Origin: Tubulanus polymorphus
Lineage: Eukaryota; Nemertea; Palaeonemertea; Tubulaniformes; Tubulanidae
DNA length: 64,000 nt
NCBI RefSeq assembly: GCF_964204645.1
Contig: NC_134028.1
Location: forward strand, 3,012,501 to 3,076,500
Direction: 5' to 3'
The notes below the pieces were generated by a model. That model was not told the DNA's origin, ran no database searches, and saw nothing but the letters and a program-made list of their open reading frames with translations. This document shows positions 1 to 64,000 of this stretch, piece by piece (position 1 is the stretch's first letter; every line of letters begins with the position of its first letter). Made by a program: the position numbers and the translations under genes.

Positions 1-1763
1 GTCAGTATCAGTATAAGAACATAGTTCACGCCTTGGTTATGATTCATCGCACAGAAGGAGCTAAAGGTAAAATCAGTGGATATTCTGATGTCCCTTCAAA
101 ATCTGATACAACAAAAATTCAAATTTCCATACAGCGTTGATATGTTTGTTATAGGTTTATATAGTGGACTGGGAGCGACGTTGATGAGAGATGCTCCTTT
201 CTCCGGTCTCTACCTCATGTTTTATACACAACTGAAGAAATCTGCATTTCAACGTAAGTAATTTCACACTCATTGCCCTCGTGCCCTCTGTGTGGTGGTG
301 CTTGCTTTTCATAGAATAGCGATTACTTTGTGAGAGTCTAATTTTTTTTAACAAGACTCACAAACCACAAAGTATTGGCTGTTATGTGTATTAACACACT
401 GCTAGCTGTGTTGTATACCAAGCTTCTCTAACAGAAGAGTTTTCTTTATTTTTCTAGACACTTCTCCCAGCTACCAAGTTAAATCTGATATCATACTAAG
501 GGTGAGGTGTATACGGTAATTTTATTATTAAAGTATTTTTATTTCTATGTCAGGATGAGTTAGTGTTGCTGATGTGAGGAACGGTATTGCTGATGCCTTG
601 TAATACTCTTGACTCTTTCATTTTTGGTTCTCGTATTTCCTGTTTTTAGACTAATTCAAACGCACTAAACGATGTGCGTAGTTCTTTCCTGAGGCATATC
701 ATCTGCTTGAGTAGTAGTTCCGTCTTGAGATGATAAAATGTGTGTAACATTCTTTTGACACATAAAAAAAATATATACCTCCAGTTTTAAGAATATAATG
801 AGTAAACACTTAGATTTTACATTGTAAAAATGAGTCAAATATGTCGAGCAGAATTGTAAATGGTGATAGCTGACATATTTGTGGTCAAGACAAAAGATCT
901 GATAGTGAAAAATTATCTTCATATTTCAAGTGCCTTAATATAGCAGTTTGTAACTTATGACATTTTGATTAAGGTTGATTATGTACCGGTTACGTCAAAT
1001 CCCTATCGTGTTTATTAAGCTTTGAGTACAGTAAAACAGTGCAATTAATATTTTCTAGAAGGTCTGCATCATGGCATTTCCCTGTCCACTGTTTAAAATC
1101 AGGTTTAAGGCTTATATCTAATGTCTGTTTGCAATTTCATATTTTTGCAGGTGATTTGAAAGAACACCATAAACCTCTGGTGTATTTCATGTGCGGTGTA
1201 ATGGCGGGATCGTTGGCTTCTGTTGTTACACAACCCGCTGATGTTATTAAAACACACATGCAACTCTACCCGGATAGATTCAGTTCAGTTTCCAGTGCCA
1301 TCATGCATATTTACAAGGTTTGTCTGGTTTTTAAGAACCAGAAGCTAGACACATTGTTCATTAGTGCATACGTGTACATCTGTCAAAGTCTCTTCTATTC
1401 AATTACTTATCTTGCCTATTATCTGACCCTGTAGACATCTTGACCGATTTATCTATTTATTTAAACATTTTGACCTCGTTTTGTGTGTGCAAAGAGTAAT
1501 CTAGGGATGTAACATTGAAATGATCAAGACCGATAGGAAAATAATCAGATTGTTGTCAATTTCAGACTGATGGTGTTGTTGGTTTTATGAGAGGCATTAT
1601 TCCGCGCTGTTTGAGACGGACATTAATGGCTGCTATGGCGTGGACAGTATATGAACAGGTAATTAAGTAACAGTACAATTTACAAATTGATTCTCATCTG
1701 ATGAAATTGCTCAAATGATGTTTGTTTCTTCAGATAATGAAAGGAGTTGGAATGAAGGCTTAG
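1..1763 (+). CDS. SLC25A38: Mitochondrial glycine carrier SLC25A38, 3' part
   Basis: Coding exons are <1-66, 155-253, 1151-1317, 1566-1658 and 1734-1763 (TAG), all with GT-AG junctions in a continuous frame; the 5' end lies outside the window. SLC25A38 (yeast Hem25) imports glycine across the inner mitochondrial membrane for heme synthesis. What I see: [15 protein letters not shown] in exon 2, typical of this subfamily; the carrier signature [10 protein letters not shown] (Px[DE]xx[KR]) in exon 3; and the conserved ending [16 protein letters not shown], followed by a nine-residue tail in its own small exon. The visible part is about 150 residues, roughly half of a ~300-residue carrier. The subfamily call rests on these motifs, which differ from generic SLC25 members. 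The next gene downstream is on the opposite strand. Confidence 0.93.
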
Positions 1764-2560
1764 CGTTGTATGCATGCATGCATTTCGTTTCCATCCATCA
1801 TAGTAGTAATGGACAATTGAACATGCATTTATCATATCAGTCACAAGTGAGAAATTAGAGCAATAACTTTCACAACTGAGATTTTCAATTGTCTGTGAAC
1901 TGTGAAGTTTGTGGGAGCTGCATTGATGATGGATTTATGAAATATTGATCCATGACAAACTTCCTTCCATATCTCAAAATAAACAGCTAATTATAAGTAA
2001 TTATACGAATGAAAAATGACGATTCACAAAATTGAGTAGACCTTACATGAGGAAGTGGTAATTGTTACGGGGTTGATTTTGTTACAATTATTGCTTGAAA
2101 TTGTTAATGAATTTAAATGGGTTATGTAATCAGTTATATATATATTTCGCTTTTTTCAAGAATTCTGTCTTAATGAGTTATACCTACCTGTCACTAATCG
2201 GCATCTGGCAGTTATAGTGGTTTCATTGTTTTGATATGAAAATGTAACTTGACTTGTTGCATATGATAATGAAAGTACATAGGTACTTAGTTTGTTTTCA
2301 CTTCTTGAACTATATCTTTGTTAATGAGTTATTTGATGCCGAACCAGTTTTGTTTCTGTGGGGTTACATTAGTTGTGGATTTCTGGTTCTGGATAACTGG
2401 AACAAATGATTTTAATACTTGCATACATTACAAAGATGTAGCGCTTTTTGTTAACTATGATTAGCTAAGCGTACTGGTAGATGTAAATATTTTATGAGAG
2501 AACATGCCCTGGTATTTATTTTGATAATAAAAAAGAGTATTCAATCATTTAATACGTAGT
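1764..2560 (+). terminator. SLC25A38 3'UTR with poly(A) signal
   Basis: After the stop at 1761-1763 there is about 770 bp without a gene. The first good AATAAA is at 2526-2531, so cleavage is expected near 2545-2560. The stretch is AT-rich, and I see no other structure in it. Confidence 0.6.
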
Positions 2561-3164
2561 CTTTGTAAGTTTCACGATTTTATATCCCTTCATGCTGGGT
2601 TTGAAGCAATTTCATGACTTGCAGTTACAATATCTCATGCAGACTCAATTCTATGAAAATGCGCTTTCCTAAGCCTTACTATACTACGATGTCCATGTAG
2701 TAGTGTCCAACTTAGTACATCAAACAGGAATTGACATTGACCAATCTAGCGTCCTATTATTTATAGGGCTAGTTGAAGATACCTTGCAGTATTAGGCATA
2801 AGACCATAATTTGGCCAGTAGGCGTCTCCAGGTGATATATACAAATATACAGGTACCGGTAAGCCGCAGTAAAAATAAGAGGATTTCCTAGAACTTGAGC
2901 TGTACCTAACATGCTTTCCTGCAATTCTTGGCAGATTATGTGGGGCAAAACCACTTTAACATGTAGCGAGGATCCCTTGGAAAACATGCCTAAATATAAA
3001 CGCGAACTCGACTATTTTCTAACAAAATCAACAATTTATTGTCACACATTCTAATAATTCCTTGCGTTGCTAGCTTCAAATACATTCATTGAAGATGCAG
3101 CTTAAGGCTCTATGTATCTTTGTACAATGGTCATTAAAACTCTACAAAAATTCTAGCATTATCT
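2561..3164. other. Convergent intergenic spacer and NDUFB10 3'UTR
   Basis: This is the spacer between the 3' ends of SLC25A38 (+) and NDUFB10 (-). On the minus strand an AATAAA reads at 3040-3035 (TTTATT on plus), giving NDUFB10 a short 3'UTR ending near 3015. I see no coding signal. Confidence 0.5.
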
Positions 3165-4554
3165 TTATTGAAATTCGTAATCGTGTTTGGCAGACCAATC
3201 TATCGGTGGTTCTGGCTGATCTTTAGCATTTCGTCCCATACCGACTCTACCGTGTCTTCTTTCCCAGACTAATCGATGTTTCTCTTTCATATATGACTGA
3301 GTAACAGACGCGTTGGCACCCATATCTCCATCTACAAAAAATATCACATTTGCAGGATGAAAAGTACTTATCTCTCGAAACTGGTACAATACCCGGTAAA
3401 TAAAACTTGTGTAAGTCAGAAAAGTTTACACTGGCAAAATATGTCCGACTTTTAAGACGGATTGAGCGGGACATTTACTGAAAAAGATTCAAGTTGAAAT
3501 TGAACATGCACCTCATGACAGTGAAGAGAGAAGTCATCTTCGTTGATCTCATTCACTAAAGGTAAATCAGTTAAGGTAATCAAACTTTTCCTCACGGGTC
3601 CAAGTTATTTTTCGCTTCAAATGCAGCCAACTAAGGGAATATTATTTCTTTTATTCTCAATTCTGGGGGATAAAATATTTGTCCGCTTTAGGCCTTACTT
3701 TGTATGCGGTTTGGATAAGATCGATAGAAAAATGAAACTTCTGCACCCAAAAATTCTTTCAAATAACGCGATCTGATTTACGCAAGTTTTACTGTAGCTT
3801 GCTAAGCTTACGAGCGAATACTTACATTTGATGAAATAATTCGTGGCAGCTTGTTCGTAATCTTCAATGATTTTCTTGCATCTGTTTTTTCGATCTATAT
3901 CGCCTTCCCAGGTATAGCATTCGACCTTTCTTTGTCTGAGGATATCAACTATCTTCATATCAACCAACCTGCAAATGTAGAAACCATTTCCGTATTCGTT
4001 GGAAAAATATGAACGATAAGAACATGAAATTTATTGAAAATCCACTTTCAACTTACTTATCTCTCTTGTATTGTAAGTTAGCCTCAGTGAAACAGACTAT
4101 ATCTCCAACCTCACATTCATCTATATCCTTCACTCTCGGGAACTTTTCATGGTAATACGGATATGGATTCTTGCTTTGCATGGGAACAACAATTTTTTCT
4201 GAAAGTGACAGTGAGGAATGAAACATTAAGACCCTAACTATCCATTTTTTGGGTTGGTGACGGTGTTTTCTTTGCTGCTTATATTACACAGTGCAGTTGT
4301 AATGCTCAGTTGGAAGATTGGTTTGGAAACAATTGCATATAATCATCTGTATTTCGATTAATTGAATTGTATTGACGACCCTGGCTTCAGTTCAGCAAGG
4401 AAAATGACCTCTTCTTCCTCGACTGACTCTCAAACAACAGATTCATTCACGATTACAAACCTCGCACGAAGGTAACTGGGGCATCAATTACACCCCAAAC
4501 GACATCAAAAAACTTCTCTAAAGTTCGCTTCTGTTCTGGTCCATCAGCCCCCAT
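3165..4554 (-). CDS. NDUFB10: NADH dehydrogenase 1 beta subcomplex subunit 10 (complex I)
   Basis: Coding exons on the minus strand are 4554-4461 (ATG), 4198-4057, 3968-3826 and 3331-3165 (TAA). They total 546 nt and encode 181 aa (human about 172). NDUFB10 is an accessory subunit of the membrane arm of respiratory complex I on the intermembrane-space side. What I see: the N-terminal block RTLEKFFDVVWGVIDAPVTF; then NPYPYYHEKFPRVKDIDECEV..DIVC, parallel to the family's YYYYHRQYRRVPDITEC..DIMC and keeping its C-x6-C spacing; and a second cysteine pair, here C-x12-C, where I recall C-x11-C in human. The C-terminal tail is more divergent and proline-rich (QPEPPIDW). It is divergent from YKT6 across 847 bp. 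Confidence 0.92.
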
Positions 4555-4599
4555 AATTTCCGATATTCTTTATAATTTTTACAGGAAAAAAGATTTTTT

Positions 4600-4690
4600 C
4601 AGCCAACACGGAAGTGACCCGAAATCCAGAGTGGGGAATGTTGAACGCACAAATCCGTAGTGAGTTCGAATCCCATCCACGAGTTGATTT
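4600..4690 (+). repeat. tRNA-like (SINE-type) fragment
   Basis: GAGTTCGAATCCC at about 4662-4674 is an RNA polymerase III box B (T-arm) sequence, but no matching acceptor stem or complete D arm can be folded. It is probably debris of a tRNA-derived SINE. Confidence 0.35.
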
Positions 4691-4830
4691 CTTTTTCAGA
4701 AAATTAACAAACTTTAGCGATGGGGTTAGTTGCAAAATATGCAATTGATGTGATATTAAAATAATTCTTTTGTAGTATCAATCAATAATCCCGTACCCTG
4801 TGAAATCAGCCCTGCACCTTCGCTTGCCAG

Positions 4831-4882
4831 GAGCCCGTTATCGCTCCCTAGCGTAGTGGGTTCGAATCCTGCTTGACGGGTG
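4831..4882 (+). repeat. tRNA-like (SINE-type) fragment with short stem
   Basis: GGGTTCGAATCC at 4858-4869 is a canonical box B / T loop. It is bracketed by CCCGT near 4834 and ACGGG near 4876, which can pair as a short acceptor-like stem. The enclosed ~42 bp is too short for a tRNA, so this looks like a deleted tRNA-derived element. Confidence 0.35.
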
Positions 4883-5401
4883 AAGATGTAATCAGTCATG
4901 CATGGCGGATTGGCGACCACTGGTGGATTTGATAGAAGTAACTGACAATATGATTTTTCCAACGTTGCAGGGAGTAATATTTGAATTTTGAAAATATAAT
5001 ATTTCTCTCGCCTTCTTTCCTTGCCTGTTCTGTTAAGGCTCAATAAAGTCATTTGAATTTGAATTTGACCTGACGAATACTTCCGGGTTTTAGAAAAGGG
5101 CACCCAAAAATTTCGATATTTCTACGTCAACGACTTGAAAACAACCGGCATATCTATTACTTATTACTAATCACCTTTGATACTAATCATCGAAGTGGAG
5201 TGGCTGTGAAGACGACGGAATTAAAAGAATTTGAAGTAAGTTTGAATCCGAATCATCATCATATGGCACGAAAAATGGAATTGGAAGAAATGAATAAATT
5301 GCACTACACACTCACCTTAGCTAATATTTGACTCTGCCAGATGGATGCCAACCAAATAAAACGTAATTACTCTCCTTTTTTTCCATAGGAAGATCCGCAG
5401 T

Positions 5402-7349
5402 ATGAAGCTATTTGCGTTAACAATAGTTCATAAATCAACTAGCAAAGCTAAACTATTGAAAGCTAGTAATGATTTGTCTTCATTCGGGTATTTTCAAAGA
5501 TCGAGGTAAGTATTTGCACGCTGCTGCTGGCAACAATCGATGTAGATCTAAATATTTTGCTGAGGATACTTAGGCGATCCACGTTTGATTTCATTTCAGC
5601 GTGAAAGAATTCATGGACTTCACTTGTAAGATTGTTGTTGAACGAACTGCTTCGTGTTCACGATCTTCAGTTAAAGAACAGGAATATATGTTTCATGTTT
5701 TTGTCCGAGCGGACGGATTATCCGGCGTTCTTATCAGCGACAGCGAATATCCACCGAGAGTCAGTTTTACTCTTCTGAGTAAGGTAAGAAGACTGTTTCA
5801 AATATATGGCAGATATTCCTTAGAATTTATTTAGATAGTGAAAATAATATGAAGTGGACATTTTGATGGACCCATCCAGATACTAGTCTGAGCCATTCTG
5901 ATTTAGATATTTCAGCTGCTTTTTCGACCGCAAAATTAGGATTTAGGTGGTTTTTACCAGTCTAAGACCATCTCAATATAGCCAATTTAACAACTTTCAG
6001 TCTTAAGTTCAGTCTTAAGTTTTTGAAAATACTATAAATAAAAATATGAAAATACTATAATATATATAGGACTTAAGTCTAAACTATGGAACTGGCCCTA
6101 GAGGGTTAAGATAAGGGTAGGATAAGGGTACGGTTGGCGTCTGGCCCGGTTTGCTCTAATGGTCAGAGCGCTGTGCTAGCACTGCAGTGCTTGCTGGTTG
6201 GAACCCTAATTTTCGTGCTTATTTCTTCAAATTATTACAATATATGCGCATTAGAGATGTCTATCAGAATAAGATCCGACTGCTATCCAGATAGGCGTCA
6301 GATAGGTGTGTCTCTAGAATAGCCACACTGAAATATTGATTCGTATCTAGAGATAGATCTATCAAAATTGATGTATGAAATGATGTATTTAGTCTCCTGT
6401 AATCAAGATTGTATTGAATTAAATGTTTATCGTCAAACAGAGGAAAATTAATATCTTTGTATCGTTCAGGTTCTGGATGAATTCACCGCCAAGTATCCAG
6501 CTTCTACATGGAATAGTTTAGTTGAAAAGTAAGTTGTTGTCTTTGCTTTATTTAGGCTACTAGAAAATCATGCACTGCAAGTCAACTGAAATTATTAGTT
6601 TCTCATAGTAGACTCATTTTAAATAGAGTCCTTTCAAGGCTGAATTATCATCTAACACAATTGCAAATCTTAGAAGGTGAAAATGTGAATTAAATTCCAT
6701 TATCTAATTCAAATCTTATTGGCTTACTCAATTACTAAAAATCACTGGTCCAAAATGATTCAAGTCAGATTATACTTTCATTTACATGTAGGCCTATGTG
6801 TGAGAAAGTAGGATGTGACCTGAACTCTTTCTGTTAAAATTTGTAGACCAAAGTCAGGCTGATTAAATAGTAGACATATTTCTAGGTTTTGATATTCATG
6901 CGTTATTTAATTTGTTTTCAGTCAAGTAGAATTTAAACCATGTGATGAATACTTGGCGCGCTACCAGAATCCAAAAGAAGCTGATGCTATGATGAAGTTG
7001 CAGACTGACTTAGACGAAACTAAAATCATTCTCGTGAGTAATTCTTAAGAGAAAAATAAAACTGTGCACATAGTTGAATTAGAAAATGTTTAATGGAAAT
7101 ATTGTTTGTTTTTCAGCACGACTGTCTTGAAGGTGTTCTACAACGCGGTGAAAACTTAGATAATTTAATCGAAAAGTCGGAAGGTTTGAGTATGCAGTCG
7201 AAGACATTCTATAAAACGGTCAGTAATATCAATTTTCTTCATAAAACAATAAGAATAGTTAAGGCAAAATGAGTAAGATTCATAATCTGTACGATTTCAC
7301 AATTTTTCCGCAGGCCAAGAAGACAAACCAGTGCTGTGTCATATTGTGA
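5402..7349 (+). CDS. YKT6: Synaptobrevin homologue YKT6 (longin R-SNARE)
   Basis: Coding exons are 5402-5505, 5600-5783, 6470-6528, 6922-7033, 7117-7218 and 7314-7349, encoding 198 aa, the same length I recall for human YKT6. YKT6 is a lipid-anchored R-SNARE acting in ER-Golgi, endosomal and autophagosome-lysosome fusion. What I see: an N-terminal longin domain (about 1-130; starts MKLFALTIVHK, with VKEQEYMFHVFVR in the middle), the linker YLARYQNPKEAD, then the SNARE motif (about 138-195; LDETKIIL...LQRGENLDNLIEKSE) with the zero-layer arginine in LQRGENL. The C-terminus CCVIL gives the palmitoylated and prenylated cysteine pair of the family. The final residue is Leu, where human has Met (CCAIM). 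Confidence 0.96.
6140..6215 (+). repeat. tRNA-Ala-like SINE head in YKT6 intron 2
   Basis: The D arm GCTCtaatggtcaGAGC is intact. An anticodon-arm-like stretch follows with loop CTAGCAC (formal anticodon AGC, Ala), then a degenerate box B (GGTTGGAACCC). The T stem and acceptor stem do not pair. This is best read as a tRNA-derived SINE or tRNA pseudogene. Confidence 0.4.
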
Positions 7350-8830
7350 TGGAGCTATCTATCAATTCGTTGTGATTATGAACTGTGTGAATCTGTACAA
7401 GGACGCTTCGATAAAAAACAATAAGATGGTAGTTGTAACTGTTGAAGTCAGTGACGGATTAACGTGCGGTCTATCGTAACTGTAAAAATGTAATATCGTG
7501 TGAACCTCATAATGTAGACCATTGTATACGTTTAGTTTCAAATAGATTCATACTAGGAACGCCTGCCTTCACAGTGACACAAACCCAGAGTATAAATGCT
7601 CATGTATTGTCTTAGTGTATCTTATACGTTGCTGCACGTATTGTTGTAAATTTGTATTCATTCTGATTCTGTAAGATTTGAATCAAGGCTAAGAAAGAAT
7701 ATGTTTTTATTAGATTACGGTGCGATGATCTGGTAGTCGAATGAAACAGCTGCCGCGGTTGTTTGTATTCAATACATGTTGTACATGTAATAATCAATAC
7801 TGTGCTTGTTGGGCATTTATTGAAACGGATCCGTTAAGCTGCTGTAAATTGACATTATCTCATCGGTATTAAGGATTAACTTGTTGCGAATTGTTTAAAT
7901 GTGTACGAAGTTTCTCCATGAGTTATGTAATATTTCTTGTAGTCAGTCAATCATAAATACCTCTCATCTTCCTTTTATTTCACAAATTCCTTGGAAATAT
8001 TTTCATAGAATTTTCTTAATACACATGTACAGGGGTAAATTGTCTTCTAAAAAAAGACTATTATTGGTGGAAGTTGTTAAATCCAGAAACCTCATTTCTA
8101 AAGTTAGACTACTCGTAGAAGTGTAGTTTTTAGAACCAAGGTTTGAGCTGCTTTTTGTTGTACCTTGAAATATCTGAGTGAGACTCACGAAAGTGGCTAG
8201 GAAGACCAGCGAGCATAATTATGATTACAGTAGATGCTATGTAAATGGAATTGTTAAATTTATGTAATTGACTTAATTGTGGAAGTGGGACACTGTCTTC
8301 ATAGCTGTATTGTTGATTCTTGCCTGTTATACATTTTTCATGACTCCTTTTCTAGAGTATGGTTTGTGAATGGCATCAACTGATGTTGATGTAATAGTTT
8401 ATTTTTAGGCACTCTTTTATGAACTATGACTGGTGAATTAGTCGTCTCTACAAGTCATGCGAGAAATTTAATACACATACATCATCATTATAAATAGCTT
8501 TGCGTTCATTTTGTAATATAAATACGTTATTGATTGGGATATTCTAACCAATCCATTAAATTACAGTATCAGTTTTATTTGGCCAGACCGAGACATAGTT
8601 GATATAATTGTGATCACATACCCTTGAGAAGTACGTACAGGTATATGTATATTATGTACAATGTATGATGCTTATTGCATGTGTTAGGGCTTTTGGTTGA
8701 TTTTCAATACTTTTAAAAAGTGATATAAGATCATAATATATTTTATGTAAATGCCATGTATAGAGTATATATTATAATACAATGTATGTATGAATGAATG
8801 TATGTATAATAAAACCGTCGCGAAAATATT
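7350..8830 (+). terminator. YKT6 3'UTR and poly(A) signal
   Basis: About 1.46 kb without a gene follows the YKT6 stop. The best poly(A) signal is AATAAA at 8808-8813, just after a short GTAT/GAAT-rich run (8775-8805). The open frames inside (for example 7899-8126) have no family resemblance. Confidence 0.6.
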
Positions 8831-8964
8831 TTGTGTTTGTTCACTTGAATCAATGATTGTATTTACATGGATTGAGGAAATTCTTCATATTGTATGTACT
8901 TCCAAAAATGGCATAAATAGCTGACCAATTTAAAGCGATAAGCCGTTGGCGTCATAAAAATGTG

Positions 8965-8990
8965 CATGTGTGGGATTCGAACCCTCAACG
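8965..8990 (-). repeat. tRNA-like box B fragment upstream of RPL3
   Basis: TGGGATTCGAACCCT at 8971-8985 is a box B on the minus strand. No cloverleaf could be drawn from the flanks. It lies about 60 bp upstream of the RPL3 start region, so the insertion sits inside or next to the promoter. Confidence 0.3.
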
Positions 8991-9035
8991 TATATCTCTG
9001 CGCATGCTCCGGTAGCTGACGTTGAACCTCATCTG

Positions 9036-9063
9036 TGTCGCTCTCTTTTTCAGATCAGCCATC
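9036..9063 (+). promoter_or_regulatory. RPL3 5'TOP tract and short 5'UTR
   Basis: CTCTCTTTTTC at 9041-9051 lies 13-23 nt before the ATG. Metazoan ribosomal-protein mRNAs usually begin at a C inside such a tract (5'TOP), which puts translation under mTOR/LARP1 control. The start site is inferred to be near 9041, giving a 5'UTR of about 23 nt. I see no TATA box. Confidence 0.65.
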
Positions 9064-12000
9064 ATGGTGAGTTGACGTGTGAAAATTCTCTTGCTTACTT
9101 GATAAAATCTGTCGCCATCCGTGGCTTAATAGATAAATTTGATACAAAAACGTTATTGAACACCATAAGTTGAGATAATGAATTGTTAATTGATATTTTT
9201 GAATTGAAATATCGGCTATATGGGAAGGTAAATGTTTGAAGCGCCGGCTGATTCCATTGCAAAGGTGGCTCGCCCTTTCCTTATGTTAAACCACCTATAT
9301 TGCAGTGCTAAACTGATGCAATGAGAGCTGCATTACATAGCATTATTTAAAAGATTTTCCATTTATTTTAACCTTTTCAGTCGCACAGAAAATTTTCTGC
9401 TCCGAGGCATGGCTCTTTGGCCTTCCTCCCGAAGAAACGTAGTAGACGTCACCGCGGTAAATGCAAGTCTTTCCCGAAGGACAACAAAACCCAACCATGC
9501 CACTTGACAGCGTTCCTCGGCTACAAGGCCGGTATGACTCATGTCGTACGTGAAGCCGACCGACCGGGTTCCAAGTTGAACAAGAAGGAAATCGTTGAAG
9601 CTGTCACGATCGTCGAGACTCCACCGATGATCGCTGTCGGTGTTGTAGGTTACATCGAAACACCGAAAGGCCTCCGTACGTTCAAGACCGTGTTCGCTGA
9701 GCATTTGAGCGAAGAATGTCGAAGAAGATTCTACAAGAACTGGTGAGAATTAATATAATCAGCTTTTTAACTTCACTTTCAGGGATGTATCAATAAAAAA
9801 GTCCAGTAGTGGGGTTTATGGGATGATCAACTGTGGAACCACAGGATAATTTATTTTTAAATCCAGGATATAATAGGCCCCTTACATTAGATCGATACCC
9901 TGAAAAGATGACCGACTTGGTTTAGAAATTTGATGATCTCTGACCTTTCGGTGCCGATGGATGAATTTGCAATGTGATGAAAACGCATTTTGTTGCTAAA
10001 TGCGCTGGCAACCTGAACAACACTGTTGATATCACATGCTGCCTTCCTTCTGAAGCAATTCTCCAACTGTTAATGAATCTTATAAATCTATGTTTTCACC
10101 TGGTTTTTATCTCGTATACGAATATAATAACACATTACTCACGTGTAGGCCCCGCTCTGAGTTGATCTCTGAAGGGCTTTGCATACTGCCCCTCTGGTGC
10201 CTCCGTTGCATTATCGGGCATGTGTTACTATGGCTGCAGTTCTCCGCTCGTGTCTCGTACGCGATGAGGGCTCTAGCTTTTACTCTCCTCGTCATTTGTA
10301 AAGGTACCGATGCAAGAAGAAGGCTTTCACCAACTACGCCAAGAAATGGCAGGACAAGGTCGGCAAGAAAGACATCGCTCGTGACTTCGCCAAGATGAAG
10401 AAATACTGCAAGGTTATTCGAGTTATTGCCCACAGTCAGGTAAGAGACATTGTAATGAACGCAGGTTCAATTGGTGTCTGCCAATTCTGAAATTCACTTT
10501 TCCTAACACATTCGATGGAAACCCGTCCGATAGCAGGGAAGACATTTGGAATAACGAATGTATTCTGATATTCTTACAGATGAAGTTGCTGAAGAAACGT
10601 CAGAAGAAAGCTCACATCATGGAGATCCAAGTAAACGGCGGAACCATACCGAAGAAAGTTGACTTCGCTCGTCGTTTGATGGAGAAGAGTATCCCGGTTA
10701 ACCAGGTATTCAGCCCTGATGAGATGATCGATGTTATCGGTGTAACCAAGGGTAAAGGTTACAAGGGTAAGTGTGATCTTCGCTGCGTTAGAAATTCTCT
10801 TCATAACGTAATTATTAAATGATGAAAACGCATTCGTTGCCAAATGCGCAGGCAACCAGACATCAGTATGATGATACTACATGCTGCCTTCCTTCTGATG
10901 ACAATTTTTGTAAAACTGTAGTCTTGCTTAGTAAACTGTTCAAGTAGCTGAATTTTCCACAATTCCTTGTCTTTTTATTTGGTCAAGTCAAGTGTTTACT
11001 GCACTCGACTTCAGAATCAATTTGGTTGGAAGAAGTTTTTGATGCTGAGTATTTCTTTTTATTTCTTTAGGTGTTACATCCAGGTGGCACACCAAGAAAC
11101 TTCCGCGTAAGACGCATAAGGGTTTGAGAAAGGTCGCGTGTATCGGTGCTTGGCATCCGAGTCGAGTGCAGTTCTCTGTCGCTCGCGCCGGTCAGAAAGG
11201 TTATCATCACCGTACCGAAATCAACAAGAAGATCTACCGCATCGGCGCCGGAATTCACACTAAGGGCGGCAAAGTCATTAAGAATAACGCGTCGACTGAG
11301 TACGATATTACTGAGAAGACGATCACGCCCCTCGGTGGTTTCCCTCACTACGGTGAAGTCAACAATGATTATTTAATGATCCGAGGTGCTCTCGTCGGAC
11401 CCAAGAAGAGAGTGTTGACTCTTCGAAAGGTGAGTCTTGGACACCGTCTTGACAATAATACAGAAAATCCCTCCTAAAAATTGAATAGATTATTGACGTG
11501 CAAATGATGAACAAAAATAATAAGCATAGTTCAGCTGAAATTCTATGTTGATGCTAAAAGCTATCTGAGCACTCAATTTATCTGTGATGATGTCTTTATT
11601 TCGATGGTTGATGATTTTAACTGATGAATTGGTATTGTTATTATTTGCAGTCTCTGTTGGTGCACACCAAGCGTGTTGCGTTGGAGAAGATCAAGTTAAA
11701 GTTCATCGATACCTCTTCCAAGTTCGGTCACGGACGTTTCCAGACCAGAGAAGAGAAGATCGCCTTCATGGTAATTATTATTTCTTAATGATTGCGTCAG
11801 TAAACCGAGGAGAATCTATCGAGAAATTTAATGATGTGCATACATGATGATTGATTAGTCTTGCAGAATTTAAATAATCGTGTTGACGGATATCGCCCCT
11901 ATCTGATATGTACTTCATTGTTCTATATTTTATATCGATATTAATCTTAACCTTCTCGAAATATCAGCACATATGGCTTTTTAAATGTCTTCAATTTGAG

Positions 12001-12387
12001 TTAATCATATTTTAAGAATAGCTTTCAGTAATTTCTGAAAATGTCATTCTTAGTACAGGACAAATATAGTAGAAACTGCTTCATTTGGACCTTTGATATT
12101 AGGTTTATGAGATATTTGTAATGTAAAACTTTCAACAATAATGACATTAATATTAATGAAGCAATTTAAAATATTCAAAGTGTGCTATATGATGATTGAT
12201 TAGTCTTTCTGAAATATTTTCATGTAGAGACATATCGCCCCTATCTGATGCACCTATTTATTACTCAACTACATGTAGTCATTCTACTGCTCACTGCTAT
12301 TTGATCTGTTAAATTAATTTCGTGTTTTTTTTTGTGTGTTTTTAGGGACCGATGAAGAAAGATGTCCTGAAGGAAGAAGCTGCATAG
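9064..12387 (+). CDS. RPL3: 60S ribosomal protein L3 (uL3)
   Basis: Coding exons are 9064-9066 (ATG alone), 9381-9742, 10304-10439, 10580-10766, 11071-11429, 11651-11770 and 12346-12387 (TAG). They total 1,209 nt and encode 402 aa (human 403). uL3 is a core large-subunit protein whose extensions reach the peptidyl-transferase centre. What I see: [13 protein letters not shown] at the N-terminus, [62 protein letters not shown] with the histidine region that is methylated in other eukaryotes, and [16 protein letters not shown]. Only the C-terminal tail ([11 protein letters not shown]) is divergent. The start is fixed by the Met-only first exon directly after the TOP leader. Introns 2, 4, 5 and 6 carry C/D snoRNAs. 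Confidence 0.98.
9963..10061 (+). ncRNA. C/D-box snoRNA, SNORD83-like, RPL3 intron 2
   Basis: The C box GTGATGA is at 9974-9980, D' CTGA at 10013-10016, C' TGTTGAT at 10024-10030 and the D box CTGA at 10050-10053. GAATTTGC and GCAATTC flank the boxes and pair as a terminal stem with one bulge. The sequence before the D box, TGCTGCCTTCCTT, is complementary over 13 nt to the 18S rRNA stretch AAGGAAGGCAGCA. The fifth-nucleotide rule puts the methyl on the A of AAGGA, the site known in human as Am468 and guided by U83A/U83B, which also sit in RPL3 introns. Confidence 0.88.
10808..10908 (+). ncRNA. C/D-box snoRNA, SNORD83-like second copy, RPL3 intron 4
   Basis: The C box ATGATGA is at 10819-10825, the C' TATGATGA at about 10868-10875 and the D box CTGA at 10895-10898. 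The guide before D (ATGCTGCCTTCCTT) is the same as in the intron 2 copy, with the same predicted 18S target. The 5' halves are also alike (GATGAAAACGCATT, then GTTGC.AAATGCGC.GGCAACC), so the two are duplicates. The terminal stem is weaker here, and the D' box is degenerate. Confidence 0.86.
11496..11574 (+). ncRNA. C/D-box snoRNA, RPL3 intron 5
   Basis: The C box ATGATGA is at 11504-11510, D' CTGA at 11535-11538, C' TGTTGATG at 11546-11553 and D CTGA at 11565-11568. GTGC (11498-11501) pairs with GCAC (11569-11572) as the terminal stem. The D' guide contains GCATAGTTCA, complementary over 10 nt to 28S rRNA UGAACUAUGC; the predicted methylated base is the second A of UGAAC. I found no obvious rRNA match for the D guide. 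I cannot name its vertebrate counterpart. Confidence 0.8.
11836..11915 (+). ncRNA. C/D-box snoRNA, RPL3 intron 6, copy 1
   Basis: The C box ATGATGA is at 11844-11850, a degenerate D' (CAGA) follows TTAGTCTTG, a C' TGTTGA lies near 11881, and the D box CTGA is at 11903-11906. TACA/TGTA pair just outside the boxes. The D guide ATCGCCCCTAT is complementary to AUAGGGGCGA of 28S rRNA, and the D' guide (GATTAGTCTT) to the adjacent AAGACUAAUC. It is clearly related to the copy 270 bp downstream in the same intron. Confidence 0.82.
12180..12256 (+). ncRNA. C/D-box snoRNA, RPL3 intron 6, copy 2
   Basis: The C box ATGATGA is at 12189-12195, D' CTGA at 12209-12212 and D CTGA at 12245-12248. GTGC (12182-12185) and GCAC (12250-12253) form the terminal stem. 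It shares GATGATTGATTAGTCTT and ATATCGCCCCTATCTGAT with copy 1, while the rest has diverged, so the guides are what is conserved. Both guides match 28S rRNA: AAAGACUAAUC via D' and AUAGGGGCGA via D. Confidence 0.85.
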
Positions 12388-12460
12388 AGTTACTGTTTAT
12401 TTCAGTCGTGTATTCTGGACTAGGATGAATAAAAAAAAACATGAAATAAATATATTGTAT
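12388..12460 (+). terminator. RPL3 3'UTR with two poly(A) signals
   Basis: The 3'UTR is very short, with AATAAA at 12428-12433 and again at 12445-12450, as is usual for ribosomal-protein genes. Confidence 0.75.
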
Positions 12461-15400
12461 TCAGCTTTGTTTTATCTCTGGTTTTTGACCTCTTGCTGCC
12501 ATCTATCGATTATTGAATTAACCAATTTCGGATTATTAACTGCTCCCGGAACAACGCCAGATCGCAATTATACTTGTTTGCTTATCATATTTTGGGTACT
12601 TTAGTGAAGTAATCTAGATCTCGCTTATCGATTCTGCATTTGAACAAACTAAAGGTCAATAAGAGGACACGGAAGTGGCGCGCTGTTAAAGATAGTGCTG
12701 CGTGGGATTCGAACCTATTACTGGACGAAGTGGGGCGTTGATATACGTAGATAAGAGGAAATCGCGTGCGCGCTTATAGCGTTGAGCAGTTAAGGCGTAA
12801 GAAGAGCAATTTTGCATATCATCATAATGAGAAAGCGCAGTGTCCATCGCAAACGCATCATTATCGGGTTTATAATTATTTTTCCTCTAACAAAAGGTTT
12901 TCCCATTCAAATCCGTCCATCATTCTGTCTCATCGGACTAGCACGTGAGCACAACAGATACTAGACTCGGGGTACTTGAGATTGGCGGCTTTGAGATCCC
13001 CAGCTCATTCACGAATTAGACGATTCAATCCGAAGTTGGAATACCGTTGCGGGTGTTCTAGGCGGTGTTATCTCCGTTTTAGCGCCGCGAACAAATATTC
13101 TCGAAAGCATGAAATAAGATACCTCTTAAATGATTACAACTTTTCGGTTTTCGAAAATTTTGCGTTTAAACAAACATCAAAACAATTAGATACAACTTGT
13201 AACCTGGAACCTCTCTCCCCTGCAGAACATTTACCCTGAATTTTCCCATCGTATATCATATTTAGTTATCACGCGGGTATCTGAAAACCGTTTGATCGCT
13301 TTGGGGCTTGGATTGTGGCCAATAGGCATGGTTGTTTTGTACGACACATGCCCCCGATTTTGCGATAGACATGTATTCAGACGGCAGTCTGCTGCGTAGT
13401 GCTTTTGGAATATATGCGAAATGATCGTCTCTCAACTACATACGAAATTCACTCCGTGTTGGATTAATACACGCGAACATGCTTTGTTTAAAATGGATTA
13501 ACACGCGCTACATACACATAATTAACCACGCTGAATAATAAATCGGATATATACGATTTTAAGTAAGTAAAGCATAAGCGCGTTTACCATTAATCATATT
13601 TAAATCAACAAAATAACGCATTTTTTACAACAATAAAATAACGCGCATGCAAAGTATAGCAAAATTGTGAAGTGTTTTGGGTGTGCGCCGTTTTGATTTC
13701 GGCAGCGGGGATAAGTATATATACATATGAAATTTATAACGCGCGTAGAATTCTGTAATTTCGTGTTATTTTGGGGTTTCATTATGAGTGGATCCGATGT
13801 GATGACCCGACTTCTCGCTGTCTCCGAAATATTATTGATGTTGCAATGCAAATACACAAATACATATTTCTTTACACAAAATATTGGCTTGTTTCGGTCT
13901 TAAAATATCCGTAGGTTGCCTTACACTGCGATCTCTCTTTTCGATCTAATTGTCCGTCACATAATATATGTTCGAAAATATGGTGCAATGAATTTTTTTG
14001 AATTATTTTCAATGGTCTATGGTCCAATTTACATCCGCCAAAAACATATGATATATATAGTACTCTGAAAATGAATATCATCAAATCATCATGAATTCTC
14101 GAAATGAAGAAGATTCCAGAATTAACTCGTAGACATTTTAGCTCATATTGAGACTTTCGGTGAGCGCGCAAATGCGAATTAAAAATTGCGAAATCGGAAA
14201 GTTGAATTTGTCCTCTGGAAATTATTGTTTCGAATGAGACTGCATTGTATGGTATTTCGTACATAACCCCGGCGTATATGATTACATACACGGGGAACAT
14301 TCTATTTGCAAATAGCCTAAATGTATGTACGTAGACTAATTACAAAGCTCGTTCCTTCACAGTTTGGAGAGAGATTATATGGAAATGAAAATCATTTTAG
14401 CGCTCTTGGTAACCTAGTTGTTGATATAGATGCCGGATGCTGAGAGATATGGAAATTGGGACAGCGCTATTCTTCGAGAATATGCTATGCACATTGCAAT
14501 AATAAACACAAACCACATTTTATTGGTCAACTCTTCGTAAACATACACGCCGAGTTCAATAACAGAAACGTTTTATGGCAGCGCTCGAGGCTCGACTCAG
14601 CCGTGGGAAATAAACAGTTATTAAAACCCCCTGAAATATTGCGTGATCAAACTCCCCTTCCCGTGACCATTGCCTGATCCAAGTATCACGAAGGAATCCA
14701 TTTCCATTTGGTTCAAATTCAATTTACATTTTGAAATGCCGGTTACGAAACATGCGTATCCTTTAGGTGTATGGAAGGAAATCAAGGAACTTCACATTAT
14801 TTGAATGTCGGAAAAATGAGTTTAGGAATTTTATCATAAAGAACATAATCATGCGGGTGGTTGATGCGTTGGAATGAGAAATTATAACTGACAGAATTCA
14901 GATTGAATCGAAAACTTGAATTTATTTGCGTCATTGGAGAAGAAGATGGCTCTTTAAAAAATAGGCCACACCTTGAGAGCAGATTATCCACGTACCCGGA
15001 GCCGTGCTTGAGAGAGAGATGCCTTCCGTCATATCCCTGTTGATTGCAATGTCATCACCGCGCATTTTACTGGCCCTTCACTTACCCCAATGCTACGATA
15101 CACAAGCATCCACACTCATAATCAATTTCATAACCGACATCTAAATCTCTTAGAAATGTATGCGATGAATTTTTGAAACCATTTTGCGAATCCATTTCGC
15201 ACACATTTTTATGAGTGAAATTGATTATGATAATCTGCCTTAGGGACAAGAGAACATTACAAACAGCGGTAACTTTAGAATTCTCGGCACGACTAACAAC
15301 AATCATCCCGACCACCTCTAGCGAAACTCTACTTTTTCATTATCAAAATTATTTATTTCTCCCGGCGTGTACACATAATATACAGAGGCGGCGGATCTAG

Positions 15401-17645
15401 GGTCTGATTTAGGGAGGGGCGAAACCCTAATATAGGCCATATATATTATATAATTTAAAAGGCACCCTGAAAAAAGCTCGTCGCAACTCATTTCTTGGTA
15501 ATACAGTCAAACCCGCTTAATCTAGATTTTGATCTAATCCGGACAATATTTGCAGTCCATTTGTTCATTGATATACAAGAAAATTACCTTTAATCCGGAT
15601 TTCCAGTAAACGGGATGGATTTTGTTGGTCCCAAATGATCCGAATTAAGTGAATTCTGTTGCACATTTTCCCGTAAAATTTCAGGGCAACTTGACATGTT
15701 TAGGAGGTGCGCACCCTTGGTTTCACCCCTGATATATGTCATAAGATACATTTCAACTGTGAATTTCGCCATTACTTTTATCTACCGAATGCGCTAGATC
15801 TATTTTTTCCAATGTTTTGCTCAATATTCGAAGTAATAAAACTGTCGCAGTTCTGTAATATATACATGTTTCAAAACTGCAAATAAAGTTCTGAATGAAA
15901 GTTTCTTATTTTGTTATCCGTGATGAGGGCTCTCTGCCGATCAGCAGATTTGGACGTTATCAGCCCAAGTAATATTATCGAGAACGTGAAAAGTACATGA
16001 ACTTTCTTTGTCTTGTCAGAGTAGCTTGAGTAGCATGCATAGTCTTGTAATACCAAGGTTTTTTGATACCAAATCATTTAAGATTGTCGCTGAAAGCTAT
16101 TTGATAGTGATGCTACGGGCGAACCCATTACTATTCTGGATATTTCATTTGTCCGTTTTAATTACCCCTGTTTAAATAGGCTTGAATGGGCTTGATTGCG
16201 AGTTACAATCTGTTTCCGATTTCGAGATAAAATGTGTCTACCCCATCGCGAGTTGTAATATGAAATTCACGACGTGCAGATCTACGGATCGTGTCTTGTG
16301 GCATTCATTATGCGTATAGTAACTCGGCCAATTTTTCATAAGAAAATACGCGAATTTGAGAAATAAATATTCGAGATTTTTACTTGTTGGTCGTTTTTAA
16401 ATCAGAAATAAAATAAAACATCAGAAAGAAACGTCAATCTCGCTGGTTTTTACTAATTAATTGGCTTTATGATTATCTAAAAATCACCTAAATTATCTAC
16501 TAAGGCAACAATGCCGCAAAGTTGCCAATTTATCTTAAGAACATTGCCACTAAAGCGCATAAACGTTTGTTATCTGAATGGCCCGATGTTTCGACCGGGC
16601 GGGTACACCTCAGAAGCTTCGACGCGTTCGGCAGGAAAATGGAAATATATTTCATTACGACACGTAGTGTATTATAATGTAAATTGAATGGTACACTTGA
16701 ATTCCTTTTTCAGATAAAACACAATACGATAATTTTTCTTTTGTCCGGTTTGACAGTTCATTTCGATGCATCGAGCTTGCGCCGTACACGGAACTGGTTT
16801 CTGCACGGAGGCGTGGCTTAGCGTTTTTCGCTTTACTGAGTCACGCCGTTTGCTAATATTATGCCGACTAGTGTAAAAGCAATACAACATATATGCGATA
16901 AACAACGAAATAATCGATTTGGTTCGTAGAAAAAACATCCTACATCGAATTTGTAACCATCGACCGATTATCAATCGGAATTTACAAACGACGTTCCCGT
17001 ATTTAATCAGTTGGTTATTTTCATTGCATCCAATCTAATGGTTATTCGAAGAACGGTAATTTTGCCAAGTCAAGTTTTGATTATCTTTCTTAGATTGAAC
17101 ATTTCTGCAATTACCAACACCCTGTCCGCATCCGCAAAATCCGGTACCTGGCACGCGAGTGCCTATTGTTTCAAGGTTATGTGGTTATCACATTTTGACC
17201 TACTTATTTAGATGAAATCGCCGTTTTTTCGCAGTTGAAGTGTTATCAGGTAATGCCGTTGCGATTAACCAGGATTTTGTTAATCTGGAAGAAATCCCAC
17301 AATTAAAGAAACGAAAATGAAACTCGATTACTTGGTTTTCTTACTAAGAAGACAAACTGCGCTGCGGTCTACGTCTATATGGCCTTTTTTGGCCCATCCC
17401 CATCGCATTCGCATGCAATTGCAATATGTTAGTTCAATCACGCACACATTTTGCGAATAGGGTTTTTGTATGTATAATCCATATATTTGAATATTTCATA
17501 ATTGCGTATACTTTTAGATTGCCAGAATTCGTAGATATGGATGCAGTGGTAGAGACAATCCGCTGATTAAAATGGGCAATCTCGACTGCTGTAGGGAATT
17601 ACTACTATTATATTTTCATAATTTGCGTAATGAAATATCCTGACG
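12461..17645. other. 5.2-kb region without a recognisable gene, upstream of TNRC18-like gene
   Basis: No open frame here resembles a protein family; those present are short and AT-driven. A box B-like GGGATTCGAACCT lies at about 12710-12722 (minus sense), next to CACGGAAGTG, a word also found near 4610. The promoter and non-coding 5' exon(s) of the downstream gene should lie in this interval. A plausible acceptor (CTTTTAG) near 17510-17516 could begin the exon that carries the start codon. Nothing else stands out. Confidence 0.4.
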
Positions 17646-20600
17646 ATGGCTGGCAGACAGGATCTACACGCTTTGGATCGGATACATATCGATGCTACCA
17701 ATTTTGCTCAAGCGCAAAGTAACGTTTTAACCGGATATGATCCGACATCCACCCTTTTGGGGGTTGGCGCGATTCCCGGAACTACCGTTTTGGGGACATC
17801 GTTCGGTTATCAAGACAGAATTCTTTCCACGCCGATAAACCTTTCCCAAACAGGTAGGTCTGAAACCTAGTTTTAAATCATTGATTTATCTTTTATTTTT
17901 TATATCGAATATCATCAGTATCGTGCATTTAGAAATTCATTTATAAAACAAGAAAATATGCCTACACAAGGATTTCTCATAATTGTTTTTGATGAAATAT
18001 GATAGATATTCATCACTGTATATGCTTCTGAAAAATATGTTTTATGATAGATATTTTTTGATCGGGCTTATTTTTTAATATACATCTAGTCTATTGCGAC
18101 AAAGAAAACTGGTTAAATAGCCAAGGCCCTTAGGTCTATATTTCAAACCTAGAAACATGCACAATATCAGCCTGGAGGAAACTTCTAGATTGGTATTGAA
18201 TAAATATATGCGAAGTTATCCACTTTCTTAATTTCATGCTATGCATAGTACAATTATGTGATAATTGAATACCTATTATTCTTGATTCCGCAAGTCATTC
18301 AATATTATTATGAAGCCAAACTATTATTCTCTAGACATGGTCTTCTGACAAAGGCTTTTGTTAGAAAGAGTAAGTGCTTTTAATTTGAATTAAAGCTGAC
18401 ACAATCATGTTCAATTAAGATTTAATGCACTCAGTTCAAAGCAAACAGTCACTGCATTCTCTGAGAATTGAAGTATTTTTGAAACGGATCATGCCCATAG
18501 GATTCTTTGATGTTCGCCTGATAGCCTCCATAAAACAGAAATTATGTATTCCAATAACTTGCATAATATACACATTTCTCGGAACTCCAGGAATTATGGT
18601 ATTTGAAAAAAGAATATCCTTGGTCTTTTATATAGTCTACATAAATATTTGAAATAGCCCAAGTCATATTCATATTCTCTAGGTTTTATAAAAGAATATA
18701 TGCAACTGTAACCCTCACTTTCCTTAGTCATTATGTTTTGTGTCTTAGTCATTTTATGTTATATTATTTAGGAATGCTGTATTATGCATGGTTAATTGTG
18801 TATTTTCTTTTTAAATCTTGGCGTGTGTTTTTCATTCGATGTATTAATTTCTTTCTTGATATTATTCTTTTTCTTTTTTTTGGTTTTGAATCTATTTCAC
18901 AAACTTGAATTTCTAGCTGGGAATGCCTCATCCTCTTGGTGTAACCCTTATTATCCGCATGGTCTGGACTTTTACAAAGCTTCTCACTCCATACCTCCTC
19001 ACTATTGGCCTTCATCTTCGCATTCTGAAGGTAAGAGCCATTTCTTCATTTAAACTGCTTTGAAAACTGCGCACGAATAAAATGAAGCTGTTAAAAATTG
19101 ATGCAATGAGATAGGCTTTAAAGGTCTTAAATGATTTTACCAGACATATTTTTGGATTGATTTTTAAATCGTCAAATATCCATTTTTGGGGGATTAATCG
19201 TCTTCAGAACATTACGAATTATTTATCAATTTCGCTTCGGCAAAAAATAATGCGAGCAACTCTATTCTAATCAAACCGAGCTGTAAGATGATTGAATTAA
19301 TTGCGTCCTCGTGTTATGATGAAGTCAGGAAGTTAGTTATAATTTCTAGACGAGGAATCGCTCTATATGAGCTCAAATTATGAACACTCTCTGCACGCAT
19401 GTAAAAAGGTTCTTCAAAACCTAATTGCAATTACGTAGAACGCTAGAACTGATGTAAATATGAGAAACGATATCACCTGTAAAACGTATACAAATGTTTC
19501 GATCACAAGTGGCAAATTACCTGGATCCGGTTGGATCTGTGTTCAAAATTTGAAATATTACCCGATAACTGTTAGTTTCAAATGTGTTTAAAAAATATAT
19601 TAAGTCGTCTCGTTAATGGACATCGTGTAAATGCACTTCTATTTGTCAATATGGCTAATGATATGTAGCTACTGTCAACTGTATGGTACCTAATGGCTCT
19701 CCAGGCAGATAGTTGATTGAAATATTATCAGCAACAAAAAACTGATTGATGTAGCAATCATTTGAGTATTTTGAAGTTCTCCGTTGCTTTAGAATTTCTA
19801 TAATAAACAGATCGAATCGCTTTCTAATCTAGAGGGCTTTATTTATCAAACGAGAAAAATGTCTGTGAAGTGATTTCTTTTATCAATTTTTGAATAAAAT
19901 ATTCTTATCAGCTTTCACTGATAATATGGAGGTGATCACGTATTCTAAAAGTGCCGAGTACTCATAAATTATTTCAGCAGAAATAGATTTAATCCGATCA
20001 CGAATCACACGACTATAAGGTGATTAAGATCAGTACATAGGAGGGTGTCTGAAAATTATTAATCAATGTCTATCCTTGAAATTAAAACGAGAAGTTATGT
20101 ACAAATCAACTATGCATGGTATTTAATTTTTATGCCATAAAAACTGTTACAATAATGTTTATACACTTTGATAACTAGTATGCGTTATATAGGGGTTCAG
20201 TGTGAGTGATGTACAAAAGTCTTCGATGTTGAAAAATAACAACAACAATTGTGAATTTTCATCATCAATTTTCAACTGCCGTATTTCATCAATATATTGG
20301 GTCCGGTTGCCGGTCAAATCAATTATCGATATATTCTTATTCAAAATTACTTTATCGTTCCTTAATATTATATAATTATGTTCCATTATTTATTGTTGAT
20401 AATGCCTTATTTTCAAGCATTCAAGTTATTTTTCTCGTAGAGAAATGTATGCATGTATATGATGTTCTTTTGACTATAATACTAAAATATGTTTATTTTT
20501 CATTTCGAGAAAATATCTTATTTTGTAGAAAGATAAGCTAAATCAAAAAATGATTTGATTTCCAAGAAGCTGAATTTTGAATTTTAAGAAATATTAATTC

Positions 20601-21149
20601 AGTACTCTTAGAGAGGCACATGTTTATTTCTTATGATAAACACTAGGTTCTATTTGCGTTTCCCGCGACTGTCTGATATTTCAATTGAAGTAAAAAATGC
20701 AATATTGAGTTGAAATGTCACTATTCTCTTTTATCTTCCTCTCTCTTCAATATTGTAGGTTTTCTCTTCGATTTAATCTCACAGACAGACGGCCTCTCCT
20801 TCTGCGTTTATTCCTCAACTAGATGCTATATTTAGTGAATGAGCATGAATTAAGTCGTTGAGAGTTATTTATGAAACGGAAGTTATCGAAGATAATGAAA
20901 TTCCGTCGATCGATAAAGTAATCAATTTATCGTTTGTTGTTTCAGGATTTGGTTCGTTTGGATTAAGTAATAATGCGACGGCTATATCGTATATGCCGTA
21001 TTTGCCGATATTGTCAGCTGGCGCGACTGCTGCCACCGCCGCTGATATGTCTTCTTTATTTCCGCCCACCATCACTCCCCACATGCCACAAACGCCGACA
21101 GCCAATGTTCAACCGATCTACCATCGAATTTATGACTTGGGTCAAAAAG
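17646..21149 (+). other. TNRC18-like coding exons 1-3 (residues 1-175)
   Basis: Exons are 17646-17853, 18917-19030 and 20946-21149, all ending in phase 1. The chosen start is the ATG at 17646 ([14 protein letters not shown]). The protein begins with aromatic, serine- and proline-rich sequence such as [17 protein letters not shown] and [12 protein letters not shown], like the YPSP/FY-rich N-terminus of vertebrate TNRC18/BAHCC1. No folded domain is visible. The start is the least certain part, because an upstream coding exon could splice in. Confidence 0.8.
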
Positions 21150-22055
21150 GTAAGGGGCGAAAAAGCGTTACATTTTACACTTCCGACGTTGAGACAATGA
21201 TCGTTCTATACAGCATTTGATCGATCAATAGCCCAGAGATGATTTGGCGCGGGTCAAACTGGCCTGGATTAGACCCGAATAAAATTTGGCCCGTGCCTAA
21301 TTAGAGAACGCGTTCACACGTAAACCACTCACTCTCCTTTGTCAGTATCTCGCGTCAACGTTTGGTATCCCACCACTTGCCTTTGTTTTAGTTTTCCAAT
21401 AAAAAAACGGGATAGAAATAGTTGAAGCATCTTCTAATGGTGAAATCTGAAATTTATTTGTATCGCATTTGGATAGTATTAAAAAAAAAAATCTAGTACC
21501 CTCCGGGTATATAGGGATACTCTGGTTATTCAACTCTTGAGGACAGGTTATTTAGAACTGTAACCACGTTCTATTCTAGTGAGAATAACAGCAATTTCAG
21601 TCGCTCTATTGGAAACAATGACGTCAAAGTTGGTTTTTTTCCTAAACGTTCATCGAGAAAAATCCTACAGCTGCAAGAGTGCATAAATATGAATTGATTA
21701 TTCGAATTGATCCGAGTTATAAGAATCGTACAGCTTACATATTCAAATAATGAGATATGATAAATTAATTCTGAAAAAAAAAACTCGAAGTAAGAAATTA
21801 GATTCGAAAAAAATGTAATCGTTTATATATATATGACCAAGAATCTGGTGTCCCCAGCTATTCTATTACTTCCACTTTTACTTTTAACAAGATATAAAGA
21901 TATTTCCATGAATTTATTTGTTAATGTCGTGACGTTATCGTCACTGCGACACTACGGATCAGTTTTGAGGTTGTTTTTCTGGACGACGACGGAATCGCGT
22001 GGCCTTGATACTCGTCAAGGTAACAACACGAGTTACTGAGCTATGTGTACTCTCT

Positions 22056-22110
<55 letters not shown>

Positions 22111-25100
22111 TGGTCGTCGTGGTGTAGTGTGCGCATACACACACACACACACATACTGAAACATTGCAGTTACAGAGCGCCCGATGATTGATTTTGTGAC
22201 GGAGTATAATGCTCTGTGTGAGAGCATTGCTGTGGTGTATTTCGCAGTGCGCAGCAGAACGCACGCACCGTTTTTACAATGGATATCATCGTTTTCACGT
22301 TTCGTAGAGGATTAGTTAACATCGTCAAAACGTAAGTGGACGCGTTTTCATCGTCGTTGTTTTCGTGAAAGATTTCAGATTCGGGACGATCGTCGCATTC
22401 CCTCGTTGATCGGGAGATGACATTCGTTTAGTTATGGTGAAAATTTACATTACAACGCAGTTTGTGTGTGTACCTGTTATACATGTGCTTCCATTTCATT
22501 ATCATTACTGAATTTGGAATAAACGATATCTCATTTCGATCGTTGAAATTATGCAAATATTCAATAATATGGGGATAATGTAATATGGTATCAATTACTG
22601 GGTGGTAAATTTTGAAACGACGACGAGATCATAATTTCTTTCTTTATCGCTACGATCCTGCTTCATATCGTTAACGGAGGTTTTTTCCAAAGGTTGGATA
22701 CAATTTCATCCGTGCGTGGATGATATCGGAAGAGAAATCAATTTCACTTTGTAAATTGGATTAGAAGCATCTTGTTTGCTTCTACGTATTACCAGGGATG
22801 AGTGAGAAACCGCCCTCGTATTACGTGAACTACTCCTGAAATATTTCGTCATACGTTCATCTAATTTATCTCTAAATTAACGCATCATGAACCTGCCCGC
22901 ATAGAAATTTCAGGAGCACATATATCTAAGTGTAAAATCTTTTGAAGTAATTATGAATAATATGCTTCTAGCCTCGAGGGTTTTTGAAGTATTCATTTTC
23001 ACTCAATGAATTGATCAATGGATAAACTTCAAACCCGTGCAATTGTTGAAGATTGTCATCAAAACATATATCTACATCTTCTAAGCGAGCAACTCTGTTA
23101 GTAAGCAAGTAAGCGCTATGGGCAAACCTCACATAATTACATGAACTGTTCGCTAAACACTTTCAATTTTGTAAATATTTTGCATTTATTTTATACAATA
23201 CCTGATTCGATAATAGATAGGATTTATTTCCAGTCTCAATCATTACACGCACACGTTTTAGTCGTATTCTGTTTATTGGACACTGTTGAATTATTCATCA
23301 TTATGCGCGATGAATCTTTCGATTAAACGCTCCTCACTCGCGCGGTGCTGATAAAACACACGTTGTTTAGACCATTGGACCGGATCACTAGCTCTCTTCG
23401 CTAGCTTTCTTCGCTAGCTCTCTCCGCTAGCTCTCTCCGCTAGCTCTCTTCGCTAGCTCTCTTCGCTAGCTTCATCGCATTTATGAAGAAAAAAAATTGT
23501 AGATATGTATGTGGTGATTAGGTTGATAATATGCGCGAATAGATGAATGTCAAACAGCCACTCCCTTTACTGCTGCTTGAGATCCCTGACCCTAAGTTTA
23601 GACTCACTTGCATGTTTTTCTAAACGTTATAAGTTTTTGGCCGCTAGCATTCCATTAACTGTTTAAATAGAAAAGAACCTTCGAATAAATACTTGTAAAG
23701 AAGGGTATCACATTTTTAGATTAGGTTTAGCTTTTATTGTGCATAATTTAGAAATGTTCATATTATCTGCACTGGCAAAAGCATCCGATATAAAACGTTG
23801 TCTAGATTTCACAAGTATGGATAGGATATATCACCGGTAGCTTCAGGTGTTTGGAAGGTTTCATTGTTTATTCAAGAAAAGGTTGCCAACCAGGAAGTTT
23901 TTTTACCTAGAAATTCCATGTACGATCATATGATTCGTTCAGCCAGTTTTCTATACATACGCGATTGAGAATCCGTTCTCATCGGCCGCATTACTGAAAC
24001 CAAGCCGGAGGATTGCTAATGCTGTATGTGACATGGGAGTTGAAATGCTGGCAAATTGCCGGCTATTGAGTAAAATGCTGATGAGAAATAACACTATCTA
24101 TCCCTTCAATGTTGATGGGCCGATACAGTTTATCTCTTTATAGAATTCTTTCTGTTAATATTCTGGTATATTGTATGTGAAACATGCGGAATTAGGGGAT
24201 TATTGGTTCCTGAAGTTTTGATAAAACGGTCGGTTAAAACATTGTGAAAAGCCTATAGAATGTAGGCCTATATTCATTAGTTTTACTTTACTCAACGATG
24301 ATAGTTTTTTTTACTGTTATGAAGACATTTCATCTCATTCAGTTTATTAGTTCAGGTATCCGAAACTGATATTTCAACGTTTTAATGACTATCCCTTAAT
24401 TTCAACTTTTTCAAATACTCATTATCTGAATGGTAAATCCGCGGCGTTAATTGTTTTGCTAATTAATTGATGAAGAAATTTCAGCTGGGCTTGTAAATGT
24501 CAGTACAGTTATAATGTATATTGATCACTTAGCAGCACTAGATTGAGAGATATAGCGAGATACATAGTTATATTGACAATTGTTTTGACTACGAGCCAAA
24601 CCTGAATAACCAAACTGTAATAGTACATAATGTATTTGTGCGGTGGTTTTCAAACATTTGACAAAGTATCGATGATTCTTTAGTTATTTGATCACCATTG
24701 AACTGATGGATAATGCGGATACCATGCATAGTTTCAATGTTTATTCGATCATGAAGATTCGTTCTAAATCACAATACAGGTAACATAATTGAGCTGATTG
24801 ATCTAATAAACTCATTACTGATGTGTTAAATGTTCATTTGAACGCGTCCTTTTCCATGAAACTCGGGGTACAATAAATAGATATCTACCGGGCTTGTCAA
24901 TGAAAATACACAAATAAAAAATGGGAAAAAATCACTTAAAACACTCGGTCTGATGACATGATTGAATTTAAAGAGTATTCAGAGCTAGATGTGATATTCA
25001 GGTATCAGGTAATTAGTTATGTCTGACCAGGGTCTGACTGTCACTGGTTTTGGCCTTTTTGAACGATGAAGCGCCGCTGAAGCGCCGATGAAGCGCCGCA

Positions 25101-28100
25101 CATCTCTGCAGTCCTCCGTGTGTCTTCCTCATGCGGGGTAAATCGACAGTAATATCAATATTATCGGAACAAGAAGTTGAAGAACAATCAGGTCTATCAT
25201 AAACCTAGGATTTTCTGTCAATAATCCTCGAGTATAGTCGAGATACTGCGATGATTTTATTGGATTTTGTTAATTTTGATACCAACGATTTGAGAATATC
25301 AATGATATTCACGATCAGAAAGTAATTCATTTTACCTATGATATGTTCTTGAACCTGATATCGGTCGTGGTGATCGCGATGAAGGACATGTCTTCACAAT
25401 GCCAAAACGCTTTACTTTCTTGATTATACTCAGTTACTATTTCAACCCAACCACTCCCGCATCGTATAATATAACTATGTCTTCAAATTCACTCACTGCG
25501 AGTGTCTTTAGTTCTATGAAATCCTTATTTGCATCAACTGAATAATAGATAGTATATAAAGTGAATATCATAAAACCATAGGAATTCAGATAACAATTGA
25601 CGAAACGTTCTGAGTCTGTGTCGGTAACGATAATATAGAAAAGTCCCGCAATAAGAAAAAAATGAGTCCAAGGGAATGATTCAATTTTGACATTTTTGAC
25701 TATGTTCAAATATTCATCTTCAGGAATACTGATTGATTCAAAAATCAATCATCAACAAAAGGAAAAACCACTTCAGACTCGTTTCTCTTTCTGTGCGATT
25801 TTTCTTCATAAACCGTTTAGATGTTTTATCACCGTTCATCGCAGTTGTTTTTATGCGTGTAGTTCATTTGTTTCTATGAAAATCACATGAAACCGTCAGT
25901 GATCGATCGACGAACTCTGTTCCGACGAGATTTTACCTAGTTATTATCGATGATTTTTCTTCTATCGATTCGGTTCGTCGACGGTTCTGTATTTCATCGA
26001 TCGTATTTTGTTTTCCGTCGTCGTTCTGTCGCCGCGATGTAAAATATATCTGCGTAAATCATCGTCGGTCTCTACTAGTTTTATGAAATCACCTATGAAT
26101 TTCATCATGCGTTTGTATCGTGCCTTCAGAGCTATTACTATTGAAGGCGCTCTTCGGAGACAAGTGATGACTTGAACGAACATTTCTTGAACTATCCTTT
26201 GAATTCGGAGAGAGTTGCTATCACGCAGGGGTTGGGGGTAAGGAATACCGCGTTGGTGTTTGTCTCAAATGCACATTCACCAAATGACATGAGGTGATCT
26301 GATATTAACTGAAGGTTCTCTCTTGGAGCAAGGGTTTCGACTCACCTGTAAAGGTTGAAGAGGTGAGAGGGAGCCAGGAGCATGGAGCATTTGAACATAG
26401 ACGACTGTAAAACAAGATTGAACAAGATATCAGTAAATAAATCATATGAATTTTCTTAGGAATTCAGTTATGAAGATAGACCAATGCTTGAATATATGAG
26501 TGACTTCTTAGGTAACATACTTGAAGTGAATTGTACATATTTTACTATTTTGCATTCCACTGAAAATCTATTGGTTTTGTTTATCAAAGTATTTAGATGA
26601 AATCATCTTACATCATAAAATCCTGAGTACCATACAGGGCCCAGTTTCACAAAAAGGATTAAAGCCTAAATTGATTTAAGATAAACTGAATTAATGAAAA
26701 ATTAAATCGATTTAAGAGTTAAACCTTTTTGTGAAACTGGGCCCTGGCATGTACATGTTTTTACTGTGTGATCACACAAGCGTTTTTGGCTTGTGCCAAA
26801 TAAGGCCCTGCGCAACAACTGTTCACAGAGGTACCAAATGAACCTGCGCGTCGGACTAAGCCTGAACCAAATTTCAGCACGTTCAAATTATTCCGTGTAA
26901 ATTGCAACTGCTTCTGGAAATGACTCGCTCGGCTTTATTTGAGCATCGTTTAGTATCGACTGAGTGGTTCATGTGCTCTAATTAGGCACGTGCCAAATTT
27001 AGCACGAGCCCGATCTGGGCCAATTTGGTGTGGAACGAATCATCTCCGTGCGATCGCGGCTAATCCATCTCGCGTGTAGCTTATACAACTATTTTTTTTA
27101 CTCTTTATCACGCAGCCTCATTCAGTATATGAGGAATTCCAATATTTGATCGGAATTCACGCGGCTGCTAGGATGGATAGAACGCTCTCTCCGTATCGGA
27201 TAATTTCTATCCTGCCGGCTGCATTTCCTTCTACAGTTCATTAAACATAATTACACGCCACGTACGTTTTAGTATTACTGATATTACGCCATATAGTGAA
27301 AGTGTTGCAGATATTACCGCATACACTGAACATTAGAAAAAAAAGAATATTATTTGTAAGCCGAAGAGCGTATTCTAATATGGATTTGGAAATAAATTAT
27401 TATTTATTATATTATTTAACGTGTTGCAGATATTTGTTGATGGGAATAATTATAATCGAAAATTGATAGTATATTCATTGGCGATGTTGATAAATTTAAT
27501 GAGAACAGCGCTCACTTGTTGTGAAATATCAGGTACAATTTCTTAACCCTTTCGTTGCATCTACACCGCAGTGCGGTGTATAAATCAGTGATGGATTTTG
27601 CTAGTATGCCGCACTGCGGTGTATTGATGTTATTAGTAATTAGTAATTATCTCTATTGAAAAATGGCAGCACTTGTCAGACATAGTGAACTATTAGTAAC
27701 TAACGATACACCGCACCGCGGTGTAGACGCACTATAGTGGTATTCCCGTTATTCAACACACTATGGTGGAATTTTTTAAAATTTTCAAATTATCTCTAGC
27801 ACTATAGGGTATTAACTAGTCAGCACTGAAAGGGTTAAGGAATTCAGTTACGAAGTCAGTATTGAATATATGAGTGACTTAATTGGTAACATGAACTGAA
27901 ATGTACATATTCTGATATTTTACATTCGACTTAGAAATTTTTGGTTTTGTTTGTCTAAATTTGTAGAGTATAGTTATCCCGCTGATTTTGTTATGAGGAA
28001 AAACCGGTTTTAGGTAAATTCAATTCTCGGGTTTTATTAATATACCGATACCTGGTTGAAAATGTCAGTAATGGCTTAAAGCATTTGCATCGCAGCGAAC

Positions 28101-31100
28101 CAGCACCGTTCGCGATATACATTGCAATTGATAAATCCAATTCAATTATTTCTCTTCCGTTTAGACGAAACACTTCACACCTAATGACGCAAATAGTAAA
28201 AAGAATGTCAGTTCTTTCTCAGCACACACCGGCGGGGTTATGGCTGTTTGACGTAATGTGTCTGGCAGGATAGGTCACTTTATTTATCCTGATTCTAGTC
28301 GTGTCCATATTCTCATGTTATAGATCAGTTCGTAACAAATAAGCAGCATCTGTCATAAAGATGACGAATATCCTGACAGGGAGGTGTATAAATGTCACCG
28401 GAGTATTGATTGATAGATGATGAAATTAACCCTATTAAAACTGTCATCGGTGTGTATAAATAAACGCAGCTGTATTTGTCAACTGTATCTCTCGTTTCTA
28501 TGCAGAATATTAATTACCACAACAGAATTATTATTTTTTGGCCGAAGCGTTGTAGGTCGGCTTTGGGGGGTGTTGGTTGTTGGATTGCAGGAAATCAAGC
28601 GAATGGTTTTTCAAGTCAGGAGGCGCATTCGCCAAATAAACCTTCTGGAGTTGGTGTTGGAGTCGGCGTTATTGGCACAAAATTCAAATCTAAATAAATG
28701 GCTGATGTATTAAACGTGAAGATCTCAACTGTTAGGAATTTGATGGATTAAATGTCTCCATATAAATGTCTCTCTCTCTCTCTTTTCTGCTTTCTCCGCT
28801 CACCTCTCTCTCTCACTCTAGCTCTGTCATCTATTCCTTTTACCTCTTTCTTCTCCCTCTCTTGCTTCTCTCCCATTCAACTCTCCCTTCTCTCCCTTTT
28901 ACCTCTTTCTCTCCTCTCTCCCTCTCGATCTCAAAGTAGTTATCTGTTCCTTTTTTTCCATTGCTGCTATTTTAATGTTGGTTTTATAAGCAACATGTGA
29001 CGTGATGGTAGAGCACCACGGCCGGCCGGGTGGCAGCAGCCTGACTCATATACAGCTTGTTTGCTTCAAATGTCATTTTGTGTAAGATTCTGTTATTATA
29101 TCAATATTAAAACAATCCTCGATCAATCAATCATACATCAGTTTAGATTTTCTACGAAATTCCTTTCTTCGAATAAGTATAACTCAATCGGACTCACTTT
29201 TTCTTCTGATTCTATAAATAATTTGTTAATATTACAAAATCCAAGTTAGACATGGCAGTAATATCAGCCGACGTAGCCTAGTTTGACGTGTAGATTCAAA
29301 CTGTTTTTAAAATAGATATGACGGGTTCGATGACTGCAGTTGTTGCGATCATCAGGTGGTGATTAAGGTAATAGTTGAGGCTTATGATACACGTGTAAGT
29401 GTAAACTTCGTCAATTCGCGTTGAGTTTGTTGACTAAGATCTCAATGAATGAGTCAATAATGCGCTGATTAATAGTTGAAACCACATTTGAAGTGACATA
29501 ACAGAAACATGCACAGTTATTATTGTAATCGTGTATTCAGTGCACGCGGTACTCCTTCGATTTCTAGAAACCACTTATTCTCTTGCACTTATGAGAGAAT
29601 TCAATTTCCGTTATTTTCAACGAGTTTTAACGTTACCTCGTGGCTGGAATGGACTCGATTCGAATTGAGTAAATAATGGGTTTTTCTAAAACTGGCCCAC
29701 AGAATGACTAACAGTATAAGGGTTTTTTCATCACAGTAACGCAAAGCTGCAAAAGCGCAGTCAATGTCAGCTCCAACACTTAAAACGGGTATTTAACCAG
29801 TCACTTAATCAATTTGGATCCTCCATTTTGTTAGATATATGTATCAATAATGTCTAATATATTCTTTTCTGCGGTAAAAATTATATTTTAGGTCTCATAG
29901 ATAATGGTGTAGAATGTAATGTTTCCCTGATTGCAGGTTACTATACCTGCGTAGTTGTATTTGCCATAAAAGTGTATAACGTAGAAATGGCCTTTTGTCG
30001 TGTAATAAATCTTCACCGGGCGTTAGAACGTCGTCTCTTGAGTATTCACCAGTATTCCGTCATTATCGCGGCTAGTCCTCGGTGGTGTAGTTCCTCGGTG
30101 GTGTACGTTCCTCGGTGGTGTACGTTCCCCGGTGGTGAACGTTCCTCGGTGGTATACGTTCCTCGGTGGTGTACTTTCCCCGGTGGTGTACTTTCCTCGG
30201 TGGTGTACGTCCCTCAGTGGTGTACGTTCCTCGTTGGTGTACGCTCCTCGGTGGTGTACGCTCCTCGGTGGTGTACTTTCCTCGGTGGTGTACGTTCCCC
30301 GGTGGTGTACATTCCTCGGTGGTGTACGTTCCTCGGTGGTGTACGTTCCTCGGTGGTGTACGTTCCTCGGTGGTGTACATTCCTTGTTGGTGTACGTCCC
30401 TCAGTGGTGTACGTTCCTCGGTGGTGTACGCTCCTCGGTGGTGTACGTTCCTCGGTGGTGTACGTTCCTCGGTGGTGTACGTTCCTCGTTGGTGTACGTT
30501 CCCCGGTGGTGTACGTTCCCCGGTGGTGTACGCTCCTCGGTGGTATACGCTCCTCGGTGGTATACGCTCCTCGGTGGTGTACGTTCCTCAGTGGAGTACG
30601 TTCCTCGCTTGTCACTCATTCTGCTATAAAATCATTACAGCTCGTCATAAACATCAATTCGTTTCAAGTTTCATTCCATCGATTAAATCATGCATCGCCG
30701 TTAATTGAAACGCTTTTGAAATTCACCTCATTCAATGAATTTTCCGTGGCTCTTATTGACAAAAATAGTTTCAGGTAGAAATGTGTGTTATTTCAGTATA
30801 AGAATATCAAACATGTTTATGTATACAGATGGCCGAGTAATAGCTATGAATATGAATCAAGTAGCGTCTAATTTGTAAATGTGTTTTCACGTGATTATCG
30901 GGTAAATGTCTGTGGCTGATCGTGGCGTGGAATCGTAATTAAGGGATACGTTGGATAGATCTACCCTGATCCTAGCTGTTACCCGATTCAACGCCGCACA
31001 TGCTAATGTTTCGGGAAAAAACCCGACCAATTCGACCAATTTGTGTCGGTAGTTTATAATGACGGCTACTCGTCAGAATAGAAGACAAGCTGGCGCTGGT

Positions 31101-34100
31101 TATTAGGTACCTCCTGGCTATTTCCTATTTCAGTTACATCATCTGTCATCAATAGATTAATTGATGTTCAGTTGATCTATACATTAAGTGAAGAAAGATC
31201 ATTTTATGGAATTGTATGAGGTTATGTAACACTAAATATCATTGAAACTCCTCGGTTTGCTTCATAGAATCATGGACTCTGATGGAATGGATGATTATTG
31301 GTTATTCATCTAGGATTCATTTTCATATTTGTCTCTATTCACATTACTTCGCTCAGTCTATTCTTAGATGGAATGAGCCAATTTAGATCAAACTTTCCGC
31401 TTGTGTGGGAACGCTTAATCCGCTCTAAACTGGAATAGACTATATCAAGAATGTCCTGAATAATGTAGTGTGAAAGCTGCTTATGAGTATGAATGCACTA
31501 ATGCTACAGTTTGGTTATGTTTTTCAGATACAAAATGCATGAACGACAGTTTTTTGATTTCATCAGCGATACCAGCGCAACAGACAGTTTACCCTCAACA
31601 GCAGCAGCAGCAAACTTTAGTAGCAACCGGTCCGATCATCACGACAACCACACCTGTATTACCGGCGAAATCGATCGCGACACCGCAGCGCCCCCTAGAA
31701 CCGAAACCTATCCGGCCAAATTCATCAACATCCTCTAATAAAGCGAACACCGATGGAAAAATGGAGCAAGTTGCGGCAAAGAACTCCGCGATCTCCAACA
31801 ACAGTTCCGTGGCGAAATCACCGAATTCGAAGTCGCCGGGGAATACCAGCAACGAGTCGCGACGCGTCGAAATTAAATGCAAAACCGGTTCGAATTTTAA
31901 ATCAAATAAATCTGCCGCTGATACTACAACTAAAACTGTGAACTCGACATCACCGGAAAGTTGTCGCGATAAAACGAAAAATGACGAACGCGAAATTAAA
32001 AATCCTTCGCATACTAGTCACACGGTGTCGAACATTCTGAAATTGAAAACACCGGAGTCAAAAACAGGAAAACACGTCGCGGTAGAGACCTCGACATCAT
32101 CGGCGGCAGCGGTCACCGTTTCATCTTCGCTCGTCGGGAAATATTCCAAAAATGACGGTACGAGAAAAGTCGAGAGGAACGTGGTCGATTCGACGATGAA
32201 CGACGATACGAATGTCAAGGTCGACGATAATCAGGAGCTGGACGTCGTTACGTCGAGTGACGATACACGAATTCCGGCGGACGATCGTTTAAAAACTCGG
32301 GACGCCGCGGACGACGAACGTATGGTGCTAACGCGTAACGTCGGTGATAAAACAGAGCGTAAAACGTCGACTTCATCCGTGCCAAATGATCATCGCCGAA
32401 ATAACTACGCGGGAAAATGTGATATTGAAAACAGTTGGTCGGGCGTCGAGAAATATCGCGATAGTTTTATCATTGATTCAGTGGCGGCGAAGAGAGCCGT
32501 ACAGAGTTTCACGTTTCACGACGACGACGAGATACGACTAAAACCCGGCCACCTCGACGACGGACTGAATCAATCGATATGTGATAATACAGTGAGTTGT
32601 ATAAAGCCAGATACGTGCAGCAGCAGCAGCAGCTACCGGAGCGGCGGGAGTGGTTCTATAGTCACGTCGGATATTACCGATCGTAACAAAATAACATCCC
32701 CGACCTCGACAACTCCGAGAAAAACGCCTCCTATATCGACGGGAAACACAGAACCCGTCGCAAATAGTGACGTAAAGACTGACGGGCTGACCTCTAAAAG
32801 TCCAGATAGAGGTTCTGCGTATGCTTGTCCAGGTAAGATGCCCGTCTTAAAGAAAAAAAACATCTTTCATATCTGATGCTAAATCTTTAAAGAGAGTATT
32901 CCAGTCTTAACAACATTCTTAAAGCTATGATCAATGCTCGCGCAGAGACGATTCGACCCGGGTTAAACTGGCCCGAACCAGACCTAAGTCTCGATAGTGA
33001 CATGTACTAAAATGCTATCAAAACGATTGTGACGTGTGCACTACTGCTGTTCTTACGACCTGATCGGGTCGAAAGTCGACCTGAGCTCGGCTTAGAAGGA
33101 GCGGTGCCTGATCATCATTATTCGATAGCTTAGTTAACTCGAGCATCAATCTCGGATATCAAATAAACTCATATTTCATAAATTCAGTATGAACCGTATG
33201 AAATATACCCTCATTCAAAATGTGAATTCTCGACAGAATGCAACAACGCCGTATCGGATATCAATCAGTTGAAAATGAATTCATTTGCGATTGATTTTTT
33301 TTGCGGGGAGCAAACACGCATCAAAGTTAACCGGAGTTACGAACATTGATTTAGTTGTAGGGGCATAAACAAGAAAGTGCAAACTGATTTCCCTCGAGGA
33401 ACAATGTATAAAAATGTACTCAACGCGTGTCATGTTTTCGCATTTTATGCATTTGTCGCGTTGAACGCTGAAGCCTGAATTCATAAATAAGTCTTGGGAA
33501 ACGCGTGTATAAAACTGCCAGAAAATTGATGATGCAATGTCTTTTTAAATTTACTGTCTTTATTTGATGTCGTAAAAACCATTACAATAATGTTTATACA
33601 CATTGATAACTAGTATGCGTTATTCAAGTGGTTCTGTTAGGGTTATGTGCTAATTACGTCATCAATATTGGAACATTTCAAAATTACAATCACTATTGTG
33701 ATTTTTGGCGTACATTTTGTATCCAATATATTTCATAACTCTTATTTTATATTTGATGAATTCTGAAAATCATTTTTGAGACGATGTGCACAACGTCATC
33801 AATATATCTGGGCTAGACTGGTTGCCGGTCAATTCAATTCAATTATCGATATATTCAATTCCAAAATAACTTCATTGATCCGTAATAATATCCTTAATTT
33901 TATGTTATGTTATTTATTGTCGATAATGCGTTATTTTCAAGGCATCAATAAAATTTCAAGTATTTTCTTGTTTTTGTAGTTTCCAGTCCAGGCAGTAATA
34001 CTAGCAGCAGCAGCAGCAGTAATGGTGAATTCGTACCTGCTCTTTCTCCCGCTCATCATTTGCCGTATTATCAATCTCTTTATTCCATCGCAAAAACGAA

Positions 34101-37100
34101 AACGACGGCAAAAGATCGTCGAAAAGTTCACGCTATGACTTTCACTCCGGAGATTGGCACGATGCCAGGCGTTAACCCCGCACCGGCGAACGCGGCGACG
34201 TCTTCGAAATGTCCAACGATTACGAAAAAGGAGGCGACGAGAGAGGTCGGTAAGAGAACGTCGGGCAGAAATAGTCATTCCAGATCGACGAAAAACAATA
34301 GCGGTCAGAAAACGAAGAAATGCAACGATAATAAACGCGTGAACGCGTCGGACGTTACCGCGGGCTGGAAACAAACTCCCGCAGCCGTTTCAAATGAGCG
34401 AAAACGCAAGAATGACTGCTCGAAAACAAAGAAAAATGATACGGAGAAACTGACAGAGGAGTCGGTTACCGGTGACCGAGTTAATGAAATAAACATCACA
34501 GCACCGGCAAGTGTTCATTGTTTTGCTAATAGTAATGATGCTGATACATGCTCCGGTGTCGGCGGTTCGCAACGATCACCGGTTTCAACGGGATCAGTTG
34601 TTGACAGTTCCGTTTTACTGCCTTCGTACGCGGATATAATACACCATCCGGGTCCCATAAATCTTCATACGGGATCGCTTAAAAGCCACGCCGCGAAAAC
34701 GCATCCGAATCCCAGCGGTACGGTGGCAATATCGTCTCCCGTTCACGGTCGGTCGAATAGTAGTAGTAGTAGTAGTACTAGTGCTGCCGTCTACAGTTGG
34801 AATCGGTCATTAACTACGTGCCCGTCGCGGTCGACCGTTCTCCGCGGCGACCTCGGCAAAAGCGTCGATTACGCGACGCCGAAACGATGCGTGAATCGGA
34901 ACGCAAAAGAAGCAGATACGATTCGCGAATCGGCGATCGGTTCGAAAAAATCCGGATCGAATAAAAGCGGTCATCAACGTCGCCAGGTGCTGTCGGTCGA
35001 CGAGAAAAAGAGAAAAACGGCGGAAAATATACCGATAGCCAGCGTACAAGCTACGTCATTATCTAATGACCATCAGGAATTAGAGAATAACTCAACAAAC
35101 GATAGCGGCGCTTCTACTGTTACTTCATCGGGTGAGTAGAATTCGAAATTAGATCATAAAACATGTTTTGTAAATCGAGAGAGAGATTGAATAATTCATC
35201 CGCTACTAGAATTACATACGGTAAAACCTGAAGAATTGAGGTGAACTGCTGAATATCCGAACTCTATCGGGCTAGAAAGATTCATGGAGGTTTCATAATA
35301 GTCAATAGCAAATACCGGACCATAGCATGCTGAAATTCAGTGTCGTCACTGAGGTACAAAATGCTATTTCTCAGGGTTTGTTTGAACATTGAAAAATGTT
35401 AACCACCTTAGGACATTCTACTCATATTCCTGGTCATGTATTGCCAAATTTGGTGCCGTGGATTAAGAGCAGTAGCATGTCTAACCATCAATGATAGTAT
35501 GATTATTGACAATATTGCGATGGATTGGGCCCGTAGGTGTTTCGCATCATAACCGGCTTGTGCAGGTCCGATTAGCAGGGCTTGATAAAATGTTAATGTC
35601 TAGCGCACACATGTCTCGCGTCTTCAATGTACCCTGATAATTTCATATGTTCGGAAAAGCCATTAAATCGAGTCCACGTGGTTAGATTTTTCCTGTCCGG
35701 ACAAAATTGTTGCAAGCCGATACAAGTTTGATTGCATAGAATAGTTCAATGCAGGACGCATGCATTCATTAGAGTGAGTGTCAGTGACATTACATGTACT
35801 TGTTTTCTAAACGAGTTCTCGTTCACAATGTGAAGAGGTTTATGAGTCGCTTACTAACATTGTTATTATGGTAATTTCGTTATATCATCAAACTCTGAAT
35901 CTGAACATACGAAGCATTGATCCGTACGCGAAAAGCTATTGACCTTTAATTAATCACTTTCGAAATTCGAAGTGAAAAGCTTGTGAAGTGTTCCTTAAGT
36001 TTCTGATACTGGTTCATAAGTAGAGAGATGAGAGAGAGCTATATTTCATTTTATTAGCCTTATTTTTAGCGTTGAAAATGAAATGTTTTTGACAGTATAG
36101 AACAGACCCGAATGAATACCCGGATGGCTATTGACATTTGTGGTTTGCGGTTTGATAATAGTGGAATCGCTATCAAAGCAAAGGTCGTTCAATGTTATCG
36201 TATTACTGTTCATTGAATTGAAACCGCTGGAAGCTAAAACGAATTAATTTATGAACAGTGTATAAAAGTATATTAGAATAATATTACTACATGACATATA
36301 AGTATTTTATAGGCCTCCATTCTGGTGATAATACACACCGCTGATCCAGTTAGGCAATTTCAACAAATTTCCATAAAATATTTATTTCCAAATTGTCTGC
36401 GAATATAAAACTCGTCTTCGAGAGTTCGTAGTTTAAATATGTTGCCTTGGTATAAAAATAAGAAATGATTGACGGTATTTCGGTACCAGCTCTGTCTCTG
36501 TTATAGCCTGCAGTAATCATTAAGGGCATTCGCGGTATTGAGCTTGGTGAATGCTGTATTATGCCATTGTTTGTTCAGTGATTTTTTTGCTAGTAGAAGT
36601 AGCGATGATGATGTAACCAACTGTTGCTTCATACACTGAGTATCGCTGTTTGTATGGAAAAATATAACCGATGATCGTGAGATAAATACATATATTCACA
36701 TTAGTCGTTATTATACAATGCAGCTACAAACCTGAATTGAAATACTCTCATTTCAGGCCCGTAGTGAACCATGTCTTTATGGGGGTTCAATTTTCATGAA
36801 AGTTGAACTTTTTGTACGGTGCCAATGCAAATGTTGTGTTCTGGGGGTCAATTTTCATGAAAGTTGAACTTTTTGTACGGTGCCGATGCAAATGTTGTGT
36901 TCTGGGGGTCAATTTTCATGAAAGTTGAACTTTTTGTACGGTGCCGATGCAAATGTTGTGTTCTGGGGGTCAATTTTCATGAAAGTTGAACTTTTTGTAC
37001 GGTGCCGATGCAAATGTTGTGTTCTGGGGGTCAATTTTCATGAAAGTTGAACTTTTTGTACGGTGCCGATGCAAATGTTGTGTTCTGGGGGAATACTACT

Positions 37101-40100
37101 AGTGCAGAAAATGTTTTGTTAATTAGATGCAAAAAGGAGCAATTTCACAAATTCAGCATATTTGGGGTGAAAAAAATGCTTCTTTTTCGTATAGCGTTAT
37201 AAGCTAAGTTTATGCATATTTTGAATGAAAACAAATAAAAAAATGTTACTAATGAGTGAATCTTTTGAAAATGATGCTCAAATTTTCTTAAATTTTCATC
37301 TGGGTAGACAAGTGGGGAATGAACTTATTACGGGCCTGCATTTGAAAGTTGCTGAATAATATCTCACGATCTCTGTGTATAGGTTTATCTGTTTTATGTG
37401 AAACGTTTCTCATCAATAATTGAAGGAATCTTTCTCACGTCGTTTCGAGAAGATATCCGAATGAAATATTCATTCTCCTCTTAGAGTTCGCTTGAAGCGT
37501 TCTCAGAGGTGATACAACAAACAATGCATGAAAATTCAGACAGACCTTTTACTTTAGCTGTCAAATTAGAATTATCCGATGAATTTTCTATCGATGAAGT
37601 CAGAATTCGAAATAGCTGAGATTCTATGTATAAAATTGGCAGTTTCTTCTAATTGTTTTGCGGTGATTTACTGAACTGTAGCAGTAAACAACCGTGTACT
37701 AACATTAATAACTCAGCATCCTGGAAAAAATATAAACAAAGTTATGTAATTATGTAGTATAGTAAAGAGATGTTTAGTGCAAAATACCGAAATAGACTTT
37801 CTGAGAGTTCTGATAAAAGAATGTATTTTTCATATTGATTATCAGGTTGATTTGAATATCTGTGTTCTAGATATCTTGATGAAGTGTTGAGTAGGTCTTC
37901 CTTCGAGAAAAGTGGATGCGTTTATCGCGATTTAGATAATATTCGGATATGAATTGTATACGACTGGTTGAGTAGAGAGATATGTACGTGAAATTGAGAG
38001 GAAATGAAAAAAGTGTGATGGTAGTTTTTTTTTGTTTGAATAACGCATGCGTCGAGGTTTTCGAGCGGCTATAGAAAAAACCCGAACCGGGGTAAATACG
38101 ATATCTACACGTTTGACTCATACTAGCCTACATACACATTCCTCAACTCGATGCATCGCGGAAAATAAGAAAATACAATCTTCTACGGCGGCTTCTCGCT
38201 CTGTGAGAAAATTCGATTTGATTAACATAGTTCATTTTGCCGCATGCGTTTTGCCTATACGGCGATAATCAAGCCGATTTACTTTCATCGGCGTGTTTCT
38301 TGAGGTATAGTCTATCTGCATTAATTTCCTACCAAATTCGGCGTTCTGTATTCCAGACGAGTACGCGAAGAAAATGTTCAATTTCCCTTCGTATTCACCA
38401 ACAAACATCTCTCCCTTTTTTCCTCTCTCTCTCTCTTTCTCTCTCTCGATCGGCGGATCTTTCCTGAGGTATCATTGCATTCATCAGCGCAGAAAGCAAT
38501 CTTTTTTATTACTGTCAGATCGGGGCTTTCCAATTATGATTTGTTTTCAGGATATTATGGACATCAGAAAATGTAAAGTTTAATGAAATGATCAAATTTC
38601 AGTTTGCGTTCGATCGATCGATCGATTGTTTGAAGAACGTTTTCAATATTATTTTACAGCTAATGCAATACCAGTCGGAATAGCTGTAGCGAGGAAAAGA
38701 GAAAACCAATCAAAACAACAGCAGAAGTCAGGGGGTAAATATTTTTCTATCTATATCAAACCGAACGTGTTGGTTTAAAGTAAGAATTGTTGGAAACTCG
38801 TCGATGGTAAAAGCTTCTTGTGCATTAGATTATTAGAGGCAGTTATGAAAAAGTGACAATTTTCTATCAGATAAACGTTCAATAATTTAAAACTGCGACT
38901 TCAATGTTCAATCTCATTAGTTTCGAAAGTCAATTAACCGAAGCAAGTTCAAAATCTATAATTCTCCAATAAAAGATTGATTAATCATTGACGACAAGAA
39001 AAATGTTTAGAATCTCGATTCCACGATTAGAAACCTGTCTAATGGTGATTTAATCTCTTCGAAATCAGCTTTATAATCGTAATATTCCGGAGCCGGATTT
39101 AAATTCCATTCGACATGTTGTTACAATATCATCGATCAAAACACACGATAAAATGAATCGAATGTTTTATTCCTCGTTTCGTTCGTACAGTAGGCTCGAC
39201 GACGACGCAAATAGGTGCAACGCAAAACAGTCGCAAGGATAGGGAAGAGTTCCTCAGACAACAGAAAGAACTCCTATCGCCACAAAACAAACCGACCCAA
39301 TGTCATAGGCCTGAACTCACCTCAAATCTGATAGTTACAGGTAAAAATTCAGTAAATTCTATACGAACACAAAGCCTTTCTAATATCCTAATTTTAAATG
39401 CTAATTTAGTTTGGAATGAACTGACTGTATAGTCCATGGAGCCTAGAGCTCGTATAATGCCAAGAGGTTAATGAAATTGGAGAGATTATTGAAGGGTTAA
39501 TGAATATATCGCTGGCTGTCGGGTCTTGTACGCGCTGGTTCAACTATTTCAACATGTCTTTATGTATCGCATGAATCTTGAGCTCGTTATAAGGAAAAAG
39601 CCTCTCCGAGCAAAAAACCAAATCGATTTCTTTTACCACATGAAAAGATGCACGCCACGAACATCTGTCAGTTTCCTAGCTTCGCGTAGAACATGGCGAT
39701 CTTTATTTTGTCACCATCTGTACCAGGTTGGCTTCAGTTTCACGGTTGAGCTATATAAAATAAACTAATTTTGAAGCTAGAAGTCATCAGTTAATCAGGA
39801 ATAAGACAAAAGAAGGGTGGCTGAAAGCTTAGCTGGATATCGGGGAAAAGTCAGGGAAATTTCTTTTCATTAAGAAAAATCAAGGAATAGTCAGGGGATT
39901 TTGAATAAATCTATAAATCAAGGAAAGGTCAGGGAAATTTGTTGAGATAGCTAGATCGCGCGTAAAATCAAACAGTTTCCGTCTATGTCTTACGTATTTG
40001 ACTGTGTTAATTGATTGAATTCTTAACCGATCAAGTCAGGAAAAACAACGTGCATGTCATGGAATAGTCAGGGAAAAAGTAAGTCCAACAAAAGTAGCCA

Positions 40101-41855
40101 TGCCGGATTGGTTTACGTCGGGGTTTTAGGCATAAAACCTAACTTGCTATTATACTAATAACCATTGGGATCAGATGAAGCCTAATTTACATCCGGTATG
40201 CCTGGAGCAGTTGCAATTTATCAGTTTCCTTTGAATAGGAAGTTAAGGAAATGAAATTATAACCATGGTTTTCGCACTTTCACTTGAGAAACATTGTTAC
40301 TAAGCCAGTGTACATGTATGAACCCGGCTTGGTGCGTCTTGCCTAAATCTATTCAAATATATTTCCTGTACAAAACCTTCAAATAACCCGCTCCTCTTTG
40401 TAATGGCTTTTGAGAGGAGCATTCACGTATTAATGACTTTTATCGGGTTATGAGTGCTAATACACCATCTGCTTACATGTGACAAGGCCGCACCAACTAT
40501 CAGCTAAGTATCAGCCACGATATACGTAGCTTAGTATAAGAGTACATGTATTAACAATTCTAATAGAGACATATTTACCAGAAATGTCATCAGTGAATAT
40601 CTTAAAATCCTACCCACAAGTATATTCGAGTTTCAGCAGCTGTAGATTCTGATGGAGCAGTGCATGGTTATCCGGTACATATTATAAGTTGTTATCAGGC
40701 CCGGATCAGACCTGAGTCAGATTTGGCCCGTGCCTAATTAGATAGTGTGTTCACGCGTAAATCACTCACTCGTTACTAAAATGCGATCAAAATGATGCCG
40801 TGGCAAGTGAGGTGAGTCACTGCCAGAATCAGTTAGCATTCATACGTAATAATCTGACCTGTGCTAAAATTTGACATGGGCCTGGTCCGGGGTTTTTGGT
40901 TGATTCAACTTTGGCCCATTTCAAACAGACACTGACCCATTGGATACTTGTGCGAATGGTTAGCCCGGGCCTCACCTGGCAGGAGCTTTTGGCCCAGGTC
41001 AAGTCAATTGTGTGTTTGCGGTCATCAGCATCTGTAACAAATGCAGGGTGGCGTCTGACCTGGTAAACCTGGGAAACTCAGGGAATCAGAAAAATCTAGG
41101 AAAATATCAGGGAAAACTCACGGAATTTGACAAATTTTGCAATAAAAAAACCCTGGAGTAATTTGGGAATTTGTAAATGGTGGAAATGATATCTAATGAT
41201 CGTATTTCATATTTTTTTAGGTGGTAACAATAACAGTACGACAACATCAGCTGCGAGTATACTCGGCTGGCATGAGACAGACACGCGATCACATCACTTA
41301 GCGCCACCACACCCGCCGTGGCCCATACAGGCCGGTAGCGCCATGGCACCGACGTTTTGGCTCGGACAAGGGCCGTACAGCCTGCCGTCTGCTTTACCCG
41401 TCGATCCTATCTCCATGGCAACGTCGAACGGCTGGAAACTGGCCCAGGATCCATTGACCGGTCAGTTGTACATAATTCCAGCCACGAATCTCGGTAAGAC
41501 ATGATTCAAATTACGGTTCTCATATTGCATTCTTTACTCCTTAGAAATATATTCAGGTAATGACGGAAACCACCATTGGGAATATCGCCTACTCGTGCAT
41601 TATTCATATAGCAACAAGGCGCATCGGTTGTCATATATTCCTAAGTTTTGCGAAAAAAAATTTATGAATTTCTAAATATTTTAACTGGCTATTTACATCA
41701 CAAAAAAATCGCGCTGTTTTTACCGTAGAAAAACAATATTTGGTTTCGTCGAATGTTTCCTGAATGTCGAACGTAAAACCAAATAGCAAAATATCATTTG
41801 TTATTGTAACGTCGATTTGCGACGACCCTAGGAGACTGTTGGTCGTAAAGAGAGC

Positions 41856-41900
<45 letters not shown>

Positions 41901-44900
41901 TCTCTCTCTCTCCCTCATAGGTTGATTTGTAAACCAGTCGCATTTTTCGTAGTGTGTACTACATGCTTTTTGTAAAAAAAAAAACTGATGGAAGCAGTTT
42001 GACAAGCGAATAAAGGGATTGCACTTCAATGGTAGTGAATGAGTCAACAATACTTAAACGCTTCAGTTTAGAATCTATTTTCCTTACTATATATCGATGA
42101 TAATGTGCTCCGCAGAAAAAAAGCGTCGGCAAAAATCATTTTATCTCTATTGTTCGTTCGGAAACTGGTTTATAGAGAATGGAGCGGGGTTGGTCCTCTT
42201 ATTTCGACGGTATTTTCGTAGTCCCCGGCGACCTTCTGATTGTTGGTGAACGCGATAGAAGACTGGTTTCCGGGATATTGTGCTCTCGACGTTAGCTGAC
42301 TGACATGTAGGTCCGATTATCTGGGTATAACTGAGTGCACATTCAGGGGCTAGTAAAAAGAGCGCACAAAAAGCACACATACACCTGTATTACTACATAT
42401 ATATTGCGGTACATGTCATAGATATATATCTCTTGTATGATGAGGGTGAATCGTCTTTCCGAATGGTAAAACTTTCTTCTATCGTAAAAACATCAAAAAC
42501 TATATTCTCGTTATCCTTTTGTGAATATCAACGTCGAACATATAGGAATGTTTTTGTGAAATTATAGGGTGGGCATTGTGAGCGGGAAGATAATGATTTT
42601 CAATAAATAAGTGACAGATTAGGAATGTCACCCGAGGAGGTTGCCACTACTATTCTTTCTGAGAGAATACGTTTATCAAACAAGTCTCCCATCTTATGGT
42701 CAATATGGCTTTATAAAATGACAGATGGGTTTCATTTGTAAATACATCGATGAACGGCTTTGAGATTGTAGTATGCGCCGGGCTGAACGCGACCTCCCAG
42801 ATACAGAGGCAGCTGGAAGCCCGGGTCATGGCCAGAATTCGCTTTCAAGAGCGTAAATTTGAGGAAGGGTGGAGCGAAGTGATACATGAATGGAACGTTG
42901 GAATCTGAAAAGAATTATTAGAATAAAAACAACATTAACTTCATAAGAAATTTCACAGTGTCGGCAACAGCAGCTTTGAGACGAGGCTGATGTATTCCGG
43001 CGTAAAAGGCTCAGAGTAGCGGCAGATTTGTGTAGATCTTTCCATCATCATAAATCCACTTCTGTCTTCAATACGGCACAGTAAATCGCTGAATGAACTG
43101 CGAATGACTCTCCTTCACCCGGAGATGATGCGTCTGCTAAACATGCGTTGGCTTCGCGCCAAATATCTGCGCAAAAACACCACCACCGCCGAGCGAAACA
43201 CAACGTTGCCGGCAGTGTTTTTCAATGTGTCATATGTTTTCGCAAGTATTCTATATAGATATGTTGTCTAACGAAGAAATAACGAAATGTATTTCATCGC
43301 GATGAAACGAGTTTCTACGTTCTATTGATCAATGAATATAATGAATACAGTTATTTGTTGCGTTAAGTCTCATTGTGTTTCTGCATATCCCGGAGGGCAC
43401 ATTTGATTTCTGATTTATTAATTGGTTTTTTTCGCTGAGTTAGATTTATTTCTCGATATATGTAGTCATTCATAATCTGAATTGAAGTTTGTATAGAAAA
43501 ACAACTAAAAAATATTGTTCCCGAGACAAAGCATTCTTTGAGAAAATGCATCTTTTTTTTCAGAGCCAGATATATTTTCTGAGTATATGCAGTGATCAAC
43601 TACTTGTGTTGAATTGATCGACGTTGCATTCAAATTCTATAAAATATACACAAAGCTTTCTTTTAGAAAATGCATCATTTTATTCCGTATGATGCGTGCT
43701 ACTATTTGAAAATCTACAAGGACATTAGAAAAAGACTTGTTTTTCCAAAATATGTACTGCAATATCTAAACGATTTCTATATTGCAGATATGTTGGATCC
43801 GACTCGGATGTGGTCAGGTTACGCGTCGGGATCAACCACTGCCTCCATACAGCCTTTACTCACTGGTCATTCTTCAGCTCAGCTTCAACAAAATCATGAC
43901 CAAAATCGATTATCTGCTAGTCACTCTAATATTCAGGTAATTGTTTCTCTATTTGCCCGTATGCTTAACAAATGATTGAAGTACGATTCCACGTGTTACT
44001 GCAATGAGTTCTTTTTAATTGCGTTCAGCGCTAAGAAGGTCTAGTTCACGAGCTCAATTTGAATGACAAAACATTTAGCTAGTTCGATATCGTGCTTTCA
44101 GATGGCAGCACATTCTTTCCATTAGTATTTCTCGTAAACACGAACATGACAAATGAATACATTGATTGAAGCAGTCGTTCATCAATCTATTTGACAGTAT
44201 AATGATAGTAGAATAGTCAACCTCACACATGGAGAACAATTATATGATACCTGAAGATGATCTCTAGAGTTTGAAACGTTGTGTCATTGGGAAAAACTTG
44301 GGATTTTATTGCAAAATTTACATTTCACATATTGCATTTGCCAAGGGCAACTTTCCTCTGCACTTATTCGCCATTATCAACCAGTAACCATTAAAATGTT
44401 AGTATCCCTATAGTCACCCTTGAAATACTTGGGAAAAACTTGGGAATTTTTAAATCATGTAACTGTGGGAACCATGTTATGTGCTCCATCTTTTATCTTT
44501 GAAATTTGTACTAAGCGGGTTTCAATCATATTTAGTATAATGATGTTAAACAGTTTTGAAGGCAAATTATATTTTCCTCTCTATTTCAGAAACAGAATGA
44601 CGATGGTTCTTCCCTCGTCAAAGTCAGTTCATTTTCGTCCGCTCAAATTGCACCGATTTCGCTGCCGATTACCACGTCTGCTTCGAGCTTATGTTGCGAG
44701 ACGAAAGACAGCGTCGTACCGGCGACAAATCCGTTTTTACCGCGTGGGCTGACGATGGGAACGGGACAAACATATCCATACACATATCCATCGACTCCCA
44801 TACCACTCGTTTACGATCCGAACTACATGCCACCGGTGGCGCCACTTACTCCGGCTATATCGGAGCCGATGATGCAGTCGCGAGGCACGTCTCCGATGGT

Positions 44901-47900
44901 TTTCATGTCGAATATGTCGGATGCGTCGATCGACTCGGCGTCCGAGGACAACGGTCCGTCGTTCTCCGCGATATCAACCGCCGCCGCCGGCGTTTTACAG
45001 TCGACGACTTCCGTGCAGACGTCCGATTTGGAGTCGATGAAAGACTCTTCGAGTCAGTCGTCGGGTGATAATCTGATCGTAGATGTCGATGATGACTCTC
45101 AGACGGAGGAAGAGGAACGACGAGTCGACGAGGAACCGTCTGAGGAGCTGGAAGTGGCGGCCGTGGTCGATTCGACCGAGCCAATGATTTCATCGACGAC
45201 CAGTGATAAATGCGGTGATATTAATGTAGATGTTGTTGATGACGATGTTGACTGTGATCGTGTAGATTCGTCTACTAAGTGTGATCCGGATAGCGACGGT
45301 GATCTGAAAATAGACTGTGATAAATGTAGAGATGATGATGAGGAGGGAGTTGATTTACGAACGATGGAATCGCTAAAGACTGATTCAGAATGTATTCCGT
45401 CGGTCGAATCCGAATCGATTCCGTCTGCTTGTGATACGATTCATAACGATGAATCGGCGGCGAAGTTCGATGAATCCGACGATGCGGTGAACGTTGTTTC
45501 AAATGAATCCGAATCGAAGGAAAATATGTGCGAAGAGACGTGTAAACTGAACGCGGAGAGACCGCAGCGGTCGTTATCGGGTCTCGATGCATTGGTTCAA
45601 GTTATCTCGAATGATTTAGAATCGGAAGAGTTTTGTTCGTCGCGAAGCGTACAGCAGCCGGACGACGATCGTCTCATCGACAATAGCTTTAAAAATCTCG
45701 GTTCAAATTTAGCGTCCGTGTTCAAATACCCCGATAACGTGTTTTCATTGACGTCCGATGATCTTAAGTCGTCATCGGCGAAAATGAATCTGTTGCCCGT
45801 CTGTAATGAATACTCAACGACGAACAGCGGTCTGGATTTACTGAGCGCCCTCGCCGAACAGCGTAGAGATGAACTAATCTCACCTCAGAGTCGTAAATCT
45901 GAGTCTTCGTTATCATCGCTTTGTAGCCCGGATATAAACCGTAATTACGAAGGTTCGTTAGACAAGTGGGATATGTCGTCGTTATCTAGTCCGGGAAGCA
46001 GTAGCGGTGCGAGGACTAGACGTGAAAGTGGTCCAAACAGTCCGTTCAGCCTTTACAGTAAGTTATCAATTACCTTGTGTTTCATTCTACATGCAGAGAA
46101 ACCTGAAATAGGGTGTAGTTACCTAAAGTATAAAACCGATATAAGGATTCTACATTGGATATAAAAATAATGTTTGCAAAAAGGGGACTTATCCAAAATT
46201 TCAGGTGTCCCCCGCTTTGTACGGCCCTGACATGAAAATGACTACAAGAAATTATTAATTTTTTGTTGCAGATGAAATGGATATGACAGAGTTAGAAATG
46301 CGTATGAAACTCGCTGAAATACAACGACGATACAAAGAAAAACAAAAAGAGCTCGCGAAACTTCAACCGAGGAAAGATCGAGAGTAAGTTGAACGATTTC
46401 ACAAATGATACACTTGTTTATGTTCGTGTATATTTTCTCAATGATATTTGAATCGCGGCAATGTAAAAAACCTCAATTGATTTGCTTTTCTTTTTCGCAG
46501 TCATGATAGTAAACGAGGACCAGGCCGACCGAAAAAACGAAAACTATCAAAGCAATCTTCAAAAAGTTCGGACTGGTAAGTGGCAGCATACTGCTAGGAT
46601 GAATTGAGCATTTTTCAATGGTAATCTCTGATTAATCTGTATAAATGGGACATTGATTTTAAAGCTTTTGTTGTTTTTCAGTAAGGAGATGCTTTCTGAT
46701 GGAGATTGTAAGTCACCAAAAATTCTTGAGCCACCACCGCCTAAAAAGAAGAAAACCTCATCCAATAAACCAGAAACAGAAAGTAAAGAGGTAATAAGCG
46801 TTCTTGAGATACTAAGGTATTGAGGGTGAAAAAATCAAAGGTACTAACTAAAAAAACTTGTTTATTGTAGGTGAAATTGAAAGTGTCATCAAAGTCGGTA
46901 AAGAAGAAAGATTTGACAATATCTCAAGTCAGCCCACCAGTAACAACTTGCAAATCTGATAGTCACACCCCTAAACCAGTAGTAGCTGTTGCCACGATAC
47001 AGTCAGCACCTGTGCAAAAACACAAATCTGAGACTGAAGATATTAGGATTGCAACGAAACCAGCAGAGATAAGTGGGTCATGTGAAATATTGAAACCATT
47101 AAAACAAGAAAAGAAGAAAGATGCTGAAAGCGTAATGAAGAAAAAGCAAAAGTTTGAAAATGGTATGCATTAATTTGTTATGATTTCAAGATTCATTTTC
47201 CTGGATAGGAAATAAGAAAGTGTTGAAATTTTGATCTTTTACAGAACCACTTAAACCAAGTGAAAAGTCGGCATCTAAGCAAACTGCGACCACTATCAAA
47301 GTGGAGTCACACGCTCAACAGAAACAACCTTTCATAGTAAAGAAAGAACCAATGTCAGACTCTGACTCTGACTCTGGTATGAATCCATCTTTATCCATTA
47401 GCTTAATCAGTAGAAATCTGTGTTGAATGCTTTACAAAATCGAACATATTTATTCTTTAGAGGACAGCTGGATGACTTTGCAAGAACTGGCTGGTAAAGT
47501 GAAAAGAGAATCTCAAATGCAGATAGACTCAATTAAACAGCAAACTGTTACAGGTATAGACACTAGTGGATTAGGATTGTTGGCTAAATACGCATCAGCT
47601 TCTACTGTCATTGATGCAAAAACAAAACTCAGTGAAAAGAAATCGAACAAGGATATCACAAATGCCCCGGTTAAAAAACGAAAAAAACAAAAAGGTAATT
47701 GATCATTATGTAATTTCTTTGATTATACATAAATAGAATGCATGGAAATTTATCTACTAAATGTGGACTATATGCCTTTGCCTTTATTCTAGATGGTGAA
47801 GCTACTTCAGAAAGTCCAATGTCCAAAAAAAGAAAACCTGGTCGTCCAAAGAAATTGAGCCCTGAAAAGCCATCAGAGACTGGTAAGCAAAAGTGTTACT

Positions 47901-50900
47901 TATTCATTCATTGCATGATAAGAGCTGAAACTGTTTCTCTAACGCATACTGCTAATGATTAATTATAGAAACTATTGTTGCTAAGAAACCGAAGAATATA
48001 GGTCTTCAACTTCAACTGGATCTCGAACGAAAGAAAGAACAACAACAGAACACGGGCGATTCGAAGAAAGATCAAATTAAGATGAAACCCGAGAAGAAAG
48101 ATGATACAAACATAAGTCTAAAGATGAAAGAAAATAAAGCTGCAGAAGTAAACAAAAAAGATGGAGGCAGAGAAATCGATAGGAAGAAACCATCGGTGAA
48201 ACAGGAAACTGAAAAAGTAACCAGTAATCTGAAAGAAATGAAAACAGTAGGAAGTAAACAGGGAAATGTACTTGTGGAGACAACAAAGGACCAAGAAAGA
48301 AATGTTAAGAAACAGAAATCAGAGACTCAGATGGATAAAAAGGAGACTCACAAGAATAAGAAGGAGGTAGAAGAACCAAATGTAAAGAAAGAAAAGTTGG
48401 AGGTGGACACAGAGAACAAGAAGGAAGAACAGATGCCAATAACTAAAAATATGGACAATAAAGAAAAAGATAAGAATAAAACAGCTCTCGTTAAAAAAGA
48501 AACTACAATGACAAAGAACAACGAATCTAAGAAAGAGAGGAATGAAATGGACAAACAAGATAAAGAACGCGAAGCATCAAATAAAGCAATAAGTGAAATG
48601 AGGGTATCCTCATCAACAAATAATGATATTCGTAATGCAGAACTTACTAAACCTCTAAAGGTAAAGATAGTTTCTATTTTATGTCCGTAAAATGTTGTTC
48701 CCTGAAATTGAGGTTTATTTATCACTTCAAATTTACAGATTGAGACTGACAGCCAAAAGTGGTCGCATGAATGGAGCATACGCCGGAGTGAACGCATATT
48801 CCTCAGTGATTCTAGTCCTCAACAATCGCCAAATATGGGTCCGATCTATCGCTCTCCTCCACAACAACATCAACAACCACAGAGCTCATCTCCGCCTACT
48901 CACAATAAATCCTCATCAGTGTCTCCTCCGTCGGACAAGAAATCTCCGCTATTATCGCAGATGCAAACGTTGACCCAGAAGGTAAAGAAGAAGTATTCAA
49001 AAGCGGCGATGAACAAAGGAAAGAAGAAATATGTGAGTGTTATCATAATCTTTGAGAATCTCCCAGTGATTATCAAAAATTGTCACCCGGACCGTTCAAT
49101 GGAGGTGTCCTACTAAATATTTCAGAAACTGCCTGAGAAATTTAAATACAGCGAAATATACACGGACAGCGAACCTGACTCAGATGAAATAGATGAAGAA
49201 GATGAAGACAGTGATAATAAACCATTGACTGCATTTATTGAGAAATCTCGTAAAGCAGGTTAGAAATTCACAATAATCTCCCAATTCAATAATTTAATAT
49301 TTGAAAAATCTTCTGTCTAACTTGGGAATGTATTTTATCTCTTCCAGAGTTGCAATCATGCGTTCTTGACAAGGATGAGTTGAAAGATGGCCTTCGAATT
49401 CTGCTATTCATGGAAGATCTATTTTACGAAGGTGAAGTGAAAGCAATTCAACCTCCTGACATGTAAGTTACAATCTATGCACCCCTGATGTATCCCTGAT
49501 GTTTCGTTGTTTGAAACACATTATGTTGTTGTATATATAGTTATGGTGTTCTGGTTTATGGAGAAAGGGGTAATCGACCACATATTCTACCACAAGAGGA
49601 ACTTTTACGTGAAGCTGTAAGTTCTTCTATTGACCTTTCTTGGGAACAAAAAGCCCTGGACTACATTCTCTTTAATATTGTGAATTTGATATGTATCTAG
49701 GTTTTGGATCTCAAACCAAAAAGTCCCGATGACTTACCAGAAGGTAGACGAATTTGTGCTTATTGGAGTCAACAGTTCAGCTGTCTTTATCCAGGAACAG
49801 TAGCTAAATGTAAGTTGTCCTCACCACTCAAAGAATAGACTCAATCAAACGTCGCTATCAAAATAATAATGGAATTATCTTTATTTCCTATTGCAGCAAG
49901 TCCTAATCCAGATGCAAACAAAAATCTGATAAATGTTGAGTTTGACGATGGTGATTCTGGAAAAATTCCTATGGACCACATTCGAATGTTGCCTCAACAT
50001 TTCCCTCAATGTTGCAGTAAGTAAAAGAATTGATATCAAAAGTGGTATATGTGTATGCCTTCTTGACAAATTTTGATACGTCTTTTGATGATTTGATTTT
50101 TAGCATCCGAGTCAACATTCTTACTAGACCCAGCAAGCAAAAGGAAGAAACGCACTTCATCCGAAGATCTCATGTGTCTCGAAAATAAAGAACGCAAACC
50201 GTCATTGGGCAACACGTTACCTGGGTTCAACCTCGATAAGATCCGCAAGAAATGCAGCACGCTGAAGTACAATAAAGTGGAGAAAAAGGTACGACCTCCG
50301 CAATCATCCGACTCGGACGGCAGCAGTTTCGAAATGAGTAATTTGTGTGAACAGTTGGACAATATTGTATCAAAAGAGCGGAAAAAGAAGAAATACAAGC
50401 GAATAAAAGACATGACAGAGAAGAATTTGTCTGGAAATAAAAATAGATCTTCGGCAATGTTGAAAAAATCACCGTCACACCAGAAACCAATACTCAGTAA
50501 ATCACATTTCAAGAACGGCGCTGATTTCGGTCTGAAAATGAAAAAATCGACGTTGAAAATCGGGCCAGCGAACAATCGTCGAAACGCGAATAATTCTAGT
50601 CGACCGAGTCTGAATTGGGCAAGTTCAGACGACGAGCGATGTTCAGCAGCGACGTCGAGTGAAGAGGAAAGTTCGGACGACGAACAAAACAACAGCCCAA
50701 ATAAACAACAACGACGCAAATCTCCAGCTGCTAAAACACGCAAGTCACCAACTAAAAAAGAGTCTAAATCATCTTCTAAAACTGATGGTACGGCTCTAAT
50801 GTTTCTCCACACAGAATTTCATTCATTTTAGACGATACTCGTGTTTGGTATGTAAGCTATTTTTCATTTCAGTTCTGATTCCGCTGTGCGATATTTGGTC

Positions 50901-51618
50901 GTGGCATGGAAAGAGTACGCAGAGGCCGGGACTGAAAGGCAAAGCAAAGAAGATTTACTTTAAAGCGATACAACGCGGAGATGAAATCATCAAGGTAAAT
51001 TATCATCTTTTTAAATCTCATTCGCGTAATGCTAATAATTTGGTTAATGTTTACGTCATTGTTGTTTTGATAGGTCGGTGATTCAGCGGTGTTTATAAGC
51101 ACGGGACGACCACATTTACCATATGTAGGACGAATAGAGAACCTATGGGAGGCTTGGGGAGGAAACATGGTCGTTCGTGTGAAATGGTTCTATCATCCTG
51201 AAGAGACGAAAGGCTGTGGAAACAAACTCACTGACCCGGATGTAAGTTTTATCATAAATCATAATCATGAAGAATCCCTGAATCAGACCCTAGATCCATC
51301 GCTGATTAATCTCAAAATGTCACTTTCTAAATTACTCCATTCAAAGTACAGCCATATTAGAACAGGCTTACCAGTGATAATGTGAACATATCATACATCA
51401 TGGTTTTGTTATAATTTTAGGACGCATTATTTGAGTCGCCACACGGCGATGATAACGACGTACAGACGATATCTCATCGATGCGAAGTTCTTTCGTACAA
51501 GGAGTATCGAAAACGAGCCGTTTCAGACGCCGATATGACCGACGTTTATTACCTCGCCGGTTATTACGACCCGGTGTTGTCGTACGCGACGTTCCGATCT
51601 CACGTATCTCGCATGTAG
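17646..51618 (+). CDS. TNRC18/BAHCC1-type (winged eye) BAH-domain chromatin protein, complete model
   Basis: I assembled 28 coding exons (boundaries in the block entries below). They total 8,853 nt in one unbroken frame and encode 2,950 aa, close to human TNRC18 (about 2,970). Order: low-complexity N-terminus rich in S/T/P/H/Y (1-1700), coiled coil (about 1700-1737), AT-hook (about 1743-1755), Lys/Glu-rich region with a second AT-hook (about 2028-2038), acidic stretch (2377-2420), Tudor-like module (2421-2570), basic linker, and C-terminal BAH domain (about 2820-2945). Vertebrate BAHCC1 reads H3K27me3 and TNRC18 reads H3K9me3 through this BAH domain, and both recruit corepressors; the fly orthologue is Winged eye. 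Nuclear repressor function is inferred from the family. I cannot exclude extra exons in the large introns, but none is needed to keep the frame. Confidence 0.9.
20130..20440 (+). repeat. Intronic repeat copy A
   Basis: This is similar to 33560-33960. Shared words include ACAATAATGTTTATACAC, GATAACTAGTATGCGTTAT, GGTTGCCGGTCAA, CAATTATCGATATATTC and TTATTTATTGT.GATAATGC.TTATTTTCAAG, in the same order and orientation. It lies in intron 2 of the TNRC18-like gene. Confidence 0.8.
21235..21345 (+). repeat. Dispersed repeat (GGCCCGTGCCTAATTAGA family), copy 1
   Basis: Contains GGGTCAAACTGGCC, ATTTGGCCCGTGCCTAATTAGA and CACNCGTAAACCACTCACTC. Related copies lie near 26945-27060 (reverse), 32940-33060 and 40690-41000. 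Confidence 0.75.
22058..22153. repeat. (CT)n and (CA)n microsatellites
   Basis: A pure CT run spans about 22058-22107, and a CA run about 22137-22153, inside intron 3. The CT run on one strand is GA on the other, so it could act as a GAGA-type element; that is only a possibility. Confidence 0.9.
22155..22331 (+). promoter_or_regulatory. Possible alternative first exon of TNRC18-like gene
   Basis: A relatively GC-rich stretch just after the GAGA/CA tract ends in a strong donor, AAAAC|GTAAGT, at 22331/22332. The ATG at 22279 would leave phase 2, whereas exon 4 needs phase 1, so that ATG cannot make an N-terminus spliced to exon 4. If real, it is a non-coding leader. Confidence 0.25.
23388..23466 (+). 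repeat. 13-bp tandem repeat, six copies
   Basis: Six consecutive copies of CTAGCTCTCTTCG with T/C changes, starting at 23388. GCTAGC is an embedded palindrome. Intronic, no coding meaning. Confidence 0.9.
25065..25101 (+). repeat. Short GATGAAGCGCCG tandem repeat
   Basis: About three imperfect copies of a 12-bp unit (GATGAAGCGCCG). It is GC-rich against an AT-rich intron. Confidence 0.7.
26457..26600 (+). repeat. Related segment, copy without MITE
   Basis: Shares GGAATTCAGTTA.GAAG, GAATATATGAGTGACTT, GGTAACAT, TGTACATATT and TTGGTTTTGTTT with 27838-27975. Here the flank reads TTTCTTAGGAATTC with nothing inserted. Confidence 0.8.
26635..26746. mobile_element. Hairpin MITE with ~29-bp terminal inverted repeats
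   Basis: CAGGGCCCAGTTTCACAAAA at the left end is matched by the reverse complement (TTTTGTGAAACTGGGCCCTG) at the right, and the repeat extends through AGG.TTAA. The 112-bp element is almost entirely a foldback. I see no clear target-site duplication. ACTGGCCC-type remnants near 6085 and 29690 may be relatives. Confidence 0.85.
26785..27060 (-). repeat. Dispersed repeat (GGCCCGTGCCTAATTAGA family), copy 2
   Basis: Read on the minus strand it gives GAGATGATTCG, CCAAATTGGCCCAGATCGGG and GCACGTGCCTAATTAGAGCAC, followed by ACCACTCAGTCG; further similarity to the 40690 copy extends to about 26785. Same family as copies 1, 3 and 4, more diverged. Confidence 0.65.
27543..27838. mobile_element. piggyBac-type MITE flanked by TTAA
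   Basis: The ends read TTAA-CCCTTTCGTTGC and GTCAGCACTGAAAGGG-TTAA: a TTAA target duplication plus terminal repeats starting CCC, the signature of piggyBac-superfamily insertions. It is 296 bp including both TTAAs and carries no transposase. It holds three internal palindromes related to TACACCGCAnTGCGGTGTA. The right flank (GGAATTCAGTT...) is related to 26457, which lacks the insert. Confidence 0.85.
27838..27975 (+). repeat. Related segment, copy interrupted by the MITE
   Basis: This is the counterpart of 26457-26600, beginning exactly at the right TTAA of the MITE. The left flank (AATATCAGGTAC then TTTCTTAA) resembles the left flank of the first copy (GATATCAGTAAA ... TTTTCTTA). Confidence 0.75.
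28768..28935 (+). repeat. Polypyrimidine-rich stretch
   Basis: About 170 bp of nearly pure C/T with CTCTCT and CTCCCTC words. It produces an open frame of Ser/Leu/Phe that is only a composition effect. Confidence 0.85.
30073..30607. repeat. 17-bp minisatellite, about 31 units
   Basis: The unit is CCTCGGTGGTGTACGTT, with C/T, G/T and T/C variants (CCCCGG, CCTCGTTGG, TACGCTCC). Because 17 is not a multiple of 3 and the unit lacks stops, the array is open in all three plus frames and in minus frames. A marker variant (CCCTCAGTGG) recurs at 30211 and 30398, exactly 187 bp (11 units) apart. It lies in intron 3, about 900 bp before exon 4. Confidence 0.95.
32939..33060 (+). repeat. Dispersed repeat, copy 3 (partial)
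   Basis: Shares GAGACGATTCGACCCGGGTTAAACTGGCCCG and TACTAAAATGCTATCAAAACGAT with the other copies, but the central CCTAATTAGA part is missing. It begins about 100 bp after the end of exon 4. Confidence 0.6.
33560..33960 (+). repeat. Intronic repeat copy B, abutting exon 5
   Basis: This is the second copy of the 20130-20440 segment, about 90 bp longer through an internal insertion. Its 3' end runs to within about 20 bp of the exon 5 acceptor, so the copy supplies much of that intron's 3' end, including sequence where the branch point must lie. Confidence 0.8.
36781..37091 (+). repeat. 61-bp tandem repeat, five near-identical copies
   Basis: Units begin at GGGGG runs at 36781, 36843, 36904, 36965, 37026 and (truncated) 37087. 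Each contains TCAATTTTCATGAAAGTTGA and ACTTTTTGTACGGTGCCRATG. The copies differ at one or two bases, so the expansion is recent. They abut without spacers, which rules out a CRISPR array. Confidence 0.95.
38425..38450 (+). repeat. CT-rich microsatellite
   Basis: A short interrupted CT run about 210 bp before exon 6; it may add to the pyrimidine content of that intron's 3' end. Confidence 0.75.
39830..40100 (+). repeat. TCAGGGAAA-type dispersed repeat
   Basis: Repeated words (AAAAGTCAGGGAAATTT, AAATCAAGGAA, AGTCAGGGGATTTT, AGTCAGGGAAAAAGT) mark a degenerate element. Similar text lies at 41040-41180 (CCTGGGAAACTCAGGGAATC) and 44285-44460 (GGGAAAAACTTGGGA), and in reverse-complement form (TCCTTGAAAA) at 61147-61554. 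Confidence 0.55.
40685..41005 (+). repeat. Dispersed repeat, copy 4 (longest)
   Basis: Starts CAGGCCCGGATCAGACCTGAGTC and includes ATTTGGCCCGTGCCTAATTAGA, TTCACGCGTAAATCACTCACTC and ACTAAAATGCGATCAAAATGATGCC. It runs on for about 200 bp with further GGCCC-type words. No coding capacity; probably a non-autonomous element. Confidence 0.7.
41857..41916 (+). repeat. (CT)n microsatellite
   Basis: About 60 bp of CT repeats interrupted by CCC, in intron 8 of the TNRC18-like gene. Confidence 0.9.
44590..46057 (+). other. TNRC18-like coding exon 10 (residues 1211-1699)
   Basis: This single exon of 1,468 nt encodes an Asp/Ser/Glu-rich acidic region. It starts [16 protein letters not shown], with [20 protein letters not shown] early on, an acidic middle ([19 protein letters not shown]) and serine-rich [13 protein letters not shown] near the end. 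No fold is recognised. The donor at 46058 (GTAAGT) is required by the next exon's phase. Confidence 0.85.
46272..48660 (+). other. TNRC18-like coding exons 11-18: coiled coil, two AT-hooks, Lys-rich region (residues 1700-2278)
   Basis: Exons are 46272-46383, 46501-46575, 46682-46790, 46871-47162, 47245-47376, 47461-47694, 47793-47882 and 47969-48660. Exon 11 encodes a short coiled coil ([20 protein letters not shown]), a hallmark of BAHCC1/TNRC18. Exon 12 follows with the AT-hook [11 protein letters not shown], and exon 17 has a second, [10 protein letters not shown]; the GRP core binds the minor groove of AT-rich DNA. Exon 18 is a 230-residue Lys/Glu-rich stretch, probably a single charged helix or disordered. 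Confidence 0.9.
48739..49258 (+). other. TNRC18-like coding exons 19-20 (residues 2279-2420)
   Basis: Exons are 48739-49032 and 49126-49258. Exon 19 is Gln/Ser/Pro-rich ([14 protein letters not shown]) with a basic end ([18 protein letters not shown]). Exon 20 carries an acidic run ([12 protein letters not shown]) just before the Tudor-like module. Exon 19 is in phase 0 at both ends, so it could be skipped without breaking the frame. Confidence 0.82.
49348..50016 (+). other. TNRC18-like Tudor-like module, exons 21-24 (residues 2421-2560)
   Basis: Exons are 49348-49462, 49541-49616, 49701-49809 and 49897-50016. The first barrel is [20 protein letters not shown] then [20 protein letters not shown]. 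The second is [20 protein letters not shown] then [20 protein letters not shown]. This paired pattern, with VEFDDGD closing the second barrel, fits the tandem Tudor-type fold reported for BAHCC1/TNRC18. A ligand cannot be read from the sequence. Confidence 0.85.
50104..50787 (+). other. TNRC18-like coding exon 25, basic linker (residues 2561-2788)
   Basis: This 684-nt exon in phase 1/1 links the Tudor-like module to the BAH domain. It is Lys/Arg/Ser-rich with [12 protein letters not shown] near the start, a likely nuclear signal [14 protein letters not shown], and an acidic serine patch [13 protein letters not shown] typical of CK2 sites. The donor used (GTACGG at 50788) is a weak match, but phase and similarity beyond it support it. 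Confidence 0.8.
50873..51618 (+). other. TNRC18-like C-terminal BAH domain, exons 26-28 (residues 2789-2950)
   Basis: Exons are 50873-50994, 51074-51241 and 51421-51618 (TAG). The run is diagnostic of the BAHCC1/TNRC18 class: [68 protein letters not shown], then [16 protein letters not shown] and YYLAGYYDP. The aromatic residues in LPYVGR and VKWFYHPEE lie where these BAH domains build a methyl-lysine cage. Whether this pre-duplication protein prefers H3K27me3 or H3K9me3 cannot be told from the sequence alone. Confidence 0.95.
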
Positions 51619-54600
51619 ATAGAAAACAACAACAACTCGCGCTCCAGGAGCTATAGTTCTACAGTTGTGGATGACGATTCGCAACATGAGAGTCAAACGA
51701 TATATATATATGTGCGCATTGAATTTACTTTGTGTTTAGTGAATATTACATAGATCCTTGTTTCGATCTCAATGTGAATAACATCATTGTAATGAGTAAT
51801 AACATCTATGAATTATATCAACTACTTATTAATGTAACACTGGATGATGAGTTGAACTGACAGGTGGATTGGTCGGGGAGTGGGGTCTTCTTCATCAGTT
51901 TAACTCTCAAATATCTTGAATGAAAGTATACATCGTTAAATCAATGTCGGATATCGTTAAACAACTGTTTAATTGTTGAATTTGAAATTATTTGTGACTG
52001 ATGTTATCGTACGTAGCATGTAAATACAAGCCAGATCTCATTTCAATGATTCAATTCTACTCGGATTCTTACATTTCTCATATCTCTAAAACCTGGCTTA
52101 GAAATGACACTTCTCATTCCATCACGCAAACGCTGAACTTCATCATTACGCATCGTGTATATAAAAATCATTTGAATCGTCGCGCTGTGTATCGCACTCT
52201 ACCATGACAAAATATACGCAACGTTTACATCACCCATCAAAACTTACTTAAAAATGCATAAATCCCGGTGTTGACTTTATGCTTATATCGAGTAAGCACA
52301 TTAACTGCAGCTAGAGCTTCTGAAAAAAGATCAACTCGCAACTCTATTCACTCCACTTGATGGACATGCACAGAAATCGTTTTTGAAATGATTTCGGTGT
52401 GCGTTGATGTTTTCTACGTCGTAAGGAACAGTTCTTAGTAAAAAAACATTCACAAATACAGTGTATCTATAACACAGACTTTATTAACTTTCTATACATC
52501 ATGCTTACTGAACTTAACGGAATACCGGTGAATTTATATGAAAAAAAAAAGAAAAAATCCATCATTGCCATACTTACCCTATGCTTAGCCACAATCATTC
52601 CATTGTTTAATGACATTATGAAATATATATTAATATATGTGTGGTGTATATGCATATGAAATACTTGTGTTAACAACATGGGCTGATTTTAAGATGTTTT
52701 CATTTATAACTGCCTAACATCTCATATAATCTCTATCTAGATGATAGTGCATGTACGCACCTAAAATAACAATAATAACTTAACTGTGGTTATGGGATCA
52801 ATAATTGTTCATGTTCTTAAACGTAGCTAAAATGTTCAATTTTCTACCACCAGGCTTCATGTTGGTATATGAGGATGTACCACTGCACAGTTACCGTATG
52901 AACCTGAAGTGAATGTTTCCAAAAGTCTAGAGACACGAGAATGGAAAACGTATTGTAGTCAGCCAACCTGTTAAAATATCATGCCCTGTTTTTCTGCACA
53001 CTGTATTCATCCAACGTAAGAAACCAACTTTTGAGCAGTTGGCTCAAGAATGTTTGAAATTAACTGATTCCAAAAACTGACATAAATTCTAATTATAAGC
53101 TACACTTCCTTTAAACTCGACATCAACTCCAGAATGCTACCTACAGTAAATTCCTGTTGATTCTAGTGTTGTTCGATGCATCCTTGAATTGCTAATGATA
53201 AAAATGACATTGTATCACTGTATTTATGACATGTATATACCGCGTATCCTAAGAGATGAATATTCTTGTACAAAAGATATCAGTTCTAAAAAGAATCCGA
53301 ATACTGTAGTAAGATTTTGCTTCGGGCCTGCATTTGCTTCTCACTAGTCATTCAGATACATCATCTCAGATAATCACACCTGAATACATAGAAATAGCTT
53401 TGATACAATTCCATCTCGACTGAAACGAGTGCATTGATTCAAATAATCAGCTAAAATGAATCGAAATACTATGATGGGCATTAAATACAAAGGGTGTTGA
53501 CACATAAACTTCTTGAACAAGATCTGTGTTAGTTGCTGTTATAGTGTTGAAACTATCAAAGTTTGTTGATTAATTGCGACCGGTCTCATATCTGCCAATA
53601 AGAGCTTGGTTTATTTATGATTTTAATTACTGTGCTGATTAAATCATAATTTTGAATCGTGAAATTGACCCCATGGTTTGTACTAAATTGGTGACTTATT
53701 GGTCTAGTATTTGCCATTGGGAATTATTGAAATTGTAGTTCTCAAAGAGGGGGACCTCATTTTGTAACTGCTGGCGTTCTTGATATGGGTATAAATGTCA
53801 TTGAGTTTATTCTGAGCTCTCTGATTATAGTACATCTGCAGGGTTTAGCAGGGTTGTTCCAGTTATTAGTTCTTTTCACGGTATAGAAATAAAACTATGT
53901 GAAAAACAGAAAAAACCTGACCAAGCTATGTGGGTGTATTGGAAGGTGTTCGTATCGTGAAAAAATCCCAAGTTATCGAACAAATGGGAGCATTTATGTT
54001 ATCGGCATATTTTTGTTCTTGATTAAATCGAAAATGTAAAACATGTAAATGTGCTGCTAGTTCGAATATGTGCTTTATAGAATTTTTATGTTGTACTGTA
54101 TCTTATAATATATATTATGTATATGTGTATTTTTTCTCCTATGTAGAATACGAATGCGAATGCGAATGTTCAGAACTGAAGCCGTTTAGCTTCAAAACAT
54201 ATTTGTGGACCATCACTATTTACAACAACAACAAAAATTATTTAAAAGCTTTTAGCATGATTTAAGGCATTGAATCGAAGAAGCACGAAAATGTATTATG
54301 TGAATTGTTTATTTTGAGAACATATTAAATGGTACGGTATATATATATATATTCTTTGGTTATCTACGTAGTTCTTAAATGTAATAATTCTTGAATTAAT
54401 TATCAGATTTTATTCATTGATGAAGAATGTTTTATATAGTATCTTATGTAGTCTATTTTAACGTAATATCGATTGATTTTCCGGTTTTTGTTTTTTTAGT
54501 TTAAAAAAAATGATAGAGTTTTTTTGTTTTCCTCTTAATTTCTTATGAATTCATCTGCTTCAGCTTCAGGCCAGTGTCGTTCTAAACAGATGAACGAATG

Positions 54601-56725
54601 GAAACAAACGAGGCTTAGAATGATAAACAAGTTATTGTTAATTTTTCTGAAATAATTTAATAGATTTTTGAATGCGGCTGATCGTTTCCAATGAAATTCA
54701 TATTCTCTATGCTAAGTTTGAGTCACTGTCGAATAAGGTATAATTTCAGAGAAAACCCTTCATCGTGTAATTTTTTAGTGATAGCTTTAATAAATCATGT
54801 CTGCTTTTATTTCTAAATGGACTGGGCGGTAAAATGATATAATGGACAAGTTTTTTCTGATCCGAAAAATGTGATAGGGCTATTGAAATATATAATGCAT
54901 GTTCTGTAATTATTGTAGGCTATGCATACAAGCTTCTTATGCGGGGAGCAAATATGGCCGAGAAAAGTGTAATTTTGTCGAAGAACAAAGGTTATCAGAT
55001 TCATCCTCCCTCAGCAGGAATTCGAACCTGGTGGCTAGACTTGGCCAAGCAGCCGTCTCGATGCCATCAGGTTTGAATCTCTGCTGGGGGAGGGTGTCAG
55101 TGGTTGTGGAAGTAAGAACAACAAGGAATTGGATGATAACTAGGTTATCATCAAAGAATTTTTTTGCGTAAAGCAAATTAACCGGTTCTTACTTTCTGTC
55201 CATAATAGATACCAGTATTCTGATTTCCCGATTCTGAAAGTAATTCTGATGAAATTGGACGAGGAAAGTTTATGAAATCTCGCACTCTGTCTCCCATGAT
55301 TAAAGGTTTTAGAATTTGAAAGGCTGTGGAATGACACTTTAAATACGGGTTTCACCGAGTTTCTGCTGTGATAAAACACTGCTTTTTGTAAATTTAATCA
55401 TTTTCAATTTTGACAGACGTTAGAAATTTGCATGAAATTGAAATGAAATTGAGAATGAGAAATGACGTTGTTTTTGCACGCAAGTTGAAAAGCGCCCCCT
55501 GAAGGTGCTATGGATATAATAGGCTCAGGTTTTGATGTTGTCATTGTCAATGATTCTATTTTGGCTCGTATTCTTGTTTTAATGAATCACTGACTACGAA
55601 CAAATATTCATTCAAAATGCCACGGCTTCGGATCTGACCACTGTGTTGAATTTATTCACTGCGAGAAGAATTGCGGGAAATGTTAAAACAATGATTTATT
55701 TGTATCGGGGGCATCTTCAGGATTAGCAAAACGCTTTCAAGAAGGAAGGATTTATATTTTTCTACGAGGAAGATTAAAGCAGGGTTTAGTGCTTGGGATA
55801 TCGATTGATATTATGAATAATGTAGGTGGCCTTAAGTCGTGCTTGTGCTGATGCCACCACTTTTTGTAACATATACTTGTATCAATACGGTGTGCTTATT
55901 ATTTGCATTTATTTAGAAATTAATTTCGGACGAAATGTTTAAAACGATTTGCTTTATCTTAAACTTCATTTAACCGTCACAATTCTATAAGAAGAAAGCT
56001 AAGCTGTTATATTCTGGCTAAAAAGTAAATGATATTTTTTTCATGTATGATATTGCTTGAGATGCGATGCTGATATTTCATGTGCACATTTTATTTTCTG
56101 TTTGTTAACTGTATTTGAAGTAGCTTTTCTTGCTATTCTATAGCGAACAAATCTTATCGAGAAGTTTTAGGTGTAAAAATTTCTGTGGTGCACTGATTAC
56201 GATATGAAACCTTTCGGGGTGAATTAACTGCTTATGAGGTTTCTTCATCGTGATTAATCATCAAAATTCAATCCCGTTAAAAGGCTACAGTTTTACTTCA
56301 AAGAAATATTACTCCCATTCGGCAAACATCCTCCATGTAGTAATATGATTACAAATATTTTGGGTTTTTTCAGTTCATATGGTAAAGTTTCATTACCAGA
56401 TAGTTTTTCTTTGATACGGCATTATTTCAAAGTCTGAAACGTTTTGAGGACAACACGTTTGGTTTAAACAGTACTATCCCCTGGTAGAAGCAGGGTCTAT
56501 TTTTCAATCTATCTAAGTAAGGACCTTTCTGGTTTCTCATAGTCATTATTTTCAGTGAATATACATGTATATGGTACAGTGTGGTACTAGTTTGTGTAAA
56601 ATTTTATCATTCAAAAAAGAGATACTATTATTCAGTGTATAACCGAAATGCAAATATATTATATATACATACATATATAAAAAAGAAATTGTATGAATAA
56701 AATGTGGAATATTTTCATTTTTGCT
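51619..56725 (+). terminator. Putative 5.1-kb 3'UTR of TNRC18-like gene
   Basis: There is no gene between the BAH stop codon and the transporter at 57088. Several poly(A) signals occur (for example near 53887 and 54788); the last strong one is AATAAA at 56696-56701. Open frames here are short and unrelated to known families. Long 3'UTRs suit a dosage-sensitive chromatin gene, but which signal is used needs RNA data. Confidence 0.45.
55005..55095. repeat. Inverted repeat built from tRNA-like arms
   Basis: The left arm (CCTCCCTCAGCAGGAATTCG then AACCTGGTGGC) and the right arm (GCCATCAGGTTTGAATCTCT then GCTGGGGGAGG) are about 30-bp imperfect reverse complements around a 28-bp loop. Each contains a box B-like GGTTCGAAT/GGTTTGAAT. 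It could fold as a hairpin in the 3'UTR. Confidence 0.7.
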
Positions 56726-57087
56726 GTTTGTCGTGTTCTATTATTTTGTGCTTCATGTCCTGTTCAATCGTGACTTAAAGTTTGTAATCAACCTATTACT
56801 ATTTGTATTTGATTAGAGCCACCGCCTACATTTCATGATCTTACTTATGATATCATGTAAATACCAGTAATGCCCAAGAACAAGAAATGCGCGCTTCGAT
56901 GAGTCCGAAACAATAGGTCGTCAAACGTTACCGAACTGGCCCAAATTCACGAACCCGCCTAGACACAAGTTCGAGGATTTTGCAAAGACATATAAATGTG
57001 ACGAAAGGCAAAACCATATTGGCGGAGGTGTCATTAGTTCCACAATCTCGGATACAATACCAGTTGGTCGAATAAGTTCGGGGCAAG
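56726..57087 (+). promoter_or_regulatory. Spacer upstream of the intronless transporter
   Basis: 362 bp that should contain the promoter and 5'UTR of the downstream gene. I see no TATA box or clear start-site motif. Confidence 0.35.
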
Positions 57088-58545
57088 ATGGTGAGTGGTG
57101 TCCCTTTGATGGACGCGGATGATAGCGGTCGGAAGATCTATACGGAAGCTGCTAAGTCTTACCGATCGTGCGGAGTCGAACAACTAGAGATAAGCGAGGA
57201 AGACGAACAACATCGAAAACAGAACAAACGCGCCCGATTCCGAAATACGACTTTGGTAACAATTGTATCGTTTTTGGTATATTTGAGCGATTCGTTATCG
57301 AAAGCAGGCGTTATTCCGATCATTCCTTTAATCGTAGCGAACTTTTATGGGTACGATTTCGGTTTCGCAAATGCGAAGACGAAACTCGTTGATGATGATT
57401 TCGTTCGGAATGGGAGTATTCTGTCGAATTCAAGCATCGCTGATGAGAATGAGCTACGCGATGAAGTCAGACGACAGTCCGTGCTTGTGGTTCTACTTCA
57501 ACCAACTTCGGAAATATTATTCGGATTTTTAGTTGGTTTTGTAATCGATGTTTTCGGAGCAAAAATTCCGTTGATTATCGGTACGTTCGCATCGTTAGGT
57601 TCAGCAGTCGTATGCGCGTTTGCTCCGTCGATCTGGGTGTTCGCTGCAGCTCGTCTGATATCTGGAATATCTGGCGTATTTACTTTGATCGCTTGTCTGG
57701 TTTTACTGACTCTGGTAAATCCGGATGAAAACGACCGCACCAGCGCGATCAGCATAGCTTATTTTGGTCAGGTGCTAGGGACGCTTTTCACGCCAGTTTT
57801 CTTCATTATGAGTGAATACATCGGCGACCAGTCCTGTTTCTTCCCGATAATCGGCGTTTGTTGCGTAACTGGATTTATTTGTTTTTTCGTCGACACGAAT
57901 TCTGAAAGTTTCGAAACGTTTACGGATCTGAAAATCAAACGTGGCGAATGTTGCCAGGTCGTTAAACACGTTTTCTTCGATCGGTATTTGACGTTATTGA
58001 TGTTGCTGGCGTTTATGTGTTCATTCGTGAAATTGATGCGACAACCGTTATTAACCGAATGGGAATTGACCGTAATACACGCTAAACTCTGGCAAATAGC
58101 CATCGTTTCTCTATCGGACGCTCTCGTGACCATTTCATTTCTGCTCGTCCTAAAAAACTACATATTCTCGAAAATCAAAAAGTCGCTCATAATATCGTTC
58201 GGATTCTTTGCGCTCGCCTTTTCCAATATTCTCTACCCGTCTCTCAGAACGATCTGGATGTACATGATACCGGAGATCATTTTTCGTATCGGTATGCTGG
58301 CTGTTTGGTTAAGTTTACCGGTAGTTTGTAGTTTGATCGCGACTAATTCGCGCTATGCCGGGGTGAAGGGGAGACTGTTTTCAGTTTTACAAACCTTCCT
58401 AAGCGCTGGATCATTATGTTCGGCCATAGTCACATCATCAACAATAAATTATGTAGGATTTTCAATTATTACTTACATCGCTGCCACGATTTCAGCCGTT
58501 TGTGCATTACCAGCGCTATTTATCATTAAATTGGAAAAGAGTTAA
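57088..58545 (+). CDS. Intronless SLC18-like MFS transporter
   Basis: A single-exon ORF of 485 aa with about 12 hydrophobic segments. The layout resembles vesicular amine transporters (SLC18): a cytosolic N-terminus (about 1-55), TM1 with an aspartate before a proline motif (SDSLSKAGVIPIIP), a large TM1-TM2 luminal loop with N-glycosylation sites (NGS, NSS), then the MFS-like LFGFLVGFVIDVFGAKIPLI and AARLISGISG. The TM10-type aspartate essential in vesicular monoamine transporters is not visible in the matching segment (GMLAVWLSLPVVCS), so the substrate is unknown. The start at 57088 (AAGATGG) has a good context; Met8 at 57109 is an alternative. ATGGTGAGT at the start also resembles a splice donor. 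Poly(A) signals lie at 59047-59056. Confidence 0.75.
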   Translation: MVSGVPLMDADDSGRKIYTEAAKSYRSCGVEQLEISEEDEQHRKQNKRARFRNTTLVTIVSFLVYLSDSLSKAGVIPIIPLIVANFYGYDFGFANAKTKLVDDDFVRNGSILSNSSIADENELRDEVRRQSVLVVLLQPTSEILFGFLVGFVIDVFGAKIPLIIGTFASLGSAVVCAFAPSIWVFAAARLISGISGVFTLIACLVLLTLVNPDENDRTSAISIAYFGQVLGTLFTPVFFIMSEYIGDQSCFFPIIGVCCVTGFICFFVDTNSESFETFTDLKIKRGECCQVVKHVFFDRYLTLLMLLAFMCSFVKLMRQPLLTEWELTVIHAKLWQIAIVSLSDALVTISFLLVLKNYIFSKIKKSLIISFGFFALAFSNILYPSLRTIWMYMIPEIIFRIGMLAVWLSLPVVCSLIATNSRYAGVKGRLFSVLQTFLSAGSLCSAIVTSSTINYVGFSIITYIAATISAVCALPALFIIKLEKS

Positions 58546-58786
58546 GAATAGTATTTCATGATGAAATAGAACGCTCACCTGACTGCACACCGCGCCCCCT
58601 AGTGGCTGGCCACAGTCGGTCAAGTTGTAAACATATACAATGATAAGGACGTTAACGTTAAAGACTCTGTGTTCAAAAGTTTTTTTGTAAGGCTAACAAA
58701 CAATAGGCCTACTTGTTTTCTGCTGAGGTCAAAGGTTCGCCCGGTCGGTCCCAACATTACTTTTTTCTAAAATCATGATCAGGGGT

Positions 58787-58882
58787 CAGTTTATAGACTG
58801 GTATCAACTTTAACCCGGGGCTAACTCAATTCATTTTCAAGAGAGTTAACCCTGGCTATGTCGATACCAGTCTATGAAACTG
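58787..58882. mobile_element. Foldback MITE with CAGTTTATAGACTGGTATC ends
   Basis: CAGTTTATAGACTGGTATC at the left is answered by GATACCAGTCTATGAAACTG at the right, and internal TTTAACCCGGGGCTAACTC by GAGTTAACCCTGGC. The 96-bp element is a near-complete hairpin in the 3'UTR/spacer of the transporter gene. Confidence 0.8.
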
Positions 58883-59578
58883 GATTATTGCAGTTTACAA
58901 AAGTGACACGACCGCTGCGGAGAAACGAGGTATCATTTTTTAGCCTAACAGAATAACGATATATAATATATGTACCCCAATGTATCTCTATACGAAATTT
59001 GGCGGAATATACTTTTGCCACCGAAAACGACTGTCAAACATCATTCAATAAATAAACTGGAATATCGGGAAATGTTTTTAACTAGTTCAATGACGTTGGA
59101 CAAAAAGTAACGTTGCTGGTGCCTTTTAAATGGGTTTTAGTAATTTGTTTTTTGTTGTGATCGAACACGATGAAATCAAAAAGGAGTCAGCTGTACCAGA
59201 ATGCATTCTTCTGCATCTCGGGAAAGTTTTAAGTGTCAGATTGTCTTTTGATGATAACTTGAGTTCATAGCTTATAGAAGATTGTCTTGATAAGTTGATG
59301 ATCTAACATAATAATCAAACCATTTGAATTTCGCGGGGTAAGTTACAAGAGCAGAGGCTTTCCACCAAGTAGACTGGTTGCCTGTCCAATTTTGCATTCG
59401 CAGATGAACACCAGCAACCAGTCTATTCGCCAACCACCAAACTCGTCGCAGGAAGCTGGAGGCAGCACTGTACGGTCCCCAAGCGGCATTTCTGTGAACT
59501 AATGTAATACTGCGGGCTAGTGTCGGTAACCAGTCTAGATTTGCTGCTGAGAACTGAGGCAGGCGAGTTATTTACAAA
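58883..59578 (+). other. Spacer with transporter 3' end and NDUFA6 upstream region
   Basis: Two overlapping AATAAA signals (59047-59056) probably end the transporter mRNA. Two CTGGTTGCC / GGTAACCAG-like words around 59370-59540 suggest another degenerate foldback element. The NDUFA6 promoter should lie in the last 200 bp; no core motif is evident. Confidence 0.4.
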
Positions 59579-60446
59579 ATGGCGTCGAGCGCAGCCTCTG
59601 CTTTGAGGCAGGGAGTAAAGCAAGTTAAACCCATACTTTCCACGAATAAAGAAGATGCTAGACGTCGGGTTTTAAATCTGTATAAAGCTTGGTATCGACA
59701 GATTCCATATGTCGGTATGTATTTTGCGAACTGTCCATCGAGAGTAAAGCTATGCCTTGCTGATCAACTGTCAATTCAAATTAATTTTATTTTTATTTCG
59801 TTCGGGAGTGGACAGGTCAAATGCTGTGAATCAATGGTTGCCATTCTACTATAAGAGAATATGTCGCTATATTTTCAGTAATGGAATATGACGTACCAAT
59901 TACTGTTCAAATGGGTCGCGATAAAATCAGAGCAGAATTTGAAAAGAATCGCCATGTCACTGATATGCGAAATATAGACCTATTGGTAATCAAGGTAAGG
60001 GAGAAAAATGACAGTTTACAATTTTGAAAGTCTTAGCGAAAATTGAGTAGACCCACAGCCAGTTGAACATGAGCATTTTCAAGCGCCTTAAATTCAAAAG
60101 GGGCTGGTTCATACTAATCAGGCTAACTGCGGGCCGGGTTTTGTACTGCGGCAGTCTTGTGATACCATAAGGTTGGATTCATTGCTGAGAGGGACTGTGT
60201 AGGCCCTTTTCATAGCCTAGCCCCTTAGTTAAACAGGATGATCGAGTACTCAGTCGCAGTCTGTATCTAGTTGTTACATATTTTTAATTGAACGTTTGAT
60301 CCTTTCCAATTCAGGGACAAATGGATCTTGTCGAAACGAAAGAAATCTGGAAGCAGAAACACCACATCATGACTTTCTTCAAGGAGTCGCAGAAACCCAG
60401 GCCTTCCGATTTCCTATCGAAATTTTATGACGGACATGAAAATTAG
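59579..60446 (+). CDS. NDUFA6: NADH dehydrogenase 1 alpha subcomplex subunit 6 (LYR family)
   Basis: Coding exons are 59579-59714, 59879-59994 and 60315-60446 (TAG), encoding 127 aa (human about 128). NDUFA6 (B14) is an LYR-fold accessory subunit that holds the acyl carrier protein on the matrix arm of complex I. What I see: [19 protein letters not shown], with LYK in place of the usual [43 protein letters not shown]; and the ending [17 protein letters not shown]. The arginine-rich and phenylalanine features of the LYR helix bundle are otherwise kept. A poly(A) signal is at 60774-60779. It is convergent with TELO2. Confidence 0.95.
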
Positions 60447-60882
60447 CGGCAGAATAGAATTATTAGAACTTTTTCAGTAAAAATTCTGTAAATACTTTAT
60501 CTTAGATCGAATTCAAGCTCTATAAATGCATTGTCGAAAGTCCCTGAGTAGCGTAGTACATGGAACATCATAAATCTCAATCGATTTAGAAAATATCAAA
60601 AGTTATTTATTTGAACCACAATGAGAATTGACTAGGACATTATTGTTGTAATTGAGAAACGTATTGAAAGCTATGTCATCGTGCTTCTGTCATCATCTGC
60701 GAGGCTTTCGTAAATTCCTGAAATGAAACATTATTTATAGAGATAACAGCGTGCTGTAGTGAAATGTTGTGTGAATAAAATAATTGTTATTATTAAATGA
60801 TATCTTGAATTAGAGGCATTTAATTCTTTTAAGAATCCGGTTTTTGAAGACCAAGATTTGTGGTTACGTGAGGATGATCCGG
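60447..60882. terminator. Convergent 3' ends of NDUFA6 and TELO2
   Basis: NDUFA6 uses AATAAA at 60774-60779 (+). For TELO2 on the minus strand, the first canonical AATAAA is at 60611-60606, which would make the two 3'UTRs overlap by about 200 bp. A variant ATTAAA near 60824-60819 would avoid the overlap. Confidence 0.5.
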
Positions 60883-63800
60883 TTAATTTACCTCTTTAAG
60901 TGCGCTTTCTAAGAGACAAAGTGCTTGAATAGCTAACTTCTTGCTCTCCGTATCTGGATCTTTCTCGATGACGTATTCCATCCACGCTTTGACCTCGGTG
61001 ATTTCCGCTTGTAGTTCGGACATGAACAAAAATCCCGGTAGCGACAAAATGACCATCGACGTAGCAAACAAAGCACCACGTCTGACAAAACTGAAATGAT
61101 AAACAAGTATTTGATACTTCTCATACGACACCTGCGGTCAGTACAGGGTCCCTACAACTCCTTGAAAACTCCTTGATTTTTGAATATATTTTTCAAGGTC
61201 CTTGAAAATCCTTTAATTTTGAGAAATATCCATACACTCCTTAAATTCTGGGAAAGTCCTATTAAAAATTTTCAAAAGGTCCTTTTCAGAAGACAGTATA
61301 TTCTATTATTCTTCATTGTGTGACTTGTGAGTGAAAGTTGTTTCACTTTGAGATTTAAAACATTTAAACATGTAAAACCAAAACGGCACACACAACAACT
61401 GATCAAAATTTGAGAAAAACATGGATTTTGTTTTTGAATTTTCGACTTTTTTTCCATTTATATGAACGCGAAAACCTCCTTGAATTTTGAAAATTACTCC
61501 TTGAAAATTCCTTGAAAAGTTCTTGAATTCTGGATACCAGGAATTGTAGGAACCTTGCAGTAATGATATGAAATGAGTTTATGGTACCAGTACATACCAG
61601 TCCGAATGAAATCTGATGACCCATATAAAATGTAACAACGTTGAAGCCATTTTCATCGCAACCTGAAATGTAAATACATGTAGAATGTGGTGATTATCAC
61701 TTTACGTAGAGTGGAATCTGGTTATAACAAAAACGTGATATTAGAATTTAGTCTAAGTATCACAGTTTAGTTAGTTTCATACTGGTATTACAAACTAATT
61801 GGTCTTCACAAACAGATATTCAGAGACAGTTGGTGGAAGATAACAACTGGTGGGTAAACTAGTAACTATGAACTTTAAATTGTCACTTAGTGCAACTATC
61901 CACTCAAACTGACTTTCAAACAACTGGCCCCTGGTCTCCAGGTCGTTACAAGGTTCCAATCATCAATCTATATTGAATTTACAGTGACTTACGGGACAAT
62001 GTAAAGCTGCATACATAATAACGCCCAGTGTATAGAGTAACCGACTCAAAACCAATGAATCTTCACCAAGCAATCTCAATGTGTTCTCTTGTCTGAAATA
62101 CAGGGTTAAACTGAATACACATCCAAAACTCATCAGCTCCACAGTTGTGGATTAATATCCACTTATTTTCACGGATCCACTCATTTCAAATACCTGTCAA
62201 AATGCAACATTAACGGGAAGAAGAAATTCCCAGCGACTGAAGCAAACTTGTTCTTCACCAGTTCTACATCAGGTTTAACCCTCCCTTTGCCGAACCGTCG
62301 AGTTTTGCTTTCAATACGTTTCTGCACGACATCCCTCCACGATTCCTCTTCATCTCGCGATGATTTTGTGATGACTTTAATAAGTGGAGCATTACATGTA
62401 CCAGCAGTGTCATTCAATGTCGAAGGTTTTGATAATTCCTTTGCTGAAGCCGCCAAGACCTACATCAAATATTCAAATAGTGTATTGTCTAAGAATTTCA
62501 AATATAAAGTCTTGTTTTAAGGTAAACTGTACCTCCAGAATGTCCAACCGCTGCTTGATATTATAGTTCCTTTCATAGAATTCATGTGTTAGGTAATTCG
62601 CTGCCTAAAGATTGAAGTTTCTTTCATGAAAAACATGTCCATCGAAAAAAGGTGCACACATACAGTTTACAACATCGTTACCTTGACTGGACATGTCACC
62701 GTTAACGCGACCAATGCATTCCTTCGTAACGATGAGAATTCGGTAGTGTTGAAATTATCGTTTAAATGCAACAAAATCTTTGCGAATTCTTCAGCGATCT
62801 GAAAACACAGACACAATAATTATTTCTAAAATCATTGTATAGTAAAATCATCTGAACCAAATTTGTATACCTCGTCTATATTCGTGTTGGCGTTTCTAAT
62901 GAGATCTTCAGCAGAACTTAAGCATAACTCCACACGGTCTGGGTCATCAGTACTCAGAAATCCTGTCAAAATCAGAATGAATCAGTTAGTAACAAATTCA
63001 CAAATGCAGCGATAAATATATGTGGGTTTTTGTGCTTGTTACCTTCCATGCAGTCTCGAATGTAATAAGGCTTTTTCACTTTTGAAACTGGTACATCGTG
63101 GGACATGTCATAAGGCTGAAGATCATCATCACTGCAACAGAATTATATTCAACTCCTTCACTCTAGGAGAATCATAGTATACACAAGTGTATAAATGAAT
63201 AAATCTGGAACGAATAATAACACACCTGTCTAAATCAGATTCTTCATTTTCGGAACAAGTGAAACCTTGTTTCTTGTTTTCGTCACTTGTTTCTTGTTTG
63301 CCAACTTTATGCAAGTCTTTGTCTTCTATGGTCATATCATGAAGATCCCTGTTAGCAATGAATCAGCTGAGTACCGGTATATTCAACAAAACCTTTAACA
63401 CGTAGCGGGTGTAGCATATTTGGTGTAATGATTGATACCTTCGTAGTTGAACACAGTCTGGACGCGTTGGTTTGACGAGTAATTTCACTAATTCATCAAT
63501 TTCAGCAGTTTTTTCTACCTGAAATAAAATTATAATAACTTTATTTTGCCTCGAATTACATCACGATTATATATACAAAATTATGTAAAAGAATACAAGG
63601 GAGTTATATATAAGTGTGATTATGGACACATAGACTAGGGTCTAAAATGAAAGGTCGGAAATATCATCGATAATGCATGTGTATTGAGGAGTCAAATAAT
63701 GGAACGACTAGGAATGATCTTACCTCGAATTCTAGTTTATGGCCTTGAGGATCGACTGAAACAATCAGATGTTTACCAATAAACATTCCCAGCAGGCGAA

Positions 63801-64000
63801 TTTGAGGTACAGAACTTTCTAAATGTGGCTGTACACCTTCTAAAACTTTACTCATCACATCTGAAACAGTTTGAATTACTGATACATATTTCCTAATTTA
63901 TTCATATCACAGAGATTAATTATGATTTAATTTACCGTCTTTATATTGTTTTAACTGCTGTTCATCCATGAACGATACGCAGACAAGAATCGCTTTAGTG
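60883..64000 (-). CDS. TELO2: Telomere maintenance protein TELO2 (Tel2), C-terminal part
   Basis: Exons on the minus strand are >64000-63936, 63860-63724, 63518-63439, 63348-63226, 63131-63043, 62962-62871, 62798-62682, 62604-62533, 62459-62194, 62092-61993, 61662-61598 and 61090-60883 (TAA), about 470 codons in one frame; the 5' end is outside the window. TELO2, with TTI1 and TTI2, forms the TTT co-chaperone complex that stabilises PIKK kinases (mTOR, ATM, ATR, DNA-PKcs, SMG1). What I see: VQPHLESSVPQIRLLGMFIG, LQPYDMSHD, PYYIRDCMEG, LLHLNDNFNTTEFSSLRRNA, YLTHEFYERNYNIKQRLDIL, the core KRIESKTRRFGKGRVK with FASVAGNFFFPLMLHFDR, and the ending EKDPDTESKKLAIQALCLLE. An acidic Ser/Glu/Asp-rich segment (63226-63348) lies where CK2 phosphorylates human TELO2 to bind the R2TP complex. 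Confidence 0.93.
61147..61554. mobile_element. TCCTTGAAAA-type element with short inverted ends in TELO2 intron
   Basis: Begins GGTCCCTACAA and ends TTGTAGGAACC (11-bp inverted ends, one mismatch), with many CTCCTTGAAAA/TTCCTTGAAAAG words inside. The open frames within are not a protein. It fills most of the 507-bp last intron of TELO2. Confidence 0.65.

Follow-up and report, generated by a model that had tools for sequence, protein, structure and literature searches.

The last intron of the RPL3 gene of Tubulanus polymorphus carries two box C/D snoRNA genes whose guides together are complementary to 20 contiguous nucleotides (nt) of 28S rRNA. These twins are most likely intron-encoded methylation guides of the snR60/U80/DmSnR60 kind, directed at the equivalents of yeast G908 and Drosophila A1092. 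An earlier note, made from the letters of this DNA alone, had described twin snoRNAs with guides over about 20 contiguous 28S nt; both copies are present in the intron it named, and their pairing was confirmed against a piece of 28S from this genome. The window is the whole 64,000-nt stretch that was analysed, and RPL3 and its snR60-type RNAs lie on its + strand.

The host gene has seven exons that, once joined, encode a 402-residue protein with a full-length match to ribosomal protein L3 (uL3) from many eukaryotes. Its last intron, intron 6 (11771–12345; delimited by splice sites and reading frame), holds the two snoRNA genes, which span 11844–11906 and 12189–12248 from box C to box D. The 3′ splice site is 439 nt away from copy 1 and 97 nt away from box D of copy 2. 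The paper describing the related fly RNAs gives one snoRNA per intron as the rule in animals, and about 70 nt as the optimal distance (PMC1821038). Two snoRNAs in a single intron run contrary to that rule.

Both copies have box C near the 5′ end, box D near the 3′ end, a short terminal stem and antisense elements of at least 10 nt upstream of D and D′. Copy 1 (11836–11912) was classed as snR60-type from its boxes and guides in order, its fold and a sub-gathering match to RF00309, and ends in the terminal stem GUGCAUA/UAUGUAC, which is 7 base pairs (bp) long in the predicted fold. Its box C (ATGATGA, 11844–11850) is followed by the D′ guide (11852–11862; ending at 11863 in the boxed anatomy) and by a box D′ one change away from CUGA (CAGA, 11864–11867). 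Downstream are box C′ (GTGTTGA, 11880–11886, matching six of the seven positions of RUGAUGA when compared by eye), the D guide TCGCCCCTAT (11893–11902) and box D (CTGA, 11903–11906). Copy 2 (12180–12253), likewise of snR60 type by its boxes, fold and a sub-gathering match over the full RF00309 model, has a shorter predicted terminal stem. It comprises box C (ATGATGA, 12189–12195), the D′ guide (12197–12208; 12198–12208 in the boxed anatomy), a perfect box D′ at the canonical distance (CTGA, 12209–12212), box C′ (ATGTAGA, 12222–12228, five of seven positions by the same comparison), the D guide (12235–12244) and box D (CTGA, 12245–12248). Boxes C and D and the guides are identical between the copies and the stretch from D′ to the D guide has diverged, as the note had seen in describing guides kept while the rest changed.

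Pairing was examined on the reverse strand of L001, a 28S fragment from this genome. The D guides of both copies pair with AUAGGGGCGA at positions 1–10 without a mismatch, and the D′ guides pair with the adjoining AAGACUAAUC, so that the two elements cover 20 contiguous nt without a gap. The D′ guide is paired at positions 2–11 in copy 1 and 1–11 in copy 2 (on AAAGACUAAUC), with an additional U–G pair at position 12 in each. By the N+5 rule, the second G of AUAGGGG is the target of the D guide, and 9 nt downstream the A of AAAGA is that of the D′ guide; both are the bases that had been predicted from the letters. Each guide fits its own place in 28S far better than its shuffled versions do: against a 39-nt target, the Watson–Crick run of the D′ element was equalled by 97 (copy 1) and 16 (copy 2) of 200,000 shuffles, and that of the D element by 28 and 23 of 200,000, respectively. 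A DNA search of the assembly found no intact rDNA, but only four 28S fragments, of which L016 and L017 carry mutations within the target. These fragments (L001/L014, L016, L017 and L018) are isolated, about 100–600 nt long and located on four contigs, and some are mutated in conserved stretches. The target sequence used here is thus taken from genomic fragments, some mutated, and backed by the Rfam consensus, in which the stretch is nearly invariant.

The numbering of the targets can be fixed from a third position. On fragment L017 the equivalent of yeast A817 lies 91 nt upstream of the G target of the twins, an offset equal to both 908 − 817 in yeast and 1612 − 1521 in human; the G target therefore corresponds to the Gm908/Gm1612/Gm917 site. 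Judged by this register, the D guide addresses the near-universal site known as Gm908 in yeast, Gm917 in Arabidopsis and Gm1612 in the old human numbering (Gm1625 in the new), where methylation is guided by snR60/U80 (PMC3511168, PMC11542601, PMC8053127). The D′ target is, by the same reckoning, the equivalent of Drosophila A1092. A table of human, yeast and plant sites has no methylation at that equivalent (PMC11542601), so the A site is not universal. Two statements of the earlier note give way here. It had placed yeast G805, A807 and A817 beside the targets, but they lie about 90 nt upstream (the A817-equivalent 91 nt before the G target); and it had proposed unlisted methylations, an idea that loses its support because the G is Gm908/Gm1612/Gm917 and the A corresponds to fly A1092, which is reported, together with G1083, as methylated under the guidance of DmSnR60a–d.

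Pattern searches of the 268-Mb assembly found no locus with a G908-type guide other than the twins, so that this genome probably has no further guides for the near-universal site. One extra match from a looser pattern, with a guide reading CGTCCCTAT, was taken as chance.

No match to Rfam at gathering cut-offs was found within the window, and the family assignment therefore rests on sub-threshold matches together with guide register. The gathering score of RF00309 (snR60/Z15/AtU80) is 41 bits, and all three relevant RNAs of the window fall below it, at 24.3 bits (copy 1), 26.4 bits (copy 2) and 33.5 bits (an RNA in intron 5). The consensus D guide of the family ends CGCUCCUAUCUGA and has the same register as that of the twins, although their guide forms 10 bp compared with the longer guide of the consensus (GUCUUUCGCUCCUAU). 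Genome-wide, many RF00309 matches near 33.4 bits have equal scores; one of them, L007, is AT-rich and without guide similarity, and was set aside as a probable dispersed repeat. The equal-scoring copies at L007 and about 14 other places are probably a repeat family of sub-threshold matches and not snoRNAs. A plant RNA, snoR10, has a similar D′ string (UGAUUAGUcUUG), but with an E-value of 4.1 and an assignment of Arabidopsis SnoR10 to 25S U2651 the resemblance was put down to chance.

The intron 5 RNA (11494–11577; E = 0.007 for its sub-gathering match) is a sister of the twins. Its A817-type D′ guide, GCATAGTTCA, pairs with 28S GAACUAUGC, in a register set on L017; the twins are without the Am817/Am1521 D′ guide of the snR60/U80 group, which the intron 5 RNA has instead. 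Ending in GCTAAAAGCTAT, the D guide of this RNA does not match the G908 site. With the A817 guide in intron 5 and the G908 guide in intron 6, the ancestral snR60 double guide appears to have been split between these two introns of RPL3. Two more box C/D snoRNAs, in introns 2 and 4 (9965–10059 and 10811–10906), have the same D guide, GCTGCCTTCCTT, in front of CTGA and are similar to U83/snR52 (RF00335 and RF00593, below the cut-off). Human RPL3 is a host of U83 as well, and a U83-type snoRNA in RPL3 may mean that this pairing of host and guest is old.

The closest counterparts of the twins are the Drosophila RNAs DmSnR60a–d (Me28S-G1083a–d, now the snoRNA:CD28 series; PMC1821038, PMC13228274). 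These box C/D snoRNAs occur as tandem copies in introns and have long complementarities before both D and D′, with predicted targets at G1083 and A1092; in 2007, primer extension at low dNTP found both bases methylated (PMC1821038), and the fly RNA has also been shown to be nucleolar. The text of that paper gives G1083 to the D guide and A1092 to the D′ guide, and the legend of Figure 6 has the reverse order (PMC1821038). The twins share with them D and D′ guides for the same two 28S positions, with the G (D guide) and the A (D′ guide) also 9 nt apart on our 28S fragment, and an arrangement in tandem intronic copies. This likeness is one of guides and targets as described, not of aligned sequence. 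The hosts differ: the fly RNAs occupy minifly/Nop60b as four copies, one per intron, whereas the twins are two copies in one intron of RPL3. The fly paper also calls the A site conserved in yeast and vertebrates (PMC1821038), which conflicts with the table of PMC11542601 and is doubtful. No mention of A1092 was found in the main text of a 2026 preprint on fly methylation.

Among other relatives, snR60/Z15/AtU80 (RF00309) and human U80 (SNORD80) have a D guide in the same register to Gm908/Gm917/Gm1612, but combine it with a guide to A817/A826/A1521, which in the rRNA is 91 nt further upstream, instead of the A1092-type guide of the twins. The nematode RNA ceN111 (RF01615) has a D guide, UUUCGCCCCUAU, suited to the same G site, and an A817-type first guide, AUAGUUCAGC, unlike that of the twins. 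Bipartite pairing around the target is also a feature of snR4 and snR45. Like the twins, these specialised box C/D snoRNAs target rRNA by base pairing, but they direct base acetylation of 18S cytosines (PMC5464676); the twins have a 28S target, registers for ribose methylation and no unpaired C between the arms.

That the twins guide methylation at both sites is not the only way to read so close a pair of guides. The D′ element could instead be an accessory pairing arm that stimulates methylation of the G908-equivalent by the D guide and guides no methylation of its own. Extra pairing beside the target is a property of more than half of the yeast box C/D snoRNAs, and its mutation lowers methylation by snR13 (PMC5389607). 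The abutting of the D′ arm on the D target without a gap, a D guide cut to 10 bp against the longer consensus, the imperfect C′ boxes, the CAGA in place of box D′ in copy 1 and the absence of the A site from the human, yeast and plant table (PMC11542601) would all suit such an arm. We nonetheless consider it unlikely, if a serious contender: copy 2 has a perfect CTGA at the canonical distance, and the equivalent A is reported methylated in Drosophila, where no other guide for it has been described (PMC1821038). A stricter form of the idea, in which the arm is a lineage-specific, dedicated docking device, both guides bind the 20 nt simultaneously across the C′/D′ junction to stimulate methylation at the G908 site or hold the stretch open, and the A stays unmethylated, seems to us distinctly unlikely. 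The D′ arm may, in addition to guiding, strengthen docking for the G site.

It is highly improbable that the twins act mainly as folding chaperones that keep the 20-nt stretch of 28S open during pre-60S assembly. Contiguous complementarity over 20 nt would fit that role, and early pre-60S particles have a described snoRNA chaperone in snR190 (PMC8536666); yet the registers fit methylation at two sites that are methylated elsewhere, so that no separate role need be invoked. Of the choice that the note had offered between methylation guides and a chaperone, the part that stands is two box C/D guides on adjoining 28S positions, and the sequence can be explained without a chaperone or extra-pairing role. 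We also give little credence to the notion that a snoRNA duplication left one copy, or both, as a relic without expression. Copy 1 would be the candidate, given its degenerate box D′ and its distance from the 3′ splice site, and the one-per-intron rule with its optimum near 70 nt (PMC1821038) points the same way; against this, guides and boxes C and D have stayed identical while the stretch between them diverged, and copy 1 retains a terminal stem of 7 bp. What counts against our preferred reading of the twins as guides is the sub-gathering Rfam scores of both and, in copy 1, the degenerate box D′, the unpaired position 1 and the remoteness from the 3′ splice site; for the A site in particular, it is the gap in the human, yeast and plant table.

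If the twins are methylation guides of the snR60/U80/DmSnR60 kind, splicing of the RPL3 pre-mRNA would release them, and after trimming they would enter particles with Snu13/15.5K, Nop56, Nop58 and fibrillarin. In AUAGGGG of 28S rRNA, the second G (yeast G908, human G1612/1625, fly G1083) would be 2′-O-methylated under the D guide, and the A nine nt downstream (fly A1092) under the D′ guide. Since their paired stretches lie side by side, each guide probably also helps the other to dock on the rRNA. The anatomy, complementarity, register and copy number of the twins were found directly; that they are expressed, assembled into snoRNPs and active in methylation in this species, like the path by which they evolved, is what we infer. 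In the simplest history, a double-guide ancestor would have been duplicated, with each copy keeping one of the old guides, and the copies in intron 6 would have gained or kept the A1092-type guide.

The twins are a further example of a known arrangement, with one target site near-universal and the other known from the fly with the same kind of RNA, and the effect on understanding is modest. They extend the adjoining double guide of the DmSnR60 type to another animal and to another host gene, RPL3, and suggest a route by which the guides of a double-guide ancestor could come to lie in neighbouring introns. Should this species prove to methylate the A as well, A1092-type methylation would not be peculiar to the fly.
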